DNA from: Acidobacteriota bacterium
GTDB taxonomy: Bacteria > Acidobacteriota > Vicinamibacteria > Vicinamibacterales > JAKQTR01
DNA length: 64,000 bases
Direction: 5' to 3'
NCBI GenBank assembly: GCA_026393675.1
Contig: JAPKZQ010000030.1
Location: 76,575 to 140,574 of the forward strand
This document shows positions 1 through 64,000 of this stretch, piece by piece. Below the pieces are notes generated by a model that worked only from the letters and a program-made list of their open reading frames with translations, had not been told where the DNA came from and ran no database searches. Positions within the stretch are counted from its first letter, which is position 1, and every line of letters starts with the position of its first letter. Both the position numbers and the translations under genes were made by a program.

Positions 1-1725
1 GAGCGGCCCGGCTTCGGGTGGTTTTTTGGCGGCGATGCGTTCATCAACTCGTGGGCCATGACCGCCTACGGCGACTTCTCGACCGTGAAGCAGGCGCTCG
101 AGTTTCTCCGAAAACGCCAGCGGGCGGACGGCAAGATGATGCACGAATTGTCGCAAGGCGCCGGTTACATCAAGTGGTTCGAGGACTATCCGTACGGCTA
201 CTACCACGCCGACACGACCCCGCTCTACATCACGGCGGTGCGCGATTATGTGCGCGCGAGTGGTGATGTCGCGCTGGCCAAGAGCTTCTGGCCGTCCATC
301 AAGCTGGCGTACGACTACTGTGTGTCGACCGATGAAAATGGCGACGGCCTGATGGACAACACGAAAGCCGGGCTTGCGGCGGTTGAGACGGGAGCGCTTC
401 GTCGCGGCGACGTGCTGACCGACGTCTTCCTCGGCGCGGCGTGGACCGAGGCGGCCGACGCGGCAGCGGAACTCGCGCGGGTGGCTGGCGATCCGTTGGC
501 CGGCAAGGCCCGCGACGCCGCCATCAAGGCGCGTGGGTCGTTGAACCAGCGTTTCCTTGACGATCAGGGGCGCCGCATCTACTTCGCCTACCTGAAGGAC
601 GGCAAGGGTCAGGCCGAGCCAACCGCGTGGCCAGGCTTCGGGCTGTGGCGCGGCGTGTTCGACGTCACGCGACCGGCGGTCGACGGCGCACTCGACGAAC
701 TGGCGGGCGCCGGCGTCGGCACCGACTGGGGGGCTCGGATGCTGTCGATCGACAGCGCGCTCTACGGTCCACTGAGCCACAACAACGGCGCCGTATGGCC
801 GTTTCTAAGCGGGTTCGCGGCGCTCGCGTTGTACACGAATAACCGGCCGGATGCGGCATGGGGATATCTGGACGGCACGGCGGACCTCACGTTTCTCGAG
901 TCGCGCGGGTACATGGCCGAACTCTTCTCTGGTGACCGCCTGCGATCGATTGACGCTGCGGTGCCCCATCAGCTGTTTGCCACGACCGGATTCGTCTCGA
1001 CGCTGCTGCGCGGGCTGGTGGGTCTTGAAGCACTCCCAGCCGAGACGCGTGACGGAAAAGCGGTCGGGGAACGGCTCTTGCTCGCGCCGCAGCTTCCCCC
1101 GGGCTGGGGCTATCTCCGCCTGCGAAACGTCCGCTGGCACGACATCACGGCCGACATCGCGATTACGCGTGACGAATCCGGATACGCCATGTCGGTGGTC
1201 CCGAAGGGCGGTGCGCTGCCGCTGGAGCTCCATTTCGTGCTGGAGCCGGGGGCCGAGATCATGATGCGCGATGCCGGGGGCAAGCCCTTCACGACGACTG
1301 GCGACGTCTCCCGGGGCGCGCGCGCCTCCACCGTGCGGCTCGCGACCGGACCGACCACGTACTCGGTGAAGTTCCTGCCCGGCGTTCAGGTGGTCCCGAT
1401 TCACACGCCGTTGCAGCTTGGCGACGAGTCGTCACGGCTGCGGGTGATCGATGCACGGCTGGTTGGCAAGGTCTATACGCTGCGCGTGGAAGGCCGGCGT
1501 GGACGCAGCTACCAGGTGCGGCTGTCTGCCCCGTTTGCCATCGAGCGCATCAACGGCGCCGTCGTGGATCGGTGGCAGGGCGCCACGAATCCGAACCTCG
1601 CGTCGGCGCGAATCCTCCAGGTGGACATGCCCGCGCCGGACCCTGCGGCGGTCGGGGCCAAAAGCAGCCGGAGTGACTGGGCCACGCGGGACATCGTCAT
1701 CACGCTCGGAGCGCGCCTGAAGTAG
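1..1725 (+). CDS. glycogen debranching enzyme-type glycosidase (5' truncated)
   Basis: C-terminal part of a six-hairpin (alpha/alpha)6 glycosidase related to amylo-alpha-1,6-glucosidase. The reading frame is open from base 1, and the first in-frame residues (ERPGFGWFFGGDAF) are already conserved family sequence, so the gene starts outside the window and the ATG at 58 is internal. Other family-like stretches are YYHADTTPLYI (about residue 69 of the visible part), PLSHNNGAVWPF and MAELFSGD. The last 200 residues look like a C-terminal beta-sandwich. The likely role is hydrolysis of alpha-glucosidic branches in glycogen or a related storage glucan; the substrate is inferred from the family only. 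The stop overlaps the convergent aminotransferase by 26 bp. It could also be an amylase-type GH15/GH63 relative. Confidence 0.8.
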   Translation, partial: ERPGFGWFFGGDAFINSWAMTAYGDFSTVKQALEFLRKRQRADGKMMHELSQGAGYIKWFEDYPYGYYHADTTPLYITAVRDYVRASGDVALAKSFWPSIKLAYDYCVSTDENGDGLMDNTKAGLAAVETGALRRGDVLTDVFLGAAWTEAADAAAELARVAGDPLAGKARDAAIKARGSLNQRFLDDQGRRIYFAYLKDGKGQAEPTAWPGFGLWRGVFDVTRPAVDGALDELAGAGVGTDWGARMLSIDSALYGPLSHNNGAVWPFLSGFAALALYTNNRPDAAWGYLDGTADLTFLESRGYMAELFSGDRLRSIDAAVPHQLFATTGFVSTLLRGLVGLEALPAETRDGKAVGERLLLAPQLPPGWGYLRLRNVRWHDITADIAITRDESGYAMSVVPKGGALPLELHFVLEPGAEIMMRDAGGKPFTTTGDVSRGARASTVRLATGPTTYSVKFLPGVQVVPIHTPLQLGDESSRLRVIDARLVGKVYTLRVEGRRGRSYQVRLSAPFAIERINGAVVDRWQGATNPNLASARILQVDMPAPDPAAVGAKSSRSDWATRDIVITLGARLK

Positions 1726-2842
1726 GTGCGAAAAGGGCGCGGGAGATCGCGTCGAGGCCTCGCTCGAGGGCGTCACGCTTGATGCCAAACGCCACCCGGA
1801 AGTGAGCGGGAGCGTCGAAGAACCGGCCTGGCACGACGGCCGTGTCGAACTCCTGCAGCAATCGCTCGGCAAGCCTGTCGGCCGACTCTCCACTCCGCAG
1901 GCGCGGGAAGGCCACCGTTCCGCCGGATGGCTTCACCCACTCCAGCGCCGGCTGGCTGGCCATGAACGACTCGACCAACGCCAGGTGTGGCGCGAGAATC
2001 GCGCGCGACCGCTCCGCCAGTTCCGGCAGGTGCTCGAATGCGACGACCGAGGCCCGATCGATCAGCACCGAGCCCGACCCATCGACCAGATCCCGGGCGC
2101 GGCGAATCTCCTCGGCCACGCGCGGCGATGCCAGCGCCCACCCGCACCGAAACGCCGCCAGGCCGTAGACCTTCGTGAGGCTGCTCGTCGAGATGAATAA
2201 GGGCCCACGCGCCGCCGCGGGCGGGCACGGCTGGCCGAGGATCGAGTCGAGGTAGATCTCGTCCACCAGCACGTGGACGCCGTGGCGATCGGCGATGGCG
2301 CCAAGCTCACGCATCTCATCCTCGCCGATGGCCACGCACGTGGGATTGTGCAGGTTCGTGACGATGATGAGCCGTGTGCGCGGTGTGAGTGCCGCGGCCA
2401 CCCGGTCGGGGTCGAGACAAAATCCGTCCTCGAAACGGCGCTCGAAGCGCACGATGTTGGCACCGAGCATCCTGGGCGCCGCAAAGAGCGGGTCGTACCC
2501 CGGCTGCTCCACGAGCACGTCGTCGCCCGGGCGCACCAGCGCCGCGCAGGCGAGAAAATTGGCGCCAGAGGTACCGGTCGCCGTCGCCACTCCATCGGCG
2601 CCGACACCGTAACGGGCCGCAATCAACTCGACCAGCGGCGGGTAGCCGTTGTCGTTGCGCCCGGCCAGCTCGAGTGCCGCGCGCGCGCCGGGCAGATCGT
2701 CGAGCGCGAGCGCAATCACGTCGCTGCGCGCCAGATCGTTGGCCGGATGCGGCCGGCGTTTGGCCCACATCAGATACTCCGCGCGGGGCAGCGGCCGGGA
2801 TGGCAGTTTGGAAGTTGGGGATTGAGGATTGGCTGAATTCAC
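1700..2842 (-). CDS. PLP-dependent class I/II aminotransferase
   Basis: 380 aa fold-type I aminotransferase. Visible motifs in order are GYPPL (about 66), the NLHNPT substrate/PLP-phosphate region (163-168), DEIY (194-197) and the Schiff-base lysine in SSLTKVYGL (Lys224). FRCGW follows, in place of the usual GxRxGY. The family transfers amino groups between an amino acid and a 2-oxo acid in the cytoplasm; the substrate cannot be read from sequence. The N-terminal 20 residues are Pro/Ser-rich and may not be structured. It is transcribed divergently from the symporter at 2961, and the 118 bp between them carries a heptamer repeat. A MalY/PatC-type lyase is a less likely alternative. Confidence 0.85.
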   Translation of the reverse strand: MNSANPQSPTSKLPSRPLPRAEYLMWAKRRPHPANDLARSDVIALALDDLPGARAALELAGRNDNGYPPLVELIAARYGVGADGVATATGTSGANFLACAALVRPGDDVLVEQPGYDPLFAAPRMLGANIVRFERRFEDGFCLDPDRVAAALTPRTRLIIVTNLHNPTCVAIGEDEMRELGAIADRHGVHVLVDEIYLDSILGQPCPPAAARGPLFISTSSLTKVYGLAAFRCGWALASPRVAEEIRRARDLVDGSGSVLIDRASVVAFEHLPELAERSRAILAPHLALVESFMASQPALEWVKPSGGTVAFPRLRSGESADRLAERLLQEFDTAVVPGRFFDAPAHFRVAFGIKRDALERGLDAISRALFAPTSGALRA

Positions 2843-2892
2843 GGCGACTCCAATCCGGGTGAGCTTACCGCAACACCGCCGGTGACGTCTTC

Positions 2893-2940
2893 CCTTACTT
2901 CTTACTTCTTACTTCTTACTTCTTGCTTCTTGTCTTCTGC
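2893..2940. repeat. heptamer tandem repeat (ACTTCTT)n
   Basis: About five imperfect copies of ACTTCTT, degenerating to GCTTCTT and GTCTTCT toward the symporter. The tract fills most of the gap between the divergent aminotransferase and symporter starts and ends about 20 bp before the symporter ATG, where a promoter or leader would lie. It is pyrimidine-only on the + strand apart from the A/G spacers. Confidence 0.85.
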
Positions 2941-2960
2941 TTCTGAATAATCTCCTCAAT

Positions 2961-4622
2961 ATGCAACTCCACGGCATCGACTACGCCATCATCGGTCTGT
3001 ACTTCGTCTTCGTGCTCGGCATCGGCGCCGCGCTCAAGCGTTTCATGAAGACGAGCCTCGACTTCTTTGAGTCGGGCCGGAGCCTGGCCGCGTGGATCAC
3101 GGGCCTCGCGTTCATTTCCGCCAATCTCGGCGCGCAGGAAGTCATCGGCATGGCTGCCAGCGGGGCCAAATACGGGATCATGACGAGCCACTTCTACTGG
3201 GTGGGCGCCATCCCCGCGATGATCTTCGTGGGCGTGTTCATGATGCCGTTCTACTACGGCAGCCGGGCCCACTCGGTGCCCGAGTATCTGCGCCTGCGAT
3301 TTGACGAGAAGACCCGCGGGCTCAACGCCATCTCGTTTGCCGTCATGACGCTGTTCTCATCCGGCATCTCGATGTACGTGATGGGCCGGTTGTTCCAGCT
3401 GCTGCTCGGCTGGGACATCAACGTCAGCATCGTCGTGTCGGCCGTGGTGGTGCTTGTGTACATCCTGCTCGGCGGATTGACGAGTTCGATCTACAACGAG
3501 GTCCTCCAGTTCTTCCTCATCGTGTTCGGCTTCCTGCCACTCGTGTTTGTGGGCATCGTGAACGCCGGCGGCTGGACCGGCCTGCAGGCCCGACTTTCAA
3601 CCGTCGCCACCGACGCGGGCTACGCGGCCGGTGCCTGGACGCAATCGTGGCAGCACATGGGAAGCCCGGCGGCCAACCCGATGGGCGTCGAATGGTTTGG
3701 CATGGCAATGGGGCTCGGGTTCGTGCTGTCGTTCGGGTACTGGTGTACGGATTTCCTGGTGATCCAGCGCGCGATGGCCGCCAAGTCGATGAACGCCGCG
3801 CGCCGCACGCCGCTGCTGGCCGCCATTCCGAAGATGTTCTTCCCGTTTCTGGTGATCCTGCCCGGAATGATCGCCATCGCGATCCTGCCGAAGTCCGCAT
3901 TCGTGTTCAACGGCGCGACCGATTACAACATGGCGATGCCGCTGATGCTGCAGAAGTTCTACCCGCCGGGCCTGCTGGGTCTGGGCCTGACGGCGCTGGT
4001 GGCGAGCTTCATGTCGGGCATGGCTGGCAACGTCACCGCGTTCAACACCGTGTGGACGTACGACATCTACAAGCCGTATCTGCGCAACCACGACACGGAT
4101 GCGCACTACATGTGGATGGGACGGATGGCCACCGTGTTCGGGACGCTGGCGAGCGTGGCCACGGCCTACGTCGCGATGCAGTTCGGGAACATCATGGACC
4201 TGCTGCAACTGGTGTTCTCATTCATCAACGCGCCGCTCTTCGCCACGTTCCTGCTCGGGATGTTCTGGGCGCGCGCCACGGCCAACGGCGCGTTCTGGGG
4301 ACTCATCTCGGGAATGTCGGCGGCCGCGGTGCACTATGGGCTGACTGGGGTGGGCGCGGCAGCGCTCTCGAAGCTCCATGCGTACCCGAGTGACATGGCG
4401 CAGAACTTCTGGGGCGCCATCTGGGCGTGGTCGACGTGTTTTGTCGTCACGATCCTCATCAGCCTCGCGACCACGCCGCGCCAGTCGGAGGAGCTCAAGG
4501 GGCTCGTGTACTCCCTGACGCCGAGGATTCGCGACGGCGAACAGGCATGGTACAAGCGGCCGGCGGTTCTGGCGGTCGTGGTCGGTGTGTTGACGATTCT
4601 GCTCAACATCTACTTCTGGTAG
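2961..4622 (+). CDS. sodium:solute symporter (SSS family)
   Basis: 553 aa integral membrane protein with about 13-14 hydrophobic segments, the size and hydropathy of SSS-family sodium-coupled symporters (SglT/PutP-like, LeuT fold). TM1 starts at residue 8 (YAIIGLYFVFVLGIG). The SGRSLAAWITGLAFISANLGAQEVIG stretch around residues 38-63 is typical of the family's TM2 region. It imports a sugar, organic acid or amino acid with Na+; the substrate cannot be assigned. No good Shine-Dalgarno precedes the ATG, and the leader is a heptamer repeat. A short two-TM protein lies 200 bp downstream and may be co-transcribed. Confidence 0.88.
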   Translation: MQLHGIDYAIIGLYFVFVLGIGAALKRFMKTSLDFFESGRSLAAWITGLAFISANLGAQEVIGMAASGAKYGIMTSHFYWVGAIPAMIFVGVFMMPFYYGSRAHSVPEYLRLRFDEKTRGLNAISFAVMTLFSSGISMYVMGRLFQLLLGWDINVSIVVSAVVVLVYILLGGLTSSIYNEVLQFFLIVFGFLPLVFVGIVNAGGWTGLQARLSTVATDAGYAAGAWTQSWQHMGSPAANPMGVEWFGMAMGLGFVLSFGYWCTDFLVIQRAMAAKSMNAARRTPLLAAIPKMFFPFLVILPGMIAIAILPKSAFVFNGATDYNMAMPLMLQKFYPPGLLGLGLTALVASFMSGMAGNVTAFNTVWTYDIYKPYLRNHDTDAHYMWMGRMATVFGTLASVATAYVAMQFGNIMDLLQLVFSFINAPLFATFLLGMFWARATANGAFWGLISGMSAAAVHYGLTGVGAAALSKLHAYPSDMAQNFWGAIWAWSTCFVVTILISLATTPRQSEELKGLVYSLTPRIRDGEQAWYKRPAVLAVVVGVLTILLNIYFW

Positions 4623-4627
4623 ATATC

Positions 4628-4663
4628 TCGGGATTCGGGATTCGGGATTCGGGATTCGGGGTT
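4628..4663. repeat. heptamer tandem repeat (GGATTCG)n
   Basis: About five near-perfect copies of the heptamer GGATTCG begin 6 bp after the symporter stop. A shorter relative (ATTCGGGATTCGGGGTTCGGG) occurs just after the rho stop near 13019. The unit length equals that of the ACTTCTT array on the other side of the same gene, though the units differ. Confidence 0.88.
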
Positions 4664-4709
4664 CGAGAGTCGGGTGGGCGGTGTGACGGGCGTTTTCCTG
4701 GGAGCGCCG

Positions 4710-4777
4710 GGCTCCCCTTCGAGTTCCCTCAGGGCTGGCAGCCCGGCCACGCTGGAGCGTGGCGATCCCGGGGAGCC
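4710..4777. repeat. Y-shaped palindromic element A
   Basis: Outer arms GGCTCCCC (4710-4717) and GGGGAGCC (4770-4777) enclose two hairpins: GGGCT..AGCCC (4732-4744) and CCACGC-TGGA-GCGTGG (4747-4762). The segment GCTGGAGC-NN-GGCGATCCC (4751-4769) is shared with the inverted repeat at 19894-20020. It is a REP/MITE-like element in the gap after the symporter, with no transposase nearby. Confidence 0.7.
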
Positions 4778-4822
4778 TGTCTGGGGGCTTCGGCGTGGCA
4801 AGCGGTATTGGGGGCGGAGACG

Positions 4823-5026
4823 ATGCAACTGGATTTGCGACTACCCATCGGATTGATGTTCGGTGCGCTTGGCCTGCTGCTGGCCGGTTATGGCCTGTTG
4901 AGCGATCCGGCCGTGTATCAGGTGTCGCTCGGCATTAACGTTAACGTGTGGACCGGGCTCGGCATGCTGGCTTTCGCCGCGTTCATGCTCGGCGGCGTCT
5001 GGCTGAGTGCCCGCAAGGGCACGTAG
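4823..5026 (+). CDS. small two-helix membrane protein
   Basis: 67 aa. Two hydrophobic helices (about residues 7-25 and 42-61) are joined by a polar loop containing DPAVYQVSLGINVNVW, and the tail is short and basic (SARKGT). The ATG at 4823 is preceded by GGCGGAGA, a usable ribosome-binding site; the longer upstream reading runs through the repeat region and is not credible. I do not recognise the family. It lies 200 bp downstream of the symporter on the same strand, so it may be an accessory or simply a neighbour. Confidence 0.6.
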   Translation: MQLDLRLPIGLMFGALGLLLAGYGLLSDPAVYQVSLGINVNVWTGLGMLAFAAFMLGGVWLSARKGT

Positions 5027-5140
5027 ACGGCCTACCGTCGGTCCGCTGCCCTGGACCGGCCCCGCTGGAGAATGCCTCTGGAGTGCCGATTTGGTAAGAC
5101 GGAGGTGTAATTTCTGGCGAGGGCAGCGAAGGCGGCTGGT

Positions 5141-5170
5141 TTGACCCCCCGGAAAACCGCGTGCTACGCT
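5141..5170 (+). promoter_or_regulatory. sigma-70-type promoter for tRNA-Leu
   Basis: TTGACC (5141-5146), an 18 bp spacer and TACGCT (5165-5170). It would start transcription near 5177, about 60 bp before the tRNA. The -35 matches 5 of 6 and the -10 is weak. Confidence 0.4.
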
Positions 5171-5237
5171 CTGGTTTACGGAGGTCTCGGGAGAGGGCAA
5201 CGTCGGATTCGCCTCCTGGGACGTCGCAGCCGTTCTT

Positions 5238-5324
5238 GCGAAAGTGGCGGAACTGGCAGACGCACTGGACTTAGGATCCAGTAGCCGAAAGGCTGTGGGG
5301 GTTCAAATCCCCCCTTTCGCACCA
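5238..5324 (+). tRNA. tRNA-Leu (anticodon UAG)
   Basis: An 87 nt class II tRNA. The 7 bp acceptor stem pairs GCGAAAG (5238-5244) with CTTTCGC (5314-5320), followed by discriminator A and an encoded CCA (5322-5324). The anticodon stem CTGGA/TCCAG flanks the loop CTTAGGA, giving anticodon TAG (5272-5274), which reads CUA/CUG. A long variable arm (GTAGCCGAAAGGCTGT) and a T-loop with GTTCAAATC are present. It sits 81 bp upstream of trigger factor and may share a transcript with it. Confidence 0.96.
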
Positions 5325-5405
5325 AGCCCGTTCCAGGATGATCGCCCCGTTGCGGCCCGGCCGGCCGCTGTTCCTGTCACTGTCCGACACCGATACATTG
5401 AGACG

Positions 5406-6695
5406 ATGAAGACCGAGTTTGTCGAGGTCACCGAGACACAGAAGCGTCTTGTCATGGAGATCCCAAGCGACGTGGTGGATGGCGAGATCGCGCGGGTCAC
5501 CGCTGCGCTGGGCCGCCGCGCGAAGATCCCCGGATTCCGCCCGGGTAGGGTGCCCACCCACATCGTGTGGCAGCGGTTCAAGGACGACATCCTGCACGAT
5601 GTGGCCCAAACGCTGGTGCCGACTGCTCTCGGCCAGGCCCTGCGCGAACGCGATCTGGAACCGGTGGCGACGCCCGATGTCACCGACGTTGTCGTCAATG
5701 CGGGGCAGCCGCTGAGTTTCACGGCGAATTTCGAGACGGTGCCGGCATTCGATCCGGGCGAGTACCGCGGGATCGCGTTGAGGAAGAAGCCGGCGGTCAT
5801 TGAAGATGCGGCGGTCGACGAGGCTCTCGAGCGGCTGCGTCAGCGTGCAGCCCGATTCGAGCCGATTGAAGGCCGTCCCCTGGCTCTGCACGACTGGGCC
5901 ACCGTCGACCTGGTTCGCCAGGTACCGGCTGGCGCCTCGGGCAAACCGGGCCACGAGAAGCACGATAACGTCACCATCGAGCTCGGCGCGTCGGCCAACC
6001 CGCCCGGATTTGACGACGAGTTGACGGGGCTCGAGATCGGCGCCGGGAAGACGTTCACCATCCACTACCCCGCCGATTTCGCAGCGACGGAACTGGCGGG
6101 CACCGAGGTGGAGTACACCGTCACGCTCAAGAGCATCAAGCAGCGGGTCGTGCCGGCGCTCGATGACGACTTCGCGAAGGATCTGGGCAGCTTCGAGACG
6201 CTGGCCGAACTGCGGGAACGCGTGCGTCACGACCTGCAGCATGAGGCCGACCACGAGTCGGACCAGGAGGTCCGCAGCGCTCTGCTCAGTGATCTGGCCA
6301 AGCGGGTGTCCTTCGACGTGCCAGCCGCGCTCGTCGACCAGGAACTGGACCGGCGCGTCGAAGAATTCGCGCGGCGACTGGTGGAACAGAAAATCGATCC
6401 GAACAAGGCCGGCATCGACTGGCAGGAATTCCGGAACGGCCAGCGCGAGTCGGCGGTCGATGCGGTCAAGGCCACCATCGCCCTTGACGAGGTCGCCCGG
6501 CACGAGTCGGTCACGGTCAGCGACGAGGATCTCGATCAGGAAGTGCAGCGCTACGCCGAGCGCAGCGCCCGGTCAGCGGCGTCGGTGCGGGCGCATCTGG
6601 ACAAAGACGCCGGGCTCGGACGGCTGCGGAGCGGGATGCGCCGCGAGAAGACGGTCGAATTCCTGCTGGCCAACGCCAGCATCACGACGGGATAG
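5406..6695 (+). CDS. tig: trigger factor
   Basis: 429 aa ribosome-associated chaperone and peptidyl-prolyl isomerase that receives nascent chains at the tunnel exit. The N-terminal domain holds the ribosome-binding loop GFRPGRVP (about 44-51), the FKBP-like PPIase domain spans about 150-240, and the helical SurA-like C-terminal domain follows. The ATG at 5406 (MKTEFVEV) is chosen because the frame's earlier ATG lies inside the tRNA. It is the first protein gene of a run tig-clpP-clpX-lon, a common bacterial order that couples folding to degradation. Length and domain order are normal. Confidence 0.97.
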   Translation: MKTEFVEVTETQKRLVMEIPSDVVDGEIARVTAALGRRAKIPGFRPGRVPTHIVWQRFKDDILHDVAQTLVPTALGQALRERDLEPVATPDVTDVVVNAGQPLSFTANFETVPAFDPGEYRGIALRKKPAVIEDAAVDEALERLRQRAARFEPIEGRPLALHDWATVDLVRQVPAGASGKPGHEKHDNVTIELGASANPPGFDDELTGLEIGAGKTFTIHYPADFAATELAGTEVEYTVTLKSIKQRVVPALDDDFAKDLGSFETLAELRERVRHDLQHEADHESDQEVRSALLSDLAKRVSFDVPAALVDQELDRRVEEFARRLVEQKIDPNKAGIDWQEFRNGQRESAVDAVKATIALDEVARHESVTVSDEDLDQEVQRYAERSARSAASVRAHLDKDAGLGRLRSGMRREKTVEFLLANASITTG

Positions 6696-6737
6696 CACGA
6701 GGCACTGACGATGAATCGCACTCCAGGAGACGCGCGC

Positions 6738-7325
6738 ATGCAGCTGGTGCCGATGGTCGTGGAACAGACGAACCGCGGCGAGCGGGCCTACGACATTTTC
6801 TCGCGGCTGCTGAAGGACAACATCATCTTCATCGGCACGCCGATCGACGACCAGATCGCGAACCTGACGATCGCTCAGATGCTGTTTCTGGAGGCCGAGG
6901 ATCCCGAAAAGGACATCCTGCTCTACATCAACAGTCCGGGCGGCTCCATCACGGCGGGCCTGGCGATCTACGACACGATGCAGTTCATCCGCCCCGACGT
7001 CCAGACGTACTGCCTCGGGCAGGCGGCGTCGATGGCGGCGGTCCTGCTGGCGGGCGGCACGAAGGGCAAGCGGTTCTCGCTGCCGAACTCGCGCATCGTG
7101 ATCCACCAGCCGCTCATGCAGGGGCTGGCCGGGCAGGCGACCGACATCGACATCGCGGCGCGGGAACTGCTGCGGATGCGGGAGAACCTGAACACGATTC
7201 TGGTGCACCACACCGGGCAGCCGATGGAGCGCATCCAGCAGGACACCGAGCGCGACTACATCCTGCGGGCGGACCAGGCGAAGGAATACGGTATCATTGA
7301 CGACGTCATCCGGAAACGTACCTGA
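6738..7325 (+). CDS. clpP: ATP-dependent Clp protease proteolytic subunit
   Basis: 195 aa serine peptidase that forms the double-heptamer chamber fed by ClpX. The catalytic triad is visible: Ser98 in GQAASMAA, His123 in IVIHQP, and an Asp in TERDYI (about 173). The mature-like N-terminus [18 protein letters not shown] is the conserved ClpP axial-loop region. The start at 6738 has AGGAGA seven bases upstream; an in-frame ATG at 6711 with a weaker site would add nine residues. It sits 62 bp before clpX on the same strand. Confidence 0.97.
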
Positions 7326-7387
7326 GGCAGACGTGCGGGCGTGCCGCCGAGACGAGGCGGCCCGGCCCCACGAAGCGGGTTGCTGGC

Positions 7388-8638
7388 ATGGTCAAGAAAA
7401 ACGGCGAAACCGAAGTGCTCCGCTGCTCGTTCTGCAACAAAGATCAGAACGACGTCCGCAAGCTGATTGCGGGGCCCACCGTCTACATCTGCGACGAGTG
7501 CGTGGAGGTCTGCAACGACATCATCGCGGATGACAACCGCTATGAGAACAAGGGCGCTCCGCGGACCACGCTGCCGACCCCGCCGGACATCAAGAAGTTC
7601 CTCGACGACTACGTGATTGGCCAGGAGCGTACAAAGAAGAAACTGGCCGTCGCCGTCTACAACCACTACAAGCGCATCGAGATCCACAAGACCGCACGCA
7701 CCAAGCACGACATCGAGCTCTCCAAGTCGAACATCCTGCTGATCGGCCCGACCGGTACCGGCAAGACGCTGATGGCGCAGACGCTGGCGAAGATGTTGTC
7801 GGTGCCGTTCGCCATCGTGGACGCGACGACGCTGACGGAGGCCGGCTACGTCGGTGAGGATGTCGAGAACATCATCCTCAAGCTGCTGCAGGCGGCCGGC
7901 GGCGACATCGAAAAGTGCCAGCAGGGCATCATCTACATCGACGAAATCGACAAGATCTCCCGCAAGGACGAGAACCCGTCGATCACGCGCGATGTGTCGG
8001 GCGAGGGCGTGCAGCAGGCGCTGCTGAAGATCCTCGAGGGCACGGTGGCGAACGTGCCCCCGCAGGGCGGCCGCAAGCACCCGCACCAGGAGTTCTACCA
8101 GGTCGATACGACCAACGTGCTGTTCATCTGCGGTGGGGCGTTCGTGGGCCTCGAGAAGGTGATCGAGCGGCGCATCGGCAAGAAGACCCTCGGCTTCAGG
8201 GCCGACGTCAAACCGCACGACGGGCGCGACCTGGGCGGGACGCTCGAACGCATCGAGCCGGAAGATCTCATCAAGTACGGGCTGATTCCGGAATTTGTCG
8301 GCCGGCTGCCCGTGGTCGGCACCCTGCACGAACTGGACAAGGGGGCGCTCGTCCAGATCCTGACGCAGCCCAAGAACGCCATCACCAAGCAGTACCAGAA
8401 GCTGTTCGAGTACGAGAACGCCAAGCTGCGCTTCACCGATGACGCCCTGGAGGCCATCGCGGAAGGCGCGATCAAGCGCAAGATGGGCGCGCGCGGCTTG
8501 CGGATGATCATCGAGGACCTGATGCTGGATCTGATGTACAGCCTTCCGGGTCAAAAGAAGATACGGGAGTGCGTCATCAGCCGCGAAGTGGTCGAGCACA
8601 AGGCTCAACCGATGATGCTCATGGAAAAGGCGGGATAG
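7388..8638 (+). CDS. clpX: ClpX unfoldase
   Basis: 416 aa AAA+ unfoldase that recognises substrates and threads them into ClpP. An N-terminal C4 zinc-binding domain has Cys13, Cys16, Cys35 and Cys38. Walker A is GPTGTGKT, Walker B is [10 protein letters not shown], and the pore-loop region GYVGED is present, followed by the C-terminal small domain. Length is typical. The stop codon overlaps the downstream lon start (TAGTG), so the two are probably translationally coupled. Confidence 0.97.
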
Positions 8639-11034
8639 TGGAAATCTACGAAACCCTTCCCATCGTGCCGCTGCGGGACCTGGTGGTCTTTCCGCACATG
8701 ATGGTGCCCTTTGTGATCGGTCGGCCGGCGTCCATCAAGGCGCTGGAGCACGCGCTCGAGAGGGACAAGCGGGTATTCCTGGCCGCGCAGCACGACGCCC
8801 AGGTGGACGACCCGCAGCCCCAGGACATCTACACCATGGGCTGCGTGGCCAACGTGGTGCAGAGCCTCAAGCTGCCGGACGGCAACGTGAAACTGCTGGT
8901 CGAGGGCGCCGACCGCGGCCGTGCGATCGAGTGGAAGGAAGACAAGGGCTTCTATCGCGTCGTCGTCAAGGTCCTGCCGCGTCACCGCGACACGGCTGGC
9001 GACGTGGAAGGCGCGATGACCCGCGTGGTGTCGCTCTTCGAGCAGTACGTCAAGCTCTCGAACAACCTCCAGTACGACGCGATGATCGCCGCGGTGCGCG
9101 TCGATGATCCGGGCCGGCTGTCGGACACGATTGCGGCCCACCTCGCCGTCAGCGTCGACGAGAAGCAGAACCTGCTCGAGATGATTTCGCCGCTCGAGCG
9201 GCTCAACCGGATCGCCGCCATCCTCGAAACGGAGGTGGACAAGCTCCAGGTCGACCGCCGGATCCAGACGCGCGTCAAGAAGCAGATGGAAAAGGCGCAG
9301 AAGGAGTACTACCTCAACGAGAAGATGAAGGCGATCCAGAAGGAACTGGGCCGCAAGGACGAGAAAGGCAACGAGGTCGACGAGCTCAAGAAGAAGATCG
9401 AAAAATCGCGGATGCCGAAGGAGGTCGAGGAGAAGGCGAGCCAGGAACTGAAGCGCCTGGAAGCGATGCCGCCGATGTCGGCCGAGGCGACCGTCTCGCG
9501 CAACTACCTCGACTGGCTCATCGCGGTGCCGTGGCACAAGAAGTCGAAGGAGAGCCGCGACCTCAAGCGGTCCGAGGAGATCCTGCACCAGGATCACTAC
9601 GGGCTCGACAAGATCAAGGAGCGCATCCTCGAGTTCCTGGCCGTCCGCGCGCTGGTCAAGAAACCCAAGGCGACCATCCTGACGCTGGCCGGCCCTCCGG
9701 GCGTCGGCAAGACCTCACTGGCCAAGTCGGTCGCGCGCTCGATGAACCGGCAGTTCGTCCGGTTGTCGCTCGGCGGGGTCCGAGACGAGGCGGAAATCCG
9801 CGGCCATCGCCGCACGTACATCGGCGCGTTCCCGGGCCAGATCATCCAGATGATGAAGAAGGCCGGCACGCAGAACCCGGTGTTCCTGCTCGACGAAGTC
9901 GACAAGATGTCGATGGACTTCCGCGGCGATCCGTCGGCCGCCCTGCTGGAAGTGCTCGATCCCGAGCAGAACCACACGTTCCTCGATCACTACCTCGACG
10001 TCGAGTATGACCTGTCGAACGTGATGTTCATCTGCACGGCCAACGTGCTGCACACGGTGCCCCAGGCGCTGCGCGACCGCATGGAAGTGATGCAGTTGCC
10101 CGGTTACACCGAGCAGGAGAAGACCGAGATCGCCAAGCGGTTCCTCGTGCCGAAGACGCTTGAGGGCACCGGTTTGCTGCCGGCCAATGTCACGTTCACC
10201 GACGAGGCCCTGCAGACGGTGATCCAGCGCTACACGCGAGAGGCGGGCGTCCGCAACCTGGAACGCGAGATCCAGTCCATCTGCCGCAAGGTCGCCCGGC
10301 GCGTCGTCCTCGACGGCAAGGCGTACATCGAGGAGATCACGGCGGAAAAAGTCACGCAGTACCTCGGCGTGCCAAAGTTCCGGCCGACGATGGCCGAAGA
10401 GAAGAACGAAATCGGCCTGGCCACCGGGCTGGCCTGGACCGAAGTTGGCGGCGAAATCCTCGTCACGGAAGCCACGCTGATGTCGGGGCGCGGCCGCTTG
10501 ACGCTCACCGGCAAACTGGGCGATGTGATGCAGGAGTCGGCGCAGGCAGCCCTGAGCTACGTGCGGTCGAAGTCGGAGGAGTTCGGCATCGACAAGGACT
10601 TCCACCGGCGCAGCGACGTGCACATCCATGTGCCAGAAGGCGCGATCCCGAAGGACGGGCCGTCGGCCGGCATCACGATGGCGACGTCGCTCGTGTCGGT
10701 GCTGACCGGGATAGCCGTCCGGCGGGACGTCGCGATGACCGGCGAGATCACGCTGCGGGGCAAGGTGCTGGCCATCGGTGGCCTCAAGGAAAAGGTGCTC
10801 GCGGCCCATCGCGCGGGCATCGCCAATATCATTGTGCCGAAGGACAACGAGAAGGACCTGGCAGATATTCCCAGAAACGTTCTGGACATCCTGAGCGTCT
10901 ACCTCGTCGACACGATGGACGACGTACTACGGATCGCGCTGGCAGGTCCCCTGCCTGGCCGTCCGCTGCCCGTCTCCGCGATCGAACCCGTGAAGATCGG
11001 GCCCGCGGCCGGGGATGATCGGGTCACGCACTAG
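8638..11034 (+). CDS. lon: ATP-dependent protease La (Lon)
   Basis: 798 aa LonA-type protease. Order: N-terminal substrate-binding domain starting [17 protein letters not shown], coiled region (about 190-280), AAA+ module with Walker [10 protein letters not shown] (352-360), and the Ser-Lys protease domain with Ser676 in PKDGPSAG and Lys719 in GLKEK. The start chosen is GTG at 8638, which shares its G with the clpX stop (TAGTG); the first following residues match Lon N-termini and the length is standard. An ATG at 8569 inside clpX would add 23 unrelated residues. It degrades misfolded and regulatory proteins in the cytoplasm. Confidence 0.96.
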
Positions 11035-11127
11035 CCGCCTTCGCTGCCTTCTGCAGCTTCGGCGCCCAAGGCCGTGTCAGGTGCTCGGCAGGCGGTCTGC
11101 CGGGTCGTTCGGCGTCACTGCGGGTGC

Positions 11128-11757
11128 ATGGCCACACTACGAATCACGGCGGCCGAGTTCGTGACCAGCGCCGCGAGCGCCCGTGATCTGCTGCAGACGC
11201 CGCTCGCGGAGCTTACGATCGCTGGTCGATCCAACGTCGGCAAGTCGACGTTGATCAACGTCCTGGCGGGCCGAACGCTGGCCAGGACCAGTGCGGCCCC
11301 GGGCAAGACCCGGCTGGCCAACTACTACCGGCTGCAGCCCTCGCGTGGCGCGGCGTTCCACCTGGTGGATCTGCCGGGGTACGGGTACGCGCGGGGGGTG
11401 CGCGACGGGCAGGCATTTGAGACGCTCGCCCGGGAATACTTTTTCGGGGATGTCCGGGGCGGATGGATCCGGCCGGCGATCGCGGGCGTGATCTTGCTCG
11501 TCGATGCCCGTCACCCGGGTCTGGACTCGGATGCTGAGGCCTTCAGGTGGTTCGGCGCGCAGGGATGCCCACTGCGCCTGGTCGCCACGAAGGCAGACAA
11601 GCTGTCGCGTGCCGAGCGGCAGCGGACATCGCACGCACTGACGCGGGCGTTTGGAACAAGCGCGCTGATGGTTTCAGCGCCACGTGGCGAGGGCATCGAA
11701 GAGCTGTGGACATGGATAGCGCAACAACTGGATCAGTGGACACCCCGCAAACCGTAG
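11128..11757 (+). CDS. engB: ribosome biogenesis GTP-binding protein EngB/YsxC
   Basis: 209 aa TrmE-Era-EngA-EngB-type GTPase needed for 50S subunit assembly. G1 is [10 protein letters not shown]3 is DLPGYG and G4 is TKAD. The ATG at 11128 gives the usual family N-terminus ([15 protein letters not shown]); a GTG at 11074 would add 18 atypical residues. The 3' end overlaps the rho coding region by 46 bp in another frame. It follows lon by 93 bp. Confidence 0.93.
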
Positions 11758-13016
11758 ACGTCGAGAAGATCGATCTCGCCGCACTGAAGGCCATGAATAT
11801 CGCGGCGCTGACCGGCGTCGCCAAGCAACTCGACCTGCCGGGCGCGACCGGCATGCGCAAACAGGACCTGATCTTCCAGATCCTCAGGGCGCGCAGCGAG
11901 CGCAATGGCCTGATGTTCTCCGAAGGCGTGCTCGAGACGTTGCCTGACGGCTACGGATTCCTCCGCGGGCCGGACTATAACTACCTGCCGGGCCCGGACG
12001 ATGTGTATGTGTCGCCCTCACAGATCCGGCGATTCGAGCTGCAGACCGGCGATACGGTGTCCGGCCAGATTCGACCGCCGCGCGAAGGCGAGCGGTACTT
12101 CGCGCTGGTCAAGGTCGATGCGGTGAACTTCGAGCCGCCGGAGCGGAAGAAGGAACGCGTCTTCTTCGAGAATCTGACGCCACTCTACCCCGAGGCGAAG
12201 TTCAATCTCGAACACAATCCCGAGGAGCTGTGCACGCGGGTCATCGACCTGATGGCACCGATTGGCAAGGGGCAGCGCGCGCTGATCGTGGCCCCGCCCC
12301 GCACGGGCAAGACGATGCTGCTTCAGGCCCTGGCCAGCAGCATCATGGCCAACCACCCGGAGGTGTTCCTGATCGTGCTGCTCATCGACGAGCGGCCCGA
12401 AGAAGTCACTGACATGCAGCGATCGGTCCGGGGCGAGGTGGTGTCGTCGACGTTCGACGAGCCGCCGCAGCGCCACGTGCAGGTGGCCGAAATGGTCATC
12501 GAGAAGGCCAAGCGCCTCGTCGAAACCGGCCGCGACGTCGTCATCCTGCTCGATTCCATCACGCGGCTCGCGCGGGCCTACAACACCGTGGTGCCGGCGT
12601 CCGGCCGCATCCTGTCGGGCGGCGTCGACAGCAACGCCTTGCAGAAGCCCAAGCGGTTCTTCGGCGCCGCGCGCAAGATCGAAGGCGGCGGATCGCTGAC
12701 CATTGTCGCCACCGCACTCATCGACACGGGGTCCCGGATGGACGATGTGATCTTCGAGGAGTTCAAGGGCACCGGCAACCTCGAGATCCTGCTCGACCGG
12801 CAGTTGTCAGACCGCCGCGTGTTTCCGGCGATCGACATTCGAAAAAGCGGCACGCGCAAGGAAGAGCTGCTGATAGAGAAGGACATCCTCAGCAAGGTGT
12901 GGGTCCTCCGCAAGGTGCTCGATCCCCTCTCTGCCGTGGATGCGATGGAACTGCTGCTGGGGAAGATGTCCAAGACACGCACGAATGCGGAATTCCTCGG
13001 AGCGATGAACCGGTAG
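11712..13016 (+). CDS. rho: transcription termination factor Rho
   Basis: 434 aa hexameric RNA helicase that terminates transcription. The N-terminal Rho-N helices (about 15-60) are followed by the OB-fold RNA-binding domain ([13 protein letters not shown], about 75-90), P-loop PPRTGKTML, Walker [17 protein letters not shown] and the R-loop region GGGSLTI. The ATG at 11712 lies inside engB; the 46 bp overlap is long, but later starts would cut the N-terminal domain. There is no large N-terminal insertion of the actinobacterial type. The gene ends before an intrinsic hairpin. Confidence 0.96.
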
Positions 13017-13092
13017 CAATTCGGGATTCGGGGTTCGGGCCTCGGAGGCGCGTGCCGTTCGACGGCGTGGCCTTTCATGGACGTACAAGAGA

Positions 13093-13134
13093 ACGCGGCA
13101 CGTTGAGCCTCGGCGCCCAGCATGCCGCGTTTTT
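13093..13134 (+). terminator. Rho-independent terminator after rho
   Basis: ACGCGGCA (13093-13100) and TGCCGCGT (13123-13130) form a perfect 8 bp stem, followed by TTTT. It lies in the convergent gap between rho and the TonB-dependent receptor; the T-tract suits the + strand transcript. Confidence 0.75.
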
Positions 13135-13168
13135 CCTGCCTCGCCGCTAGTTTCCCATCCTCGAACCG

Positions 13169-16100
13169 CTAGAACGAGAACCGCAGCGTGAACTGCACGA
13201 TGCGGGAGCCGTTCCCCGTGCCCGTGATGCGGCCGAACGTCGTGCTGTTGATATTGAAGTCGCCCGCGTAGAACGACACCGAGTTCGTGAGGTTGAACGC
13301 TTCGGCGCGGAACTCCAGGTTGTACCGGCCGACGATCTTGAACTTCTTGGCGAGCGAGGCGTCGATGGTCCAGATCGCCGGCGCGTCGAACGCCAGAATG
13401 GGCAGCGATCCGACCTGGCCAGCCGTCGGGTTGAAGAAGACCTGCCCGGAGAATCCGGTGTTGGCGAGGTTGTCCGCACCGACCGCCCGGCCATCGGGTC
13501 CGACCAGCGTCGGGTCGATCCAGAAGATCCGGCCGTCGGGCAGTGACGTCAGCTTGAAGAGCTTGGCGATCTCAGCAAGCGACAGCGTCGAGTTCGCCGT
13601 GTTGGCACCGGACCGGTTCGCCCGATTGAACGTCCCGCGCGTCGAGTAGATGCCCACCGGCGATCCGGACTGCCAGTGGATGACGCTGCTCACTTGCCAT
13701 CCGCCGACGATCTCGTTCAACAGGCCGCCGCGGTTCAGCCATTTTCTGCCCTCACCAAAGGGCAGATCGAATATCAGATTGGCGTTGACCAGGTGGGTGA
13801 TGTTGTAGGCCGAGCGTCCGGCATCGAGCTGTGGACGCGCGTTGTCGAGATACGGCTCGAAACGGCTCTGGCTGGTGCCGCCCGTGCTGTTGGCTGTGGT
13901 GTGGCTGAAGGTGTAGTTCACCTGGGCCATGAAGCCGTTGCGGTACTGCCGTCGGAGTTCGACCTGCAGTGCATTGTAGTTCTGCCAGCCGTCGTTCTTC
14001 GTCACGGCGGCCTGATAGATGCCGCCGTTCTGGTAGATCGTCGCCAAGGCGCCCGCAACCCGGCTCGTGACGTAGAAGTCTGCCAGGCCGGCCACCTCGT
14101 TCTGCTGGATGAAGGTCCGGGCGCTGCTGCCCCCCAGCAGGGACACGCCATAGGTCGGGAGCACCGTCAGCGTCGCGCTGCCGGCAACGGCCGAGTTGTA
14201 AGTGGGGTCGAAGATCCCGTTGGCCGCCAGCGCCAGGTACCCGTTGTTGCGCGCGCGCTGGAAGTCGTCAGCGAACGCCGGCGACACCTGGACCTGGTTC
14301 ATGTCGATCCCTTTCCAGATGCCCCGTCCGAACGTGCCGATGTAGCGCGCCTCGGCAGCCACGCCCCATCGGAGTTCACGTGAGACGCCGATACTCACCT
14401 GGTGTACCTTCGGCTGCTTGATGTTCGGGTCGACCATACCCATGGACCCCGTCGCACTGAGCGCCATCTGGTCCGCCAGCGTCCGCACGGTCTTGAAGGC
14501 CGGGGTCGGAATCTCCGGCACGCCGGCATTGAGGGTCGTGTACAGATTCGACAGGTTCGCGCCGGAGGCGAGGCCCGCGTTGTTGCCCAGGGCGGCCGTG
14601 GCAACCGTGACACCTTCCTCGTTGACATACGTCAGCGAGTAACCTCCACGCACCGAGGTCCTGCCGTCCTTGAACACGTCCCAGGCGAAGCCTATCGTCG
14701 GGCCAAAGTTCGCCTTGTTGGGGTTCCACATCCCGCCGTTCACGAAGCTCACCGTGGCGTTGGGATCCCGAAGGACTTCCTCGTAGCTCCTGCCGTTGAG
14801 GACCGGGAGGAACCCGAGGTTGTTGTCTTCCTTCACAGGACTGTAGTACTCCCATTTCAAGCCGGCACGTACCGTGAAGTTCGACTTCCATCGCCAACTG
14901 TCCTGCAAGTAGGCGGCGATGTTGTTCAGCGTATAGTTGCGGTTGTTGGGAATGCCGGCGACGTACCCCGAACTCTGATCCTGCACCTGGAAGGTCCGGC
15001 TGACCCCGCTGATGGTACCGGACAAGAGCGACAGCATCGTGTTCGCGCTGGACAGGTTCGCCGAACTGATGCCGCCCGGGAACATGTTGTTCGTGAGCTG
15101 GACGCTGGCTGGCGCGGTCGAGCTGAATCCCCAGGCGATGGTCGGAACGCTCGCCTCGTAATTATAAGGGTTGACGTGGATCCGCTGGTAGCTCATGCCC
15201 ATCTGCAGGGCATGCGTCCCCAGCGTCAGCGACGCATTGTCGTTGAACTGGTACGTGTTCGTGTACCGGCCCTGCGGCAGGAAGTTGATCTCCGGATCCT
15301 GAAGCGTGAGCGGGAGCGTCCCGGTCTGGCCCGCAAACCTCAGCGTCGGAATCGCGCTCGCGGTGACCTCGAACTTGACGGGCGCGAGGTTGCCGCCCGC
15401 GCGCATCTCGTTCTGGAACTTCGACGACACCATCCAGCGCCACGACCCGACGAAGCGCTTCACCGGCGAATCGGTGAAGGCGAGCGGCCGATCCTGGCTG
15501 ATGAAATCCAGATCGGGACGGTCGTCGGTCTCGTGGAAGTAGCTGCCGATCAACTCGACGTGGTGGTTCTGATTCAACTCGTAGTCCACCCGGCCGCCGA
15601 AGTAGTTGCGGTTGGTGAGGCGGTTCTGGTTCCACCGGTAGCCCGCCGTGTTCAGCACCGCCCCCGCCTTCGAGTCGCCTCGGTCGTAGTTGTTCACGTG
15701 CGAGGCGTCGGGGATCTTCGAGAGGATGGTTGACTGCATCTTTTGGTCGATCGACAGGCCGACCGCCTGCAGGATGTTGACGGCGTGCACCTGGCCGTCC
15801 AGGCCGAGGTACCGCCACACGCCCTGGAAGGTGTCGGCGTACGCCGGGATCGTCACGTTCTGGGCTCCCGCCTGCTGCCGCTTGAATCCCTCGTAGAAGC
15901 CGAAGAAAAACATCTTATTCTTCAGGATCGGGCCGCCGACGCTTCCGCCGAACTGGTTCTGTTTCAGGATAGGCTTCGGCACGGCGGACTTGTTGTTGAA
16001 GAACGAGTTGGCCGCGAACCTGTTGTCGCGGTTCTGCTCGAAGGCGCTTCCCCGGAACTGGTTGGTGCCCGACGGCGTCACCATGCGGATCGACGTCGCG

Positions 16101-16804
16101 CCGCCGGCCGAGTCGGCGCCCGCCACCGACGAGGTGATGGTGAACTCCGCGACGTTGTCCGACGTCGGCCGGTTCGGCAGGAAGTCGAGCGAGTTGGTGC
16201 GGATGAAGTTGTCCTGGACGTTGATGCCGTCCTGGGTCACCTGGGTCCACGTCGCACGGCCGCCGTTGATGCCCGTATTCACGCGCGCCACCACGCCCGG
16301 CACGCCCGCCTGCATACGAATCAAGTTCGTCATGTCGCGGTTGACGACCGGGAGCTGCAGCAACTGTTGCTGCAAGACCGTCCGGGTGATTTCAGGCGTC
16401 GTCGTCTGGACCTGTTGCGAGGTCCCTTCGACGATGACGGTCTCGGAAAGCCCCCCGATTTCCAGCCGCGCGGTGAGGGAGGATTCCTGGTTCACGTTGA
16501 TGGCGGTGCTCGGGTACGTCGCCGTCTTGAATCCCTGCAGCTCGATCACCACCTTGTAGGTGCTGGCCTGCAGCTGCGGGAACAGGAAGGCTCCCGTGGC
16601 GCCCGTGACCGTCGTCTGCGCCTGGTTGGTCTGCGTGTTGGTCATGGTCACGGTTGCGCCAGGCAGGACGCCCCCAGAGGCATCCATCACCGTGCCCGCC
16701 AGACGACCCAACGTGGTCTGGGCCGAGACGGTACCCTGCGTCACAACAAGCAGGAGGATGCCGACCACTGCGGCCATCCTGCTAAAACGGGCCGAAATTT
16801 TCAT
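13169..16804 (-). CDS. TonB-dependent receptor with carboxypeptidase-regulatory-like domain (Oar-like)
   Basis: 1211 aa outer-membrane protein. A signal peptide (MKISARFSRM, then a hydrophobic core ending near VSAQ) is followed by a CarboxypepD_reg-like beta-sandwich (about 30-115: GRLAGTVMDASGG, LPGATVTMTN), a plug domain, and a long beta-barrel ending in the aromatic FTLRFSF typical of barrel C-termini. Such receptors use TonB-ExbBD energy to import large substrates such as oligosaccharides or peptides, and are numerous in Acidobacteriota. The substrate is unknown. The ATG at 16804 is chosen for the AGGGAGAG just upstream and the signal peptide; the ATG at 16843 would bury it. It is divergent from an aldo/keto reductase. 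Confidence 0.92.
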   Translation of the reverse strand: MKISARFSRMAAVVGILLLVVTQGTVSAQTTLGRLAGTVMDASGGVLPGATVTMTNTQTNQAQTTVTGATGAFLFPQLQASTYKVVIELQGFKTATYPSTAINVNQESSLTARLEIGGLSETVIVEGTSQQVQTTTPEITRTVLQQQLLQLPVVNRDMTNLIRMQAGVPGVVARVNTGINGGRATWTQVTQDGINVQDNFIRTNSLDFLPNRPTSDNVAEFTITSSVAGADSAGGATSIRMVTPSGTNQFRGSAFEQNRDNRFAANSFFNNKSAVPKPILKQNQFGGSVGGPILKNKMFFFGFYEGFKRQQAGAQNVTIPAYADTFQGVWRYLGLDGQVHAVNILQAVGLSIDQKMQSTILSKIPDASHVNNYDRGDSKAGAVLNTAGYRWNQNRLTNRNYFGGRVDYELNQNHHVELIGSYFHETDDRPDLDFISQDRPLAFTDSPVKRFVGSWRWMVSSKFQNEMRAGGNLAPVKFEVTASAIPTLRFAGQTGTLPLTLQDPEINFLPQGRYTNTYQFNDNASLTLGTHALQMGMSYQRIHVNPYNYEASVPTIAWGFSSTAPASVQLTNNMFPGGISSANLSSANTMLSLLSGTISGVSRTFQVQDQSSGYVAGIPNNRNYTLNNIAAYLQDSWRWKSNFTVRAGLKWEYYSPVKEDNNLGFLPVLNGRSYEEVLRDPNATVSFVNGGMWNPNKANFGPTIGFAWDVFKDGRTSVRGGYSLTYVNEEGVTVATAALGNNAGLASGANLSNLYTTLNAGVPEIPTPAFKTVRTLADQMALSATGSMGMVDPNIKQPKVHQVSIGVSRELRWGVAAEARYIGTFGRGIWKGIDMNQVQVSPAFADDFQRARNNGYLALAANGIFDPTYNSAVAGSATLTVLPTYGVSLLGGSSARTFIQQNEVAGLADFYVTSRVAGALATIYQNGGIYQAAVTKNDGWQNYNALQVELRRQYRNGFMAQVNYTFSHTTANSTGGTSQSRFEPYLDNARPQLDAGRSAYNITHLVNANLIFDLPFGEGRKWLNRGGLLNEIVGGWQVSSVIHWQSGSPVGIYSTRGTFNRANRSGANTANSTLSLAEIAKLFKLTSLPDGRIFWIDPTLVGPDGRAVGADNLANTGFSGQVFFNPTAGQVGSLPILAFDAPAIWTIDASLAKKFKIVGRYNLEFRAEAFNLTNSVSFYAGDFNINSTTFGRITGTGNGSRIVQFTLRFSF

Positions 16805-16905
16805 GATGCTCTCCCTGGTATGAATTGGACAGTCGGCAACCATCCAACCGCCATGGCCGTGTTGGCCGAGCCAGTTCGATCGCTGCCCACGAAGGGAGCA
16901 GCCCT

Positions 16906-16934
16906 ATCCTAGGGGTCCGAACAGGCAAAGTCAA
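16906..16934 (-). promoter_or_regulatory. sigma-70-type promoter for the TonB-dependent receptor
   Basis: On the - strand: TTGACT (16934-16929), a 17 bp spacer, TAGGAT (16911-16906). The predicted start is near 16899, giving a leader of about 95 nt. Match quality is good at -35 and fair at -10. Confidence 0.5.
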
Positions 16935-16979
16935 CAACGCGAAAGGCCCCGGGATCTCAGCCCGCGGTACAATACCGGA

Positions 16980-17945
16980 ATGAAGTATCGCGTCTTTGGG
17001 CGTCTCGGGTGGCAGGTCGCCGAAGTCGGCTTCGGCACCTGGGGCATGGGCGGATGGAGCGGATCCGACGACGACCAGTCGCGGACGGCGCTTCGACGCG
17101 GGCTGGAGTCTGGCTGCAACTTTCTCGACACGGCGCTCGCGTACGGCAACGGTCGCAGTGAACAGCTGATCCGGGACGTCCTGGCTGACTGGACCGGAGC
17201 CCGCCCGATCATCGCGACGAAGATCCCGCCGAAGAACGGACGCTGGCCGGCTCGCCCGTCCACTCCGCTCGACGCTGTTTTCCCGTCGGACTACATCCGC
17301 GAGGCCACCGAGCGCAGCCTGACGAATCTCGGCGTGAGCCAGATCGATCTCCAGCAGTTCCATGTGTGGACCGACGCCTGGGCCGCTGATGATCGATTCG
17401 TGCGCGCCGTCGCGGCATTGAAGGACGAGAAACTGGTCAAGGGTATTGGCATCAGCGTCAATCGCTGGGAGCCGACCAACGTCATCAAGGCTTTGCGGAC
17501 CGGAGTCGTGGACGCAGTGCAGGTGGTCTACAACATCTTTGATCAGGCTCCAGAGGACGAACTGTTTCCCGTCTGCCGGGAACTCGACGTCGCCATCATT
17601 GCCCGAGTGCCGTTTGATGAAGGCAGCCTGACCGGCACGATGACCGCGAACGATACCTGGCCCCAGGGCGACTGGCGCAATCTGTACTTCACGCCCGCCA
17701 ACCTCCGCGAGACGCTGGCGCGGGTCGACCGGGTGAAGGCTGATATCCCTGCCGGTCTGGATCTGCCTGAGGTCGCGCTGCGGTTCACGCTGCACGACCC
17801 GTCGGTCAGCACCGTCATCCCGGGCATGCGCACCGTGGCGCACGTCGATCGCAATCTCGCTGCCGGCGACGGCAGGCCGCTTCCCCCAGCCCTGCTCGCC
17901 TCGATGCGCAAGCACCGGTGGGATCGGACGACGGTGATCCCGTAG
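16980..17945 (+). CDS. aldo/keto reductase
   Basis: 321 aa (beta/alpha)8 NAD(P)H oxidoreductase. Motifs: FGTWGMGGW near the N-terminus, the catalytic Asp/Tyr region FLDTALAYGNG (about 49-59), catalytic Lys in ATKIPPKN, and the QFHVW motif where the family's conserved His is expected. The C-terminal FTLHDPSVSTVIPGMRT is the usual AKR cofactor-binding region. It is close to the YajO/general-stress AKR group; the substrate is not evident. It is transcribed away from the TonB-dependent receptor. Confidence 0.9.
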   Translation: MKYRVFGRLGWQVAEVGFGTWGMGGWSGSDDDQSRTALRRGLESGCNFLDTALAYGNGRSEQLIRDVLADWTGARPIIATKIPPKNGRWPARPSTPLDAVFPSDYIREATERSLTNLGVSQIDLQQFHVWTDAWAADDRFVRAVAALKDEKLVKGIGISVNRWEPTNVIKALRTGVVDAVQVVYNIFDQAPEDELFPVCRELDVAIIARVPFDEGSLTGTMTANDTWPQGDWRNLYFTPANLRETLARVDRVKADIPAGLDLPEVALRFTLHDPSVSTVIPGMRTVAHVDRNLAAGDGRPLPPALLASMRKHRWDRTTVIP

Positions 17946-17946
17946 G

Positions 17947-18015
17947 GGCGCGATTCATCCGCCTTCGCGTAGAGCTTCGGCGGACCGCCGTAGCCTTGGC
18001 GGAGGTGGTCGCGCC
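17947..18015. repeat. Y-shaped palindromic element B
   Basis: Outer arms GGCGCGA (17947-17953) and TCGCGCC (18009-18015) enclose two hairpins, CCGCC..GGCGG at 17959-17983 and CCGCC..GGCGG at about 17985-18003. It fills the gap between the aldo/keto reductase stop and the rpmE promoter. It has the same outer-stem-plus-two-hairpins plan as the elements at 4710 and 54428, although the sequence differs. Confidence 0.65.
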
Positions 18016-18049
18016 CGTGATCCCCTAGCCTTTTTCGCCGACCCGCTGC

Positions 18050-18055
18050 TATACT
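18050..18055 (+). promoter_or_regulatory. -10 element for rpmE
   Basis: TATACT, 31 bp before the rpmE ATG. I see no convincing -35 at the right distance. Confidence 0.35.
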
Positions 18056-18086
18056 TGATGGTTCTGGATGTCCGGAAGGAGCCCGT

Positions 18087-18362
18087 ATGAAGGAAGGTAT
18101 CCACCCGAAGTACTACGAGGTCGAGGCGCGCTGCGCATGCGGTGCGACTTGGAAGACGCGCTCCACCAAGCAGGAGCTGCACCTCGAAATCTGCTCGAGC
18201 TGCCACCCGTTCTTTACCGGCCGCCAGAAGATTCTGGACATCGAGGGCCGCGTGGAGCGCTTCACGAAGAAATTCGGCGCCCAGACGGTCGAATCCCGCA
18301 AGAAGGCTGCCGCGACGAAGACAACGACGACCAAGAAGGCGAGCAAAGAGGCGTCTGCCTGA
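18087..18362 (+). CDS. rpmE: 50S ribosomal protein L31
   Basis: 91 aa zinc-binding (C+) L31. The zinc ligands are present: Cys16 and Cys18 (CAC) and Cys36 and Cys39 (CSSC). The N-terminal [12 protein letters not shown] and the [20 protein letters not shown] core are standard. A 25-residue Lys/Ala/Thr-rich tail ([20 protein letters not shown]) extends beyond the usual 65-75 residues. AAGGAG is upstream of the ATG. It occupies the 50S central protuberance and helps bridge the subunits. Confidence 0.96.
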
Positions 18363-18382
18363 GGGCAGCGCCTCCTCGTCAC

Positions 18383-19852
18383 TCAGTCCCGCCTGAGCGT
18401 CGCCTGGTCGGGATGCTCTTCTCTCCCTGCCAGGCGCTTCCTGTCCAGTCTCGCCAGCCGATGCCGCAAGGCGTCGATCTGGGCCGGGTCACGCTCGGAT
18501 TCCAGCGCGTGCAGGACGAACGCCCGCGCGGCGTCGAGATTACGACACCGGTGTTCGTGGTGAATCGCCAGCGCGCGCCTGGCTTCCTGCGCGAGCGGCT
18601 GCCCGGCGCCGGCATCGAGCATGCCATGCCAGGCTTCGGCGGCCGCCGCGTAGCGCCGCTGCCGGCGGCGATGGACGGCCAGATGATGGAGGGCCTCCGC
18701 ACGGATGGTGTGATCGATTGATCGCGCGTCCCATGGCGCGGGGTCCAATCCTGCCGCCCGTGCGAAATGCGCCTCGGCTTCTCCGCTTCGCCCGAGGCGC
18801 TCGTAGATCTGCCCCATGGCCAGTGCCTCGTGCGGCGACGGCACGGCCTCGGCCCCGCCATCCACCATCCGCATCCCGAGCGCCGTCAACGCCGCGAGCG
18901 AGATCAGGTCCAACCGGTTGTGTTCAAACACCGGTTCCAGCGGTTGTAGATCCCCGGTGCGCAGGTAGTGAAAGTAACGGGACGGAATCTCGGATCCGGG
19001 CACGTCATCGACGCGATGCACGCCGAGAACGGCTTCTTCGAGCGCGCCGAGCGCGCAACTCGACTGATCGAACGAGTCGGCTCCCCGGCCGTCATCCCGC
19101 CCAGCGCCCGAGTCGCCGCGCCTCCGCCAGAGCCTCCGCGCCGGGTGCAGCATGTCGAAATGCGGCATGTCGCCAAAGGGCGACGAGAGGCGGTGGAACA
19201 AATAACGGGTCTCGATGAGCGGCACGTCGAAGGTCCGGCCGTTGAACGTCACCAGGCCGCCGAATTTCTCCGTGAGCGCGGCGAGGCTGACGAGTAGTTC
19301 GTGTTCGGCGTGGTAGCCGGACAGAAAGTACTGAACCACGTGAAACCCCTCGCCATCGAAGTAGCCGCAGCCCACGAGAAACGCGATCGTGCCTGCGCCG
19401 CCGCTCAAGCCCGTGGTTTCGAGATCGAAAAACAGCAGCGGCCCCTGTGTCGGGACCATCGGTCGCCGACGGTCATCGGCAAACGGTCGCGTGGCCTCGA
19501 AGTGCAGCCGCCGCGGGCGCTCGAGTCTGGGACCGCCCGCCGCGCGCTCGTCGGTAGCGAGCACGGCCAGGGCCGGCAGACATCGCTCGATGACCTCGGC
19601 ATAGTGCCCGACGGCCTGCCTGCCGTGATGCCGCTCGAGCTCGTAGTGCCGCTCCATCACCACGCAGCCGGTTGGAACCTCGTGCCCAACCGGCACGTCA
19701 TCATCCGGCACGTAGCGCCGCTCGCACGAGGATTCGGCGCGAGGATTTTCGCCCTCGATCGGGCGCACCTCGTCTCGCGCGGCGCCCGGCGTGGAGCTCG
19801 TCCGCAACAGGTCCCTCAGGCGGGACGAGAGGCGGGAGGGGTCAGTGGGCAT
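18383..19852 (-). CDS. YprB/MrfB-like 3'-5' exonuclease
   Basis: 489 aa protein with a ribonuclease H-like DEDD exonuclease domain. Motifs: ExoI FFDLETTG (about 140-147), ExoII TFNGRTFDVPLIETRY, and ExoIII EHNRLDL (about 307-313). The C-terminal third is Ala/Leu/Glu-rich, with TPR-like helices (AMGQIYERLGRSGEAEAHF). In Bacillus subtilis YprB (MrfB) acts with the helicase YprA (MrfA) in UvrABC-independent repair of mitomycin C lesions. Here the helicase gene lies directly upstream on the same strand, supporting that role. The ATG at 19852 is chosen because the longer frame runs through a palindromic repeat. Confidence 0.85.
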   Translation of the reverse strand: MPTDPSRLSSRLRDLLRTSSTPGAARDEVRPIEGENPRAESSCERRYVPDDDVPVGHEVPTGCVVMERHYELERHHGRQAVGHYAEVIERCLPALAVLATDERAAGGPRLERPRRLHFEATRPFADDRRRPMVPTQGPLLFFDLETTGLSGGAGTIAFLVGCGYFDGEGFHVVQYFLSGYHAEHELLVSLAALTEKFGGLVTFNGRTFDVPLIETRYLFHRLSSPFGDMPHFDMLHPARRLWRRRGDSGAGRDDGRGADSFDQSSCALGALEEAVLGVHRVDDVPGSEIPSRYFHYLRTGDLQPLEPVFEHNRLDLISLAALTALGMRMVDGGAEAVPSPHEALAMGQIYERLGRSGEAEAHFARAAGLDPAPWDARSIDHTIRAEALHHLAVHRRRQRRYAAAAEAWHGMLDAGAGQPLAQEARRALAIHHEHRCRNLDAARAFVLHALESERDPAQIDALRHRLARLDRKRLAGREEHPDQATLRRD

Positions 19853-19893
19853 GCTCAGGCGATGACGATGCACAGACAGCAACTGCGCCTCGA

Positions 19894-20020
19894 GGCCGGG
19901 CTGGAGCCCGGCGATCCCAGGCTTGAGGGCGCACTTGGGGCGACCACAATCCCAGGCTCGAGACAGATCGGACAAGTGAACAGCGTGACACCCCTGGGAT
20001 CGCCGGGCTCCAGCCCGGCC
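19894..20020. repeat. perfect 28 bp inverted repeat (element C)
   Basis: A 28 bp arm (19894-19921) and its exact reverse complement (19993-20020) flank a 71 bp spacer. Each arm also contains its own hairpin, GCCGGGCT-GG-AGCCCGGC. The CTGGAGC-NN-GGCGATCCC segment is shared with element A at 4751-4769. It lies between the MrfA stop and the MrfB start; a transcript across it could fold into one long stem or two hairpins. Confidence 0.85.
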
Positions 20021-20043
20021 CACGGAGCATCGTTTCCCACACT

Positions 20044-22488
20044 CTACAATCGCCCCAAGATCGCCAGCGCGACGTCCTTCGCCTTCACGCCCACATCGCC
20101 GAGCGGACCGACGCACGATGGACATCCCGACTCGCACGAGCAACCCGCGATCAACTCGCGTGTCCGGGCGACCAGATCGTCGTGCATCCGGAACAACGGC
20201 TCGCTGAATCCAATCCCGCCGGGGTAGTTGTCGTAGATGAACACGCGCGGCTCATCGCCCTCGGCCACAGACGACGACCACGAGGCGGCAGGCACCGCCG
20301 CGGGCTGCGAGGCCGCGTCTCCGTCGGTGGCCGGCCCAATCGAGACGCCGATATCGTGTCCGTCGCACATCAGCAGCAACTGCGCAATCTGCCTCATGGC
20401 ATACGACAGCCCCACGATGCCGTCGCGTCTGTCATCCGCACTCCACGGCAGCGCGGTCATCAACTCGCGTGGCACCGTGAGCCAATAGGAGGTCGTGTGC
20501 ATCTGGCGTTCGGGCAGGTCCAGCTCGCCCGAGCCCACATTCTCATTCGTGTAGAACTTGATCTTCTTGAAGCCGACCACCCGCGACACCACGTGCACGT
20601 CGCCATGGGCCGGCAGCGCCCGTGGCCGCTCACCGGACGCGTTGAATGTGTCGAGCACGGTGACGCGGCTGTACGTGATCGCATCGGTGTAGTAATCGCA
20701 GTCGATGTGCCGCACGTAGGCCTTGCGGCCCACGAAATCGAGTTCTTCCACCTGGTAGAGCCGACCCTCGACGATGTAGATCGCCTTGGGATGGAGAATC
20801 TCGAGCGCCGTGTTGAAGTCGGTCTCGCCGATGACGCGCGTCGTGTCGGTCTTGTCGACCACGACGAAGTTGTCCGACGAGATCGACCGGAGGCTGATGG
20901 CATTGGCCGGGTACGACTCGTTGGTCCAGTGCCACTGCCCTGTCGTCTCGTCGCCGCCTGGCGGCCGGCTCAGGTGCACGAGGCCTTCCTCGGCGAGAAT
21001 GCCGAGAATCTCCTGCAAGTTCTCGCGCCCGAACGTCTCGGTCACCGTGAATGGCAACTCGAATGCCGCGCACTTGATGTGGTCGACCAGAATCTGGAGG
21101 TTGTCGGGGTTGACCAGCGCGTGTTCCGGCGATGCGTCGAAGAAATACGACGGATGGCGTACGACGAACTGATCGAGCGGCGCACTGCGCGCCACCATGA
21201 CCGCCGCCGACCGGCCCGCTCGCCGCCCCGCGCGACCGGCTCGTTGCCACGTCGACGCAATGGTTCCGGGATAACCGGCCAGCACGGCCACGTCGAGCGC
21301 ACCGATGTCGATGCCCAGTTCCAGGGCGTTGGTCGACACCACGCCACGGACGGATCCGTCGCGGAGACCTTTCTCGATCTCGCGGCGCCGATGCGGAAGG
21401 TAGCCTCCCCGGTAACCGCGAATCACATCGGATGCGCCCGGTTCGCCTTCGTGCGCGTCTTTCAAGTACCTCGTCAGGATCTCGGTCGACAGCCGGCTTT
21501 GCGCGAACACGATCACCTGCAGGCCCTTGTTCAGGAAGTCGAGCGCGACCGCCCTGGCCTGCGCGATGTAGGAGCGCCGGATGCCCAGTTGCCTGTTGAC
21601 GATCGGCGGGTTGACGAAGAGAAAGTACTTCTCGCCCCGCGGGGCGCCGCTCTGGTCGACCAGCGCGAACGGCTGCTCGACGAGACTCTCGGCCAGCCCG
21701 AGCGGATTGGCGATGGTGGCCGACGAGCAGATGAACGTCGGCGACGAGCCGTAGTGCTGGCAGATGCGCCGCAATCGCCGCAACACGTTGCCGAGATGAC
21801 TGCCGAACACCCCGCGATAGGCGTGCAGCTCGTCGATCACGACGTAGCGCAGGTTCTCGAACAGCTTCGCCCACCGCGGGTGGTGCGGCAGGATGCCCGA
21901 GTGCATCATGTCGGGGTTGGTCAGCACCACGTGGGCGCGGCCGCGAATCGCGCGGCGGGCGTCCTGCGGCGTGTCGCCGTCATAGGTGAATACGCCGACC
22001 TCGACATCGGCGGCCTTCGCAATTTCCTGGGACAGCCGGTCCAGCTCCGCCAGCTGGTCCTGCGCGAGCGCCTTCGTCGGAAACAGGTACATCGCCCGGC
22101 ACGACGGATCCGCCAGGATGCCATTCATGACGGGCACGTTGTAGCAGAGCGTCTTACCCGAGGCTGTCGGCGTCGTGATGACCACGTGGCGCCCGGCCAG
22201 GGCGTGCTCAATCGCCCGGGCCTGGTGCGTGTAGAGCCGCTCAATGCCCCGGCTGGCCAGCGCGGCCCGGAGACGCGGGTCGATGCCAGCCGGAAAGTCC
22301 TCGTAGCGCGCCTCCTCCTCGGGAAGGCGACGGATGGCGGTGATGAAGCCATCGGGGCTATCGGGACGGTCGACAGGCCAGGGCCCAGGCACGACGGCCC
22401 GCAGGGCCAGCTCAAGGGCGGTGTCCCGCCGCGCATCGCTCCGCCCATCCGGGCGCGTCGGTTCAGGGGAAAGCGGCATGTCCGGCAT
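20044..22488 (-). CDS. DEAD/DEAH-box helicase with DUF1998 zinc domain (YprA/MrfA-like)
   Basis: 814 aa superfamily 2 helicase. Walker A is TPTASGKT, motif II is DELH in VVIDELHAYRG, motif III is CSSAT, and motif VI is WQRAGRAGRR. The C-terminal domain ends with the four-cysteine cluster CSCESGCPSC, the zinc site of the DUF1998 region in MrfA. The B. subtilis homologue is a 3'-5' helicase that works with MrfB to excise mitomycin C adducts. The next gene downstream is the MrfB-like exonuclease. The ATG at 22488 is preferred over a TTG at 22515; neither has a strong ribosome-binding site. It follows the SDR gene by about 50 bp. Confidence 0.9.
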   Translation of the reverse strand: MPDMPLSPEPTRPDGRSDARRDTALELALRAVVPGPWPVDRPDSPDGFITAIRRLPEEEARYEDFPAGIDPRLRAALASRGIERLYTHQARAIEHALAGRHVVITTPTASGKTLCYNVPVMNGILADPSCRAMYLFPTKALAQDQLAELDRLSQEIAKAADVEVGVFTYDGDTPQDARRAIRGRAHVVLTNPDMMHSGILPHHPRWAKLFENLRYVVIDELHAYRGVFGSHLGNVLRRLRRICQHYGSSPTFICSSATIANPLGLAESLVEQPFALVDQSGAPRGEKYFLFVNPPIVNRQLGIRRSYIAQARAVALDFLNKGLQVIVFAQSRLSTEILTRYLKDAHEGEPGASDVIRGYRGGYLPHRRREIEKGLRDGSVRGVVSTNALELGIDIGALDVAVLAGYPGTIASTWQRAGRAGRRAGRSAAVMVARSAPLDQFVVRHPSYFFDASPEHALVNPDNLQILVDHIKCAAFELPFTVTETFGRENLQEILGILAEEGLVHLSRPPGGDETTGQWHWTNESYPANAISLRSISSDNFVVVDKTDTTRVIGETDFNTALEILHPKAIYIVEGRLYQVEELDFVGRKAYVRHIDCDYYTDAITYSRVTVLDTFNASGERPRALPAHGDVHVVSRVVGFKKIKFYTNENVGSGELDLPERQMHTTSYWLTVPRELMTALPWSADDRRDGIVGLSYAMRQIAQLLLMCDGHDIGVSIGPATDGDAASQPAAVPAASWSSSVAEGDEPRVFIYDNYPGGIGFSEPLFRMHDDLVARTRELIAGCSCESGCPSCVGPLGDVGVKAKDVALAILGRL

Positions 22489-22539
22489 GGTACTAGGCCG
22501 CCAGAAATCGATCAAGAGGCGAAAGGCGAAGAAAGAGCG

Positions 22540-23319
22540 TTAGAAAAGCGACCTGGACTGGCAACCGTCGACGACGATGCTCGCGCCGCTCACCCAGCTG
22601 GCTTTCGGCGAGGCCACAAACGCGACGACCGTGCCGACCTCCTCGGGCGTGCCGAACCGGCCGAACGGCAGCTCGCGCTCCACGAACTCCGCGATCCAGG
22701 CTGGATCGGCCTGCTGGCGCTTCCACCACGACCCGCCGGGGAAGATGATCGAGCCGGGCGCAATGCTGTTGACGCGAATGTGGTCTGTGGCCAACTGCTG
22801 CGCGAGCGACTTGGCGAGGCTGATCTCCGCGGCCTTCACGGCGTTATAGGTCATGCGGCCGCCGGTCTCGCGGCCGAAGATCGAGGCGATCATCAGGATG
22901 ACGCCACCGCCCCGCCGACGCAGGTGAGGGACGACGGCTCTCGACGCCCGAATGGCCGGGAACATCGTCTGATCGAATGCCTCCTGCCAGTCTGCGTCAG
23001 TGGTCGCCAGCAGGTCACCGCCACGCGCCATTCCGACGTTATTTACCAGGATATCGATCCCGCCGAAATGTGCCGCGGTGCCATCCACGATCGTCGCCAC
23101 GCCCGCCGACGTTGCGACGTCCGCCTGAATCACATGGACGCGCGTCGCGTCCCCGCATCGCTGGCGCAACTGCCGGGCGGCTGCCTCGAGAGGTTCGGCG
23201 CTTCTCGCGCACAGCGTGACGCGGCAACCCTCGAGCGCCAACGCCGTCGCGCTGGCGAGCCCCAGACCCCGGCTCGATCCGGTGATGATGGCCACTTTAT
23301 CAGTCAGTTCAAGATCCAT
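22540..23319 (-). CDS. SDR family oxidoreductase
   Basis: 259 aa classical short-chain dehydrogenase/reductase. Rossmann motif TGSSRGLG (14-21), NNVG (about 92-95), catalytic Ser in MIASIFG, YNAVK (Tyr/Lys, about 158-162) and the C-terminal GASIVVDG. It resembles 3-oxoacyl-ACP reductase/glucose dehydrogenase-type SDRs; substrate unknown. It is upstream of the mrfA-like gene on the same strand, but no functional link is apparent. Confidence 0.9.
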   Translation of the reverse strand: MDLELTDKVAIITGSSRGLGLASATALALEGCRVTLCARSAEPLEAAARQLRQRCGDATRVHVIQADVATSAGVATIVDGTAAHFGGIDILVNNVGMARGGDLLATTDADWQEAFDQTMFPAIRASRAVVPHLRRRGGGVILMIASIFGRETGGRMTYNAVKAAEISLAKSLAQQLATDHIRVNSIAPGSIIFPGGSWWKRQQADPAWIAEFVERELPFGRFGTPEEVGTVVAFVASPKASWVSGASIVVDGCQSRSLF

Positions 23320-23394
23320 GGGTGCTCGTCGAACAAAGGATAGCTCGCCACGAAGAACCGTGCGGTGTCACACGCCGCATGATACAACAGTGCC

Positions 23395-23790
23395 GTGCTC
23401 ACCGCCGCCACGCTCGCACTGCTCGGATACGCGTTGTATACGGTGGGATGGTCGGTCATCGACCTGGTTGTCTGGTCGCGGCTGGAACGGTGGGCCGATG
23501 TCGCAACCTCAGCGATAGCCTTGCTGCTTTTTCCGGCGGCTGTACTGATTCGAGCCCGCATCCCCGGCGGTCTGCCTCTGGGGTTCGCGGCGTTGCTCGG
23601 GCTGCAGGCCATCAGTCTCCACAACTCGATGCATCTCTACGGCGAAATCCGGGTGCTGGCCGAGTCGGCCCGGGCGGCATTCTGGTCAGGCGTGATGGTG
23701 CTGGCGCTGGCCGGGCAGCGAAAGGAAGCGGCAGCGCGGAAGTCGGAACTCCAGTCCACGGCCGACGATACGCCTGACGGCAGTGCGTAG
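23395..23790 (+). CDS. hypothetical four-helix membrane protein
   Basis: 131 aa, GTG start. Hydrophobic segments lie at about 3-25, 36-52, 60-76 and 90-106, followed by a polar Lys/Glu/Asp-rich cytoplasmic-type tail. I do not recognise the family. It is divergent from the SDR gene with about 75 bp between the starts, and convergent with nrdJ. No conserved polar residues within the helices suggest a catalytic role. Confidence 0.65.
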   Translation: MLTAATLALLGYALYTVGWSVIDLVVWSRLERWADVATSAIALLLFPAAVLIRARIPGGLPLGFAALLGLQAISLHNSMHLYGEIRVLAESARAAFWSGVMVLALAGQRKEAAARKSELQSTADDTPDGSA

Positions 23791-23798
23791 GAAGGGAG

Positions 23799-23824
23799 CG
23801 GGCACAGGGGCCCGCCCCTACGGG
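23799..23824. repeat. short GC-rich palindrome
   Basis: GCGGGCACAGGGGCCCGCCCCTACGG, with nested GGGC/GCCC and GGGGCCC self-complementarity. It is placed between the membrane-protein stop and the nrdJ stop, so it may end one or both transcripts. There is no T-tract. Confidence 0.45.
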
Positions 23825-23881
23825 ATCGACGTCATCTGTCTACCAGCGACTGACGCGTGGCTTCTGTTCTGCGTCAGCGCC

Positions 23882-26698
23882 CTACGCGCACCCGCTGGTC
23901 GAGCCGCAGTTGGCGCACTTGTAGCAGCTGCCGCTGCGCACCATGATGGCCCCGCAGAGATTACAGGGCGGCGCGTCTTCCTGATTCTGAATGGTCGACA
24001 TGGCCGCCGCCTGCCCGCCAGCCAGGCCCTCGGCAGACGCGCCCACGACAGCCAGCTTCAGTTGTTCGCCGTCCGCGCTCTTCGGCGAATTCTCCACGCC
24101 CGGCTCCGGGCCGTTCACGCCCGCCCGGAACTGGGCTTCGGTCGACAGGAATTTCGTCGCCAGCCAGCGGAAGACGTAGTCGACGATCGACTTGGCGAAG
24201 CGCACCTGCGGGTTCTTCGTCATGCCCGACGGCTCGAACCGCATGTGGCTGAATTTCTCCACGAGCACTGGCAGCGGCACGCCGTACTGCAACGCGTAGG
24301 AAATGGCCTGGGCGAACGCGTCGGCAAATCCGGAAATCGTCGACCCTTCCTTGGCCATCACCAGGAACAGCTCGCCGGGCATGCCGTCTTCGTAGAGGCC
24401 GACGGTGATGTAGCCCTCGTGTCCCTGGATATCGAACTTGTGCGTGATGGCCTTCCGCTCTTCGGCCAGCTTCCGCCGCACGATGTGGGGTCCGGCTTTG
24501 GGCGCTGCCGCGGGGCCGGCCGCCTGACTCTTGTCCTTCGACGTATTGAGCGGCTGCGTGCGCTTGCTGCCGTCGCGGTAAATCGAGATGGCTTTCACGC
24601 CCAGTCGCCACGACTCGAGATACGCCTGGGAAATGTCCTCGACGGTCGCCTCCTTCGGCACGTTCACCGTCTTCGAGATGGCCCCCGAAATGAAGGGCTG
24701 GGCCGCGCCCATCATCTTGATGTGTCCCATGTAGTGAATCGTGCGCTGTCCCTTGGACGGCTTGAAGGCGCAATCGAACACCGCCAGGTCCTTCTCTTTC
24801 AGGTACGGTGCGCCCTCGATGGTCTCGTTCTTGTTGATGTACTCGACGACGGCCTTGACCTGCGCATCGGTGTACCCGAGACGGGTGAGCGCGGCTGGCA
24901 CGGTCCCGTTGACGATCTTCATCATGCCGCCGCCGACGAGCTTCTTGTACTTGACGAGCGCGATGTCGGGCTCGATGCCCGTGGTATCGCAGTCCATCAT
25001 GAAGCCGATCGTCCCGGTCGGCGCCAGCACGGTGGCCTGGGCGTTGCGATACCCGAATTCCCCACCGATGTCGATGGCGTCATCCCAGGACTGCTGAGCG
25101 CCCTCGAAGATGTCGCTGGGCACAAGCGCGGACGCGACATCGCGCAGTGCGTCGCGGTGCTTGCGCATGACGCGCAGGAACGGCTCGCGGTTCGGCTCGT
25201 AGCCGGCGAAAGGACCGCCCTGGTCCCGACTGATGCGGGCTGACTGCGCGTACGCCTCTCCGGTCATCAGCGCCGTGATCGCCGCCGCGTAGGCGCGGCC
25301 GGCGTCGCTGTCATAGGGCACGCCGCGCGACATCAGCAGCGCGCCGAGATTGGCGTAGCCCAGGCCCAGCGGACGGTAGTCGATGCTGTTGCGCTCGATG
25401 GCTTTGGTCGGGTAACTGGCACTGCCCACGACGATTTCCTGGGCGGTGATAAACGTCCGCACGGCCGCCTTGAAGGCCTCAACGTCGAACTCGCCCCGCT
25501 CGTCGGCGAATTTCATCAGATTGATCGACGCCAGGTTGCACGCCGAGTCATTGAGGAACATGTATTCCGAACACGGGTTCGACGCATTGATGCGGTCGGA
25601 GGCCGGGCAGGTGTGCCACTGGTTGATCGTCGTATCAAACTGCATCCCCGGATCGCCGCAGATGTGGGTGGCGTCGGCAATCATCCGCATCAGATCGCGC
25701 GCCTTGTACGTGTCCATGATCGTGTCGTGGTTGACCACGGCCCGCGTGTGCCACGGTCCGTCATCCACGACGGCACGCATGAACTCGTCGGTCGCGCGCA
25801 CGCTGTTGTTGGAGTTCTGGAAAAACACCGACGCGTAGGCCGGTCCCGTGAAGGACCCGTCGTAGCCCGCGTCAATCAGCGCCCAGGCCTTGCGCTCCTC
25901 TTCGACCTTGCAGTTGATGAAGTCCACGATGTCCGGGTGCTCGGCGTTCAGGATGACCATCTTCGCCGCGCGGCGGGTCTTGCCGCCAGACTTGATCACC
26001 CCCGCGAAGGCGTCGTAGCCCTTCATAAACGACACGGGGCCCGATGCCGTGCCTCCGCCAGCGAGGATCTCGCGTGACGAGCGCAGCGACGACAGGTTCG
26101 TCCCGGTCCCGGATCCGAACTTGAACAGCATGCCTTCGGTTTTCGCGAGCGTCAGGATCGAGTCGAGCGTGTCCTCAACCGAGTTGATGAAACACGCCGA
26201 CATCTGGGGGTGCTTCTCAATGCCGCAGTTGAACCAGACGGGGCTGTTGAAGCTGCCCTTCTGATACACCAGCAGGTGCTTCAGGTCGTCGCTGAAGGCC
26301 TGGACGGCCTCCTCGGTCGCGAAGTACTTCTGCGCGCGCGCCCAACCGGTGATCGTGTCGACCACGCGCCCGATCAACTGCCGGACGCTCCATTCGCGCT
26401 CGCTCACGCCCAGGGTCCCGCGGAAGTACTTCGAGACGACGATGTTGGTGGCCTGCTGCGACCAGAACTTCGGGGTTTCGACGCCGCGCTGCTCGAAGAC
26501 AGCCTCGCCGCGTTCGTTGGCAATCACGGCATCGCGGGTGTCCCACACGATCTCGTCGAACGGATCGCGCCCGGCCACCGTGAAGTACCTCGAGTACTCC
26601 ATCCCCGGCGCCGACGTCGCGGCACGCCGCGACGCGTCGCTGCCGGGATCAACCCCTTCGGAGCCCATCGCCCTGGTGTCCTGCGCCCCTCTCTGCAT
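23882..26698 (-). CDS. nrdJ: adenosylcobalamin-dependent (class II) ribonucleotide reductase
   Basis: 938 aa. It reduces ribonucleotides to deoxyribonucleotides with a thiyl radical generated from adenosylcobalamin, without an oxygen-dependent subunit. The family's ten-stranded barrel residues are present: SACFINS, NPCSEY with CNLASINL (the active-site Cys/Glu region), and ISIYRDGSKRTQPL. The C-terminal zinc-ribbon-like tail CNLCGAIMVRSGSCYKC..C carries the redox cysteines. The ATG at 26698 has GGAGGA four bases upstream; the frame's earlier ATG at 26755 has none. A long leader, promoter and two NrdR-box-like sites precede it. No class I enzyme or NrdR gene is in the window. Confidence 0.95.
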   Translation of the reverse strand: MQRGAQDTRAMGSEGVDPGSDASRRAATSAPGMEYSRYFTVAGRDPFDEIVWDTRDAVIANERGEAVFEQRGVETPKFWSQQATNIVVSKYFRGTLGVSEREWSVRQLIGRVVDTITGWARAQKYFATEEAVQAFSDDLKHLLVYQKGSFNSPVWFNCGIEKHPQMSACFINSVEDTLDSILTLAKTEGMLFKFGSGTGTNLSSLRSSREILAGGGTASGPVSFMKGYDAFAGVIKSGGKTRRAAKMVILNAEHPDIVDFINCKVEEERKAWALIDAGYDGSFTGPAYASVFFQNSNNSVRATDEFMRAVVDDGPWHTRAVVNHDTIMDTYKARDLMRMIADATHICGDPGMQFDTTINQWHTCPASDRINASNPCSEYMFLNDSACNLASINLMKFADERGEFDVEAFKAAVRTFITAQEIVVGSASYPTKAIERNSIDYRPLGLGYANLGALLMSRGVPYDSDAGRAYAAAITALMTGEAYAQSARISRDQGGPFAGYEPNREPFLRVMRKHRDALRDVASALVPSDIFEGAQQSWDDAIDIGGEFGYRNAQATVLAPTGTIGFMMDCDTTGIEPDIALVKYKKLVGGGMMKIVNGTVPAALTRLGYTDAQVKAVVEYINKNETIEGAPYLKEKDLAVFDCAFKPSKGQRTIHYMGHIKMMGAAQPFISGAISKTVNVPKEATVEDISQAYLESWRLGVKAISIYRDGSKRTQPLNTSKDKSQAAGPAAAPKAGPHIVRRKLAEERKAITHKFDIQGHEGYITVGLYEDGMPGELFLVMAKEGSTISGFADAFAQAISYALQYGVPLPVLVEKFSHMRFEPSGMTKNPQVRFAKSIVDYVFRWLATKFLSTEAQFRAGVNGPEPGVENSPKSADGEQLKLAVVGASAEGLAGGQAAAMSTIQNQEDAPPCNLCGAIMVRSGSCYKCANCGSTSGCA

Positions 26699-26997
26699 AC
26701 GTCCTCCGACAACACAACGCCACCCTGGCCCCGACAGGCGCGTTGCCAACGACACTCAACCGCTGGTTGGTGACTGCGGCCCGGATTCTCCACCCGCGAT
26801 GTCCGGCAACCGCGTGGCCAGAATGGCCAGTCCGCCCGTCGATCGGTGTCCCATCATCACGGTGCAATCACCTGCAGCGCCGATGCGCTGCTGACATCCC
26901 GGGAACCTCGCCGATCCTCGGTACGAACCCGCCGTCCTGTTCTGACTTCCACTGGCGAGAAGCTGGGAGATTCTCGCGCACCCTTATCTGATATCGA
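26699..26997 (-). promoter_or_regulatory. long structured 5' leader of nrdJ
   Basis: About 300 nt separate the predicted transcription start from the nrdJ start and contain no credible gene. Stems visible on either strand are GCGAGAA/TTCTCGC (26955-26977), CAGCGC-CGAT-GCGCTG (26875-26890) and CAACC/GGTTG (26757-26769). A GGAAGTCAG stretch on the - strand faintly resembles a B12 box, but the rest of a cobalamin riboswitch core is not visible. Its function as an RNA element is a proposal only. Confidence 0.4.
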
Positions 26998-27003
26998 AGC
27001 GTC

Positions 27004-27033
27004 AATATGCGCTGGCCAGGCCGATCTTGTCAA
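27004..27033 (-). promoter_or_regulatory. nrdJ: nrdJ promoter (TTGACA / CATATT)
   Basis: On the - strand: a perfect TTGACA (27033-27028), an 18 bp spacer and CATATT (27009-27004, 4 of 6). Transcription would start near 26997. The two NrdR-box-like palindromes lie immediately upstream, the nearer ending 8 bp from the -35. Confidence 0.6.
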
Positions 27034-27041
27034 GCGGAATT

Positions 27042-27087
27042 ACACCACATATAGTGTCCCATGATTAGGGCGGACGCAATATAGTGT
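27042..27087. promoter_or_regulatory. pair of NrdR-box-like palindromes
   Basis: Box 1 (27042-27057) is ACACCACATATAGTGT; box 2 (27072-27087) ends in the same ATATAGTGT. They resemble the NrdR operator (roughly ACACnAtATATnGTGT), and their centres are 30 bp apart, about three helical turns, as in known paired NrdR sites. NrdR is the ATP/dATP-responsive repressor of nrd genes. They lie just upstream of the nrdJ -35, in a locally AT-rich stretch. Confidence 0.65.
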
Positions 27088-27247
27088 GTATTATGGCGCA
27101 TTTTCACATTTTTCGCCATTTGTTCGCTTTTCGGTCTGCTGTAGAGTTTAAGACGCCCCTTCCAGGGTTTCGGTTGCAGGACGGCGGCTGATGGCGGCGC
27201 GCCGCCACTTCGGGCCGCGCGTAACCGCATGATAGAGTCACTGGATT

Positions 27248-28009
27248 GTGCAAGATCCCGTAACGGCGTCGGTTCCGGTCGTGCCGACGGCCCGGACCGC
27301 GACGCCACCAACGCTTGCCGCGCGGGTCTCCGCGCTGGTTGAGGTTGTGCTGGCCTCTGGATTCCCCACGCAGGTGGCGATCGGGCTGCTGCTCGTCGGG
27401 GCCGGCCTCGATGCGCACGCCCCAGGCGGCCGCCTTTCAATGACCTACGTGGTGACGCTGTGGCTTGTCGACGCGGTTGTGCTGGTCGGCCTCATCGTGG
27501 CGCTCGTCCGGCTTCGCGGCGAGCGCCTCAGCGTGCTGTTGTTCGGTACGCGATCGATCCTGCGCGAGGCCGGGCTGGGCCTGGCTCTGGTACCGGTGGT
27601 CTTCGGGCTGGTGATCGGGGCCCTGGTCACCGTGCGCCTGCTGTGGCCGGGCCTGCACAACGTCGCGATCAATCCATTCGAAGACCTGATCCAATCGCGC
27701 AGTGATGCCGCCATTCTCGCCACCGTCGCCGTGCTGAGCGGCGGCATCAAGGAAGAACTCCAGCGGGCCTTCGTGCTGCGCCGCTTCGAGCAGCATCTCG
27801 GCGGCGCGCGGGTCGGTCTCGTGATCTTCAGCGTGGTCTTCGGCGCGGGACACTTCATCCAGGGATGGGACGTGGGCGTCGTCACGACGCTGCTCGGCCT
27901 CTTCTGGGGCATCCTCTACCTGAAACGCGGGAGCTTCACCGCCTCCGCCGTGAGTCACTCTGGCTTCAATGTGGCGCAGATTGTCCAGTTCGTGGTCTTC
28001 GGATCGTAG
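27248..28009 (+). CDS. CPBP-family intramembrane metalloprotease
   Basis: 253 aa polytopic membrane protein with about six to eight helices. Family motifs: EELQRAFVLRRF (a variant of EExxxR in which the Arg after EE is one position early), FxxxH in FGAGHF, and HxxxN in HSGFN near the C-terminus. CPBP (Abi/CAAX-like) proteins cleave or process membrane proteins; the target is unknown. GTG start. The 3' end overlaps the next gene by 41 bp, making it the first gene of the glycan operon or a neighbour sharing its promoter. Confidence 0.8.
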   Translation: MQDPVTASVPVVPTARTATPPTLAARVSALVEVVLASGFPTQVAIGLLLVGAGLDAHAPGGRLSMTYVVTLWLVDAVVLVGLIVALVRLRGERLSVLLFGTRSILREAGLGLALVPVVFGLVIGALVTVRLLWPGLHNVAINPFEDLIQSRSDAAILATVAVLSGGIKEELQRAFVLRRFEQHLGGARVGLVIFSVVFGAGHFIQGWDVGVVTTLLGLFWGILYLKRGSFTASAVSHSGFNVAQIVQFVVFGS

Positions 28010-29426
28010 CGCCCGGTGGATCGCCCTCCTGGTGCTGGTCGCCGCCCTGTCGATGCCGGGCGTGACGACGAGGCTCTATGCGGCCGACGAGGTCGAGGCG
28101 TTCTCGTTTCTCCGATCGCTCTGGTTCGATCACGACTTCTCGTTTGACAACGAGTACCGCCACCTGTACGAGAGCCGGGTCATCACCGACGAAGGTTTCC
28201 GACTGACGTTTCTCGAGTTCACCACGGAAACCGGGCTGCGGCGAAACTTCAGCACAATCGGCTGCGCGCTGCTGTGGGCACCGTTCTACGCCGTGGCGGA
28301 TGCCGGCGTTCGCGTCGCGCGCGGGCTGGGCTACGCCGTCGAGGCAGACGGCTACTCGAGGCCCTATGTCGCGGCGGTGTGCTACGGCTCCGCGTGTTAC
28401 GGCGTGATGGCGCTGGTGCTGGCGTTCGCGGTCGCGCGGCGCGTGCTGCAGATCGGCGGGATGCGGGATGCGGGACCGGCGGCCGCCGCCACGTGGGCCG
28501 TGTGGCTGGGGACGCCGCTGCTGTTCTACATGTACGTGGCGCCTCCGTATACGCACGCGGTGTCCGCCTTTACCGCTGCCGCCTTCGTCTGGGCATGGCT
28601 GATGGTGCGGGAGCGCTGGTCGCCAGGCGGCCTGGCCGTGCTCGGCGTGCTGGCCGCGATGATGACCATGGTCCGCGAGCAGGATGCCTTTCTTGCGCTG
28701 GGGCCTGGCCTCGACTTCGCCTGGTCGCTGCGGCGGCGCCCCAGGCCCCGCCTGCTCGCCTCAGCGCTCGCGTTCTCTGGAGCGTTCGCGCTCACGTTTC
28801 TTCCTCAAGCCGCGGCCTACCTGGCGCTCAACGGACGGCTTAGCCCATCTCGACTGGTCAGCCGGAAGATGAGCTGGACGGCGCCACACGCGCTGGACGT
28901 GCTGCTGTCGCCGGAGCACGGCTACGTGTGCTGGACGCCGCTCGCGCTGCTGGCGATGGTGGGCTGGGTGATGATGCTGACGTGGCGTCTTCCGCCATCC
29001 CCCGCCAACCAGCACACGCGGCCGCTGCGCTGGCTCGGCCTCTGCATGCTGGTGATGGCGCTCTCGCAGATCTACGTCGCCGGATCGGTTGAGAGCTGGA
29101 CGGTCGCTGGCGCGTTCGGTCAGCGCCGTTTCGTCGTGTTGACGGTGCTGCTGGTCGTCGGGGTCGCGGTGCTGTATGCCCGGGCCCGCACACGCCTCGC
29201 GCGCGCCGCGCTCTCGCTCGTCGTGGTCATGAGCGTGTGGTGGAACCTCGGCCTCATGGTCCAGTTCGGCGCCGGCTGGATGGACCGCCAACGCCTCGAT
29301 CTGCCGAAGAACGCCTACAATACCTTCGTCACCGTGCCACGGCGACTGCCGGAGATTGCCTATCGCTATCTCTTCGAGCGACAGAGCTTCTACCGGAACG
29401 CCACGGTGCCAGACGGCACGCGCTGA
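27969..29426 (+). CDS. polytopic GT-C-like membrane protein
   Basis: 485 aa with about ten to eleven hydrophobic helices. After the first helix comes an acidic loop (AADEVEAFSFLRSLW, about 38-52), which resembles the catalytic Asp/Glu loop of GT-C polyprenyl-phosphate-sugar transferases (PMT/ArnT-type). The C-terminal part is soluble and basic. It probably transfers a sugar from a lipid carrier on the periplasmic face; this is inferred from topology and neighbours. The ATG lies inside the CPBP gene. Confidence 0.6.
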   Translation: MWRRLSSSWSSDRSARWIALLVLVAALSMPGVTTRLYAADEVEAFSFLRSLWFDHDFSFDNEYRHLYESRVITDEGFRLTFLEFTTETGLRRNFSTIGCALLWAPFYAVADAGVRVARGLGYAVEADGYSRPYVAAVCYGSACYGVMALVLAFAVARRVLQIGGMRDAGPAAAATWAVWLGTPLLFYMYVAPPYTHAVSAFTAAAFVWAWLMVRERWSPGGLAVLGVLAAMMTMVREQDAFLALGPGLDFAWSLRRRPRPRLLASALAFSGAFALTFLPQAAAYLALNGRLSPSRLVSRKMSWTAPHALDVLLSPEHGYVCWTPLALLAMVGWVMMLTWRLPPSPANQHTRPLRWLGLCMLVMALSQIYVAGSVESWTVAGAFGQRRFVVLTVLLVVGVAVLYARARTRLARAALSLVVVMSVWWNLGLMVQFGAGWMDRQRLDLPKNAYNTFVTVPRRLPEIAYRYLFERQSFYRNATVPDGTR

Positions 29427-29444
29427 CGAACAAGACGGGGTCCA

Positions 29445-30641
29445 TTGCGCATTCGGTACTTGGCTGATATTCGCTTCCCGTTGGAGCGCGCCAATGGCGT
29501 GCAGACGATGGAGACGTGTCACGCGCTGGCACGCCTGGGCCACGACGTGCACCTGGTGGTGCGACCCGATCGCTTCACGCCCGGGCGTGATCCGTTCTCG
29601 TACTACGGCCTGCCGCCGATGGCGTCTCTGCACATTGAACAGGTCGCGACGCCTCGCCATCTTCCGGCGCGCCGCCTCGCGTACCTTGCGCAGGCGATCC
29701 GGCGCACGGTCTGCGCGAACGACACCGACGTCGTGCTGACCCGCGATCTGGGACTGGCGGCGCTGCTTTTGATGCTCCCGGCGCGCTGGCGTCCTCCGGT
29801 CGTGTATGAGTCGCACGGATTCGCCCCTGCCGTCAGCGCCGAGATGCCCACGCTTCACGCGGGCGCACCTGAGGCTGGAGGCGCGAAACGCCGGCGTCTC
29901 GACCGACGCGAACAGCGTGTATGGCGTCGGGCCGACGCGTATGTCACGATCACGGCTGGGCTCGCGCGCGAACTGGAACAGCGCTACGGTCCTCGCCCTC
30001 GCCTTGCCATTATCCCGGACGGCGCGCGTCTGCCTGTGGCCGGCAATCGATCCGATCTGGTGCACCACGCTCCCGACGCCACGCCGGTCGTCTGCTACGC
30101 GGGTCATCTGTATCCGTGGAAGGGGCTCGACGTACTGGTCGGCGCGCTCGGCCAACTGACCGACATGCGTGGGCTCATCGTGGGCGGCCTCGAGGGTGAA
30201 AGCGACTTCGCCAGGGTGAAGGCCCTGGCCGAGCAGGCGGCGCCGGGCCGCGTGGAGTTTGCGGGCATGGTCGAACCGCCGCGTGTCGCGGCCCTCCTGC
30301 AGAGAGCCGACGTGCTGGTCGTTCCGAATCTGCCCAGCCGGATATCGGCCGCTTATACGTCGCCGCTCAAGCTGTTCGAGTACATGGCCTCCGGCCGTCC
30401 GGTGGTGGCGTCCGATCTGCCGGCGCTCCGGGAAGTGCTCCGGCCTGATGACAACGCGGTACTGGTGGAGCCTGGAAGCGTCGACGCCCTGGCCGCGGGC
30501 ATCCGGCGCGTCGTCGGCGACGCGGCTTTCGGTCGACGACTGGCGGCGAACGCGCGTCGCGACGTCGCCGAGTACACGTGGGACAAGCGGGCCGAACGGC
30601 TCGATGCCGCCCTGACGGCGGCGATGGAGACGCGCGCGTGA
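29445..30641 (+). CDS. glycosyltransferase family 4 protein (1)
   Basis: 398 aa GT-B-fold retaining glycosyltransferase with a TTG start preceded by ACGGGG. Features: an N-terminal Rossmann domain with ANGVQTMETCHALARLGHDV, the acceptor-side VYESHGFAP, and in the C-terminal domain YAGHLYPWKG and the GT4 donor motif KLFEYMASGRPVVASD. It transfers a nucleotide-activated sugar in the cytoplasm. It is the first of four GT4 genes in the operon; the stop overlaps the methyltransferase start by 4 bp. Confidence 0.9.
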   Translation: MRIRYLADIRFPLERANGVQTMETCHALARLGHDVHLVVRPDRFTPGRDPFSYYGLPPMASLHIEQVATPRHLPARRLAYLAQAIRRTVCANDTDVVLTRDLGLAALLLMLPARWRPPVVYESHGFAPAVSAEMPTLHAGAPEAGGAKRRRLDRREQRVWRRADAYVTITAGLARELEQRYGPRPRLAIIPDGARLPVAGNRSDLVHHAPDATPVVCYAGHLYPWKGLDVLVGALGQLTDMRGLIVGGLEGESDFARVKALAEQAAPGRVEFAGMVEPPRVAALLQRADVLVVPNLPSRISAAYTSPLKLFEYMASGRPVVASDLPALREVLRPDDNAVLVEPGSVDALAAGIRRVVGDAAFGRRLAANARRDVAEYTWDKRAERLDAALTAAMETRA

Positions 30642-31708
30642 TCTCGTCACGGTTGCTGACCCTGGTCCGGTGTCCTGATTGCGGCGGAACGCTGCGCAGC
30701 GGCCAGCCCGAACTGGTCTGCGCGGCGTGTGGTCGCCAATTCGCGACATCCGCGGAGTACCTGGTGCTGCACCCCGGCGTGAGTTACGCGGAACAGACCA
30801 AGTACCTCGACGAGGCGCTGCACGCCGACGCACGGCACGAACACGTGTCGCCGCCGCTCCTGTCGGCGAAGATCCGCAATGACGTGCTCCGGCAGTTCCT
30901 CGCACCGGGGTCGTCCGACACCGTGATCGATCTCGGGTGCGGCAGTGGCAAGGCCCTCGTCTGGAACGCCGACATGGGCGCATACCAGGTTGGCATCGAC
31001 GTCAGCCCGTACTTCGCGCGGGAGGCCCGAGCCGAGATCGATCTGGTGCTTGGCGACCTGCGCCGGCTGCCGTTTGCCACCGGCGCGTTTTCGAAAGGCT
31101 ATGCGCTCGACGTGTTCGAGCACGTGTCGCACGAGACGCTGGTCGACGTGCTGCGCGAAGCCGCACGCGTGCTGGCCCCTGGCGGCGCGCTGTTCGTCTA
31201 CAGCCACGTGAGGAAGAACTCCCGGCTGGCTGGCGGTCTCAAAATGGTCAATGCCCTGGCGGGCTGGCTCGAACGCCGCGGCCTGATGGATCTGTCGCGC
31301 GAGCGGCTGCGAAAATCCGATCACCTCAACCCGCTGGCGGACATTCCCGATCTCGAGGCGGTGGTCGCGTCGGCCGGATTCCGGATCGCGCGCATCCGGT
31401 ACTACACGCCGGCGGTCGGGGCGGTGGTCGAGAACATCTTCATGAGGCTCGCGGAGCACTGGCTTTCCCGACGCGCGGCCCGACGCGCGGCGTCAGCCGG
31501 CCGCGCCATCGACACGGCCGAAGCCGCCCGGCAGGCGCGTTCGACCGCCAAGGCGCGGGTGGATGGCCGGGGTCTGCCCTACATGGCGTTGCGGCTGACC
31601 ACCTGGGCCATGACGCTCGACATGCTGCTCTTTGGGCGCGTGCGCTCGGGCCCGTTCTTTGCCCTGCTGGTAAAGGACGACGCGACCAGCAAGGAGCGGC
31701 GCCGGTGA
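30638..31708 (+). CDS. SAM-dependent methyltransferase with N-terminal zinc ribbon
   Basis: 356 aa. An N-terminal Trm112-like ribbon (CPDC...CAAC) precedes a class I methyltransferase domain with motif I VIDLGCGSGKAL, YALDVFEHVSH and LAPGGALFVYSH. The C-terminal 80 residues are basic, then hydrophobic (ALRLTTWAMTLDMLLFG), suggesting membrane association. The GTG at 30638 is used because it overlaps the previous stop (GTGA) with GGAG upstream; the earlier ATG lies deep in the GT gene. The operon context suggests methylation of a sugar or lipid-linked glycan, though the acceptor is unproven. Confidence 0.85.
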   Translation: MISSRLLTLVRCPDCGGTLRSGQPELVCAACGRQFATSAEYLVLHPGVSYAEQTKYLDEALHADARHEHVSPPLLSAKIRNDVLRQFLAPGSSDTVIDLGCGSGKALVWNADMGAYQVGIDVSPYFAREARAEIDLVLGDLRRLPFATGAFSKGYALDVFEHVSHETLVDVLREAARVLAPGGALFVYSHVRKNSRLAGGLKMVNALAGWLERRGLMDLSRERLRKSDHLNPLADIPDLEAVVASAGFRIARIRYYTPAVGAVVENIFMRLAEHWLSRRAARRAASAGRAIDTAEAARQARSTAKARVDGRGLPYMALRLTTWAMTLDMLLFGRVRSGPFFALLVKDDATSKERRR

Positions 31709-32898
31709 AGATCCTGTATGTGGCGCTCGACCAGCGGGTCCCCGGCACCACCGGCGGATCGGTCCATGTGAGGTCGGTGGCCGACGGCCTGGCGGCATTG
31801 GGTCATGACGTCGACGTGCTCACCACACCGGGCGACGGGCCGTTTCCCGCCGGCCAGGTCCAGTGGCATGCCATGTCGCCGCCGTTCGGGATGCGTCATC
31901 TGCGCGGCCTGCGTGCCGCCGCGGTCGCCCGCATGGCCTACCGCGTCGGCGCCGAAGTCGTCATCGAGCGCTACCACAACTTCGGCGGGGAAGGCATCCG
32001 CGCGGCCGATGCGACTGATGCGCTGGCGGTACTCGAGGTCAATGCCCCGGTCATCGACTATCCGGGGTCGCCGAAAGCCTGGTTCGACCGACTCCTCGTT
32101 GTCGAGCCGATGCGTCGATGGCGTGAGTGGCAATGCCGGCGCGCCGATCTGGTCATCACACCGACCGCCGCCATCATCCCCGCGTTTGTGCCGCCGGACC
32201 GCATCGTCGAAATCGAGTGGGGCGCCGACACTGAATCGTTCAGGCCAGGCGCCGAGGGTCAACTGCCGTTTACCAGGGAACCGGGCGCAGTCCTCGCGGT
32301 CTTCGCCGGGGCCTTTCGCGCCTGGCACGGAGCCATCAATCTGGTCCGTGCCGTCCGCGCCCTGCGTGCGCGCGGCCGGAGCGGTCTTCAGGCCGTCCTG
32401 ATTGGCGACGGCCCCGAATGGCCGCGGGTCAAAGAGGAAGCGTCGCACGTGCCTGGCATCACGCTGACCGGCGCCGTTCCGCACGATCAGATGCCGGCCT
32501 GCCTGGCTGCCGCCGACATCGGCGTCGCGCCCTTCGATCTCGAGGCGCACCCGCCGCTTCAACTCGCGTTCTACTGGTCGCCGCTCAAAGTGTTCGAGTA
32601 CATGGCCGCGGGCCTCCCGGTTGTGGCACCGGCGATTCCCCGCCTCGCCAGCATCGTGCGGTCACACCAGGAGGGCCTGCTCTACAATCCCCGTGAACCC
32701 GGCGGTCTGGCCGAAGCGCTCGGGCGCCTGGTCGACGATGCCGCGTTGCGGCGGACGCTGGGAGCCGCGGCGCGCGAGCGTGTGGCGACGTCGTTCAGCT
32801 GGAAGGCCCACTGCACGCGACTCGACAAGGCGCTCACCGCGGCGCTCGACGCCCGTGTGGCGTCGGGCCAGGGCCCTGGCGCCAGGCACACGTCCTGA
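31705..32898 (+). CDS. glycosyltransferase family 4 protein (2)
   Basis: 397 aa GT-B-type glycosyltransferase. N-terminal GGSVHVRSVADGLAALGHDV; in the donor domain LIGDGPEWPRV, GAVPHDQMPACLAAADIGVAPF and LKVFEYMAAGLPVVAP. The GTG at 31705 overlaps the methyltransferase stop (GTGA), with AAGGAG eight bases upstream; the much longer frame that starts at 30937 is an extension through the methyltransferase in a wrong frame. The stop shares its last base with the next ATG (TGATG). Confidence 0.9.
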   Translation: MKILYVALDQRVPGTTGGSVHVRSVADGLAALGHDVDVLTTPGDGPFPAGQVQWHAMSPPFGMRHLRGLRAAAVARMAYRVGAEVVIERYHNFGGEGIRAADATDALAVLEVNAPVIDYPGSPKAWFDRLLVVEPMRRWREWQCRRADLVITPTAAIIPAFVPPDRIVEIEWGADTESFRPGAEGQLPFTREPGAVLAVFAGAFRAWHGAINLVRAVRALRARGRSGLQAVLIGDGPEWPRVKEEASHVPGITLTGAVPHDQMPACLAAADIGVAPFDLEAHPPLQLAFYWSPLKVFEYMAAGLPVVAPAIPRLASIVRSHQEGLLYNPREPGGLAEALGRLVDDAALRRTLGAAARERVATSFSWKAHCTRLDKALTAALDARVASGQGPGARHTS

Positions 32899-34163
32899 TG
32901 CGCATCCTCATCGCGACCGACGCGTTTCCTCCTCACTGCGGCGGCAGCGGGTGGAGCACGTACGAGCTGGCGCGTGGATTGCGCCGGCATGGCCACGAAC
33001 TGATCATCGTTCAGCCGCGTCCGGGACAGGCATCGAGCGGCACACGCGACTATGATGGCTTCGGGATCGAGGAGATGGCATGGGCCGCGCCGCGCGTGCC
33101 GTTTGTCAGGAATGTCTTCAAGAACGAGCGGCTGTGGGCGCAGCTCGCGGTGCGCATCCAGGAAGTGGCACGGGCGATCGGCGCCGACATTATCCACGCG
33201 CAACACGTCTTGACCGCTCCAGCCGCGGTGGAGGCCGGGCAGGCCTTGGGGATCCCGGTCGTCTGCACCGTGCGCGACTACTGGCCCGTCTGTTATTGGG
33301 GGACGCTCATCCACGATCCGCAGTCGGCCACACTCTGTCCGGCCTGTTCGGCGGGCATGATGACGCGGTGCGTGCGTCCACGCGCCGGAGCAGCCTGGCC
33401 AGCGGCCATTCCGTTCATCCCGTACATGCGGGGCAACCTCCGGCGAAAGCAGCAGTCCCTGGCACGCGCCGATGCGATTGTGGCCGTGAGTTCGACGATC
33501 GCACGGGATCTGGCGGACCGGTCCGACCTGTTGCGGCATGCCCGGATCGAGGTGGTGCCGAACCCGGTGGACATCACTGGCGTGCGCGCCGCGGCTGCCG
33601 GCACCACGGCGCCCCTTGAGGAGCCGTACGCCGTGTTTGTCGGCAAGCTCGAGGTGAACAAAGGCGCGGCTTTCCTGCTGCCGGCCGTCGAGCGTGCACG
33701 TCTGCCCTGGCCACTGGTGGTGGTTGGCGATGGCGCCTTGCGCGATCAGATGGAGGCTTCGGCCCGGCGGCTTGGGCGGGACGTGCGGTTCACCGGGTGG
33801 CTCGGGCGTGACGAGGCGCTGGCCTGGCTGGCGCACGCATCCCTGCTGGTGTTCCCGTCATACGGCCCGGAATCGTTGAGCCGCGTCCTGCTCGAATCGG
33901 CCTCTCTGGGTGTTCCGATGGCCGCCATGAACACCGGCGGCACGATCGATATCGTGCAGCACGAACAGACGGGGCTGTTGTCGTCGACGCCGGACGAACT
34001 GGGCGATCACGTGGCGCGGCTGGTGGCGGATCGGGCGCTGGCGGCGCGATTGGCCGCTCAGGCTCGCACCCACGTCGATCGGCATTTCGAGGCGGCGTCG
34101 GTCGTCGCGCGCATCGAGGCGATCTACGCCGCGGTCGCCAAGCGAGGGACGGCGCATGCCTGA
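32898..34163 (+). CDS. glycosyltransferase family 4 protein (3)
   Basis: 421 aa GT-B-fold. N-terminal HCGGSGWSTYELARGLRRHGH, a CTVRDYWPVCYWG segment with a Cys-rich loop (LCPACSAGMMTRC, about 150-162) that resembles a small metal site, and the donor motif FPSYGPESLSRVLLESASLG. The Cys-rich insertion is seen in some GT4 enzymes but its role is unclear. Overlaps: 1 bp upstream and 8 bp downstream. Confidence 0.9.
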   Translation: MRILIATDAFPPHCGGSGWSTYELARGLRRHGHELIIVQPRPGQASSGTRDYDGFGIEEMAWAAPRVPFVRNVFKNERLWAQLAVRIQEVARAIGADIIHAQHVLTAPAAVEAGQALGIPVVCTVRDYWPVCYWGTLIHDPQSATLCPACSAGMMTRCVRPRAGAAWPAAIPFIPYMRGNLRRKQQSLARADAIVAVSSTIARDLADRSDLLRHARIEVVPNPVDITGVRAAAAGTTAPLEEPYAVFVGKLEVNKGAAFLLPAVERARLPWPLVVVGDGALRDQMEASARRLGRDVRFTGWLGRDEALAWLAHASLLVFPSYGPESLSRVLLESASLGVPMAAMNTGGTIDIVQHEQTGLLSSTPDELGDHVARLVADRALAARLAAQARTHVDRHFEAASVVARIEAIYAAVAKRGTAHA

Positions 34164-35430
34164 CCGCACTGCCTTCCCGGCCGGCTTGAGACTCGCGATC
34201 ATCGCGCGATCGGTGGCTCCGCTGCACGGCATCGGCGGCCTGGAGCGGCACGTCGGCGATCTGGTGCGGCACATGCTCGAACGAGACGTCGAGGTGACAC
34301 TCATCACGCGCGGCGTCACTGACCCCGAACAACTCGCGAATCTGACCCACCCGCGTCTGGTCGTGCACGAGGTGCCGTATCGCACGTTTCCGCTGGCCGG
34401 CCGCCGAGGTACGACCGTGCTGGATCGCTCGACGGCGTATCCGCTGTTCGGGTATCGCGCAGGACGCGTCGCGGCCAAGCTGGCTGAAGGTGGTCGCCTC
34501 GACCTGGTGTACGGACACGGCGCAAGCGCGCTCGGGTACGCGATGGTGCATCGACGCCGGCGGCACATGACGCCGCCCTTCGTCTTCAACCCGCATGGCC
34601 TCGAGGAATTCGGCGGCATCGATGGTACGTATGGCGGACACACCTTCAAGCGGATCGGATACGCTCCCCTGCGAGCCGCCGTGCGCCTCTGTGCCAGGAC
34701 GGCCGAGCGCGTGATTGCGACGGATCGCGCCATTGAGCCCGCGATCGTGCGTCATCTCGGGATCGCCGAACAGAATATGCGCCTGGTCCCCAACGCGGTT
34801 GACCTGCGGCGTGCCGAGCAACTGGCGGGACCACAAGAGGGCGAACGGATCCGGGAGCACGATGGGATCGCCCGCGACGAGACGATCCTCCTCAGCGTGG
34901 GCCGCCTCGAACACAACAAGGGCTTTCATGTGTTGGCCGACGCGCTGGCCACGATGGCAGACATCCCCTGGCGCTGGGTCCTGGTAGGCGACGGATCGTT
35001 CCGTCCGGTGATTGAACGGCGATTGCGTCACTCGGGGCTCATCGATCGGGTCATGCTCGTCGGGTCACAGGGTGAACCGGCGCTCCATGCGTGGTACGAA
35101 GCCGCCACGCTCTTTGTCCATCCCACGCTCTATGAGGGCAGTTCGATTGTGACCCTCGAGGCGATGGCGCACCGACGGGCCGTGGTCGCAAGCCATGCGG
35201 GCGGACTCCCGGACAAGGTGCGGGACGGTCACACCGGCTGGCTCGTGCCGCCAGGGGATCCCGGCGCGCTGGCCGCCGCGTTGCGCCGGGCGCTGGCGGA
35301 GCCGACGCGCCTTCCAGAAATGGGTCTCGCCGGACGAGCCCTGGTTGACGCAGAATTCTCCTGGACCGTTGTGACCGACCGCCTGCTGGCGGTCTTCTCG
35401 GAACTTCTCCAAGAGACGAGGACGTCGTGA
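34156..35430 (+). CDS. glycosyltransferase family 4 protein (4)
   Basis: 424 aa GT-B-fold. N-terminal GIGGLERHVGDLVRHMLERDV, VFNPHGLEEFGG, SVGRLEHNKGFHVL, and the donor-site motif HPTLYEGSSIVTLEAMAHRRAVVAS, which carries the conserved E-x7-E of GT4. It is the last GT4 of the operon; its start overlaps the previous gene by 8 bp and its stop overlaps the GT39-like gene by 4 bp. Confidence 0.9.
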   Translation: MPDRTAFPAGLRLAIIARSVAPLHGIGGLERHVGDLVRHMLERDVEVTLITRGVTDPEQLANLTHPRLVVHEVPYRTFPLAGRRGTTVLDRSTAYPLFGYRAGRVAAKLAEGGRLDLVYGHGASALGYAMVHRRRRHMTPPFVFNPHGLEEFGGIDGTYGGHTFKRIGYAPLRAAVRLCARTAERVIATDRAIEPAIVRHLGIAEQNMRLVPNAVDLRRAEQLAGPQEGERIREHDGIARDETILLSVGRLEHNKGFHVLADALATMADIPWRWVLVGDGSFRPVIERRLRHSGLIDRVMLVGSQGEPALHAWYEAATLFVHPTLYEGSSIVTLEAMAHRRAVVASHAGGLPDKVRDGHTGWLVPPGDPGALAAALRRALAEPTRLPEMGLAGRALVDAEFSWTVVTDRLLAVFSELLQETRTS

Positions 35431-36962
35431 CCGAACGAGAGTGGCGAGAATCGTCTGACATCAAGCCGTCCGTGCTGGTCCTGCTGGTGGTGGTGGGCAT
35501 CGGGTTCACGCTCCGGTTGTGGAACATCAGCACCGGCGTGCCGTTTGCGGTCGGCATCGACGAACCCGCAATCATGTCGACCGTGGTGCGCATCCTGCAG
35601 TCCGGCGACTACAATCCGCACTTCTTCGAATACCCGACTGGCGTCGTCTACTTCCAGCTCGGCGTCGCGGTCGTCCAGTTTCTGACGGGCGCGATGCGCC
35701 ACGCCTGGAACGCCGTGGAACAGGTCGGTATGGCCGATTTCTACCTGTGGGGTCGAGTCGCCACGGCCACGCTGGGCGCTGCCACCATCGTTCTCGTGCA
35801 CCAGGTCGGGATGCGCTGGGGGGCACGCCACGCGCTGTTCGCCGCGGGGCTCTTCGCGGTGATGCCGCTCCACGTGCGCGAAGCCCACTTTGCGCTGACC
35901 GATACGCCGCTCGTCTTCTGCGTCACGCTCACGTTGCTGCTGTCTCTGCGCGCGCTCGAGAAGCCCGGGACCCTCACCTTCGTCCTGGCCGGGGCCGCGG
36001 CCGGCCTCTCGGCTGGTGTGAAGTACAACGGCCTCTACGCGGCCATCATGCCGCTTTGTGCCGCGCTGATGGCCGGATCGACCAGAAAGCGCGCGGCCAT
36101 CGACGTCGTGCTGGTGGTCGTGTCCTGTGTGGTCGCGTTTTTCGTGACGACGCCGTATGCCATTCTCGATCTGCCCCATTTCCTGAACGGGTTCGGTACG
36201 CAGACCCGGGCATTCGTGCCCAGGCAGCCTGGCGGCGATTCAACGGCCCTCATCTATGTCCAGCATCTGATCGCGAATCTCGGCTGGCCGGCCTTCCTGC
36301 TGGCACTCTACGGCCTGGGACTGAGCACGGTGCGCATGTTCCAGGGCCCGGGGCACGTGCGGTTTGTGTTGCTGGTGATCTTCCCCCTGGTCTTCTTCAA
36401 CCTCATCACGGGTTGGAGTTTCCTGTTTGCGAGGTACGCGCTGCCGATCGTGCCGTTCATGTGCCTGTGGGCAGCCATCGCCACGATTTCCGGCGTCAGT
36501 CTGCTGCGCCGGTTCGACATTCCGCGGGTCGTTCGCACGACACTCATCGTGGGACTGACCGTCGCGGCGCTGCTGCCACCATCGGTGAAGTCGGTGCGGT
36601 GGGTTCGCGACTTTGGCACGAAGACGACGCAGTCGCTGGCCTACGAGTGGATTATCCACAACGTGTGGTACCAGTCGAAGATGGTGTCGGAAGCCCGGGG
36701 ATTGGATCTGCCTCCCGAGCGCTACAAGTTCAGCACGGTCAAGTCGCTGGCGGGCCGCGACCCGGCCGCGCTCCTCGCAGAGGGCACCGAATGGGTCGTG
36801 CTGTCGTCGGATGCGTGGGGCGGCGCGACGGAATCCGGTGGGGCGCCGCCGATGCCCGCAGCCTATGCGGGGCTGGCGGCTGCCGGCACCGAGGTCAAGG
36901 TCATCGAGCCGACGCCCGCGAACCCCGGGCCCGTCATCCGCATTCGCAAGCTGTCTCACTAG
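35427..36962 (+). CDS. GT39-like glycosyltransferase (PMT/ArnT type)
   Basis: 511 aa with about eleven to twelve hydrophobic helices. After the first helix lies GIDEPAIM (about 45-52), which includes the acidic pair typical of the GT-C catalytic loop. The long C-terminal tail (from about 400) is soluble. The family uses polyprenyl-phosphate sugars to modify proteins or lipids on the outer face of the inner membrane. GTG start overlapping the previous stop (GTGA). It ends the operon, 4 bp before a nested hairpin. Confidence 0.85.
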   Translation: MTEREWRESSDIKPSVLVLLVVVGIGFTLRLWNISTGVPFAVGIDEPAIMSTVVRILQSGDYNPHFFEYPTGVVYFQLGVAVVQFLTGAMRHAWNAVEQVGMADFYLWGRVATATLGAATIVLVHQVGMRWGARHALFAAGLFAVMPLHVREAHFALTDTPLVFCVTLTLLLSLRALEKPGTLTFVLAGAAAGLSAGVKYNGLYAAIMPLCAALMAGSTRKRAAIDVVLVVVSCVVAFFVTTPYAILDLPHFLNGFGTQTRAFVPRQPGGDSTALIYVQHLIANLGWPAFLLALYGLGLSTVRMFQGPGHVRFVLLVIFPLVFFNLITGWSFLFARYALPIVPFMCLWAAIATISGVSLLRRFDIPRVVRTTLIVGLTVAALLPPSVKSVRWVRDFGTKTTQSLAYEWIIHNVWYQSKMVSEARGLDLPPERYKFSTVKSLAGRDPAALLAEGTEWVVLSSDAWGGATESGGAPPMPAAYAGLAAAGTEVKVIEPTPANPGPVIRIRKLSH

Positions 36963-36965
36963 AGA

Positions 36966-37024
36966 CGGTTTCATAACCTGCGTACGGCAGCTAGAGCCGG
37001 CCGCAGGAACGGGTCATGAAACCG
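36966..37024. terminator. nested hairpin between convergent operons
   Basis: CGGTTTCAT (36966-36974) pairs with ATGAAACCG (37016-37024); inside it CCTGCG (36977-36982) pairs with CGCAGG (37002-37007), with GCCGGC at the tip. There is no T-tract on either strand, so it may end both the glycan and the hslV-to-surA-like operons with Rho's help, or protect their 3' ends. Confidence 0.5.
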
Positions 37025-37034
37025 GTAGCAGGAT

Positions 37035-37682
37035 TCAGCGGACCGGCAGGTACAATTCGTTCACGTCGGCCCTCCGGCGCAGACGGGCCAGCCAGGCGTC
37101 GATGGCCTGGATGCGGCGACTTTCCTGCAGGCTTTCCTGCACGAGATCCCGGGCTTCCTCCAGCGTGAGCTGTCGGCCGTCTCGGGTGAATCGACCTCTG
37201 TTGGCCGAGTAGTACTGTCGCAGTTCCTCGTCTGTTCCGGGCAGCATCGACTCAAACCGCTGTCTCAGGTATTGCTGCACGCGCACGGTATCGCGCACGA
37301 ACCGCTTCGCGCCATCTTCGTCGAGCCCGAGCGACGCCAGCGCCGAGGCAGCACCCTTTCCGCCGGCGAGCTTCTTGCGAATCTCTGAGAACGCGGGTTC
37401 GACGTGTGCCAGGTCAGGATCCGGCGTTTCGTAACGATTGACCTCGTCGAGCACCAGTTGTCGATCGACGAGCCACTGCATCGCGACGGCCACCGGATCG
37501 CGGGCATCGTGGGTATCGACCAGGCCGAACATGATGGCCGTGCGCGCATCGGACAGGGTGATCACGGATCCGGACACCACCGCGATGACGCGGTCGAGCA
37601 GTTCGCTCGCACGGACGCCCGCGACGCAGACCGCCAAGGCCAGCACAACCGCGAACACGCGCACGCGACGGCTCTTGTCCAT
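37035..37682 (-). CDS. SurA N-terminal-domain-like periplasmic chaperone
   Basis: 215 aa. A signal peptide (VRVFAVVLALAVCVAGVRA) precedes LLDRVIAVVSGSVITLSDA, the hallmark N-terminal segment of SurA-type chaperones. The rest is helical and charged and ends in a segment that corresponds to SurA's C-terminal chaperone helix. No parvulin PPIase domain is present, so this is a reduced SurA-like protein, probably carrying outer-membrane proteins to the assembly machinery. It is 7 bp downstream of the tamA gene and is the last gene of the operon. The ATG at 37682 is used; the ATG at 37787 lies inside tamA. Confidence 0.75.
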   Translation of the reverse strand: MDKSRRVRVFAVVLALAVCVAGVRASELLDRVIAVVSGSVITLSDARTAIMFGLVDTHDARDPVAVAMQWLVDRQLVLDEVNRYETPDPDLAHVEPAFSEIRKKLAGGKGAASALASLGLDEDGAKRFVRDTVRVQQYLRQRFESMLPGTDEELRQYYSANRGRFTRDGRQLTLEEARDLVQESLQESRRIQAIDAWLARLRRRADVNELYLPVR

Positions 37683-37689
37683 CTCTACC

Positions 37690-40626
37690 CTAGAACGCCT
37701 GGCCGATGCTGATGTGCAGCGCCAGACGGCTCTCTGAATAGGTCCCAAACGACTGCAGCGTGCCCAGCTTGAATCCCAGATCCACACGCAGAGGCCCTAC
37801 CGGCGATTTGTACCGGAGGCCGAACCCGGCCGAGGTGCGCAAGTGCGTCACATTGAGGTCGGACACCTGGCTGAACACGTTGCCGACGTCGAGAAACGCC
37901 GCCACGCCCACATCCCTCCACACCGCCATCCGCAATTCGCTGTTCAGCACGACTTCCGCGTGACCGCCTATCGGCACACCGTCCCGGTCGAACGTATCGG
38001 GGCGACCGAGCCGATCGAGCTGGAACCCACGCACCGTCGTGTCGCCGCCGGCGAAGAATCGTTCGTTGGCTGGCAGATCACGCACATTCTCGTACGTCGG
38101 CTGGCCGTCGGAGTTGAGCACGGGTTGGCCGCTGGCGTCGAGCACCTGAACACTGCGGCGAAAACCGGTTCCCAATCCGAGCCGGGCCCCGGCGGCAAAG
38201 ACGATGCGCCGGCTGGTCGGCAGTTGCCGGTACATGAACGCCTGGCCGAACAGTTTCGCAAGCCCCACCTCGGATCCGATCTGCCGCAGCGCCAGGTCCC
38301 CACTGATGCTGACCAGATTCCCCTTGCCGGGATCCAGCCCATCGTCGCGTGTGTCGCGGACCGTGGATGCCGACAGGATCGACAATCGCACCTGTGGGAA
38401 CAGGCGGTCGATCAGTGGTCGGTCGATCGCGTTGATGCGATCGTCGAAGATCTCGTTGCGCTCGAAGGAGTACTGCCCGAGCAGGCTCCAGCCGCTCGCC
38501 AGGCGCCCACCGAGATCGATACGCGCCGAACGGCGCTTGTACCGGAAACTGGTACGACTGCCCTGCTCCAGCACGGCGGAGACCTGCAGGTCGCCGCGGG
38601 TATTGAGGAACCGCGGTTCGCGGTACGAGCCGATGACGCGGTACTCGAGATTGGTCATCGTGATGGTGACCGGGGGCACCAACGGGTTGCTCGCGTCGGT
38701 CGCCCCATGCCGCCTGAAGGACACCCGGCTGAAGAAGTTGACCGATCGGTTCTTGCCCCACAGATTCCGGCGCCCGATCTCGAAGAAGCCGCGGGGCGCG
38801 AATTCGTTGGTTTCGACTCTCTGAAACTCGACACCACCGCCATAGCCCAGCGTCATGGCCGGCGCCTCCTCGACCGTCACCAGCACGTCGCTCAGCTGTT
38901 CCTGTCCATGCTGCAATTCCGAAATCGTGACTCGCCGGAACAGACCGAGCGCCGCGAGCTTGCGCTGACTCTGCCTGACTTTCTCGTCGCCGAGCGGTTC
39001 GCCGGACCGAATCTCAAGCTCCCGCCTGATCGTCGCCTCGCTGACCCGTTGGTTGCCAACCACGAGGATCCGATCGACGATGACTCTCGGCCCCTCCTGA
39101 ATGACAAACCGGATGTGGACGTCAGCAAGGCCATCGGCGGGCGGCGGATCGACGCGCACATGGGCCCGTCTGAAACCCTGATTGAGGTACTCGGTTTCCA
39201 GACGGTCGCGGTCCGCGTCAATGGTGGGCTGGTAGTAGGGCATGCCCTCGCGCTGAGTCAGGATCGCGCGCAGGGCGGACTCGGGCAACTGGTCGCGTCC
39301 TGCAAAACTGATCGCGCGCACGGTCATCAGCGGGCCTTGGTTGATGGCGACCGTGATCGTGACGGCGCGTTCGCCCGCATCCGATCCCGATATGATCGGA
39401 TTGGCGATGATGCTGACGTCGGCATACCCTCGCTGCAAGTACGCCTTCTTCAGAGCCGCCAGGTCCGCATCGAGTTGCTCCTTCACAAACGGCTGACCCC
39501 GAACGATCCTGATGAGTGGCTTCAGCGCGCTCTCCGGCACCCCTTCGGTGCCCGTGATCACCACGTCCTCGGCCACGCGATACAGCGGCCCACGCTTGAC
39601 GTTGAATTCAACTTTCAGCCGATCGTTCGACTCGCTCACCGTGAACGGTGCTGACGCGTCGCGGTACCCGCGGGCCGTCAAGTATTCCTTGATGCGCCCC
39701 TCCGAATCTTCGAGCAGATCCTGTTCGACCGACCCTTCGCGTTCGATCGGCACCAGGTCGGCGCGCACGGCCGGCGGCAGTTCGTCGCCGATGAACACGA
39801 GCGACACGAGCAGGCCACGTGTGACGGCGATCACCACATCCACCGCGTCCCGGTTGCTGTTGATGGTGGGGAGCGAGTCGGCCCTGGCCTGGAAGTAGCC
39901 TGCCCGCCGGAGGGCGGCGGCGTAGGCGTCGAGCCGGCGCTTCAAGGCGGCGGGTTCGTATTCGGATCCTTCCAGGAGATTCAGTTGCTTGCGCAGCGTG
40001 TCCACGACAGCGGCCGGGGACCCGCGGAATTCAAGTGTGCTGATCCGGGCCCTGGATCCTGCCGTGACATCGAAGATCAGATCTCCGGCGCCCGCCTCGA
40101 CATCACCGAGGGGCACCGGACGCACCGCCGCTTGCAGGTACCCCTCGGTCGCGTAGAACTCCTCCAGCGTTCGTGCGATGTCGATGCTGCGACCGACCGG
40201 CGGAGTCGCACCGAACCTGTCGGCGACCAGACCGCGCAAGGCGCTTTCTGGAAGGCCCAGCGAGCCCCGGAAGACGATGCCTCGCAGGTCGCGCAACGGG
40301 AGCAGCACGATATCCACGCGCACGCCGGCTCCATCGGCTGTGGCCTCGACCCGGACGTCGATGTACCGCCGCAGCCCCATGATGTGCTGGATCGTGTCGC
40401 GGACGGCCTTCATCGAGAGCAGATCGCCGCGATGAATCTCGATCAGGCTGATCAGCTGTTCATCCTGAACGATGCGGCCGGCCGAGACGATGCGGAGATC
40501 GGACACGGGGCGGCCCACCCATGACGCCACGTCCTGCGCCACATCCTGCGCGGAGGCCGGCGACGCCAGCGCGACGCAGAGCAGGAGTACGAAGGCTGAG
40601 CCCCATCTGAGGCGGCGCGCCATCAC
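37690..40626 (-). CDS. Omp85-family outer-membrane assembly factor (TamA/BamA-like)
   Basis: 978 aa. Signal peptide (to about ASA|QDV), then about 590 residues containing roughly six or seven POTRA-like repeats, then a 16-strand-type barrel ending in Phe (SIGQAF). The lid-loop motif TTVRGFQ is visible near residue 863. Omp85 proteins insert beta-barrels into the outer membrane; TamA has three POTRAs and BamA five, so this is longer than either. It directly follows a TamB-like gene with a 4 bp overlap, which favours TamA. BamA cannot be excluded because I see no other Omp85 in the window. Confidence 0.88.
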   Translation of the reverse strand: MMARRLRWGSAFVLLLCVALASPASAQDVAQDVASWVGRPVSDLRIVSAGRIVQDEQLISLIEIHRGDLLSMKAVRDTIQHIMGLRRYIDVRVEATADGAGVRVDIVLLPLRDLRGIVFRGSLGLPESALRGLVADRFGATPPVGRSIDIARTLEEFYATEGYLQAAVRPVPLGDVEAGAGDLIFDVTAGSRARISTLEFRGSPAAVVDTLRKQLNLLEGSEYEPAALKRRLDAYAAALRRAGYFQARADSLPTINSNRDAVDVVIAVTRGLLVSLVFIGDELPPAVRADLVPIEREGSVEQDLLEDSEGRIKEYLTARGYRDASAPFTVSESNDRLKVEFNVKRGPLYRVAEDVVITGTEGVPESALKPLIRIVRGQPFVKEQLDADLAALKKAYLQRGYADVSIIANPIISGSDAGERAVTITVAINQGPLMTVRAISFAGRDQLPESALRAILTQREGMPYYQPTIDADRDRLETEYLNQGFRRAHVRVDPPPADGLADVHIRFVIQEGPRVIVDRILVVGNQRVSEATIRRELEIRSGEPLGDEKVRQSQRKLAALGLFRRVTISELQHGQEQLSDVLVTVEEAPAMTLGYGGGVEFQRVETNEFAPRGFFEIGRRNLWGKNRSVNFFSRVSFRRHGATDASNPLVPPVTITMTNLEYRVIGSYREPRFLNTRGDLQVSAVLEQGSRTSFRYKRRSARIDLGGRLASGWSLLGQYSFERNEIFDDRINAIDRPLIDRLFPQVRLSILSASTVRDTRDDGLDPGKGNLVSISGDLALRQIGSEVGLAKLFGQAFMYRQLPTSRRIVFAAGARLGLGTGFRRSVQVLDASGQPVLNSDGQPTYENVRDLPANERFFAGGDTTVRGFQLDRLGRPDTFDRDGVPIGGHAEVVLNSELRMAVWRDVGVAAFLDVGNVFSQVSDLNVTHLRTSAGFGLRYKSPVGPLRVDLGFKLGTLQSFGTYSESRLALHISIGQAF

Positions 40627-43600
40627 CGGAACACCCGGCGCACGCGCACATCAAGCGCGTAGGTCTTGTCTTCGTTCTGGGTGAGAATCCACGACAGCCG
40701 GTCCGACTGATCGTATTCCAACAGGATGATCTGGTCGCGCGCGGTCGACGACAGGCTGCGGGAGTACGTCACGTAGACACGGTCGGAGATGCGTTTGCCA
40801 ATCGTCAGCCGCGCCCCGGCTGAGAAGTGCATCGACTGCTGGGAGGGATCCACCAGCATCGGCGAAATCTGGAACGTATCCACCCCGAACGTCTGCTCGA
40901 CGACTTTCTGGACGTTCGAGGAAATCGGGCTCGCCAGCAACCGGGTCGCCCGCGACACGCCGATCAACGTCTGCTGAGCGGAATTCGGCGATTGCAGGGC
41001 CCGTAGTTCCGCATCCTGCGTCGATCGCGTATCGCCGAATACCAGCGACAGGATGTCAAGTTCGGGCAGCGGCGGATCCGACGACAGTTCGTGGTCGATC
41101 CGTTGCAGGTTGCCGAACACCCTGAGCGTGACGCGGTAGGTCTGCCCTGGCGCCCGCGCCTGGGTCTCGGCCTCGACGTCAAAGTACGGATCAAACTTGC
41201 CGGGATTGACGAAATCGAACGTGCCCCGCGTCACCACGTAGCGGCGGCCCTCAAAAAACACGTCGCCATGTTCGACCTCGGCGCGGCCGAAGACGAGCGG
41301 CCGATCGAGCGTGCCGCGAAGCGTCAAGTCGGCGCTCGATGTAATCCGCGCCGCGTTGTTGTCGATCTCGAGCGACGATTTGGCCAGCAACTTGACATCG
41401 AATCGCAGTGGGAACCCCAGCCCGCCGGATGTCCCGGACGCGGGTGACGCCCCACCGACGGCCAATTCCAGCCCGCCCGCAAGGTCCATGCGTTTCGTAT
41501 ACGAGGCATGACGGACCGTGACGGTGCCGCTGAGCAGGGGGTCGTTGATGCTGCCGCGCAACGCCAGGTCGGCATCGACCAGCGACCGCAGGCCGGCCGG
41601 ATATCGTAACTCCATCGATTCGCCGTTTGCCGTCACATCCAACTGGGATGGCCACAGCCCACGGAGCACGACGCGGCCGGCAAATTTCACGTTTCCCCCA
41701 CCGACCTTCGCCACGACCTCGTCAAACCGGATGCTGTTGTCGGCGAACGTGATTTTGCCGTTGAGGTTCTCGATGGCGTGCGGCAGGAACATGTGCCGAA
41801 GCCGCCCATTGTCGAGAATCGCGCTGCCACCGATCTGGGGGTGATCGATGTCTCCTGTCACATCGGCCGTGAGTGCGACGCGTCCCGATCCCCTGATGTT
41901 CCCGGAGAACAACTGCAGGATGCCAAGATTGGCATCACCCTCGGCGTGGACCCCGACCTGGCCTCGTCCGAGATCAACGGTCCCGGTAATACCGAGTTGT
42001 GTCTGGTCTCCCGTCAGCTTGAACTGGTGGATCCGAACCGTATTCTGATCCACACCGATGTCGATGACGCCATTGTTCCGGAGCGGGTAGTCGAACAGGC
42101 TCAGGTCGATTTTATCGATTGTGGCCCGCGCGACAATGCCGTCGAGTTTCCCGAGCGTGCCGCTGATGTTAACGGTGCCGCTGACAATCGCCTTGGCAAA
42201 CGGCGACAGGTTCGCCGCAAAGAGCCGCGCATAGGGATCGAGTGACGTATCGGTCACGCGCAGCGTGATGTCGCCCGGATAGCTCAAGCTTCGGCGGTTC
42301 ACCGTGCCGACCATCGACGCCGCGAGCCTGGTCGAGCCTGCCTGGAACTCGAAGTTGACGTTGTCCCCGCGCATGCCGATCTTGCCGTTGACTTGGCCGA
42401 TCCCTTCGTCCCCGATGTACAGATCGCGAATGCGGCCCGTGACGTCGAACTCGATGGTGGCGAACACACCGCTTCCGGCGGCCGAGAAGTCGAGCACGCC
42501 CGTCAACGGGGTCTTCGGGAAACTCAGCGCGTCAACTGTCTCGACGGGGATCTGGCGCCCATCCGCGTTAAACGAATACGTGCCGCCCCAGGTGATGTGC
42601 GCGGCGGCACGAATCAGCCCGGTCCCCTTCCGGATCTCGACGCCGTCGAATCGAACGCCCGTGCCTTCAAAGCGCACCGCGGCGGTGGCACTGGCGAGTT
42701 TTTCGCCGTACGCCTCGGCGGACGAAATGTCGACGCGGCCGAAGCCGAAGGGCTCCTTGTACGCGCCATACAGGTGGAATTCGCCCGAGAGCCCTCCCTC
42801 CAGCAGATACTCATCCAGGTCGAACGCATGACGCAGGTCCGGCAGCGGCCATTTGTCGGCCGTAACCCGGGCATTGAACTCCTCGCCACCGTCTGAACGG
42901 GGGAATCCGAGCGAGAAGCGGCCCTCGATGCGCATCTCGGCGTTGCCCTTGCGGAGAATCGCGTCGGCCACGTCGGCATAGGAGTTTTCAACCGTCACGT
43001 GGCCCTGGCCGGTGCCCCACTCGACATCCCAGGCGCGCATCCGCCGGCCAGCCATCGTGCCCTCGATCCGCGGCTTGGACACCGCATTCAGCAGAACGCC
43101 GTCAAATGTCCCCACCCCGCCGACTTCAGTCGGTCTGGTCTTCGAGCCAAACGCCGTCATGATGCCCACCAGCAGGCGATCACTCTCCTGCCAGTCCGAA
43201 CTGGTCACATGGAAAGGGATGATCGAACGCTGGCCGTATGCAGTCCGGCCCTTGAACTCGACGTAGGTCGTACTGCTTGCCAGGTGGCTCGGCGCAAGAT
43301 CGATCCACTCCGGCCCAAACCCATAGTGGATCTCGCCGCCAAACGGCACATGGCCAAGCGGCGGAAACGGATCCCCGTACACATGGGCGAACGAGGGCTC
43401 GGGCAACACGGCCGGAAGGGCCCGGCTCCGCAGCGTCACCCGGGGCGGCGGCTCAATGGTCACATCGCCGAAACCGGTATGAAGGGAATACCCGCCGATC
43501 GGCCACTCCAGCAGGTTCCGGCCCGTCGCGCGACCGGCCAGCCGAAGCCCGTCAAATTCCATGGCGTCGGAAAACTCCGCGAGGTCGACGCCTTCATACG

Positions 43601-44672
43601 TCGCATCGAGCCGGACGGTGCCAGGCGTCTTTCCGCCAAGCGGACTCATCAAGTACGTCAGGGCCATGGACCCGCCGTAGAAGCGCGAACGGGCTTTCGT
43701 CACCTCGAACCGCCACGGCGTCCAGGTTACCGCCCCCTCGATATCGGGAAAGCGGTACCGATTCACGCCCGCTTCGGCACTCCAGAAGTTGCCGGCCACC
43801 TCGTGTCCACCCTTGAACAGGCGGAAGATCCCCTGGAACTGCATCACGCCTGACAACGTGAACTGATCGTGCGCCCAGAAGATTTCCCGAATGCGCGGCA
43901 TCTGGATCGTCGACCGCACCGTGAAACGCATCTCGGGCCAGTGGCCCACGTCGACGATGCCGGTGCACAACGTCTGAGCCCCGGACGTGTTCAGTTCGAT
44001 GCGCTCGAGCAGGATCTTGCCGCCGTCGACCTTGAACCACGTGTTCATCGCCGCCGACATGGGCTCGTACCGGCCGATGGTGATGACGCCCCCCGACGAT
44101 CGCGCGGTCCCGCGGTACCCCACCAGCTTCATCACCGTGATGTCGAGGTTGCGCGCAACCGTACTCCAGTTCCGGTGATCGTCGAAGGTGAACTGGCCCC
44201 GATAGGCGTGCACGTAACTGGCGGACACGCGGATCGGACTGGAGCCACTCCCCGGCGAATCCGACTTGAGTCGCGGCAGGTTGTTGCGATCACCCGGCCA
44301 GGTCTCGACCGCCGCCCGCCAGTCCGAGATCTCGACGCTTTCGACCACCAGCTCGCGGCGCAGGAGCGACCACAGCGGCATCGACACGACGATTTCCCGC
44401 GCCTCGAAAAACGGCGCGTCCTTGGGTGAGAGCCCCTCGATGACGATGTCGTGTACGACGAACCGGCCGCCGAACAGGCGAATCGACAGCGCCCCGATGT
44501 GCATCGGTCGCCGCAGGGCGTTGGTGGCCGCCGATTCGGCCCGCTTGCGCAGCCCCGGCCCGAGCTCGACACTGAGGCTGGTGACGATGCCGGCGGCGAT
44601 GAGAGCAAGCGCGAGCACCGCGGCCCTCTTCGAGTGTCGCAGCACGCCGCGGGCGAGGTCCTTCAGTGTCAT
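40623..44672 (-). CDS. tamB: TamB-like translocation/assembly protein
   Basis: 1349 aa. An N-terminal transmembrane anchor (about 18-34) is followed by a very long beta-rich AsmA/TamB repeat region, and the C-terminal DUF490-type domain contains GRAEVEHGDVFFEGRRYVVTRG and LPELDILSLVFG. The protein spans the periplasm as a hydrophobic groove and works with an Omp85 partner in outer-membrane protein assembly or phospholipid transport. Its stop overlaps the tamA start by 4 bp (ATGA), as in Proteobacteria. It follows the biotin-carrier gene by 13 bp. Confidence 0.92.
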   Translation of the reverse strand: MTLKDLARGVLRHSKRAAVLALALIAAGIVTSLSVELGPGLRKRAESAATNALRRPMHIGALSIRLFGGRFVVHDIVIEGLSPKDAPFFEAREIVVSMPLWSLLRRELVVESVEISDWRAAVETWPGDRNNLPRLKSDSPGSGSSPIRVSASYVHAYRGQFTFDDHRNWSTVARNLDITVMKLVGYRGTARSSGGVITIGRYEPMSAAMNTWFKVDGGKILLERIELNTSGAQTLCTGIVDVGHWPEMRFTVRSTIQMPRIREIFWAHDQFTLSGVMQFQGIFRLFKGGHEVAGNFWSAEAGVNRYRFPDIEGAVTWTPWRFEVTKARSRFYGGSMALTYLMSPLGGKTPGTVRLDATYEGVDLAEFSDAMEFDGLRLAGRATGRNLLEWPIGGYSLHTGFGDVTIEPPPRVTLRSRALPAVLPEPSFAHVYGDPFPPLGHVPFGGEIHYGFGPEWIDLAPSHLASSTTYVEFKGRTAYGQRSIIPFHVTSSDWQESDRLLVGIMTAFGSKTRPTEVGGVGTFDGVLLNAVSKPRIEGTMAGRRMRAWDVEWGTGQGHVTVENSYADVADAILRKGNAEMRIEGRFSLGFPRSDGGEEFNARVTADKWPLPDLRHAFDLDEYLLEGGLSGEFHLYGAYKEPFGFGRVDISSAEAYGEKLASATAAVRFEGTGVRFDGVEIRKGTGLIRAAAHITWGGTYSFNADGRQIPVETVDALSFPKTPLTGVLDFSAAGSGVFATIEFDVTGRIRDLYIGDEGIGQVNGKIGMRGDNVNFEFQAGSTRLAASMVGTVNRRSLSYPGDITLRVTDTSLDPYARLFAANLSPFAKAIVSGTVNISGTLGKLDGIVARATIDKIDLSLFDYPLRNNGVIDIGVDQNTVRIHQFKLTGDQTQLGITGTVDLGRGQVGVHAEGDANLGILQLFSGNIRGSGRVALTADVTGDIDHPQIGGSAILDNGRLRHMFLPHAIENLNGKITFADNSIRFDEVVAKVGGGNVKFAGRVVLRGLWPSQLDVTANGESMELRYPAGLRSLVDADLALRGSINDPLLSGTVTVRHASYTKRMDLAGGLELAVGGASPASGTSGGLGFPLRFDVKLLAKSSLEIDNNAARITSSADLTLRGTLDRPLVFGRAEVEHGDVFFEGRRYVVTRGTFDFVNPGKFDPYFDVEAETQARAPGQTYRVTLRVFGNLQRIDHELSSDPPLPELDILSLVFGDTRSTQDAELRALQSPNSAQQTLIGVSRATRLLASPISSNVQKVVEQTFGVDTFQISPMLVDPSQQSMHFSAGARLTIGKRISDRVYVTYSRSLSSTARDQIILLEYDQSDRLSWILTQNEDKTYALDVRVRRVFR

Positions 44673-44685
44673 GTCCGCACAGGTC

Positions 44686-45201
44686 CTACTCGACGACGAC
44701 GAGCAGGCGGCCGGCCTCGACCGAAGTCCCCTCGGTTATGAACACGTCGACGATGCGACCGTCCTTCGGCGAGCGCAGCTCGTTCTCCATTTTCATGGCC
44801 TCGACCACCACCAGCCCCTGCCGGGCCTTGACCTGGTCGCCTGGCTTCACCAGGACCCGTACGACTTTGCCGGGCATTGGCGCCACGACCTGCTGAGTCC
44901 CGACGGCCTGGGCCGCCTGAACGCCGCGCCCGCCGAACCGGCCCGCGCCACTGAGCCGCCGCACCGTCGTGATCCCGCTCGCCAGATGCACGCTGAGATC
45001 GCCATGGGGTCCCGCGGCTGCCACACCGACCTCGTGGCTGGTGTAGCCGGTTCCCGGGAGTATCAGCGAATAGGTGGCCCCGTCGACAACCGCCGCGTCT
45101 GCCAGCCACGTCTCTCCGTCACTGGTCACGTGATACTGCCCGTCTTTGGTTTCGACGATGACGGTGCGGGTTCGGCCGCCGATGTCGATCTGCAATTCCA
45201 T
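44686..45201 (-). CDS. biotin carboxyl carrier protein subunit
   Basis: 171 aa. The C-terminal biotinyl/lipoyl domain (about 100-171) has the biotin-lysine motif EAMKMEN and a preceding APMPGKV. The first 100 residues are a separate beta-rich region joined by a Gly-rich linker. It carries carboxybiotin between the biotin carboxylase and carboxyltransferase genes just upstream. The ATG at 45201 is chosen because the longer frame reads into the BC gene. Confidence 0.9.
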   Translation of the reverse strand: MELQIDIGGRTRTVIVETKDGQYHVTSDGETWLADAAVVDGATYSLILPGTGYTSHEVGVAAAGPHGDLSVHLASGITTVRRLSGAGRFGGRGVQAAQAVGTQQVVAPMPGKVVRVLVKPGDQVKARQGLVVVEAMKMENELRSPKDGRIVDVFITEGTSVEAGRLLVVVE

Positions 45202-45224
45202 CGCGTGCTCCGGCACGAGTGCGG

Positions 45225-46757
45225 TCAGCGAAGCCCCTGCGCGCGGGCGTGCCGCTTCCAGTGGCTGTCCTGCACCGCAGATGCCGCGGGCGCTTCGGCC
45301 GACATCTTCTGGGTCATGGCATGCACGGCTGCAGCCACGATGGCGAGGTGCTCGTCTTCGGGAGGCACCTCCTGAAACGGCTGCCCGTTGCGACATGCGA
45401 GCGCATGATCAATGAAGGTCGTGTCGAACCGGCCGGCCTGAAAGTCCGGATCGGTCATCAACCACCGGAAGAACGGAATCGTGGTCTTGATGCCGCGCAC
45501 GTCGTATTCGCCGAGCGCCCGTGCCATCCTCGCGATGGCGGTCGGTCGATCGACCGCCCAGGCCGAGAGCTTGGCGATGAGCGGGTCGTAGTAGACCGGC
45601 ACGTCGGCCCCGGCCACCGCCCCGCTGTCGTCACGACGGATGCCTGGCCCTGCCGGCACGCGCAGGGCGGTGACCCGTCCGGGCGACGGCAGGAAGTCGC
45701 GGTCCGGATCCTCCGCGTAGATGCGGCATTCAATCGCATGCCCGTGGGGAACCAACGCCTGCTCAGGATCCAGGTCGAGACGCTCGCCGCGCGCAATGCG
45801 AAGCTGCCAGTGCACCAGATCGGTCAGCGTCACCAGTTCGGTGATCGGGTGTTCGACCTGCAACCGCGTGTTCATCTCGAGGAAGAAGAACTCGCCATTC
45901 TGATCCAGGAGAAACTCGATCGTCCCGGCATTCGTGTAGCCCACGCGTCGCGCGACCGCGGCCGCCGCCGCCGCCAGCGACGCCCGTGTCCCGGGATTCA
46001 CCTGGAGCGACGGCGACTCTTCGACCACTTTCTGATGGCGGCGCTGGATCGAGCACTCCCGCTCCACGAACGGCACGACGGTGCCGTGGTGGTCACCGAG
46101 TAACTGGATCTCGATGTGGCGGGGCCGCATGACACGCCGTTCGATGTAGACGGCCGGATCGCCAAACGCCGACAGCGCCTCTGATCGCGCGGCGCGCAAC
46201 GCGCTGGCCAGTTCGGCCGGGTCGGTCACCGTGCGCATGCCCTTGCCGCCGCCGCCCGACACCGCCTTGATGAGGATGGGATAGCCGACCTCGGCCGCGA
46301 TTCGCGCCACATCGGCCTCGGGCACCTCGGGTCCGAGCGGCTCCTTCGTGCCGGGCACGACCGGCACGCCGGCGGCGATCGCGACCGCGCGCGCCGCGGT
46401 CTTGCTCCCCATCAGATCAATGGCCTCTGGCGTCGGGCCGATGAAGATCAGTCCCGCATCGCGGCAGGCCCGGGCAAAATCCGGATTCTCCGCCAGGAAT
46501 CCGTACCCAGGATGCACGGCGTCGGCCCCCGAACTGCGTGCGACGTCGATGATCTTGTCGATGCACAGGTAACTCTCGCGCGGCGGGTTTGGTCCGATCG
46601 CGTACGCCTGGTCGGCATGGCGCACGTGTTGACTGGTGCGATCGCACTCGGAGTACACGGCCACCGTCTTCAGGCCCATCTCGCGGCAGCCCCGGATGAT
46701 GCGGACGGCGATTTCGCCGCGGTTGGCGATGAGGACTTTGGTCAGCGGTGCAGACAT
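45225..46757 (-). CDS. accC: biotin carboxylase subunit of acyl-CoA carboxylase
   Basis: 510 aa ATP-grasp enzyme that makes carboxybiotin from ATP, bicarbonate and biotin. Motifs: LIANRGEIAVRIIRG at the N-terminus, the glycine-rich ATP loop GGGGKGM, EMNTRLQVEHPITELVT, and the C-terminal subdomain ECRIYAEDP. About 55 residues beyond the usual 450 form a non-conserved Ala-rich tail. It is part of a CT-BC-BCCP set whose acyl-CoA substrate (acetyl- or propionyl-) is not fixed by sequence alone. Confidence 0.93.
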   Translation of the reverse strand: MSAPLTKVLIANRGEIAVRIIRGCREMGLKTVAVYSECDRTSQHVRHADQAYAIGPNPPRESYLCIDKIIDVARSSGADAVHPGYGFLAENPDFARACRDAGLIFIGPTPEAIDLMGSKTAARAVAIAAGVPVVPGTKEPLGPEVPEADVARIAAEVGYPILIKAVSGGGGKGMRTVTDPAELASALRAARSEALSAFGDPAVYIERRVMRPRHIEIQLLGDHHGTVVPFVERECSIQRRHQKVVEESPSLQVNPGTRASLAAAAAAVARRVGYTNAGTIEFLLDQNGEFFFLEMNTRLQVEHPITELVTLTDLVHWQLRIARGERLDLDPEQALVPHGHAIECRIYAEDPDRDFLPSPGRVTALRVPAGPGIRRDDSGAVAGADVPVYYDPLIAKLSAWAVDRPTAIARMARALGEYDVRGIKTTIPFFRWLMTDPDFQAGRFDTTFIDHALACRNGQPFQEVPPEDEHLAIVAAAVHAMTQKMSAEAPAASAVQDSHWKRHARAQGLR

Positions 46758-46826
46758 GCCGTAGTTATTCTAGCCCGAAGCACACGTGAAGGCCTGATTC
46801 CCGTTGGATCGGTCCTTGCGATGGCA

Positions 46827-46860
46827 CAATCACTCCCGGAGTGATTGCTCGGAGTGATTG
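46827..46860. repeat. perfect palindrome plus third arm between CT and BC genes
   Basis: CAATCACTCC (46827-46836), one C, then GGAGTGATTG (46838-46847): a 10 bp perfect inverted repeat. GGAGTGATTG then recurs at 46851-46860, right next to the carboxyltransferase stop. It is in the 103 bp gap of an otherwise tightly packed operon. Confidence 0.7.
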
Positions 46861-48405
46861 CTACAGCGGGATGTTGCCGTGCTTCTTGGGCGGGTTCTTC
46901 TCGCGCTTGTTCGCGCAGGCCTCGAGCGCCGAGATGATTTTGCGCCGCGTCGTCCGCGGCTGGATCACCTCGTCGACAAACCCGCGCGCCGCAGAGATAT
47001 AGGGATTGGCAAACGTGTCGCGGAACTCGGCCGTCTTCTCTGCACGTCGGGCCGGCGCATCGGCCGAATGCTCCAGTTCGCGCCGGTAGAGGATGTTCAC
47101 CGCGCCCTCGGGACCCATCACCGCAATTTCCGCCATCGGCCACGCATAGTTGAAGTCGGTGCGGAGGTGCTTGCTCGACATCACGCAGTAGGCACCGCCG
47201 TACGCCTTGCGCGTGATGATCGTGACCTTCGGCACCGTCGCCTCGGCAAATGCGTAGAGCAGCTTCGCGCCGTGGCGGATGATGCCGCCGAATTCCTGCA
47301 CGGTCCCTGGCAGGAATCCAGGCACATCTTCGAGCGTCACCAGGGGAATGTTGAACGCATCGCAGAAGCGCACGAACCGCGCGCCCTTGACCGACGCATC
47401 GATGTCGAGCGTGCCGGCCAGATGCGCCGGCTGGTTGGCCACGATCCCGACCGACCGCCCTCCCATTCTCGCGAACCCGACAATGATGTTCTGCGCAAAA
47501 TACCGATGCACTTCGAGGAAGTACCCGTCATCGACGATCGTGTGGATCAGGTCCAGCATGTCGTAGGGCTGGTACGGTGAGGCCGGCACCAGCGTGTCGA
47601 GCGATTCGTCCTCGCGGGTCGACGAATCGGTCAGCGGACCGCGCGGCGCATCGTCCAGATTGTTGGCGGGCAGAAACCCGAGCAGCTCCCGGATGAGCGC
47701 GATGCACTCGCGATCGTTCTCTACGGCAAAATGCGCGACGCCGCTCTTCTCGTTATGCGTCATTGCGCCGCCAAGCTCTTCCTTGGTGACGTCCTCGTGG
47801 GTCACCGTCCTGATGACGTCCGGCCCGGTCACGAACATGTAGCTCGTGCCCTTGACCATGATGTTGAAGTCGGTGATAGCGGGCGAGTACACCGCGCCGC
47901 CGGCGCACGGGCCCATGATGGCCGAGATCTGCGGCACCACCCCTGACGCCAGCGTGTTGCGCAGGAAAATGTCGGCGTAGCCGCCAAGCGACATCACGCC
48001 CTCCTGGATCCGCGCGCCACCCGAGTCGTTGAGCCCGACGATGGGTGCGCCCATCCGGACCGCCAGGTCCATCACCTTGCAGATTTTCTCGGCGTTGGTT
48101 TCCGACAGCGATCCGCCGAAGACGGTAAAGTCCTGCGCGAACGCATAGACGGAACGCCCCTCGACTATTCCGTGTCCTGAGACGACGCCGTCGCCGGGAA
48201 TCACCTGCTCCTGCATCCCGAAGTCCCGGCAGCGATGCGTGACCAGCTTGTCGAGTTCTTCAAAGGTCCCCGGGTCGAACAGCTCCAGTATCCGCTCGCG
48301 CGCGGTCAACTTCCCCGCCTCGTGCTGCCGCCTCAGTCGCTCCTCGCCGCCGCCGAGTTCGGCCTGTCGCTCGAGCGCCGCCAGTTTTTCGAGGGACTCC
48401 TTCAC
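46861..48405 (-). CDS. acyl-CoA carboxylase carboxyltransferase subunit
   Basis: 514 aa crotonase-fold carboxyltransferase of the propionyl-/methylmalonyl-CoA type (PccB/MmdA). Motifs: [35 protein letters not shown], and in the C-terminal half [12 protein letters not shown]. It transfers CO2 from biotin to acyl-CoA, probably propionyl-CoA. BC and BCCP genes follow. Its start overlaps the FAH-family stop by 4 bp (ATGA). Confidence 0.93.
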
Positions 48406-49211
48406 GCCTTCGCTCCTTTGACTCGCGCCCCTAGCCTGGCCCTGACCGGATTGGTCAGCTCCCCAACGCCCTCGACCTTGATGGTGACCGTGTCGCCGTC
48501 AACGAGCGGCCCGATACCGGATGGCGTGCCGGTGGAGATCACGTCACCGGGCAGCAGCGTCATGATGGCGCTGATGTACTCAATCAACTCGGCCGCCGAG
48601 AACACCAGTTGGTTGGTGCGCGAGCCCTGACGCTTCGTGCCGTTGACCCAGCCTTCGACGGCGAGATCGGCCGGATCGAGTCCGACGGCAATGCACGGCC
48701 CGAGTGCGGCAAACGTGTCGAACCCCTTGACGTGCGAGTACTGGTACCCGCGGTTCTGCATGTCGCGCGCGGTGACGTCGTTCGAACAGGTCACGCCGAG
48801 CATGTACCCGCTGGCGTCAGAGGCGCTGACGCGGGTGGCCCGCCGTCCAATCACGATGCCCATCTCCGCCTCGTGATCGACGCGCCCGACTCCGGGTGGC
48901 AACTGGATCGACTCGCCCGGGCCAACGACGGCGGTCGACGGTTTCAGAAACAGCATCGGCTCCTTGGGCAGCGGCTTGCCCTGCTCGGCTGCATGGTCCT
49001 TGTAGTTCAGACCGATCGCGACGATCTTGGTCGGTTCGATCGGCGCGAGCAACGGCACGGCCGGAGCAAACGCACCCGCCTCCCCCTCGGCAATGCGATC
49101 CCCGAGCGTGTAGCGCCCGAACAGATCGCCGGCCACCAGCCTCAGGATGCCGTCCCGCTCAATGGCGTGCCGGGGTTCACCCTTCCACAGAATCCGGTAG
49201 ATCCGATCCAT
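48402..49211 (-). CDS. fumarylacetoacetate hydrolase family protein
   Basis: 269 aa. It has the FAH-type beta-roll with the metal ligands in [11 protein letters not shown] (Glu-x-Glu) and [12 protein letters not shown], and the C-terminal [14 protein letters not shown]. Family members hydrolyse or isomerise beta-diketo acids such as fumarylpyruvate or 2-hydroxyhepta-dienedioate; the substrate is unknown. The ATG at 49211 is chosen for GAGG upstream and the family N-terminus (the ATG at 49319 lies inside the FN3 gene). Confidence 0.9.
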
Positions 49212-49233
49212 TTGTCGGTCCTCGCTCGCGAGC

Positions 49234-50844
49234 CTACCTCGCCGTTTCTTCGGCCCTGTTCGATATCGGGCTCTGGTTGGGTGGTAACGCCCTGTCGACC
49301 GCGACGACGGCGTAGACATAGCGGGCGCCGGACCTCACGTTGGTGTCGCGATACGTCGTCTCGCGGATGGGCTTCGTGAAGAGCGGTGTCAGCGGCCCGT
49401 CTGGCGTCGAGCTGCGCAAGACCAGATACCCGGCCAGGTCGGGCGCATCCACACCGGTCCAGATCAGGCTGATGGCGCCTGTGCTGGCCACGGCCGCCAA
49501 GGCGGTCGGCGCGGGCGGCGGGACGGTATCGGCCGGCGTCACGCACGCCATCGCGGACGGGTCGCTCTCGGAGGTGGCCGGCATTGACAAAAGGACTGGC
49601 GCCGTCGGAGTCGCGGTCGCCAGTTGAGCGGTCGCGCCCACCGTGTTCAGGGTGCGCACCTGATAGCAGCGCTCGACGCCAAACTCAATGGTGGCGTCGA
49701 CGAAGGTCGGCAATGTCAGGGGCGTGACGTTGAGAGGCAGCGGCATCTCGGGCGGGCGGACGCCACCAGCCTCAGCCGGGACCGGCAACCTGGTCACGGC
49801 GTAGATGTTGTACACCGGCAGCACCGGCAGCAGCATGCCGCGAGGCGTCACAAGCAACAGGGGGGGGACGGTGGCCGGCGGCTCGACAGTCCAGACGGCG
49901 CTCGCCGGCGGATCCCAGGAAATCTCGAGCGTCTTCTCCTTCACCACGATCCGAGGCTTGCCGGGTGAAATGTTGGACAACCGCAGCCCCGGCAGCAGCA
50001 TGTCGGGAGTCACGACGGGCAACTCGAATCCGGTGGCCGGCTGCTCGACAGCCACGGCGGCGCCTGCCGGCGGATCCCAGGAAATCTCGAGCGTCTTCTC
50101 CTTCACCTCGATCCGAGGCTTGCCTGGCGGCGGCGGCGGCGCATCGAACGCGACGGCGAATCGTGGCGACGGAGTTCCGCGCAGTCCGCTGTGATTCACG
50201 GTGTAGGCGAGGTAGAAGCGTCGCGGCCTGGCCTCAAGGACCGGTCCGACAGCCGGCAGTTCCAGCTTTGATCCGTGTGACGGTTCGTCAGCCTTCGCAA
50301 TCGGCGGCGGGATCAACCTTTTGGGGATCGGCGTGAGTTTCATGGACTCCGGCGTCAGCACGTCGGTGATCGTGACGATGGATCCCTGGTCGACGCCGGG
50401 TTCCGGAGGTTTCTCCTTCGTCGGCTTCTTTGTGGCGGCCGGTTTTTCCCTGGCGTCGCGATCGTCTTCGGGATCGGGCGGCCTCCGTACCAGCACCTCC
50501 GAGACGAGCGTCAGGTCGCGAACTTGAAGTCCCTCGATCTCCTTCACCGCGGTGTACGCGTACACCTCGATGCGGCTGAGGTCGGCTGGCTTCGTGGTGT
50601 CGGTATTGCTGGCAGGCACGGTAAAGCGGAGATACACCGTGTCGCCGGACCGGCGAGCCGTGAAGTCTGACAGCAGGGCCGGCGTCTTGACGATCGGCGC
50701 CAGCGGAGGCCCCTTCTTGCCGCACGCGGCTGGCAGCAACCCGACCGCCAACAGGATGAGCGCAGCCTGGACCCGGCGCCAACCGGCCGCCCTGGCCGTG
50801 GAACGGGGCGCTCTGACATCTCGCGGCATCGGCGTGGGTCTCAC
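49234..50844 (-). CDS. FN3-domain lipoprotein with internal duplication
   Basis: 536 aa. A Sec signal peptide with a lipobox ([12 protein letters not shown]; lipidated Cys about residue 41) is followed by a proline-rich region and FN3-like modules. One 54-residue unit starting [19 protein letters not shown] occurs twice in tandem, and a final FN3 module ([22 protein letters not shown]) closes the protein. It is probably anchored to the periplasmic side of the outer or inner membrane. The function is not recognised. The start overlaps the hslU stop by 4 bp. Confidence 0.75.
49904..50124. repeat. 162 bp in-frame tandem duplication in the FN3 lipoprotein gene
   Basis: A 59 bp block at 49904-49962 recurs at 50066-50124 with one mismatch; weaker similarity between the copies extends through the whole 162 bp (54-codon) period. 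It is in frame, so it adds protein rather than breaking the gene. Confidence 0.85.
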
Positions 50845-52217
50845 AGGATGTACCGGCTCAGATCCTCGTTCTTCACGATTTCCCCGAGCATATGGTCAAC
50901 GTATCCGGCATCAATCGTAATCGATTTCTCCACGCGGTCGGGCCCTTCAAACGAAATGACGTCGAGCAGTTTCTCCATCACGGTGTGGAGCCGGCGGGCG
51001 CCGATGTTCTCGGTCCGCTCGTTGACCATCGCCGCCAGTTCCGCGATGCGCTCGATCGCGTCATCGGTGAACGCAAGGGTCAGGCCCTCGGTGGCCAACA
51101 GCGCCACGTACTGGGTAATGAGCGCATGGCGCGGTTCGCGCAGAATCCGGACGAACTCGTCGCGGCCGAGCGGTTCGAGTTCCACACGGATCGGGAACCG
51201 GCCCTGCAGTTCCGGAATCAGGTCGGACGGCTTCGAAACATGGAAGGCTCCGGCCGCGATAAACAGGATGTGATCGGTCCGCACCATGCCGTGCTTGGTG
51301 TTGACGGTGGTGCCTTCCACGATGGGCAGGATGTCGCGCTGCACGCCCTCGCGGCTGACATCCGGGCCTTGGCCACCCTCGCGCCCGGCGATCTTGTCGA
51401 TCTCATCAACGAAGATGATGCCGCTCTGCTCGACACGTTCGATGGCAGTGCGCGCCACCGTCTCCATGTCCACCAGTTTCTGCTGCTCCTCCTGGATGAG
51501 GTGCGCCCGCGCGTCCGGCACCTTCATCGTGCTGCTGCGGTTGCGTCCCTGGAACAGGCCCGGCAGCATATCCTTGAGATTGAGACCGATTTCCTCCATC
51601 GACGAACCGCCGACCACCTGCATCATCGGCATGCTCTGCTCGCGCAACTCCAACTCGACGGTGCGATCGTTGAGCTTGCCATCCCGCAACTGCGTCCGCA
51701 GCCACTCGCGCGTCTGGCCCGCGTGTTCGTTTTTCGCCGCCGCGTCGTCGCCGGGCGTCGGAGGACGGGGCGGCAACAGCAGGTCCAGCAGTCGTTCCTC
51801 GGCGCGCTCTTCGGCCATCGCCTGCACGTCGCGGTAGCGCTCGTCGCGCACCATGCCGACCGCAATCTCCGCCAGGTCGCGGATCATCGACTCGACGTCG
51901 CGCCCGACGTAGCCGACCTCGGTGAACCGCGAGGCCTCGACCTTGAGAAACGGCGACTGCGCCAGCCGCGCCAGTCGCCGCGCAATCTCGGTCTTGCCCA
52001 CGCCGGTCGGGCCAATCATGAGGATGTTCTTCGGCGTCACCTCGTCGGCCAGATCCTTCGGCAGAAGCTGGCGCCGGAGCCGGTTCCTCAGCGCAATCGC
52101 CACGGCGCGTTTCGCCTGGTGCTGTCCGACGACGTACTTGTCGAGTTCGGCGACGATTTGGCGCGGGGTCATGGCCGACCCGAAGGGACTGAGCGATGAC
52201 GGCAGGTAAATGGGCAT
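50841..52217 (-). CDS. hslU: HslU ATPase subunit of HslVU protease
   Basis: 458 aa AAA+ unfoldase. Walker [10 protein letters not shown], Walker [11 protein letters not shown], the I-domain insertion (about 130-240, with a charged loop after position 140), and the sensor II region [11 protein letters not shown]. It feeds substrates to HslV. The ATG at 52217 is kept; an ATG at 52172 ([10 protein letters not shown]) matches the usual family start and would give 443 residues. It is 4 bp downstream of hslV. Confidence 0.96.
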
Positions 52218-52221
52218 GGGG

Positions 52222-52782
52222 CTAGGTCGTCGCGACCGGCTGCTGGGGATTGATGGTCAACTCTTCGATCGTGAACTGGTTGTTCGTGTAGATGCAGATT
52301 TCGGCGGTCAGCGCCATCGCGATCTCTGCGATTTTTCTGGCGTCAAACGACGTGTTGCGTGCGAGCGCCCTTGCCGCCGCCACCGCATACATCCCGCCCG
52401 CTCCGATGCCCACGATGCCATCGTCCGGCTCGATCAGATCGCCGGTGCCGGACAGGAGAAATGTTGATTTCTGATCCGCGACCGTCAGCATCGCCTCCAG
52501 GCGCCGGAGCGCCCGGTCGGTGCGCCAGTCTTTCGCCAGCTCGACGGCTGAACGTTCGAGGTTGCCGCGATACTGATCGAGCTTGGCTTCGAAGCGGGAA
52601 AACAGGGCGAACGAATCGGCGGCCGAACCGGCAAACCCGGCGAGCACGCGGTCGTTGTAGAGACGGCGGATCTTGCGTGCGCCGTGCTTGACCACCGTCT
52701 GGCCGAGGGTCACCTGGCCGTCGCCGGCCATCACCACGCGGTCCTGGTGACGGACCGTGAGAATCGTCGTCGCGTGAACCAT
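52222..52782 (-). CDS. hslV: HslV protease subunit
   Basis: 186 aa N-terminal-nucleophile threonine peptidase, the proteasome-like core of HslVU. Thr5 in MVHA|TTI is the expected catalytic nucleophile after removal of a short propeptide; [21 protein letters not shown] and [17 protein letters not shown] are conserved. The ATG at 52782 is chosen because the longer frame has no homology before it. It is the first gene of the - strand operon that runs to 37.0 kb. Confidence 0.96.
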
Positions 52783-53055
52783 GACTGGCCAACCTTCGGA
52801 AGGAACGTGGGAGTCGCGCGTTGTGCGGGGTCGGTCGTCTCTCTGGCGGCAGTCTATCGGACGGCCGAAAATGCTGTCAAGAAAACCGGACGCCAAAGGC
52901 AGCCGTTCTGACCCCTGGACTGGACAACGGGACCCCGGAGGCGTAGATTCTGAAGAGATCCAGTCGGGTCTGCTTGGCAATGGAGTTGCTTGAGCAGTAG
53001 GTGGGCGGCGCTGGACTGTCTCCCTCCGCGGTCCGTCCTTGCAAAGGAGCGCATC

Positions 53056-54000
53056 ATGACTCGGCTCAATTTCGGCGTCATCATCCTGGTTGTGGCAGCG
53101 CTGCTGCTCGCCGTGCCGTCGGCCGTCGTGTTCGCGCAGGGCAACCCCAAAGCAACAGGGGCTGGCGGCGGCGGCGGCGAGCGTGGCACGCCAACACCGG
53201 GCCTATCCACGGCCGGTTCGGGTGGACCTACTGGCGCAGCTGTCCCGAGCGGCGGTGGAGGGATGGCGTCGCCGTCTGGCGGCTCCAGTGGTGGGAACTG
53301 GAACGGCGGCAGCAGCGGCACGTCGGGATCCTCTGGCGGCTCGCCGACCTATGGCGACACTGGTCGTACCGCGAACTCGCGCGAGCCACGTTCGGGCACG
53401 GCTCCCACGACCCAGGTCTCACCCTGGTTCTCCCGGCCGCGTGGGAATAACCCGGCGACCGGCACGGCAACCGTGCGCACGACGCCTGCCGCGGGAACGG
53501 GCAGCCAGGGGTTCGGCGGATCCAATGGTGAGTACTCGCCGTATGGACCGTATTACGGGTACTACCCAGGCTACTACGGGAACAATGGCTACTACGGAAA
53601 CTACGGCTGGGGCTTCCAGCCGTTTGGGTGGGGCGGCCTTGGCCTCGGCTACTCGTATTACTACGACCCATTCTGGTCGGGGTACGGCGGATACTCGGGG
53701 TATGGCGGCGAATACGGCGGGGGATACGGTTGGAGCACGGGTAGCGGGTACGCCTCCCAGCAGCGCCTGACAGGCAGCATCAGGCTCAAAGTGAAACCGG
53801 CGCAGGCGACCGTGTACGTCGACGGCTACTACTCGGGACGGGTGGACGATTTCGACGGCATCTTCCAGAAGCTGCGGCTCGATCCGGGGCCCCACAAGAT
53901 CGAGATTTCGGCGCCGGGGTTCAAGTCGATCTCGTTCGAGGTGAACATCCGCGCGGGCGAGAACATCAACTTCCAAGGCGAGCTCGAGATCATCAAGTAG
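53056..54000 (+). CDS. secreted Gly/Tyr-rich PEGA-domain protein
   Basis: 314 aa. Signal peptide (about 1-27, ending FAQG), a Gly/Ser/Pro-rich low-complexity linker (28-160), a Tyr/Gly-rich block (about 160-245) with [17 protein letters not shown]-type repeats, and a C-terminal PEGA domain (about 246-314: [35 protein letters not shown]). PEGA domains occur on surface-layer and secreted proteins of many bacteria. AAAGGAG lies upstream of the ATG. It diverges from hslV. Confidence 0.8.
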
Positions 54001-54010
54001 CAGACACCTC

Positions 54011-54385
54011 GTGCTTCGACTGGTCGCCGCGCTTTCGGCCGTCTACGACCTCCTCATCGGGGCCGCCCTGCTTGCGGGGCGGCCTCTTCTTGTACAGCTG
54101 TTCGGCCTGCCAGCTCCCGTTCCGCCTGTACATGCGGACCTGAACGGGCTGTTTGCGTTGGCCATCGGCGTGGGCTACGTGTTGCCGTACAGCGACCCGG
54201 AGCGGTACCGCGCGTATCTGTGGCTGATGGGGCCGGGCTTGAAAGGCGCCGGGGCGATCCTGTTCGTGCTCGATTATCTGCTGCGCGGATCGCCGGCGTC
54301 GTTCCTGCTGTTTGCGCTGGGCGATGGATCGATCGCCCTGCTGACACTCTGGGCGCTACTTCGTTCAAGAAAGCGTCGGACCTAG
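54011..54385 (+). CDS. hypothetical four-helix membrane protein
   Basis: 124 aa, GTG start 10 bp after the PEGA gene, so probably co-transcribed. Four hydrophobic helices at about 5-25, 43-60, 70-90 and 96-115; basic C-terminus RSRKRRT. I do not recognise a named family. Confidence 0.65.
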   Translation: MLRLVAALSAVYDLLIGAALLAGRPLLVQLFGLPAPVPPVHADLNGLFALAIGVGYVLPYSDPERYRAYLWLMGPGLKGAGAILFVLDYLLRGSPASFLLFALGDGSIALLTLWALLRSRKRRT

Positions 54386-54427
54386 CGGTCTTCTGCGTGT
54401 CGCGTCTTGCCAACGGAAATAAGTTCT

Positions 54428-54485
54428 CGTCACCCCGGCGGAAGCCGGGGTCCAGTCGTGGATTCCGGCGTTCGCCGGCATGACG
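54428..54485. repeat. Y-shaped palindromic element D
   Basis: Outer arms CGTCA/TGACG enclose hairpins CCCCGGC-GGAA-GCCGGGG and CCGGCG-TT-CGCCGG. It is similar in form to widespread REP-like intergenic repeats (...TCCAG...TGGA...). It lies between the membrane-protein gene and the APC permease stop. Confidence 0.75.
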
Positions 54486-54574
54486 GGCTGGAAGGGCCTC
54501 GTCCGGCACCGATGCGAAGGGGACGGGTTAGTACGGAAAAGTGGTCAGGTCCGGAAACGTGACCCGATCGTTTT

Positions 54575-55984
54575 TCACAGGTTCTCCCTGCTCGTTTGTC
54601 GTCGCTTCGTCGCCTTGAACACGAAGTAGAGCGGGATGCCGGCCGCCATGAGTGCCATCCCCGACAGCGAGTCGGCGGTGTAGGTCCTGATGTGATTGAT
54701 CAGGATGATCAGGCTCGCGACTACAAAGATCGCCGGCGCCACCGGATACCCCCAGGCTTTGAACGGCCTCGGCTCGTTCGGGTAGCGGACACGAAGGACG
54801 AAGAGCGCGCTGACGGCGAGGCCTGAGAAGAGCACGACGGCAAAGCCGGTGTAGTAGATCAGCTTCAGCGGGTTGCCCGACAACACCAGAATCACGCTCC
54901 AGATCGCCTGCGCCGCGATCGCGACCGCCGGAGTCTTGAAGCGCGGATGCACGCGTGCGGCCGCCGGAAAGAACGCGCCGTCCTGAGCCATCGCGAAGTA
55001 CACGCGCGGCCCGGCAATGGTCATGGCGCTGATGCTCGCAAGCAGCACCACGACCACGACGGCCGCCAGCACATCGGCTGCACCCGGACCGAGCAACCGG
55101 GTCGTCGCCGCGATTGCCACCGCGAGATCGCCTTGTCCGCCGGTCGGGTGCGCAATTTCCTGGACCGGCAGCGCGTAGAGGTACAGCGCGTTCACGCCCA
55201 GATACAGGACCACAACGGCAGCGGTCCCAAGGGCCAGGGCGCGCGGTACGTTTCGGCCCGGATCCCGAATCTCCTCGGCGACATACGCCGCTGCGTTCCA
55301 CCCGCTGTAGCTGAACATGACCGGAATCAGTGCCGCCAGCCAGTTCATCGAGAAGATGGCCTGCCCGGCTTCCGCGTGCGGCACCGACCCGCGCCCCACC
55401 GCGAGCCCGAGCGCGACTAGCAGGAGCAGCGCGCCGACCTTTCCAGCCGCCAGCACGTTCTGCACGATGCGGCCTGGCCCGAGCCCGCGGACATGGATCA
55501 AGGTCAACGCCACGATCGCGGCGGTCGCCACAATGGTTCGGGGGGACAGTGTCAAGGTGACGAGCCCGAGCGGCAATGAGACGATCGGCGTCGGGTCCTT
55601 GGCCGCAGGGACGAAGCGGGCGATGTATTCGCTGACGGCGAGGGCGCCAAGCGCAATCGCTCCCGTGAACCCGGCGACAAACGACGTCCACCCGGTCAGG
55701 AATCCAGCAATGGGACCGTAGGCTTCGCGCAGGTACACGTACTCGCCGCCCGATCGGGGCCGCAGGGCCGCGAGTTCGGCGTACGCCATGGCCCCGGCAA
55801 ATGCCAGAAGGCCGCCAATCAGCCAAACCGATATGATCCCGACCGGATGCGCTACAATCTGGGCGATGTAGCCGGGACTGGTAAAGATGCCGACGCCGAT
55901 CACGTTCGAGATGACGATGGCGGCGGCATCGAAGGGACCGAGTCGGCGTTCAAGCGTGTGTGGGTTGGTTGATGTCTGAGACAC
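54575..55984 (-). CDS. APC-superfamily amino acid permease
   Basis: 469 aa, about 12 hydrophobic helices. The TM1 signature VISNVIGVGIFTSPG is the unwound-helix substrate site of APC-family transporters; the TM3 region AELAALRPRSGGEYVYL and the TM6 FSYSGWNAAAYVAEE agree. It imports or exchanges amino acids; specificity is unknown. The GTG at 55984 is chosen because longer starts overlap the divergent pcm gene, and a perfect TATAAT (- strand, 55996-55991) sits six bases before it. Confidence 0.88.
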   Translation of the reverse strand: MSQTSTNPHTLERRLGPFDAAAIVISNVIGVGIFTSPGYIAQIVAHPVGIISVWLIGGLLAFAGAMAYAELAALRPRSGGEYVYLREAYGPIAGFLTGWTSFVAGFTGAIALGALAVSEYIARFVPAAKDPTPIVSLPLGLVTLTLSPRTIVATAAIVALTLIHVRGLGPGRIVQNVLAAGKVGALLLLVALGLAVGRGSVPHAEAGQAIFSMNWLAALIPVMFSYSGWNAAAYVAEEIRDPGRNVPRALALGTAAVVVLYLGVNALYLYALPVQEIAHPTGGQGDLAVAIAATTRLLGPGAADVLAAVVVVVLLASISAMTIAGPRVYFAMAQDGAFFPAAARVHPRFKTPAVAIAAQAIWSVILVLSGNPLKLIYYTGFAVVLFSGLAVSALFVLRVRYPNEPRPFKAWGYPVAPAIFVVASLIILINHIRTYTADSLSGMALMAAGIPLYFVFKATKRRQTSRENL

Positions 55985-55997
55985 GCCCGCATTATAT

Positions 55998-56726
55998 ATG
56001 GTGGTCCGCGTTGTTCCGGCGCTCTGCTTGACGGTGTCGCTCATGGCCGCACCGACTCCGCCATCCCGTGACCCGCAGCGACCGCCCATTCAGGACGACT
56101 TCACCCGCGCGCGGCTGGCCATGGTCGCCGAGCAGATTGCCGAGCGCGGTGTTGCTGACGCGCGGGTGCTCGCGGCGATGCGCGAGGTGCCGCGTCACCT
56201 GTTTATCGCGGAGCGCGATCGCGCCAACGCCTACATCGACGCGCCGCTCGGCCTCGGTCACGGACAGACCATCTCGCAGCCGTACATCGTCGCCCTGATG
56301 ACGGAACTGGCCCGCCCGCGCCCGACGGATCGGGCACTCGAAATCGGAACGGGCTCAGGCTACCAGGCCGCCGTGCTGTCCAGGCTGGTCGATCGGGTGT
56401 TCAGCATCGAGATCATCGCGGCTCTGGCCGACACGGCGCGGGAGCGGCTGACCACATTGGGATATCGGAACGTCACCGTCCGTCAGGGCGACGGCTACCT
56501 GGGATGGCCCGACCAGGCCCCCTTCGACATCATCCTCGTCACGGCGGCACCCGACGACATCCCGCCTGCGCTCGTTGGACAATTGCGCCCGGGTGGACGA
56601 CTGGTGATTCCGGTCGGGCCCGTGGGGGCGGTTCAGGATCTCGTGGTGGTCGAGAAGGACGTTGCCGGCTCGCTCACGAAACGCAGCGTCATTCCAGTGC
56701 GCTTTGTGCCGATGGTGAAGAAGTAG
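55998..56726 (+). CDS. pcm: protein-L-isoaspartate O-methyltransferase, probably exported
   Basis: 242 aa. SAM-binding ALEIGTGSGYQAAVLSRL, FSIEIIAALADTARERL, QGDGYLGWPDQAPFDIILVTAA and PVGPVGAVQDL are the standard Pcm motifs. It repairs isoaspartyl residues by methylation. An N-terminal hydrophobic stretch (about 5-16, ending MAAP) looks like a signal peptide, which suggests a periplasmic version. An internal ATG at 56043 would remove it and give a cytoplasmic enzyme. Only 13 bp separate this start from the divergent permease start. Confidence 0.88.
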   Translation: MVVRVVPALCLTVSLMAAPTPPSRDPQRPPIQDDFTRARLAMVAEQIAERGVADARVLAAMREVPRHLFIAERDRANAYIDAPLGLGHGQTISQPYIVALMTELARPRPTDRALEIGTGSGYQAAVLSRLVDRVFSIEIIAALADTARERLTTLGYRNVTVRQGDGYLGWPDQAPFDIILVTAAPDDIPPALVGQLRPGGRLVIPVGPVGAVQDLVVVEKDVAGSLTKRSVIPVRFVPMVKK

Positions 56727-56729
56727 CGA

Positions 56730-57224
56730 TTAGTGCGTGAGCAGCTGCCGCCTGACGGGCACGTCGGTCAGCTTGATGAACTGACCGGCGCCGTATTTCG
56801 CGAAGATCTCTACGCGCGCGTCCTTGAACAACTTGTGCATGAGCATCTGCGCGCGCGGTTGCTGGCCGGTGAAGCCCCAGACGCCCCGAACCGTCAGCGG
56901 CTTGCTCGTCGCATTGGGACCGAGGGCGTCGGCACCGTGCAGGATGACGAGCGAGGACCCTAGTTCTTCATTCTCGCCGATGTAGCGGAACACCGAGAAC
57001 ACCTGCAGCGAACTGATGGCCGACGAGCTCGTGTTGGACACGGTGAACGACGCGCTCGGCACCAGCTTGTTCATCCCGTTGGTGACGCCGGCATCGAACC
57101 AGCCCGTCGTGATGTTGCCGATTTTGATGGCGCTGGCCACGTCAATGGCCGTGAGGCCACAGCCGGCGAGGAGGACCAGCGGTGCCAGGATCACGACAAA
57201 GGCGGGCAATCGCAGAAGTTGCAT
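56730..57224 (-). CDS. hypothetical lipoprotein
   Basis: 164 aa with a clear lipoprotein signal (VVILAPLVLLAGCG, lipobox LAGC). The mature part is beta-rich with a Ser-rich segment (FTVSNTSSSAISSLQVFSVFRYIG) and resembles a small LEA/immunoglobulin-like fold; no family name is secure. The ATG at 57224 has AAAGGGA upstream. Convergent with pcm, 3 bp apart. Confidence 0.7.
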   Translation of the reverse strand: MQLLRLPAFVVILAPLVLLAGCGLTAIDVASAIKIGNITTGWFDAGVTNGMNKLVPSASFTVSNTSSSAISSLQVFSVFRYIGENEELGSSLVILHGADALGPNATSKPLTVRGVWGFTGQQPRAQMLMHKLFKDARVEIFAKYGAGQFIKLTDVPVRRQLLTH

Positions 57225-57348
57225 GGGATCCCTTTCGTCTAGCTGGCTCGCCGGACTCCTGAGGAACGGCGCAGCATTCACCGCTCCGGACCAGCGTCCT
57301 CACTCTTGCCGTTTTAGGCACCAGCCAGACGCGAAAGGTTCCACTATA

Positions 57349-58224
57349 TCAATACTCGCGAACCTCGACCCGCTTGCGCGCCTCATCGCGCGTGATCCGG
57401 CCGGCGTACAACGCCTGCAGGTCGGCGCCCTTGATGCGAATGAAGATCGTCATCGACTCGCCCTGTTCGTCGGCCCCGATCCCCCGCGCGTTGCTGTCGC
57501 GCGCCGCCACGGTCAGCGATTCTTCGACACCGACCAGCAGGGCCTGGCTGTAATCCAGCATAGCCTCGATCAAAGCCTCCTTGACGGCGGTCGAATAGAC
57601 TTCGTTCGGGTCCGACATCACTTCGAGGGCCGGAGCCGTGATCGTCGTGACCGGCGTGCCCCCCGACGACTGCGTCCGCGTCACCACGGGGTCGCCGGAC
57701 GCGCTTTGTGCGGTCGTGTCTCCCGGCCTCGAGTACGGGGACACCTGCACCTCGAGCCGTCGGACGGCTTGTTCGAGCCCCTTGCGCTGGGCCGGATCGG
57801 CGACGCCCTTGATGAAGTTCCTGAGCGCCTGGATCGCCGTACTGGCGCCGCCCGAATCGCGGTCGAGCATCCGCCAGGTCCAGATGACGCTTGGCTGCAT
57901 GGCGGGCACGTCCACGGCGAAAAACAGGCCGTAGCCATCCAGACGGAACCCGCGCGCGCGCGCCGTGCCGCCGATCAACAACATCTCTGGTGCGACCGAC
58001 CGCCATTGCCGGGTCATCACCGTCGCCCCGCGCTGCACGGCCGTCTCGAGCACGCTCTCCATCACCGCAATTTGGTAGCGCGCCTTCTCCTGCGGATCGG
58101 CCTTCGCGACCGCCACCGGAGCCTGCGGCGCCCGCTTCGGCGTCGGCTGCGCCAGCACCGGACCCGCCGCGAGCACGCTCCATGCCACCGCCATCAGTCC
58201 AGCCCACCATCGTCGAGCACTCAC
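57349..58224 (-). CDS. secreted protein of unknown function downstream of anti-sigma gene
   Basis: 291 aa. The GTG at 58224 is chosen because GGGAGGA stands 5 bp upstream and it gives a clean signal peptide (WWAGLMAVAWSVLAAGPVLAQ). The mature protein has no domain I recognise; it is mixed alpha/beta with acidic patches and ends in KRVEVREY. It lies 71 bp after the anti-sigma gene on the same strand, so it may be part of the ECF regulon or the signal it monitors. Confidence 0.65.
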   Translation of the reverse strand: MSARRWWAGLMAVAWSVLAAGPVLAQPTPKRAPQAPVAVAKADPQEKARYQIAVMESVLETAVQRGATVMTRQWRSVAPEMLLIGGTARARGFRLDGYGLFFAVDVPAMQPSVIWTWRMLDRDSGGASTAIQALRNFIKGVADPAQRKGLEQAVRRLEVQVSPYSRPGDTTAQSASGDPVVTRTQSSGGTPVTTITAPALEVMSDPNEVYSTAVKEALIEAMLDYSQALLVGVEESLTVAARDSNARGIGADEQGESMTIFIRIKGADLQALYAGRITRDEARKRVEVREY

Positions 58225-58295
58225 GTCCGTCCTCCCTGAAACCCTGGCCCCTGCCGGGCTCACACCTCGAAACCAACTCGCGTTGTCCATCCGAC

Positions 58296-59102
58296 CTACT
58301 GCTGTTTCTGCGAGACCCGCACGAGGTAGTTGAGCAGTTCGCGCTGCTCCGCGACGGCGGCGCCGGTCCGTCCTTCGAGCGCCCCCATTCCGTTGACCAC
58401 CCGGGTCAGATCCGTGCGGCGCTGCGTGTCGAAGTCGCGCATCACCTGCGAAATCCGCACGGCCATCTCGCGCTGCTGCCGCGTCTCGCTCGCGTCGATC
58501 AACTCGCGCACACGCGCCATGAATGCCTGGTCGCTCATCGGCTGCCTCGGACCAGCATTCGACGCCTGCCGTACGCCCGGGTCGCTCCCACCGGCATCAG
58601 CCGGGCGACGTTCGGTCCGCAGCTTCTGTTCAAACGCCGCCAGCTCCGCGCGCCACGGCGCGTCGGTTGCCGTCGAGGCCTGCTGCACGCCCGACGGAGC
58701 AGCGACCGCCGTCTGCGCGGACACCTGTTTGCTCCAGCCGGCGCGCACGGTCCATCCCTGCTGGTCGTAGCGAACCTCCAACCCGGAGATCCCGACAGCC
58801 ACGCCCACTACCAGCGAGGCGGCCGCAAACTGTGCCCATGCCGGCATCTGGGGAATCGAAACCCAGGCAAAGCGTCTGGGCCTTGATTCCGGCTCGCGCA
58901 CGATGCGGAAGTCGAGCACCGTTTCTGGGGGCGCCCACGCGGCCAGACCGCCGCGCACGGCCCGCATCGCGCTCACTTCCCCGGCGCAGGCCTCACAACC
59001 GGCCAGGTGCGTTTCAAACGCCTGGCGTTCGAGGCTGTCGTCCTCTTCGTAGAGGTACGACATCAGCACATCAACATTGCCGCAGAATCGTCGGTCGCTC
59101 AT
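58296..59102 (-). CDS. zinc-type anti-sigma factor
   Basis: 268 aa. The N-terminal ZAS-like domain has HLAGCEAC (H-x3-C-x2-C) after Cys7, one transmembrane helix follows (about 93-112: FAAASLVVGVAVGISGLEV), and the periplasmic part is helical and Gln/Arg-rich. It should hold the ECF sigma factor inactive until an envelope or redox signal arrives. The start overlaps the sigma stop by 4 bp, the usual arrangement for such pairs. Confidence 0.88.
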   Translation of the reverse strand: MSDRRFCGNVDVLMSYLYEEDDSLERQAFETHLAGCEACAGEVSAMRAVRGGLAAWAPPETVLDFRIVREPESRPRRFAWVSIPQMPAWAQFAAASLVVGVAVGISGLEVRYDQQGWTVRAGWSKQVSAQTAVAAPSGVQQASTATDAPWRAELAAFEQKLRTERRPADAGGSDPGVRQASNAGPRQPMSDQAFMARVRELIDASETRQQREMAVRISQVMRDFDTQRRTDLTRVVNGMGALEGRTGAAVAEQRELLNYLVRVSQKQQ

Positions 59103-59695
59103 GATCGTCCACCCACCAGGGTCGCTGTCACCGCACCGCACCGCTCGAGTTCCCGCCGAAGCACCGTCAGCCCCTGGTACAAGCGCGTCTTGACGGTGCT
59201 CAGCGGACATCCCTGCAGTTCGGCAATTTCCTGAAACGTCAGGTCGTGATACTCCTTCAACAGAATCGTTGAGCGCTGCTCTTCCGGCAGAGTCTGCATC
59301 GCCCTCGCGATGTGCCGGCTGAGATCTTTGCGGTCGATCACGTCTTCGATCGATTCGGACGGGCTGGCCTCGGCCGCCGCCAAATCGGAGACATCCATGC
59401 CCTCCGGCACCTGCACGAACGGCGCGCGCCGCTGGCGTCGCATCCAGTCGCGGCAGAGATTCAGCGTGATGCGGTAGAGCCACGACGAGAATTTCGCCTG
59501 GCCCTTGAAACCGGGCAGCGCACGGAAAGCCCGGAGAAACGCCTCCTGGCACACGTCCCGCGCATCGTCCTCGCGACCGATCTGCCGGTACGCCAGGGCG
59601 TAGATCGGCCGCTCCCAGCGAAGGATGAGCTGGTCGAAGCTGTCCGTGTCGCCCGCAACGCTGCGTGCGACCAGTTCCTCGTCAGTTACCGTCAT
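59099..59695 (-). CDS. ECF RNA polymerase sigma factor (sigma-24 type)
   Basis: 198 aa. Region 2 (about 15-85: DSFDQLILRWERPIYALAY, DVCQEAFLRAFRAL, FSSWLYRITLNLCRDWMRR) and region 4 (about 135-185: LPEEQRSTILLKEYHDLTF, LSTVKTRLYQGL) are intact. The ATG at 59695 is chosen because it gives the usual ECF length; ATGs at 59758 and 59818 would add tails, and a perfect TATAAT (59826-59821) lies too near 59818 to leave room for a leader. It is followed by its anti-sigma gene. Confidence 0.9.
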   Translation of the reverse strand: MTVTDEELVARSVAGDTDSFDQLILRWERPIYALAYRQIGREDDARDVCQEAFLRAFRALPGFKGQAKFSSWLYRITLNLCRDWMRRQRRAPFVQVPEGMDVSDLAAAEASPSESIEDVIDRKDLSRHIARAMQTLPEEQRSTILLKEYHDLTFQEIAELQGCPLSTVKTRLYQGLTVLRRELERCGAVTATLVGGRS

Positions 59696-59871
59696 GCCTG
59701 GCGATCGCGTCTCAGCTCCCTGATCCTGCCTGCGCGCCGGGATATCGTTCCCGCTCATCCAGTTAGACGCAGGAATGGGAGCGCTAGTCTGGCGCCGTGC
59801 GTATAGACCGTTATTCATCGATTATAGGCGTGCTAAACCATTCGCGAGGAATCTGTTAGCCTGGGAGGCGC

Positions 59872-61986
59872 GTGTTCGGGGTAAAATCCCGCCAACCGCG
59901 CCCCGCACGCGCTGCCGGGGTCGAATCCGCCACTGAAAGCGAGGGTTCTGTTTCTTTGGAACACGCTCCTCTTTCTGCCGGTTCGGTCATCAATCTCCTG
60001 GCACGATCCGACCAGCTGACCGATGTGGTCGCGGCATTGCGCGACCGGGCTGCCGCGGCGACAGGCGCAACCATGACCGTGCTGCTCGAGCTTGACGCGC
60101 GGTCGGGTCAACTTCATCAGGCCGCGGACCCGACAGACGACGAACAGCACCAGCACACCTGGTTCGACGAGGAAGACGACGCCGCGCTGGTCGCAGACGT
60201 CCTGTCGTCGGGCCGTGTGCGACAGGTGGCACTCAATTCCAGGACGGCACCCGAGCTGGCCCGGCGGCTCGGAACAGCGGCCGTCGTGCTGGCCCCCGTC
60301 ATCCACGCGGGGCAGCCGCTTGGGCTGCTGGTGCTCGGCCTGCCCGCTGCCGTCCCTGCCATTGAGTGGTCCGACCGCGTCGTCGAATGTGCGGAGGCAA
60401 TCGGCCTGACGCTGGTTCGCGCGCGGATGCGGCACGAGGCCTCACTGCAGCACGACCTTCAGGGGCTACTGGTGGAGCTTGGCCGAAGCGGGACGCCCAC
60501 GATCCCGCTGGATCGATTCGAGAATTTCTGCACGGATGTCGCGCGGGCGATGGATGCAGAGCGCGTCGACTTGTGGCTGCATGATCGCCTTGGCCGCAAG
60601 ATTGACCGGATGGTGTCATCCGACCGATTGGTTCCTGGAGACGTGGTCTGCGTACTGACCTCCGACACCGAACACGTCGTTGCGGAAACGCTCCGCCAGC
60701 CATGCGCGCGATTTGTCGGTGCTCCACCCGACGGCGGCACGGGCGCCGCCACCGTGGCGGTGCCGCTGGAGGGACGCCGCCGTGCCCTGGGGGTCCTGCT
60801 GATCGAGGGCCTCAGCGTGCATCCGGGAGACGTCCAGCAGACGCTTGATCTGGTCGAAGGCCTGGGACACCAGCTGGCCAACGTCATCGAGAGCACTCAG
60901 CTGCTGGACGATGTGCTGCGCACGAGGCGCGAACTCGAGAACACGTTCGACTCGATGCGCGACCATGTGTTCGTGTGCGGCCACGATGGCCGCGTCTCTC
61001 ATGTCAACCAGGCCGTGGTGCGCCGCCTGAATCGGTTACGTGGGGAACTGGTTGGGCACCCGATCTCCGCGATGGTCGGCCCGAGTTTCGCCGAATGGCT
61101 GGCCACGCCCGACGACGGCGAGGGCGAACAGAGACCGGCGCGCACCGCAGAAATCGAAGATGCGGTGCTGGGCGGGACATTCCTGGTGACGGTGACGCCG
61201 TTGGCCGATAAGAACCCGTCGCTGCTGGGCTCTGTCGTGGTCGCCCGCGATGTGTCCGAGGAACGCCGGCTCGGGGCCGAGCGGGCCGCGCTCAGGGAGC
61301 GGCTCGCGCGATCGGAAGCGATGGGGCATCTGGTCGCCGGCATCGCGCACGAGCTCAATAATCCGTTGCAGGCGGTGCTTGGCCACGTTGAATTGCTTCA
61401 GCGCTCACACAGGTTCTCGGCGATGGTCTCGAGTGGACTGCGCCTGGTCTACCGGGAATCCGATCGCGCCGCACGGATTGTTCGCAACCTGCTGGTGCTG
61501 GCTGGTTCCGGGCACGTGGTGCAGCGTCCGGTCAGTGTCAACGCGGCCCTGCGCCGCGCGCTGGCCCTGAGAGCCTCTGCCTGCCGCCGCGCGAAGATCA
61601 CGGTGGTGCGACGATTGTCGGAATCGGTGCCGAAGGTGGCTGGCGATGCGGTGCTTCTCCAGCAAGCGTTTCTCAATCTGATTCTCAACGCCGAACAGGC
61701 GCTCGAGGGACGGGCGGGCCGAATCGAGGTCCGGTCGTCGTATTCGGCGAGCCGGAAACTGGTGGCGGTCGAAGTCAAAGACTCGGGCTCCGGGATCGCT
61801 CCCGACGTGCTCCCGCGCGTCTTTGATCCGTTCTTCACGACCAAGGACGTGGGAAGCGGTCTCGGACTGACGATGACGCTTCGCATCATCCGCGAGCATG
61901 GCGGCGACGTCGTGGCGGCTCCGCGAGGCAGCGGCGGGGCCGTGTTCACCGTGCACCTTCCGGCAGCGCCGTCATCCAAACGGTGA
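59872..61986 (+). CDS. sensor histidine kinase with two GAF domains and a PAS domain
   Basis: 704 aa cytoplasmic-type kinase. N-terminal GAF-like region (about 35-185), second GAF-like region (about 195-345), PAS (about 357-475: FDSMRDHVFVCGHDGRVSHVN), HisKA with His493 in HLVAGIAHELNNPLQ, and the ATPase domain (N box NLILNAEQAL, G boxes DSGSGIAPD and GSGLGLTM). GTG start. There is no transmembrane segment, so it reads an internal signal. It probably phosphorylates the HTH-REC protein 23 bp downstream. Confidence 0.9.
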   Translation: MFGVKSRQPRPARAAGVESATESEGSVSLEHAPLSAGSVINLLARSDQLTDVVAALRDRAAAATGATMTVLLELDARSGQLHQAADPTDDEQHQHTWFDEEDDAALVADVLSSGRVRQVALNSRTAPELARRLGTAAVVLAPVIHAGQPLGLLVLGLPAAVPAIEWSDRVVECAEAIGLTLVRARMRHEASLQHDLQGLLVELGRSGTPTIPLDRFENFCTDVARAMDAERVDLWLHDRLGRKIDRMVSSDRLVPGDVVCVLTSDTEHVVAETLRQPCARFVGAPPDGGTGAATVAVPLEGRRRALGVLLIEGLSVHPGDVQQTLDLVEGLGHQLANVIESTQLLDDVLRTRRELENTFDSMRDHVFVCGHDGRVSHVNQAVVRRLNRLRGELVGHPISAMVGPSFAEWLATPDDGEGEQRPARTAEIEDAVLGGTFLVTVTPLADKNPSLLGSVVVARDVSEERRLGAERAALRERLARSEAMGHLVAGIAHELNNPLQAVLGHVELLQRSHRFSAMVSSGLRLVYRESDRAARIVRNLLVLAGSGHVVQRPVSVNAALRRALALRASACRRAKITVVRRLSESVPKVAGDAVLLQQAFLNLILNAEQALEGRAGRIEVRSSYSASRKLVAVEVKDSGSGIAPDVLPRVFDPFFTTKDVGSGLGLTMTLRIIREHGGDVVAAPRGSGGAVFTVHLPAAPSSKR

Positions 61987-62009
61987 TACGGTAAGCACCA
62001 TCGACGCAC

Positions 62010-62603
62010 ATGGACGACGTCTTCCTCACCAGCGAAGAAGTTCTCGAGTACCTTCAGGTCAATCTGCGCACCGTGTACCGGCTGATAAAGGCCGGGAAGA
62101 TCCCGGCCGTGAGGGTCGGGCGGCAGTGGCGTTTCCGGAAAGCAGATATCGATCGCTGGCTGAACAGTCAGACCACGGCGTTGCCTGCCGCTGAGCCCAC
62201 GGCAGTGGGAACGCCATCGGGTGGCGAGCGTGTATCGACGCGACGCCCGCGTGTGCTGGTGGTGGATGATGAGGCCGCCATTCGCGAACTGATGACCAAG
62301 ACACTGGCGCTGGCGGAGTACGAGGTGGAGGAAGCGCCGGATGGCCGTGCGGCGCTCGGCCTGATCCGGACCAGCGCGTTCGATCTGCTCATCACCGACC
62401 TCAAGATGCCCGGCATGGACGGACTGGCGCTGATTCGCGACGCACGGCGGCTGGTGCCGACGCTGCCGGTGATCATCATGACGGCGTTCTCGACCGAGGC
62501 CAGCGCGATTGAGGCGGCCAACCTCGGGGTGGCCGGGTATCTCACCAAGCCGTTCCGGATCGCCAGGATCCTGGGGACTATCGCGAAGGCGCTTGGCGAA
62601 TAG
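62010..62603 (+). CDS. response regulator with N-terminal helix-turn-helix (HTH-REC)
   Basis: 197 aa. The N-terminal excisionase/MerR-like helix-turn-helix (about 5-52: TSEEVLEYLQVNLRTVYRLI, VGRQWRFRKADIDRWL) joins a short Pro/Ser-rich linker (53-79) and a receiver domain with Asp86-Asp87, phosphoacceptor Asp130 in LLITDLKMPG, Thr158 and Lys180. In most DNA-binding response regulators the receiver is N-terminal; here the order is reversed. It is 23 bp after the kinase gene and is its likely partner. The target genes are unknown. Confidence 0.88.
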   Translation: MDDVFLTSEEVLEYLQVNLRTVYRLIKAGKIPAVRVGRQWRFRKADIDRWLNSQTTALPAAEPTAVGTPSGGERVSTRRPRVLVVDDEAAIRELMTKTLALAEYEVEEAPDGRAALGLIRTSAFDLLITDLKMPGMDGLALIRDARRLVPTLPVIIMTAFSTEASAIEAANLGVAGYLTKPFRIARILGTIAKALGE

Positions 62604-63038
62604 GCCGCCAACCCACCAGATTTGTCTCACAAACCTGCATGACGGCAACGCGGATTCGCGGGAAGTTCCCCCTCAGAAGCTACCTGGCGTGTTACAAAAC
62701 CATACAGTGACAGTGTCAAATTCCTGGACACGGTGTCCCGAAACGCCAGAATCCCTCGATAAACCGCCACAAGATCCGTTGGCCTCGAGAATGGCTCGGG
62801 TTCGCTGTAAGTAATGGATTTAATGACCTGCTACGGTATCTTATGACACATATACGGTATTAACGTCATTTGATTACTGGTCTATAAAGTACTATTGATG
62901 TGTCACATCCACTGCCAGGGGGAACCGGCGCGGGTCGTTGGGTCACTCACCGTGGTGAGACGACGAGACATCCGCGTGTAGTAGAGTGTTGTTTACGGCG
63001 CGCGAAGACGTTTGGCGAGGCAGTCCGCACCCTCATTC
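62604..63038. promoter_or_regulatory. AT-rich intergenic region with GACA/TGTC palindromes
   Basis: About 430 bp with no credible gene and much more A+T than its surroundings. It holds GACAgTGTC (62709-62717) and GACAcggTGTC (62727-62737), which together also contain GTGTC-N9-GACAC (62713-62731), and an 8 bp inverted repeat TGACACAT (62844-62851)/ATGTGTCA (62898-62905). These look like regulator-binding sites, perhaps of the adjacent HTH-REC protein, but this is untested. Confidence 0.45.
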
Positions 63039-64000
63039 ATGATCCAGCTCTCATCCCTGACAAAGGCCTTTGGTGAACGCGTTCTGCTGTGGGACGTCAC
63101 CTGGCAGGTGTCCGACCGCGAGCGGGTCGGCCTGTGCGGCCCGAACGGCGCCGGCAAGACGACGGTGCTCCGGATGCTGGCCGGCCTGGACGAGCCCGAC
63201 GCGGGCGCCATCACCAAGCCATCCGGCACGCGTGTCGGGTATCTACCCCAGGACGGCCTGACGCACGAAGGCCGCACGCTCTACGGAGAAGCCGCACTGG
63301 CGTTCCAGTGGCTGCTCGACGCGAAATCCGAGATGCTGTCGATCGAAGATCGCCTCGCGGACCCGTTGGTGCCGGTCTCCGAGCACGACGAGATCCTGCA
63401 CCGCTACAGCGACCTTCAGGACCGGTTTCGCCTGCACGACGGATACACGATTGATCTGAAGATCGACACCGTGCTTCGGGGTCTCGGCTTCGGCCCTGCC
63501 GATTACCACCGGCCCACCGAAACCTTCTCGGGCGGATGGCAGATGCGAATCGCGCTCGCCAGACTGCTGCTCGAAAGGCCGGACCTGCTACTGCTCGACG
63601 AACCGACCAATCACCTCGACCTCGACGCGCGCAACTGGCTCGAGGAGTACCTGAACGACTATCCCCACGCGGTCATCCTGGTCTCGCACGATCGCTTCTT
63701 CCTCGACGCCGTCGTCGATCGCATCGCCGACATCAATCTGCGCACGCTCACCGACTACCCTGGCAACTACTCGCACTACCTCGCCGAACGCGAAGCCCGC
63801 ATGGAGCGGCTGCGCGACGCCAAGCGCCGGCAGGATGACGAGGTGGCGCGGATCAAGATGTTCGTTGATCGGTTCCGTTACCAGGCGACCAAGGCCGCAC
63901 AGGTGCAGAGCCGGATCAAACTGCTCGAGAAGGTGACGCCCATCGAGGTGCCGCCCGAGCGGAAGCGTGTGCACTTCCACTTTCCGACCTGCGAGAAGAG
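63039..64000 (+). CDS. ABC-F family ATPase (3' truncated)
   Basis: The first 320 residues of a soluble ABC-F protein. Walker A GPNGAGKTT, signature TFSGGWQMRIALA, Walker B LLLLDEPTNHLD and the H-loop VSHD are present, and the charged linker (about 245-290) contains VQSRIKLLEK, the P-site tRNA interaction motif of the family. ABC-F proteins act on stalled or antibiotic-bound ribosomes; the subfamily (Uup/EttA-like or other) cannot be fixed from this fragment. ATG at 63039. The second ATPase domain lies beyond the window. Confidence 0.93.
   Translation, partial: MIQLSSLTKAFGERVLLWDVTWQVSDRERVGLCGPNGAGKTTVLRMLAGLDEPDAGAITKPSGTRVGYLPQDGLTHEGRTLYGEAALAFQWLLDAKSEMLSIEDRLADPLVPVSEHDEILHRYSDLQDRFRLHDGYTIDLKIDTVLRGLGFGPADYHRPTETFSGGWQMRIALARLLLERPDLLLLDEPTNHLDLDARNWLEEYLNDYPHAVILVSHDRFFLDAVVDRIADINLRTLTDYPGNYSHYLAEREARMERLRDAKRRQDDEVARIKMFVDRFRYQATKAAQVQSRIKLLEKVTPIEVPPERKRVHFHFPTCEK

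Follow-up and report, generated by a model that had tools for sequence, protein, structure and literature searches.

The family A repeats of this genome are very probably a population of REPs and inverted REP pairs (REPINs) that is served by a REP-associated tyrosine transposase (RAYT) and now serves a group II intron as its insertion site. We also lean, less firmly, towards a compound reading: that the intron comes from a class C lineage whose specialised targets are RAYT-type REP hairpins, the fourth kind of target to be known, and that it breaks up the foot required by the RAYT, which would make it a retroelement preying on the repeats of a domesticated transposase; and that the repeats form a third tagged class of REPs, with the foot C(T/C)GGGANC and a RAYT clade of their own in many phyla. 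The stretch of DNA analysed, called the window here, is 64,000 nucleotides long (G000:C30:76575-140574) and lies within a 3.25 Mb genome of 46 contigs.

Family A in the window and in the genome

An earlier note had described Y-shaped palindromes at 4710, 17947 and 54428 as one REP/BIME-like family, and had linked the first of them to an inverted repeat at 19894 by a shared core. All four sequences are present at these window positions, and the core GCTGGAGC-NN-GGCGATCCC is exact at 4751-4769 and 19900-19918 on the plus strand and at 19996-20014 on the minus strand; in its whole form, GCTGGAGCNNGGCGATCCC, it has these three exact copies (4751, 19900 and, on the minus strand, 19996), and no further site occurs in the window at up to 3 mismatches. 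The single family, however, dissolves into at least three, namely A (4710 and 19894), B (17947) and C (54428). The element at 4710 is real, but its extent of 4710-4777 has to be redrawn, as the family A inverted REP pair (a REPIN on the plus strand, its core matched genome-wide) runs from 4697 (CCTGGGAGCGCC) to near 4772. Its left REP, on the minus strand, carries a 23-nt loop insert at 4716-4738, its right REP is of the GT flavour (core 4751-4769), and the outer stem seen at 4710 is partly a product of the insert. An outer stem with two hairpins was said to be the common architecture; a branched Y is the minimum-free-energy fold of this element only, with an outer stem enclosing three inner hairpins, whereas the elements at 17947 and 54428 each fold as one long hairpin and take the Y form as an alternative fold only. 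The repeat at 19894 comprises a family A REP of the CC flavour (GCCGGGCTGGAGCCCGGCGATCCCAGG; 19895-19921, plus strand, core 19900-19918) and an inverted partner of the same flavour (19993-20019, minus strand), with 28-nt arms (19894-19921 and 19993-20020) that are 100% complementary and have 71 nt between them. The 23-nt insert, CCTTCGAGTTCCCTCAGGGCTGG, was found at up to 3 edits in eight places within stretches around REPs (window 4716-4738 and seven others), where several pairs of family A carry it in the loop of the left REP, which makes it another example of a loop insert besides the possible one in family B considered below. A tRNA-Leu gene lies at window positions 5238-5324, downstream of the 4697 element, and tandem heptamer-like tracts (GGGATTCGGGATTCGGG) lie beside REPs at window positions 4633-4680 and 13019-13052 and in several other family A flanks.

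The genome-wide core search that the earlier note had proposed placed family A far above the control, with 110 sites (60+50) at up to 1 mismatch versus 0 (0+0) for the reversed core, and 199 (109+90) at up to 3 mismatches versus 33 (14+19), so that about 33 of the 199 are expected from the control; 75 cores are exact. Because these counts far exceed the control, the core common to these elements identifies a true family of repeats. Each copy is a 7-bp hairpin, GCC[GG/AC]GC-TGGA-GC[CC/GT]GGC, of which the two flavours are GCCGGGC-TGGA-GCCCGGC (CC) and GCCACGC-TGGA-GCGTGGC (GT); in most copies GATCCC(A/G)GG comes next. On the opposite strand, 5'-CC(T/C)GGGATC precedes the hairpin, with the conserved foot 5'-CCTGGGATC. 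The stem is extended by five perfect pairs, unforced by the search pattern, at 104 of the 107 sites with at most 1 mismatch and full flanks (nine of them intron junctions), and for the variable pairs 54 of these 107 sites have GG:CC and 50 have AC:GT. The stem changes are compensatory, but the two flavours may descend from only one or two ancestral changes, so the covariation does not equate to many independent events.

The stem counts, like those of pairing and gene context, come only from stretches that are biased to REP neighbourhoods and include 74 of the 75 exact cores. Within 120 nt there are 40 pairs of neighbouring sites, 36 of them inverted (28 head-to-head and 8 tail-to-tail, versus 4 tandem), and head-to-head partners are spaced at exactly 39 nt in 19 of the 28 cases and at 27 nt in five. 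Isolated sites number 41 of 115, so single REPs are abundant as well as pairs. In a comparison of 100 genomes that included its own, family A was found at 110 sites in its own genome, at 15 in the same-genus genome G001 and at a background of 0-5 sites in the others. No RAYT1 match was found in G001, and REPs can therefore outlive, or lack, a RAYT of their own, a point against the RAYT-served reading.

A group II intron in family A hairpins

Many family A matches lie about 100 bases from contig ends, and those ends have a common sequence, which is the 5' terminal part of a group II intron. The 3' end of this intron contains a domain V (RF00029, 52.4 bits against a gathering score of 40), and its ends read GTGCG...CCCCTAT; GUGYG is a boundary motif of group II introns. 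We found 11 5' ends and seven 3' ends in the genome, each 100% identical to the query and each at a contig end; the two kinds of junction cannot be paired, and the 18 junctions thus represent at least 11 copies. All junctions found lie outside the window, which makes the intron invisible to a reading of the window only. Neither its interior nor its protein was found in the assembly, where a GIIM search gave one other intron, on contig C37. Hits to PYLIS_3 and to miRNA and plastid families in Rfam fell short of the gathering scores and were disregarded.

The junctions are uniform. All 11 5' junctions read family A hairpin-GATCC^GTGCGCC, with an identical hairpin family, 5-nt spacer and base (nine hairpins are of the GT flavour, one is CC and one a hybrid), and all seven 3' junctions read CCCCTAT^C(A/G)GG, the latter part being the REP tail. 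The insertion point is therefore GATCC^C(A/G)GG, or CCTG^GGATC on the foot strand, and the foot is split. The REP cluster next to RAYT1 itself terminates in one of the 3' junctions, and an inverted partner REP lies upstream at 6 of the 11 5' junctions. Group IIC introns insert just past DNA stem-loops, and the same is seen at 11 of 11 5' junctions; the stem-loop in each case is a family A REP and apparently neither an attC site nor a terminator. Intact copies in the stretches around REPs number 43 GT and 54 CC versus 9:1 among occupied ones, the hybrid junction being left out (Fisher p 0.007), from which we conclude that the intron over-uses REPs of the GT flavour.

As a general rule, the strand richer in G serves as the template for lagging-strand synthesis. 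The intron-sense strand is G-rich (positive GC skew) at 15 of the 18 junctions (8 of 11 5' and 7 of 7 3'; p 0.23 for the 5' junctions alone), a skew that is suggestive only, because several values are near zero and two junctions of the same copy do not count as independent. Class C introns favour the lagging-strand template (PMC8919778), and a like bias is suggested for the REP intron. The orientation of isolated REPs relative to local GC skew gave no signal (12 versus 8).

The multi-copy intron is probably a class C group II intron, an assignment that rests on a related intron in genome G141, since its own interior and protein are absent from the assembly. Over 109 of the initial 132 nt the two introns are 84% alike; a full copy in G141 is about 1.87 kb long and encodes a 439-aa RT/maturase (TIGR04416, 386 bits), whose best PDB matches are 6ar1 (the GsI-IIC RT, 220 bits) and 7uim (212 bits), which we take to be the E. 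rectale IIC complex. Across 162 genomes of the order, with five candidates per genome scored, related 5' ends were found in G064 and G141 (84-90% identical over 73-132 nt), and short matches, 25-43 nt long, turned up in another three genomes (E 2.5e-4 to 6.9e-4). The intron's own genome contributed 5 of its 11 copies to the candidates scored in this comparison, and with no more than five candidates taken from each genome, absence elsewhere, G001 included, is weak evidence. A second group II intron of the genome, L189 (C37:2360-5560), has a domain V, an RF02003 match and an ORF for a 440-aa RT/maturase, and no REP was seen by eye in its 5' flank; we rejected it as the source of the multi-copy intron, as its ends are dissimilar save for domain V and it has an Rfam D1-D4 class of its own. 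A junction string of REP and intron had 34 matches in viral contigs, which we take to be chance because none had an intron-like continuation or a REP-like hairpin.

How far do these junctions reflect a specialised intron? According to excerpts of a 2015 review, group II introns are known from three types of target, namely homing sites, terminators and attC sites; class C introns have no endonuclease domain, and introns that lack it use replication primers (PMC4424553). The targets of class C introns are described as a DNA stem-loop, a spacer, IBS1 and IBS3 (PMC10190682). The REP intron resembles the group IIC introns found at terminators and attC sites, as far as these excerpts describe them, in its domain V and in its insertion a few nt past a DNA stem-loop, but differs in its target, a RAYT-type REP hairpin with the spacer GATCC and no T tract. 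Mobile elements that target REPs are known, among them insertion sequences and a group II intron of P. putida; a 2006 table associates 2 of the 9 copies of that intron with REPs, versus 11 of 11 5' junctions, at one base, for the REP intron (PMC1525189). Apart from PMC1525189, none of the literature matches listed was a paper on introns homing to REPs.

It is possible, though we think it rather unlikely, that the targeting of REPs is opportunistic, with a class C intron of the terminator type having met the commonest hairpins of the genome and its target site having drifted afterwards. A recognition that consists of a stem-loop and short IBS1 and IBS3 sequences (PMC10190682) would permit this, and the related introns fit it as well, since both G141 copies and one of the two G064 copies lie just after hairpins other than family A REPs. 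No group II intron at the Rfam gathering score was found near RAYT relatives in the 58 loci scanned of 80, which also favours opportunism. What such a history explains less readily is that every one of the 11 5' junctions has the same hairpin family, spacer and base, and that the GT flavour is over-used relative to intact copies. We lean towards a lineage specialised on RAYT-type REP hairpins.

The RAYT genes and the nature of the repeats

Two further explanations concern the repeats themselves. The palindromes could be intrinsic terminators or stabilisers of mRNA 3' ends, used by the class C intron as terminators are used elsewhere, a reading that we consider very improbable. Family A does consist of hairpins in gaps: among the 105 of 115 sites (up to 2 mismatches) that were mapped onto gene context, after exclusion of stretches that were short or overlapped and of sites at the end of a stretch, 90 lie outside and 15 inside CDS calls made by a purpose-made simple codon-usage gene caller, in stretches whose bases are 86% coding and 14% non-coding. 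Class C introns, moreover, are known after terminators (PMC4424553). The gaps, however, are tandem at 41 sites, divergent at 17 and convergent at 12 (20 of the 90 outside sites lie at a stretch edge where the neighbouring gene is missing), contexts that roughly track the share of intergenic bases and not gene ends, and TTTT occurs within about 12 nt of 1 of 107 copies only. Termination needs neither a conserved loop and foot sequence nor a flanking RAYT. We discarded the terminator reading on the T tracts and the gap types; the copies are thus neither few nor explained as terminators only, the two outcomes that the earlier note had named as counting against its REP/BIME-like family.

A search of the whole genome for a REP-associated HUH transposase, also proposed there, returned two Y1_Tnp matches, both above the cut-offs of the NCBIfam REP-associated tyrosine transposase and Pfam Y1_Tnp models. 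No transposase had been noted nearby; this holds for Y1_Tnp within the window, which ends at 140,574, but RAYT1 lies 15 kb past that end (C30:155,476-156,177; NCBIfam REP_Tyr_transpos score 100 bits, cut-off 80). The gene is intact and has family A REPs on both sides, within REP-containing 63-nt inverted arms that are 964 nt apart and 86% complementary. Its protein has the HUH motif H138-V-H140 and, aligned with the TnpA_REP motif, Y-I-x-x-N-P with Y204, presumably the catalytic tyrosine. The AlphaFold model (mean pLDDT 82; residues 1-43 mostly below 50) has as its best PDB match 4er8, a complex of E. coli TnpA_REP with a REP hairpin (E 9.8e-8, TM 0.50/0.69). Copy number, extragenic location, inverted pairs and a cognate RAYT flanked by the repeats thus all agree with family A being REPs and REPINs, and the REP/BIME-like nature claimed from the window is borne out. 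That family A is instead a MITE mobilised by a transposase of the DDE type, or a relic of IS ends, is barely credible, for although the repeats are short, multi-copy, inverted and mobile-looking, the gene that they enclose is an HUH/Tyr RAYT, and single REPs are abundant besides the pairs (41 of 115 isolated).

Like the REPs, BIMEs and REPINs of E. coli, Pseudomonas and Stenotrophomonas with their TnpA_REP or RAYT, family A consists of short extragenic inverted palindromes with more than one stem flavour and a RAYT flanked by its own repeats. It differs from them in the foot, C(T/C)GGGANC in family A and the RAYT1 clade versus the GT(A/G)G reported in excerpts on those species, and by this feature is not a GTAG-tagged REP, its foot being CCTGGGATC. 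The evidence for a clade-wide foot comes from the best 80 of 202 loci of RAYT1 relatives, which by record title belong to Acidobacteria, Lentisphaerae, Verrucomicrobia/Opitutia, Chloroflexi, Planctomycetota, Cyanobacteria, Gamma-, Beta- and Alphaproteobacteria and others, many of them MAGs. The nearest named relative suggests, as a guess, that the host belongs to Acidobacteriota. At least two similar hairpins lie within 600 nt of the gene at 55 of these 80 loci, on both sides at 42, versus 7 of 123 control blocks more than 1.5 kb from the gene. GGGA occurs within 8 nt 5' of the hairpin at 183 of 318 near hairpins versus 19 of 183 far ones, while GTAG is found at 3 and GTGG at 18 of the same 318; by locus, 58 of the 78 with a near hairpin are GGGA-footed and 20 are without GGGA. 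A single register holds in 177 of 190 GGGA occurrences, and in these 177 the unselected positions are fixed as well (C at -8 in 154, C/T at -7 in 176, C at -1 in 160), so the foot is 5'-C(T/C)GGGANC.

This foot can be set against the REP feet reported in excerpts of the literature, which are GTAG or GTGG, CGTC, CnGA, terminal inverted repeats with GGGGWSAS, or untagged (PMC3733652, PMC6006769, PMC8266576, PMC2817692). Two tags, GT(A/G)G and CGTC, are described in PMC3733652, and CnGA feet belong to the rare class 3 RAYT proteins (PMC6006769), whose motif is not the Y-I-x-x-N-P of RAYT1. Some Pseudomonas REPs read GTGGGAGC (PMC2817692), so the C(T/C)GGGANC class may be a relative of the GTGG REPs with its first bases changed, a link that is plausible from the sequences. 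The closest RAYT among the 100 relatives' genomes (in G022, 50% identical to RAYT1) has GGTCC and no GGGA foot. Motifs could be recognised at 18 RAYT loci of the order (RAYT2 and that of G022 included, RAYT1 excluded; 12 more gave no motif): GGGA stands beside hairpins in three, two of which have AT-rich hairpins, and GT(A/G)G likewise in three; GGGA beside hairpins is therefore not unique to the RAYT1 clade. The residue after the conserved W (Q95 in E. coli, a foot contact) was rejected as a marker of the new foot, being H in 12, M in 12, Q in 11 and another residue in 5 of 40 aligned proteins.

The family B element (17942-18016, plus strand) has the foot GTAGGGGCGCGA, two inner hairpins and an outer stem closed by TCGCGCCC, and had 33 BLAST matches genome-wide, itself included and some short or partial, with 40 of 65 candidates scored. 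The 20 aligned loci have the two inner hairpins in common and mainly two outer stems, with variants of each, GTAGGGGCGCGA...TCGCGCCC and CTGGAGGCCGGGTCT...AGACCCGGC, of which the second is the repeat beside RAYT2. That gene (C39:46.4 kb; L002/L163) has three 41-nt tandem units of the GAAGACCCGGCCTCCAG type downstream, and its associated repeat set is smaller (13 sites at up to 3 mismatches, control 0). Family B looks like one inner module borne by two palindromes, a mosaic (window 17942-18016; L303-L321) that may come from insertion into hairpin loops. The family C element (54428-54485, plus strand) is an inverted REP pair of the CGTC type, CGTCACCCCGGCGGAAGCCGGGGTCCAG...GGATTCCGGCGTTCGCCGGCATGACG, with 19 sites at up to 3 mismatches (control 0), several of which have common flanks and some of which are without the second half. 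Its CGTC start, short stem, CCA-like tail and head-to-head dimer show no evident difference from the CGTC-tagged REPs described in excerpts of PMC3733652, and, as in other species there, none of the 19 sites lies beside either RAYT gene.

A proposed mechanism: a retroelement on the repeats of a transposase

Taken as a RAYT-served REP population that an intron has come to use, family A suggests the following sequence of events. RAYT1, by analogy with E. coli TnpA_REP, would bind the folded single-stranded hairpin and its foot, and would cut and rejoin REPs or REP pairs, which would be copied or moved in trans. The class C ribonucleoprotein would recognise the stem-loop of a REP extruded on the lagging-strand template, with EBS1 and EBS3 of the intron pairing with ATCC and C beside it, and the intron would reverse-splice into the site and then be copied from a replication primer. 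Since the insertion splits the foot, an occupied REP should cease to be a substrate of the RAYT, and REPs taken by the intron would be lost to it.

Two kinds of mobile DNA, both acting on folded single strands, would thus meet on the same hairpin. The foot C(T/C)GGGANC is also a search string, which could assign many unplaced palindromic repeats to one RAYT clade. If the intron is indeed specialised on REPs, the copy number of the REPs should set that of the intron, and the REPs that it occupies should leave the reach of the RAYT.
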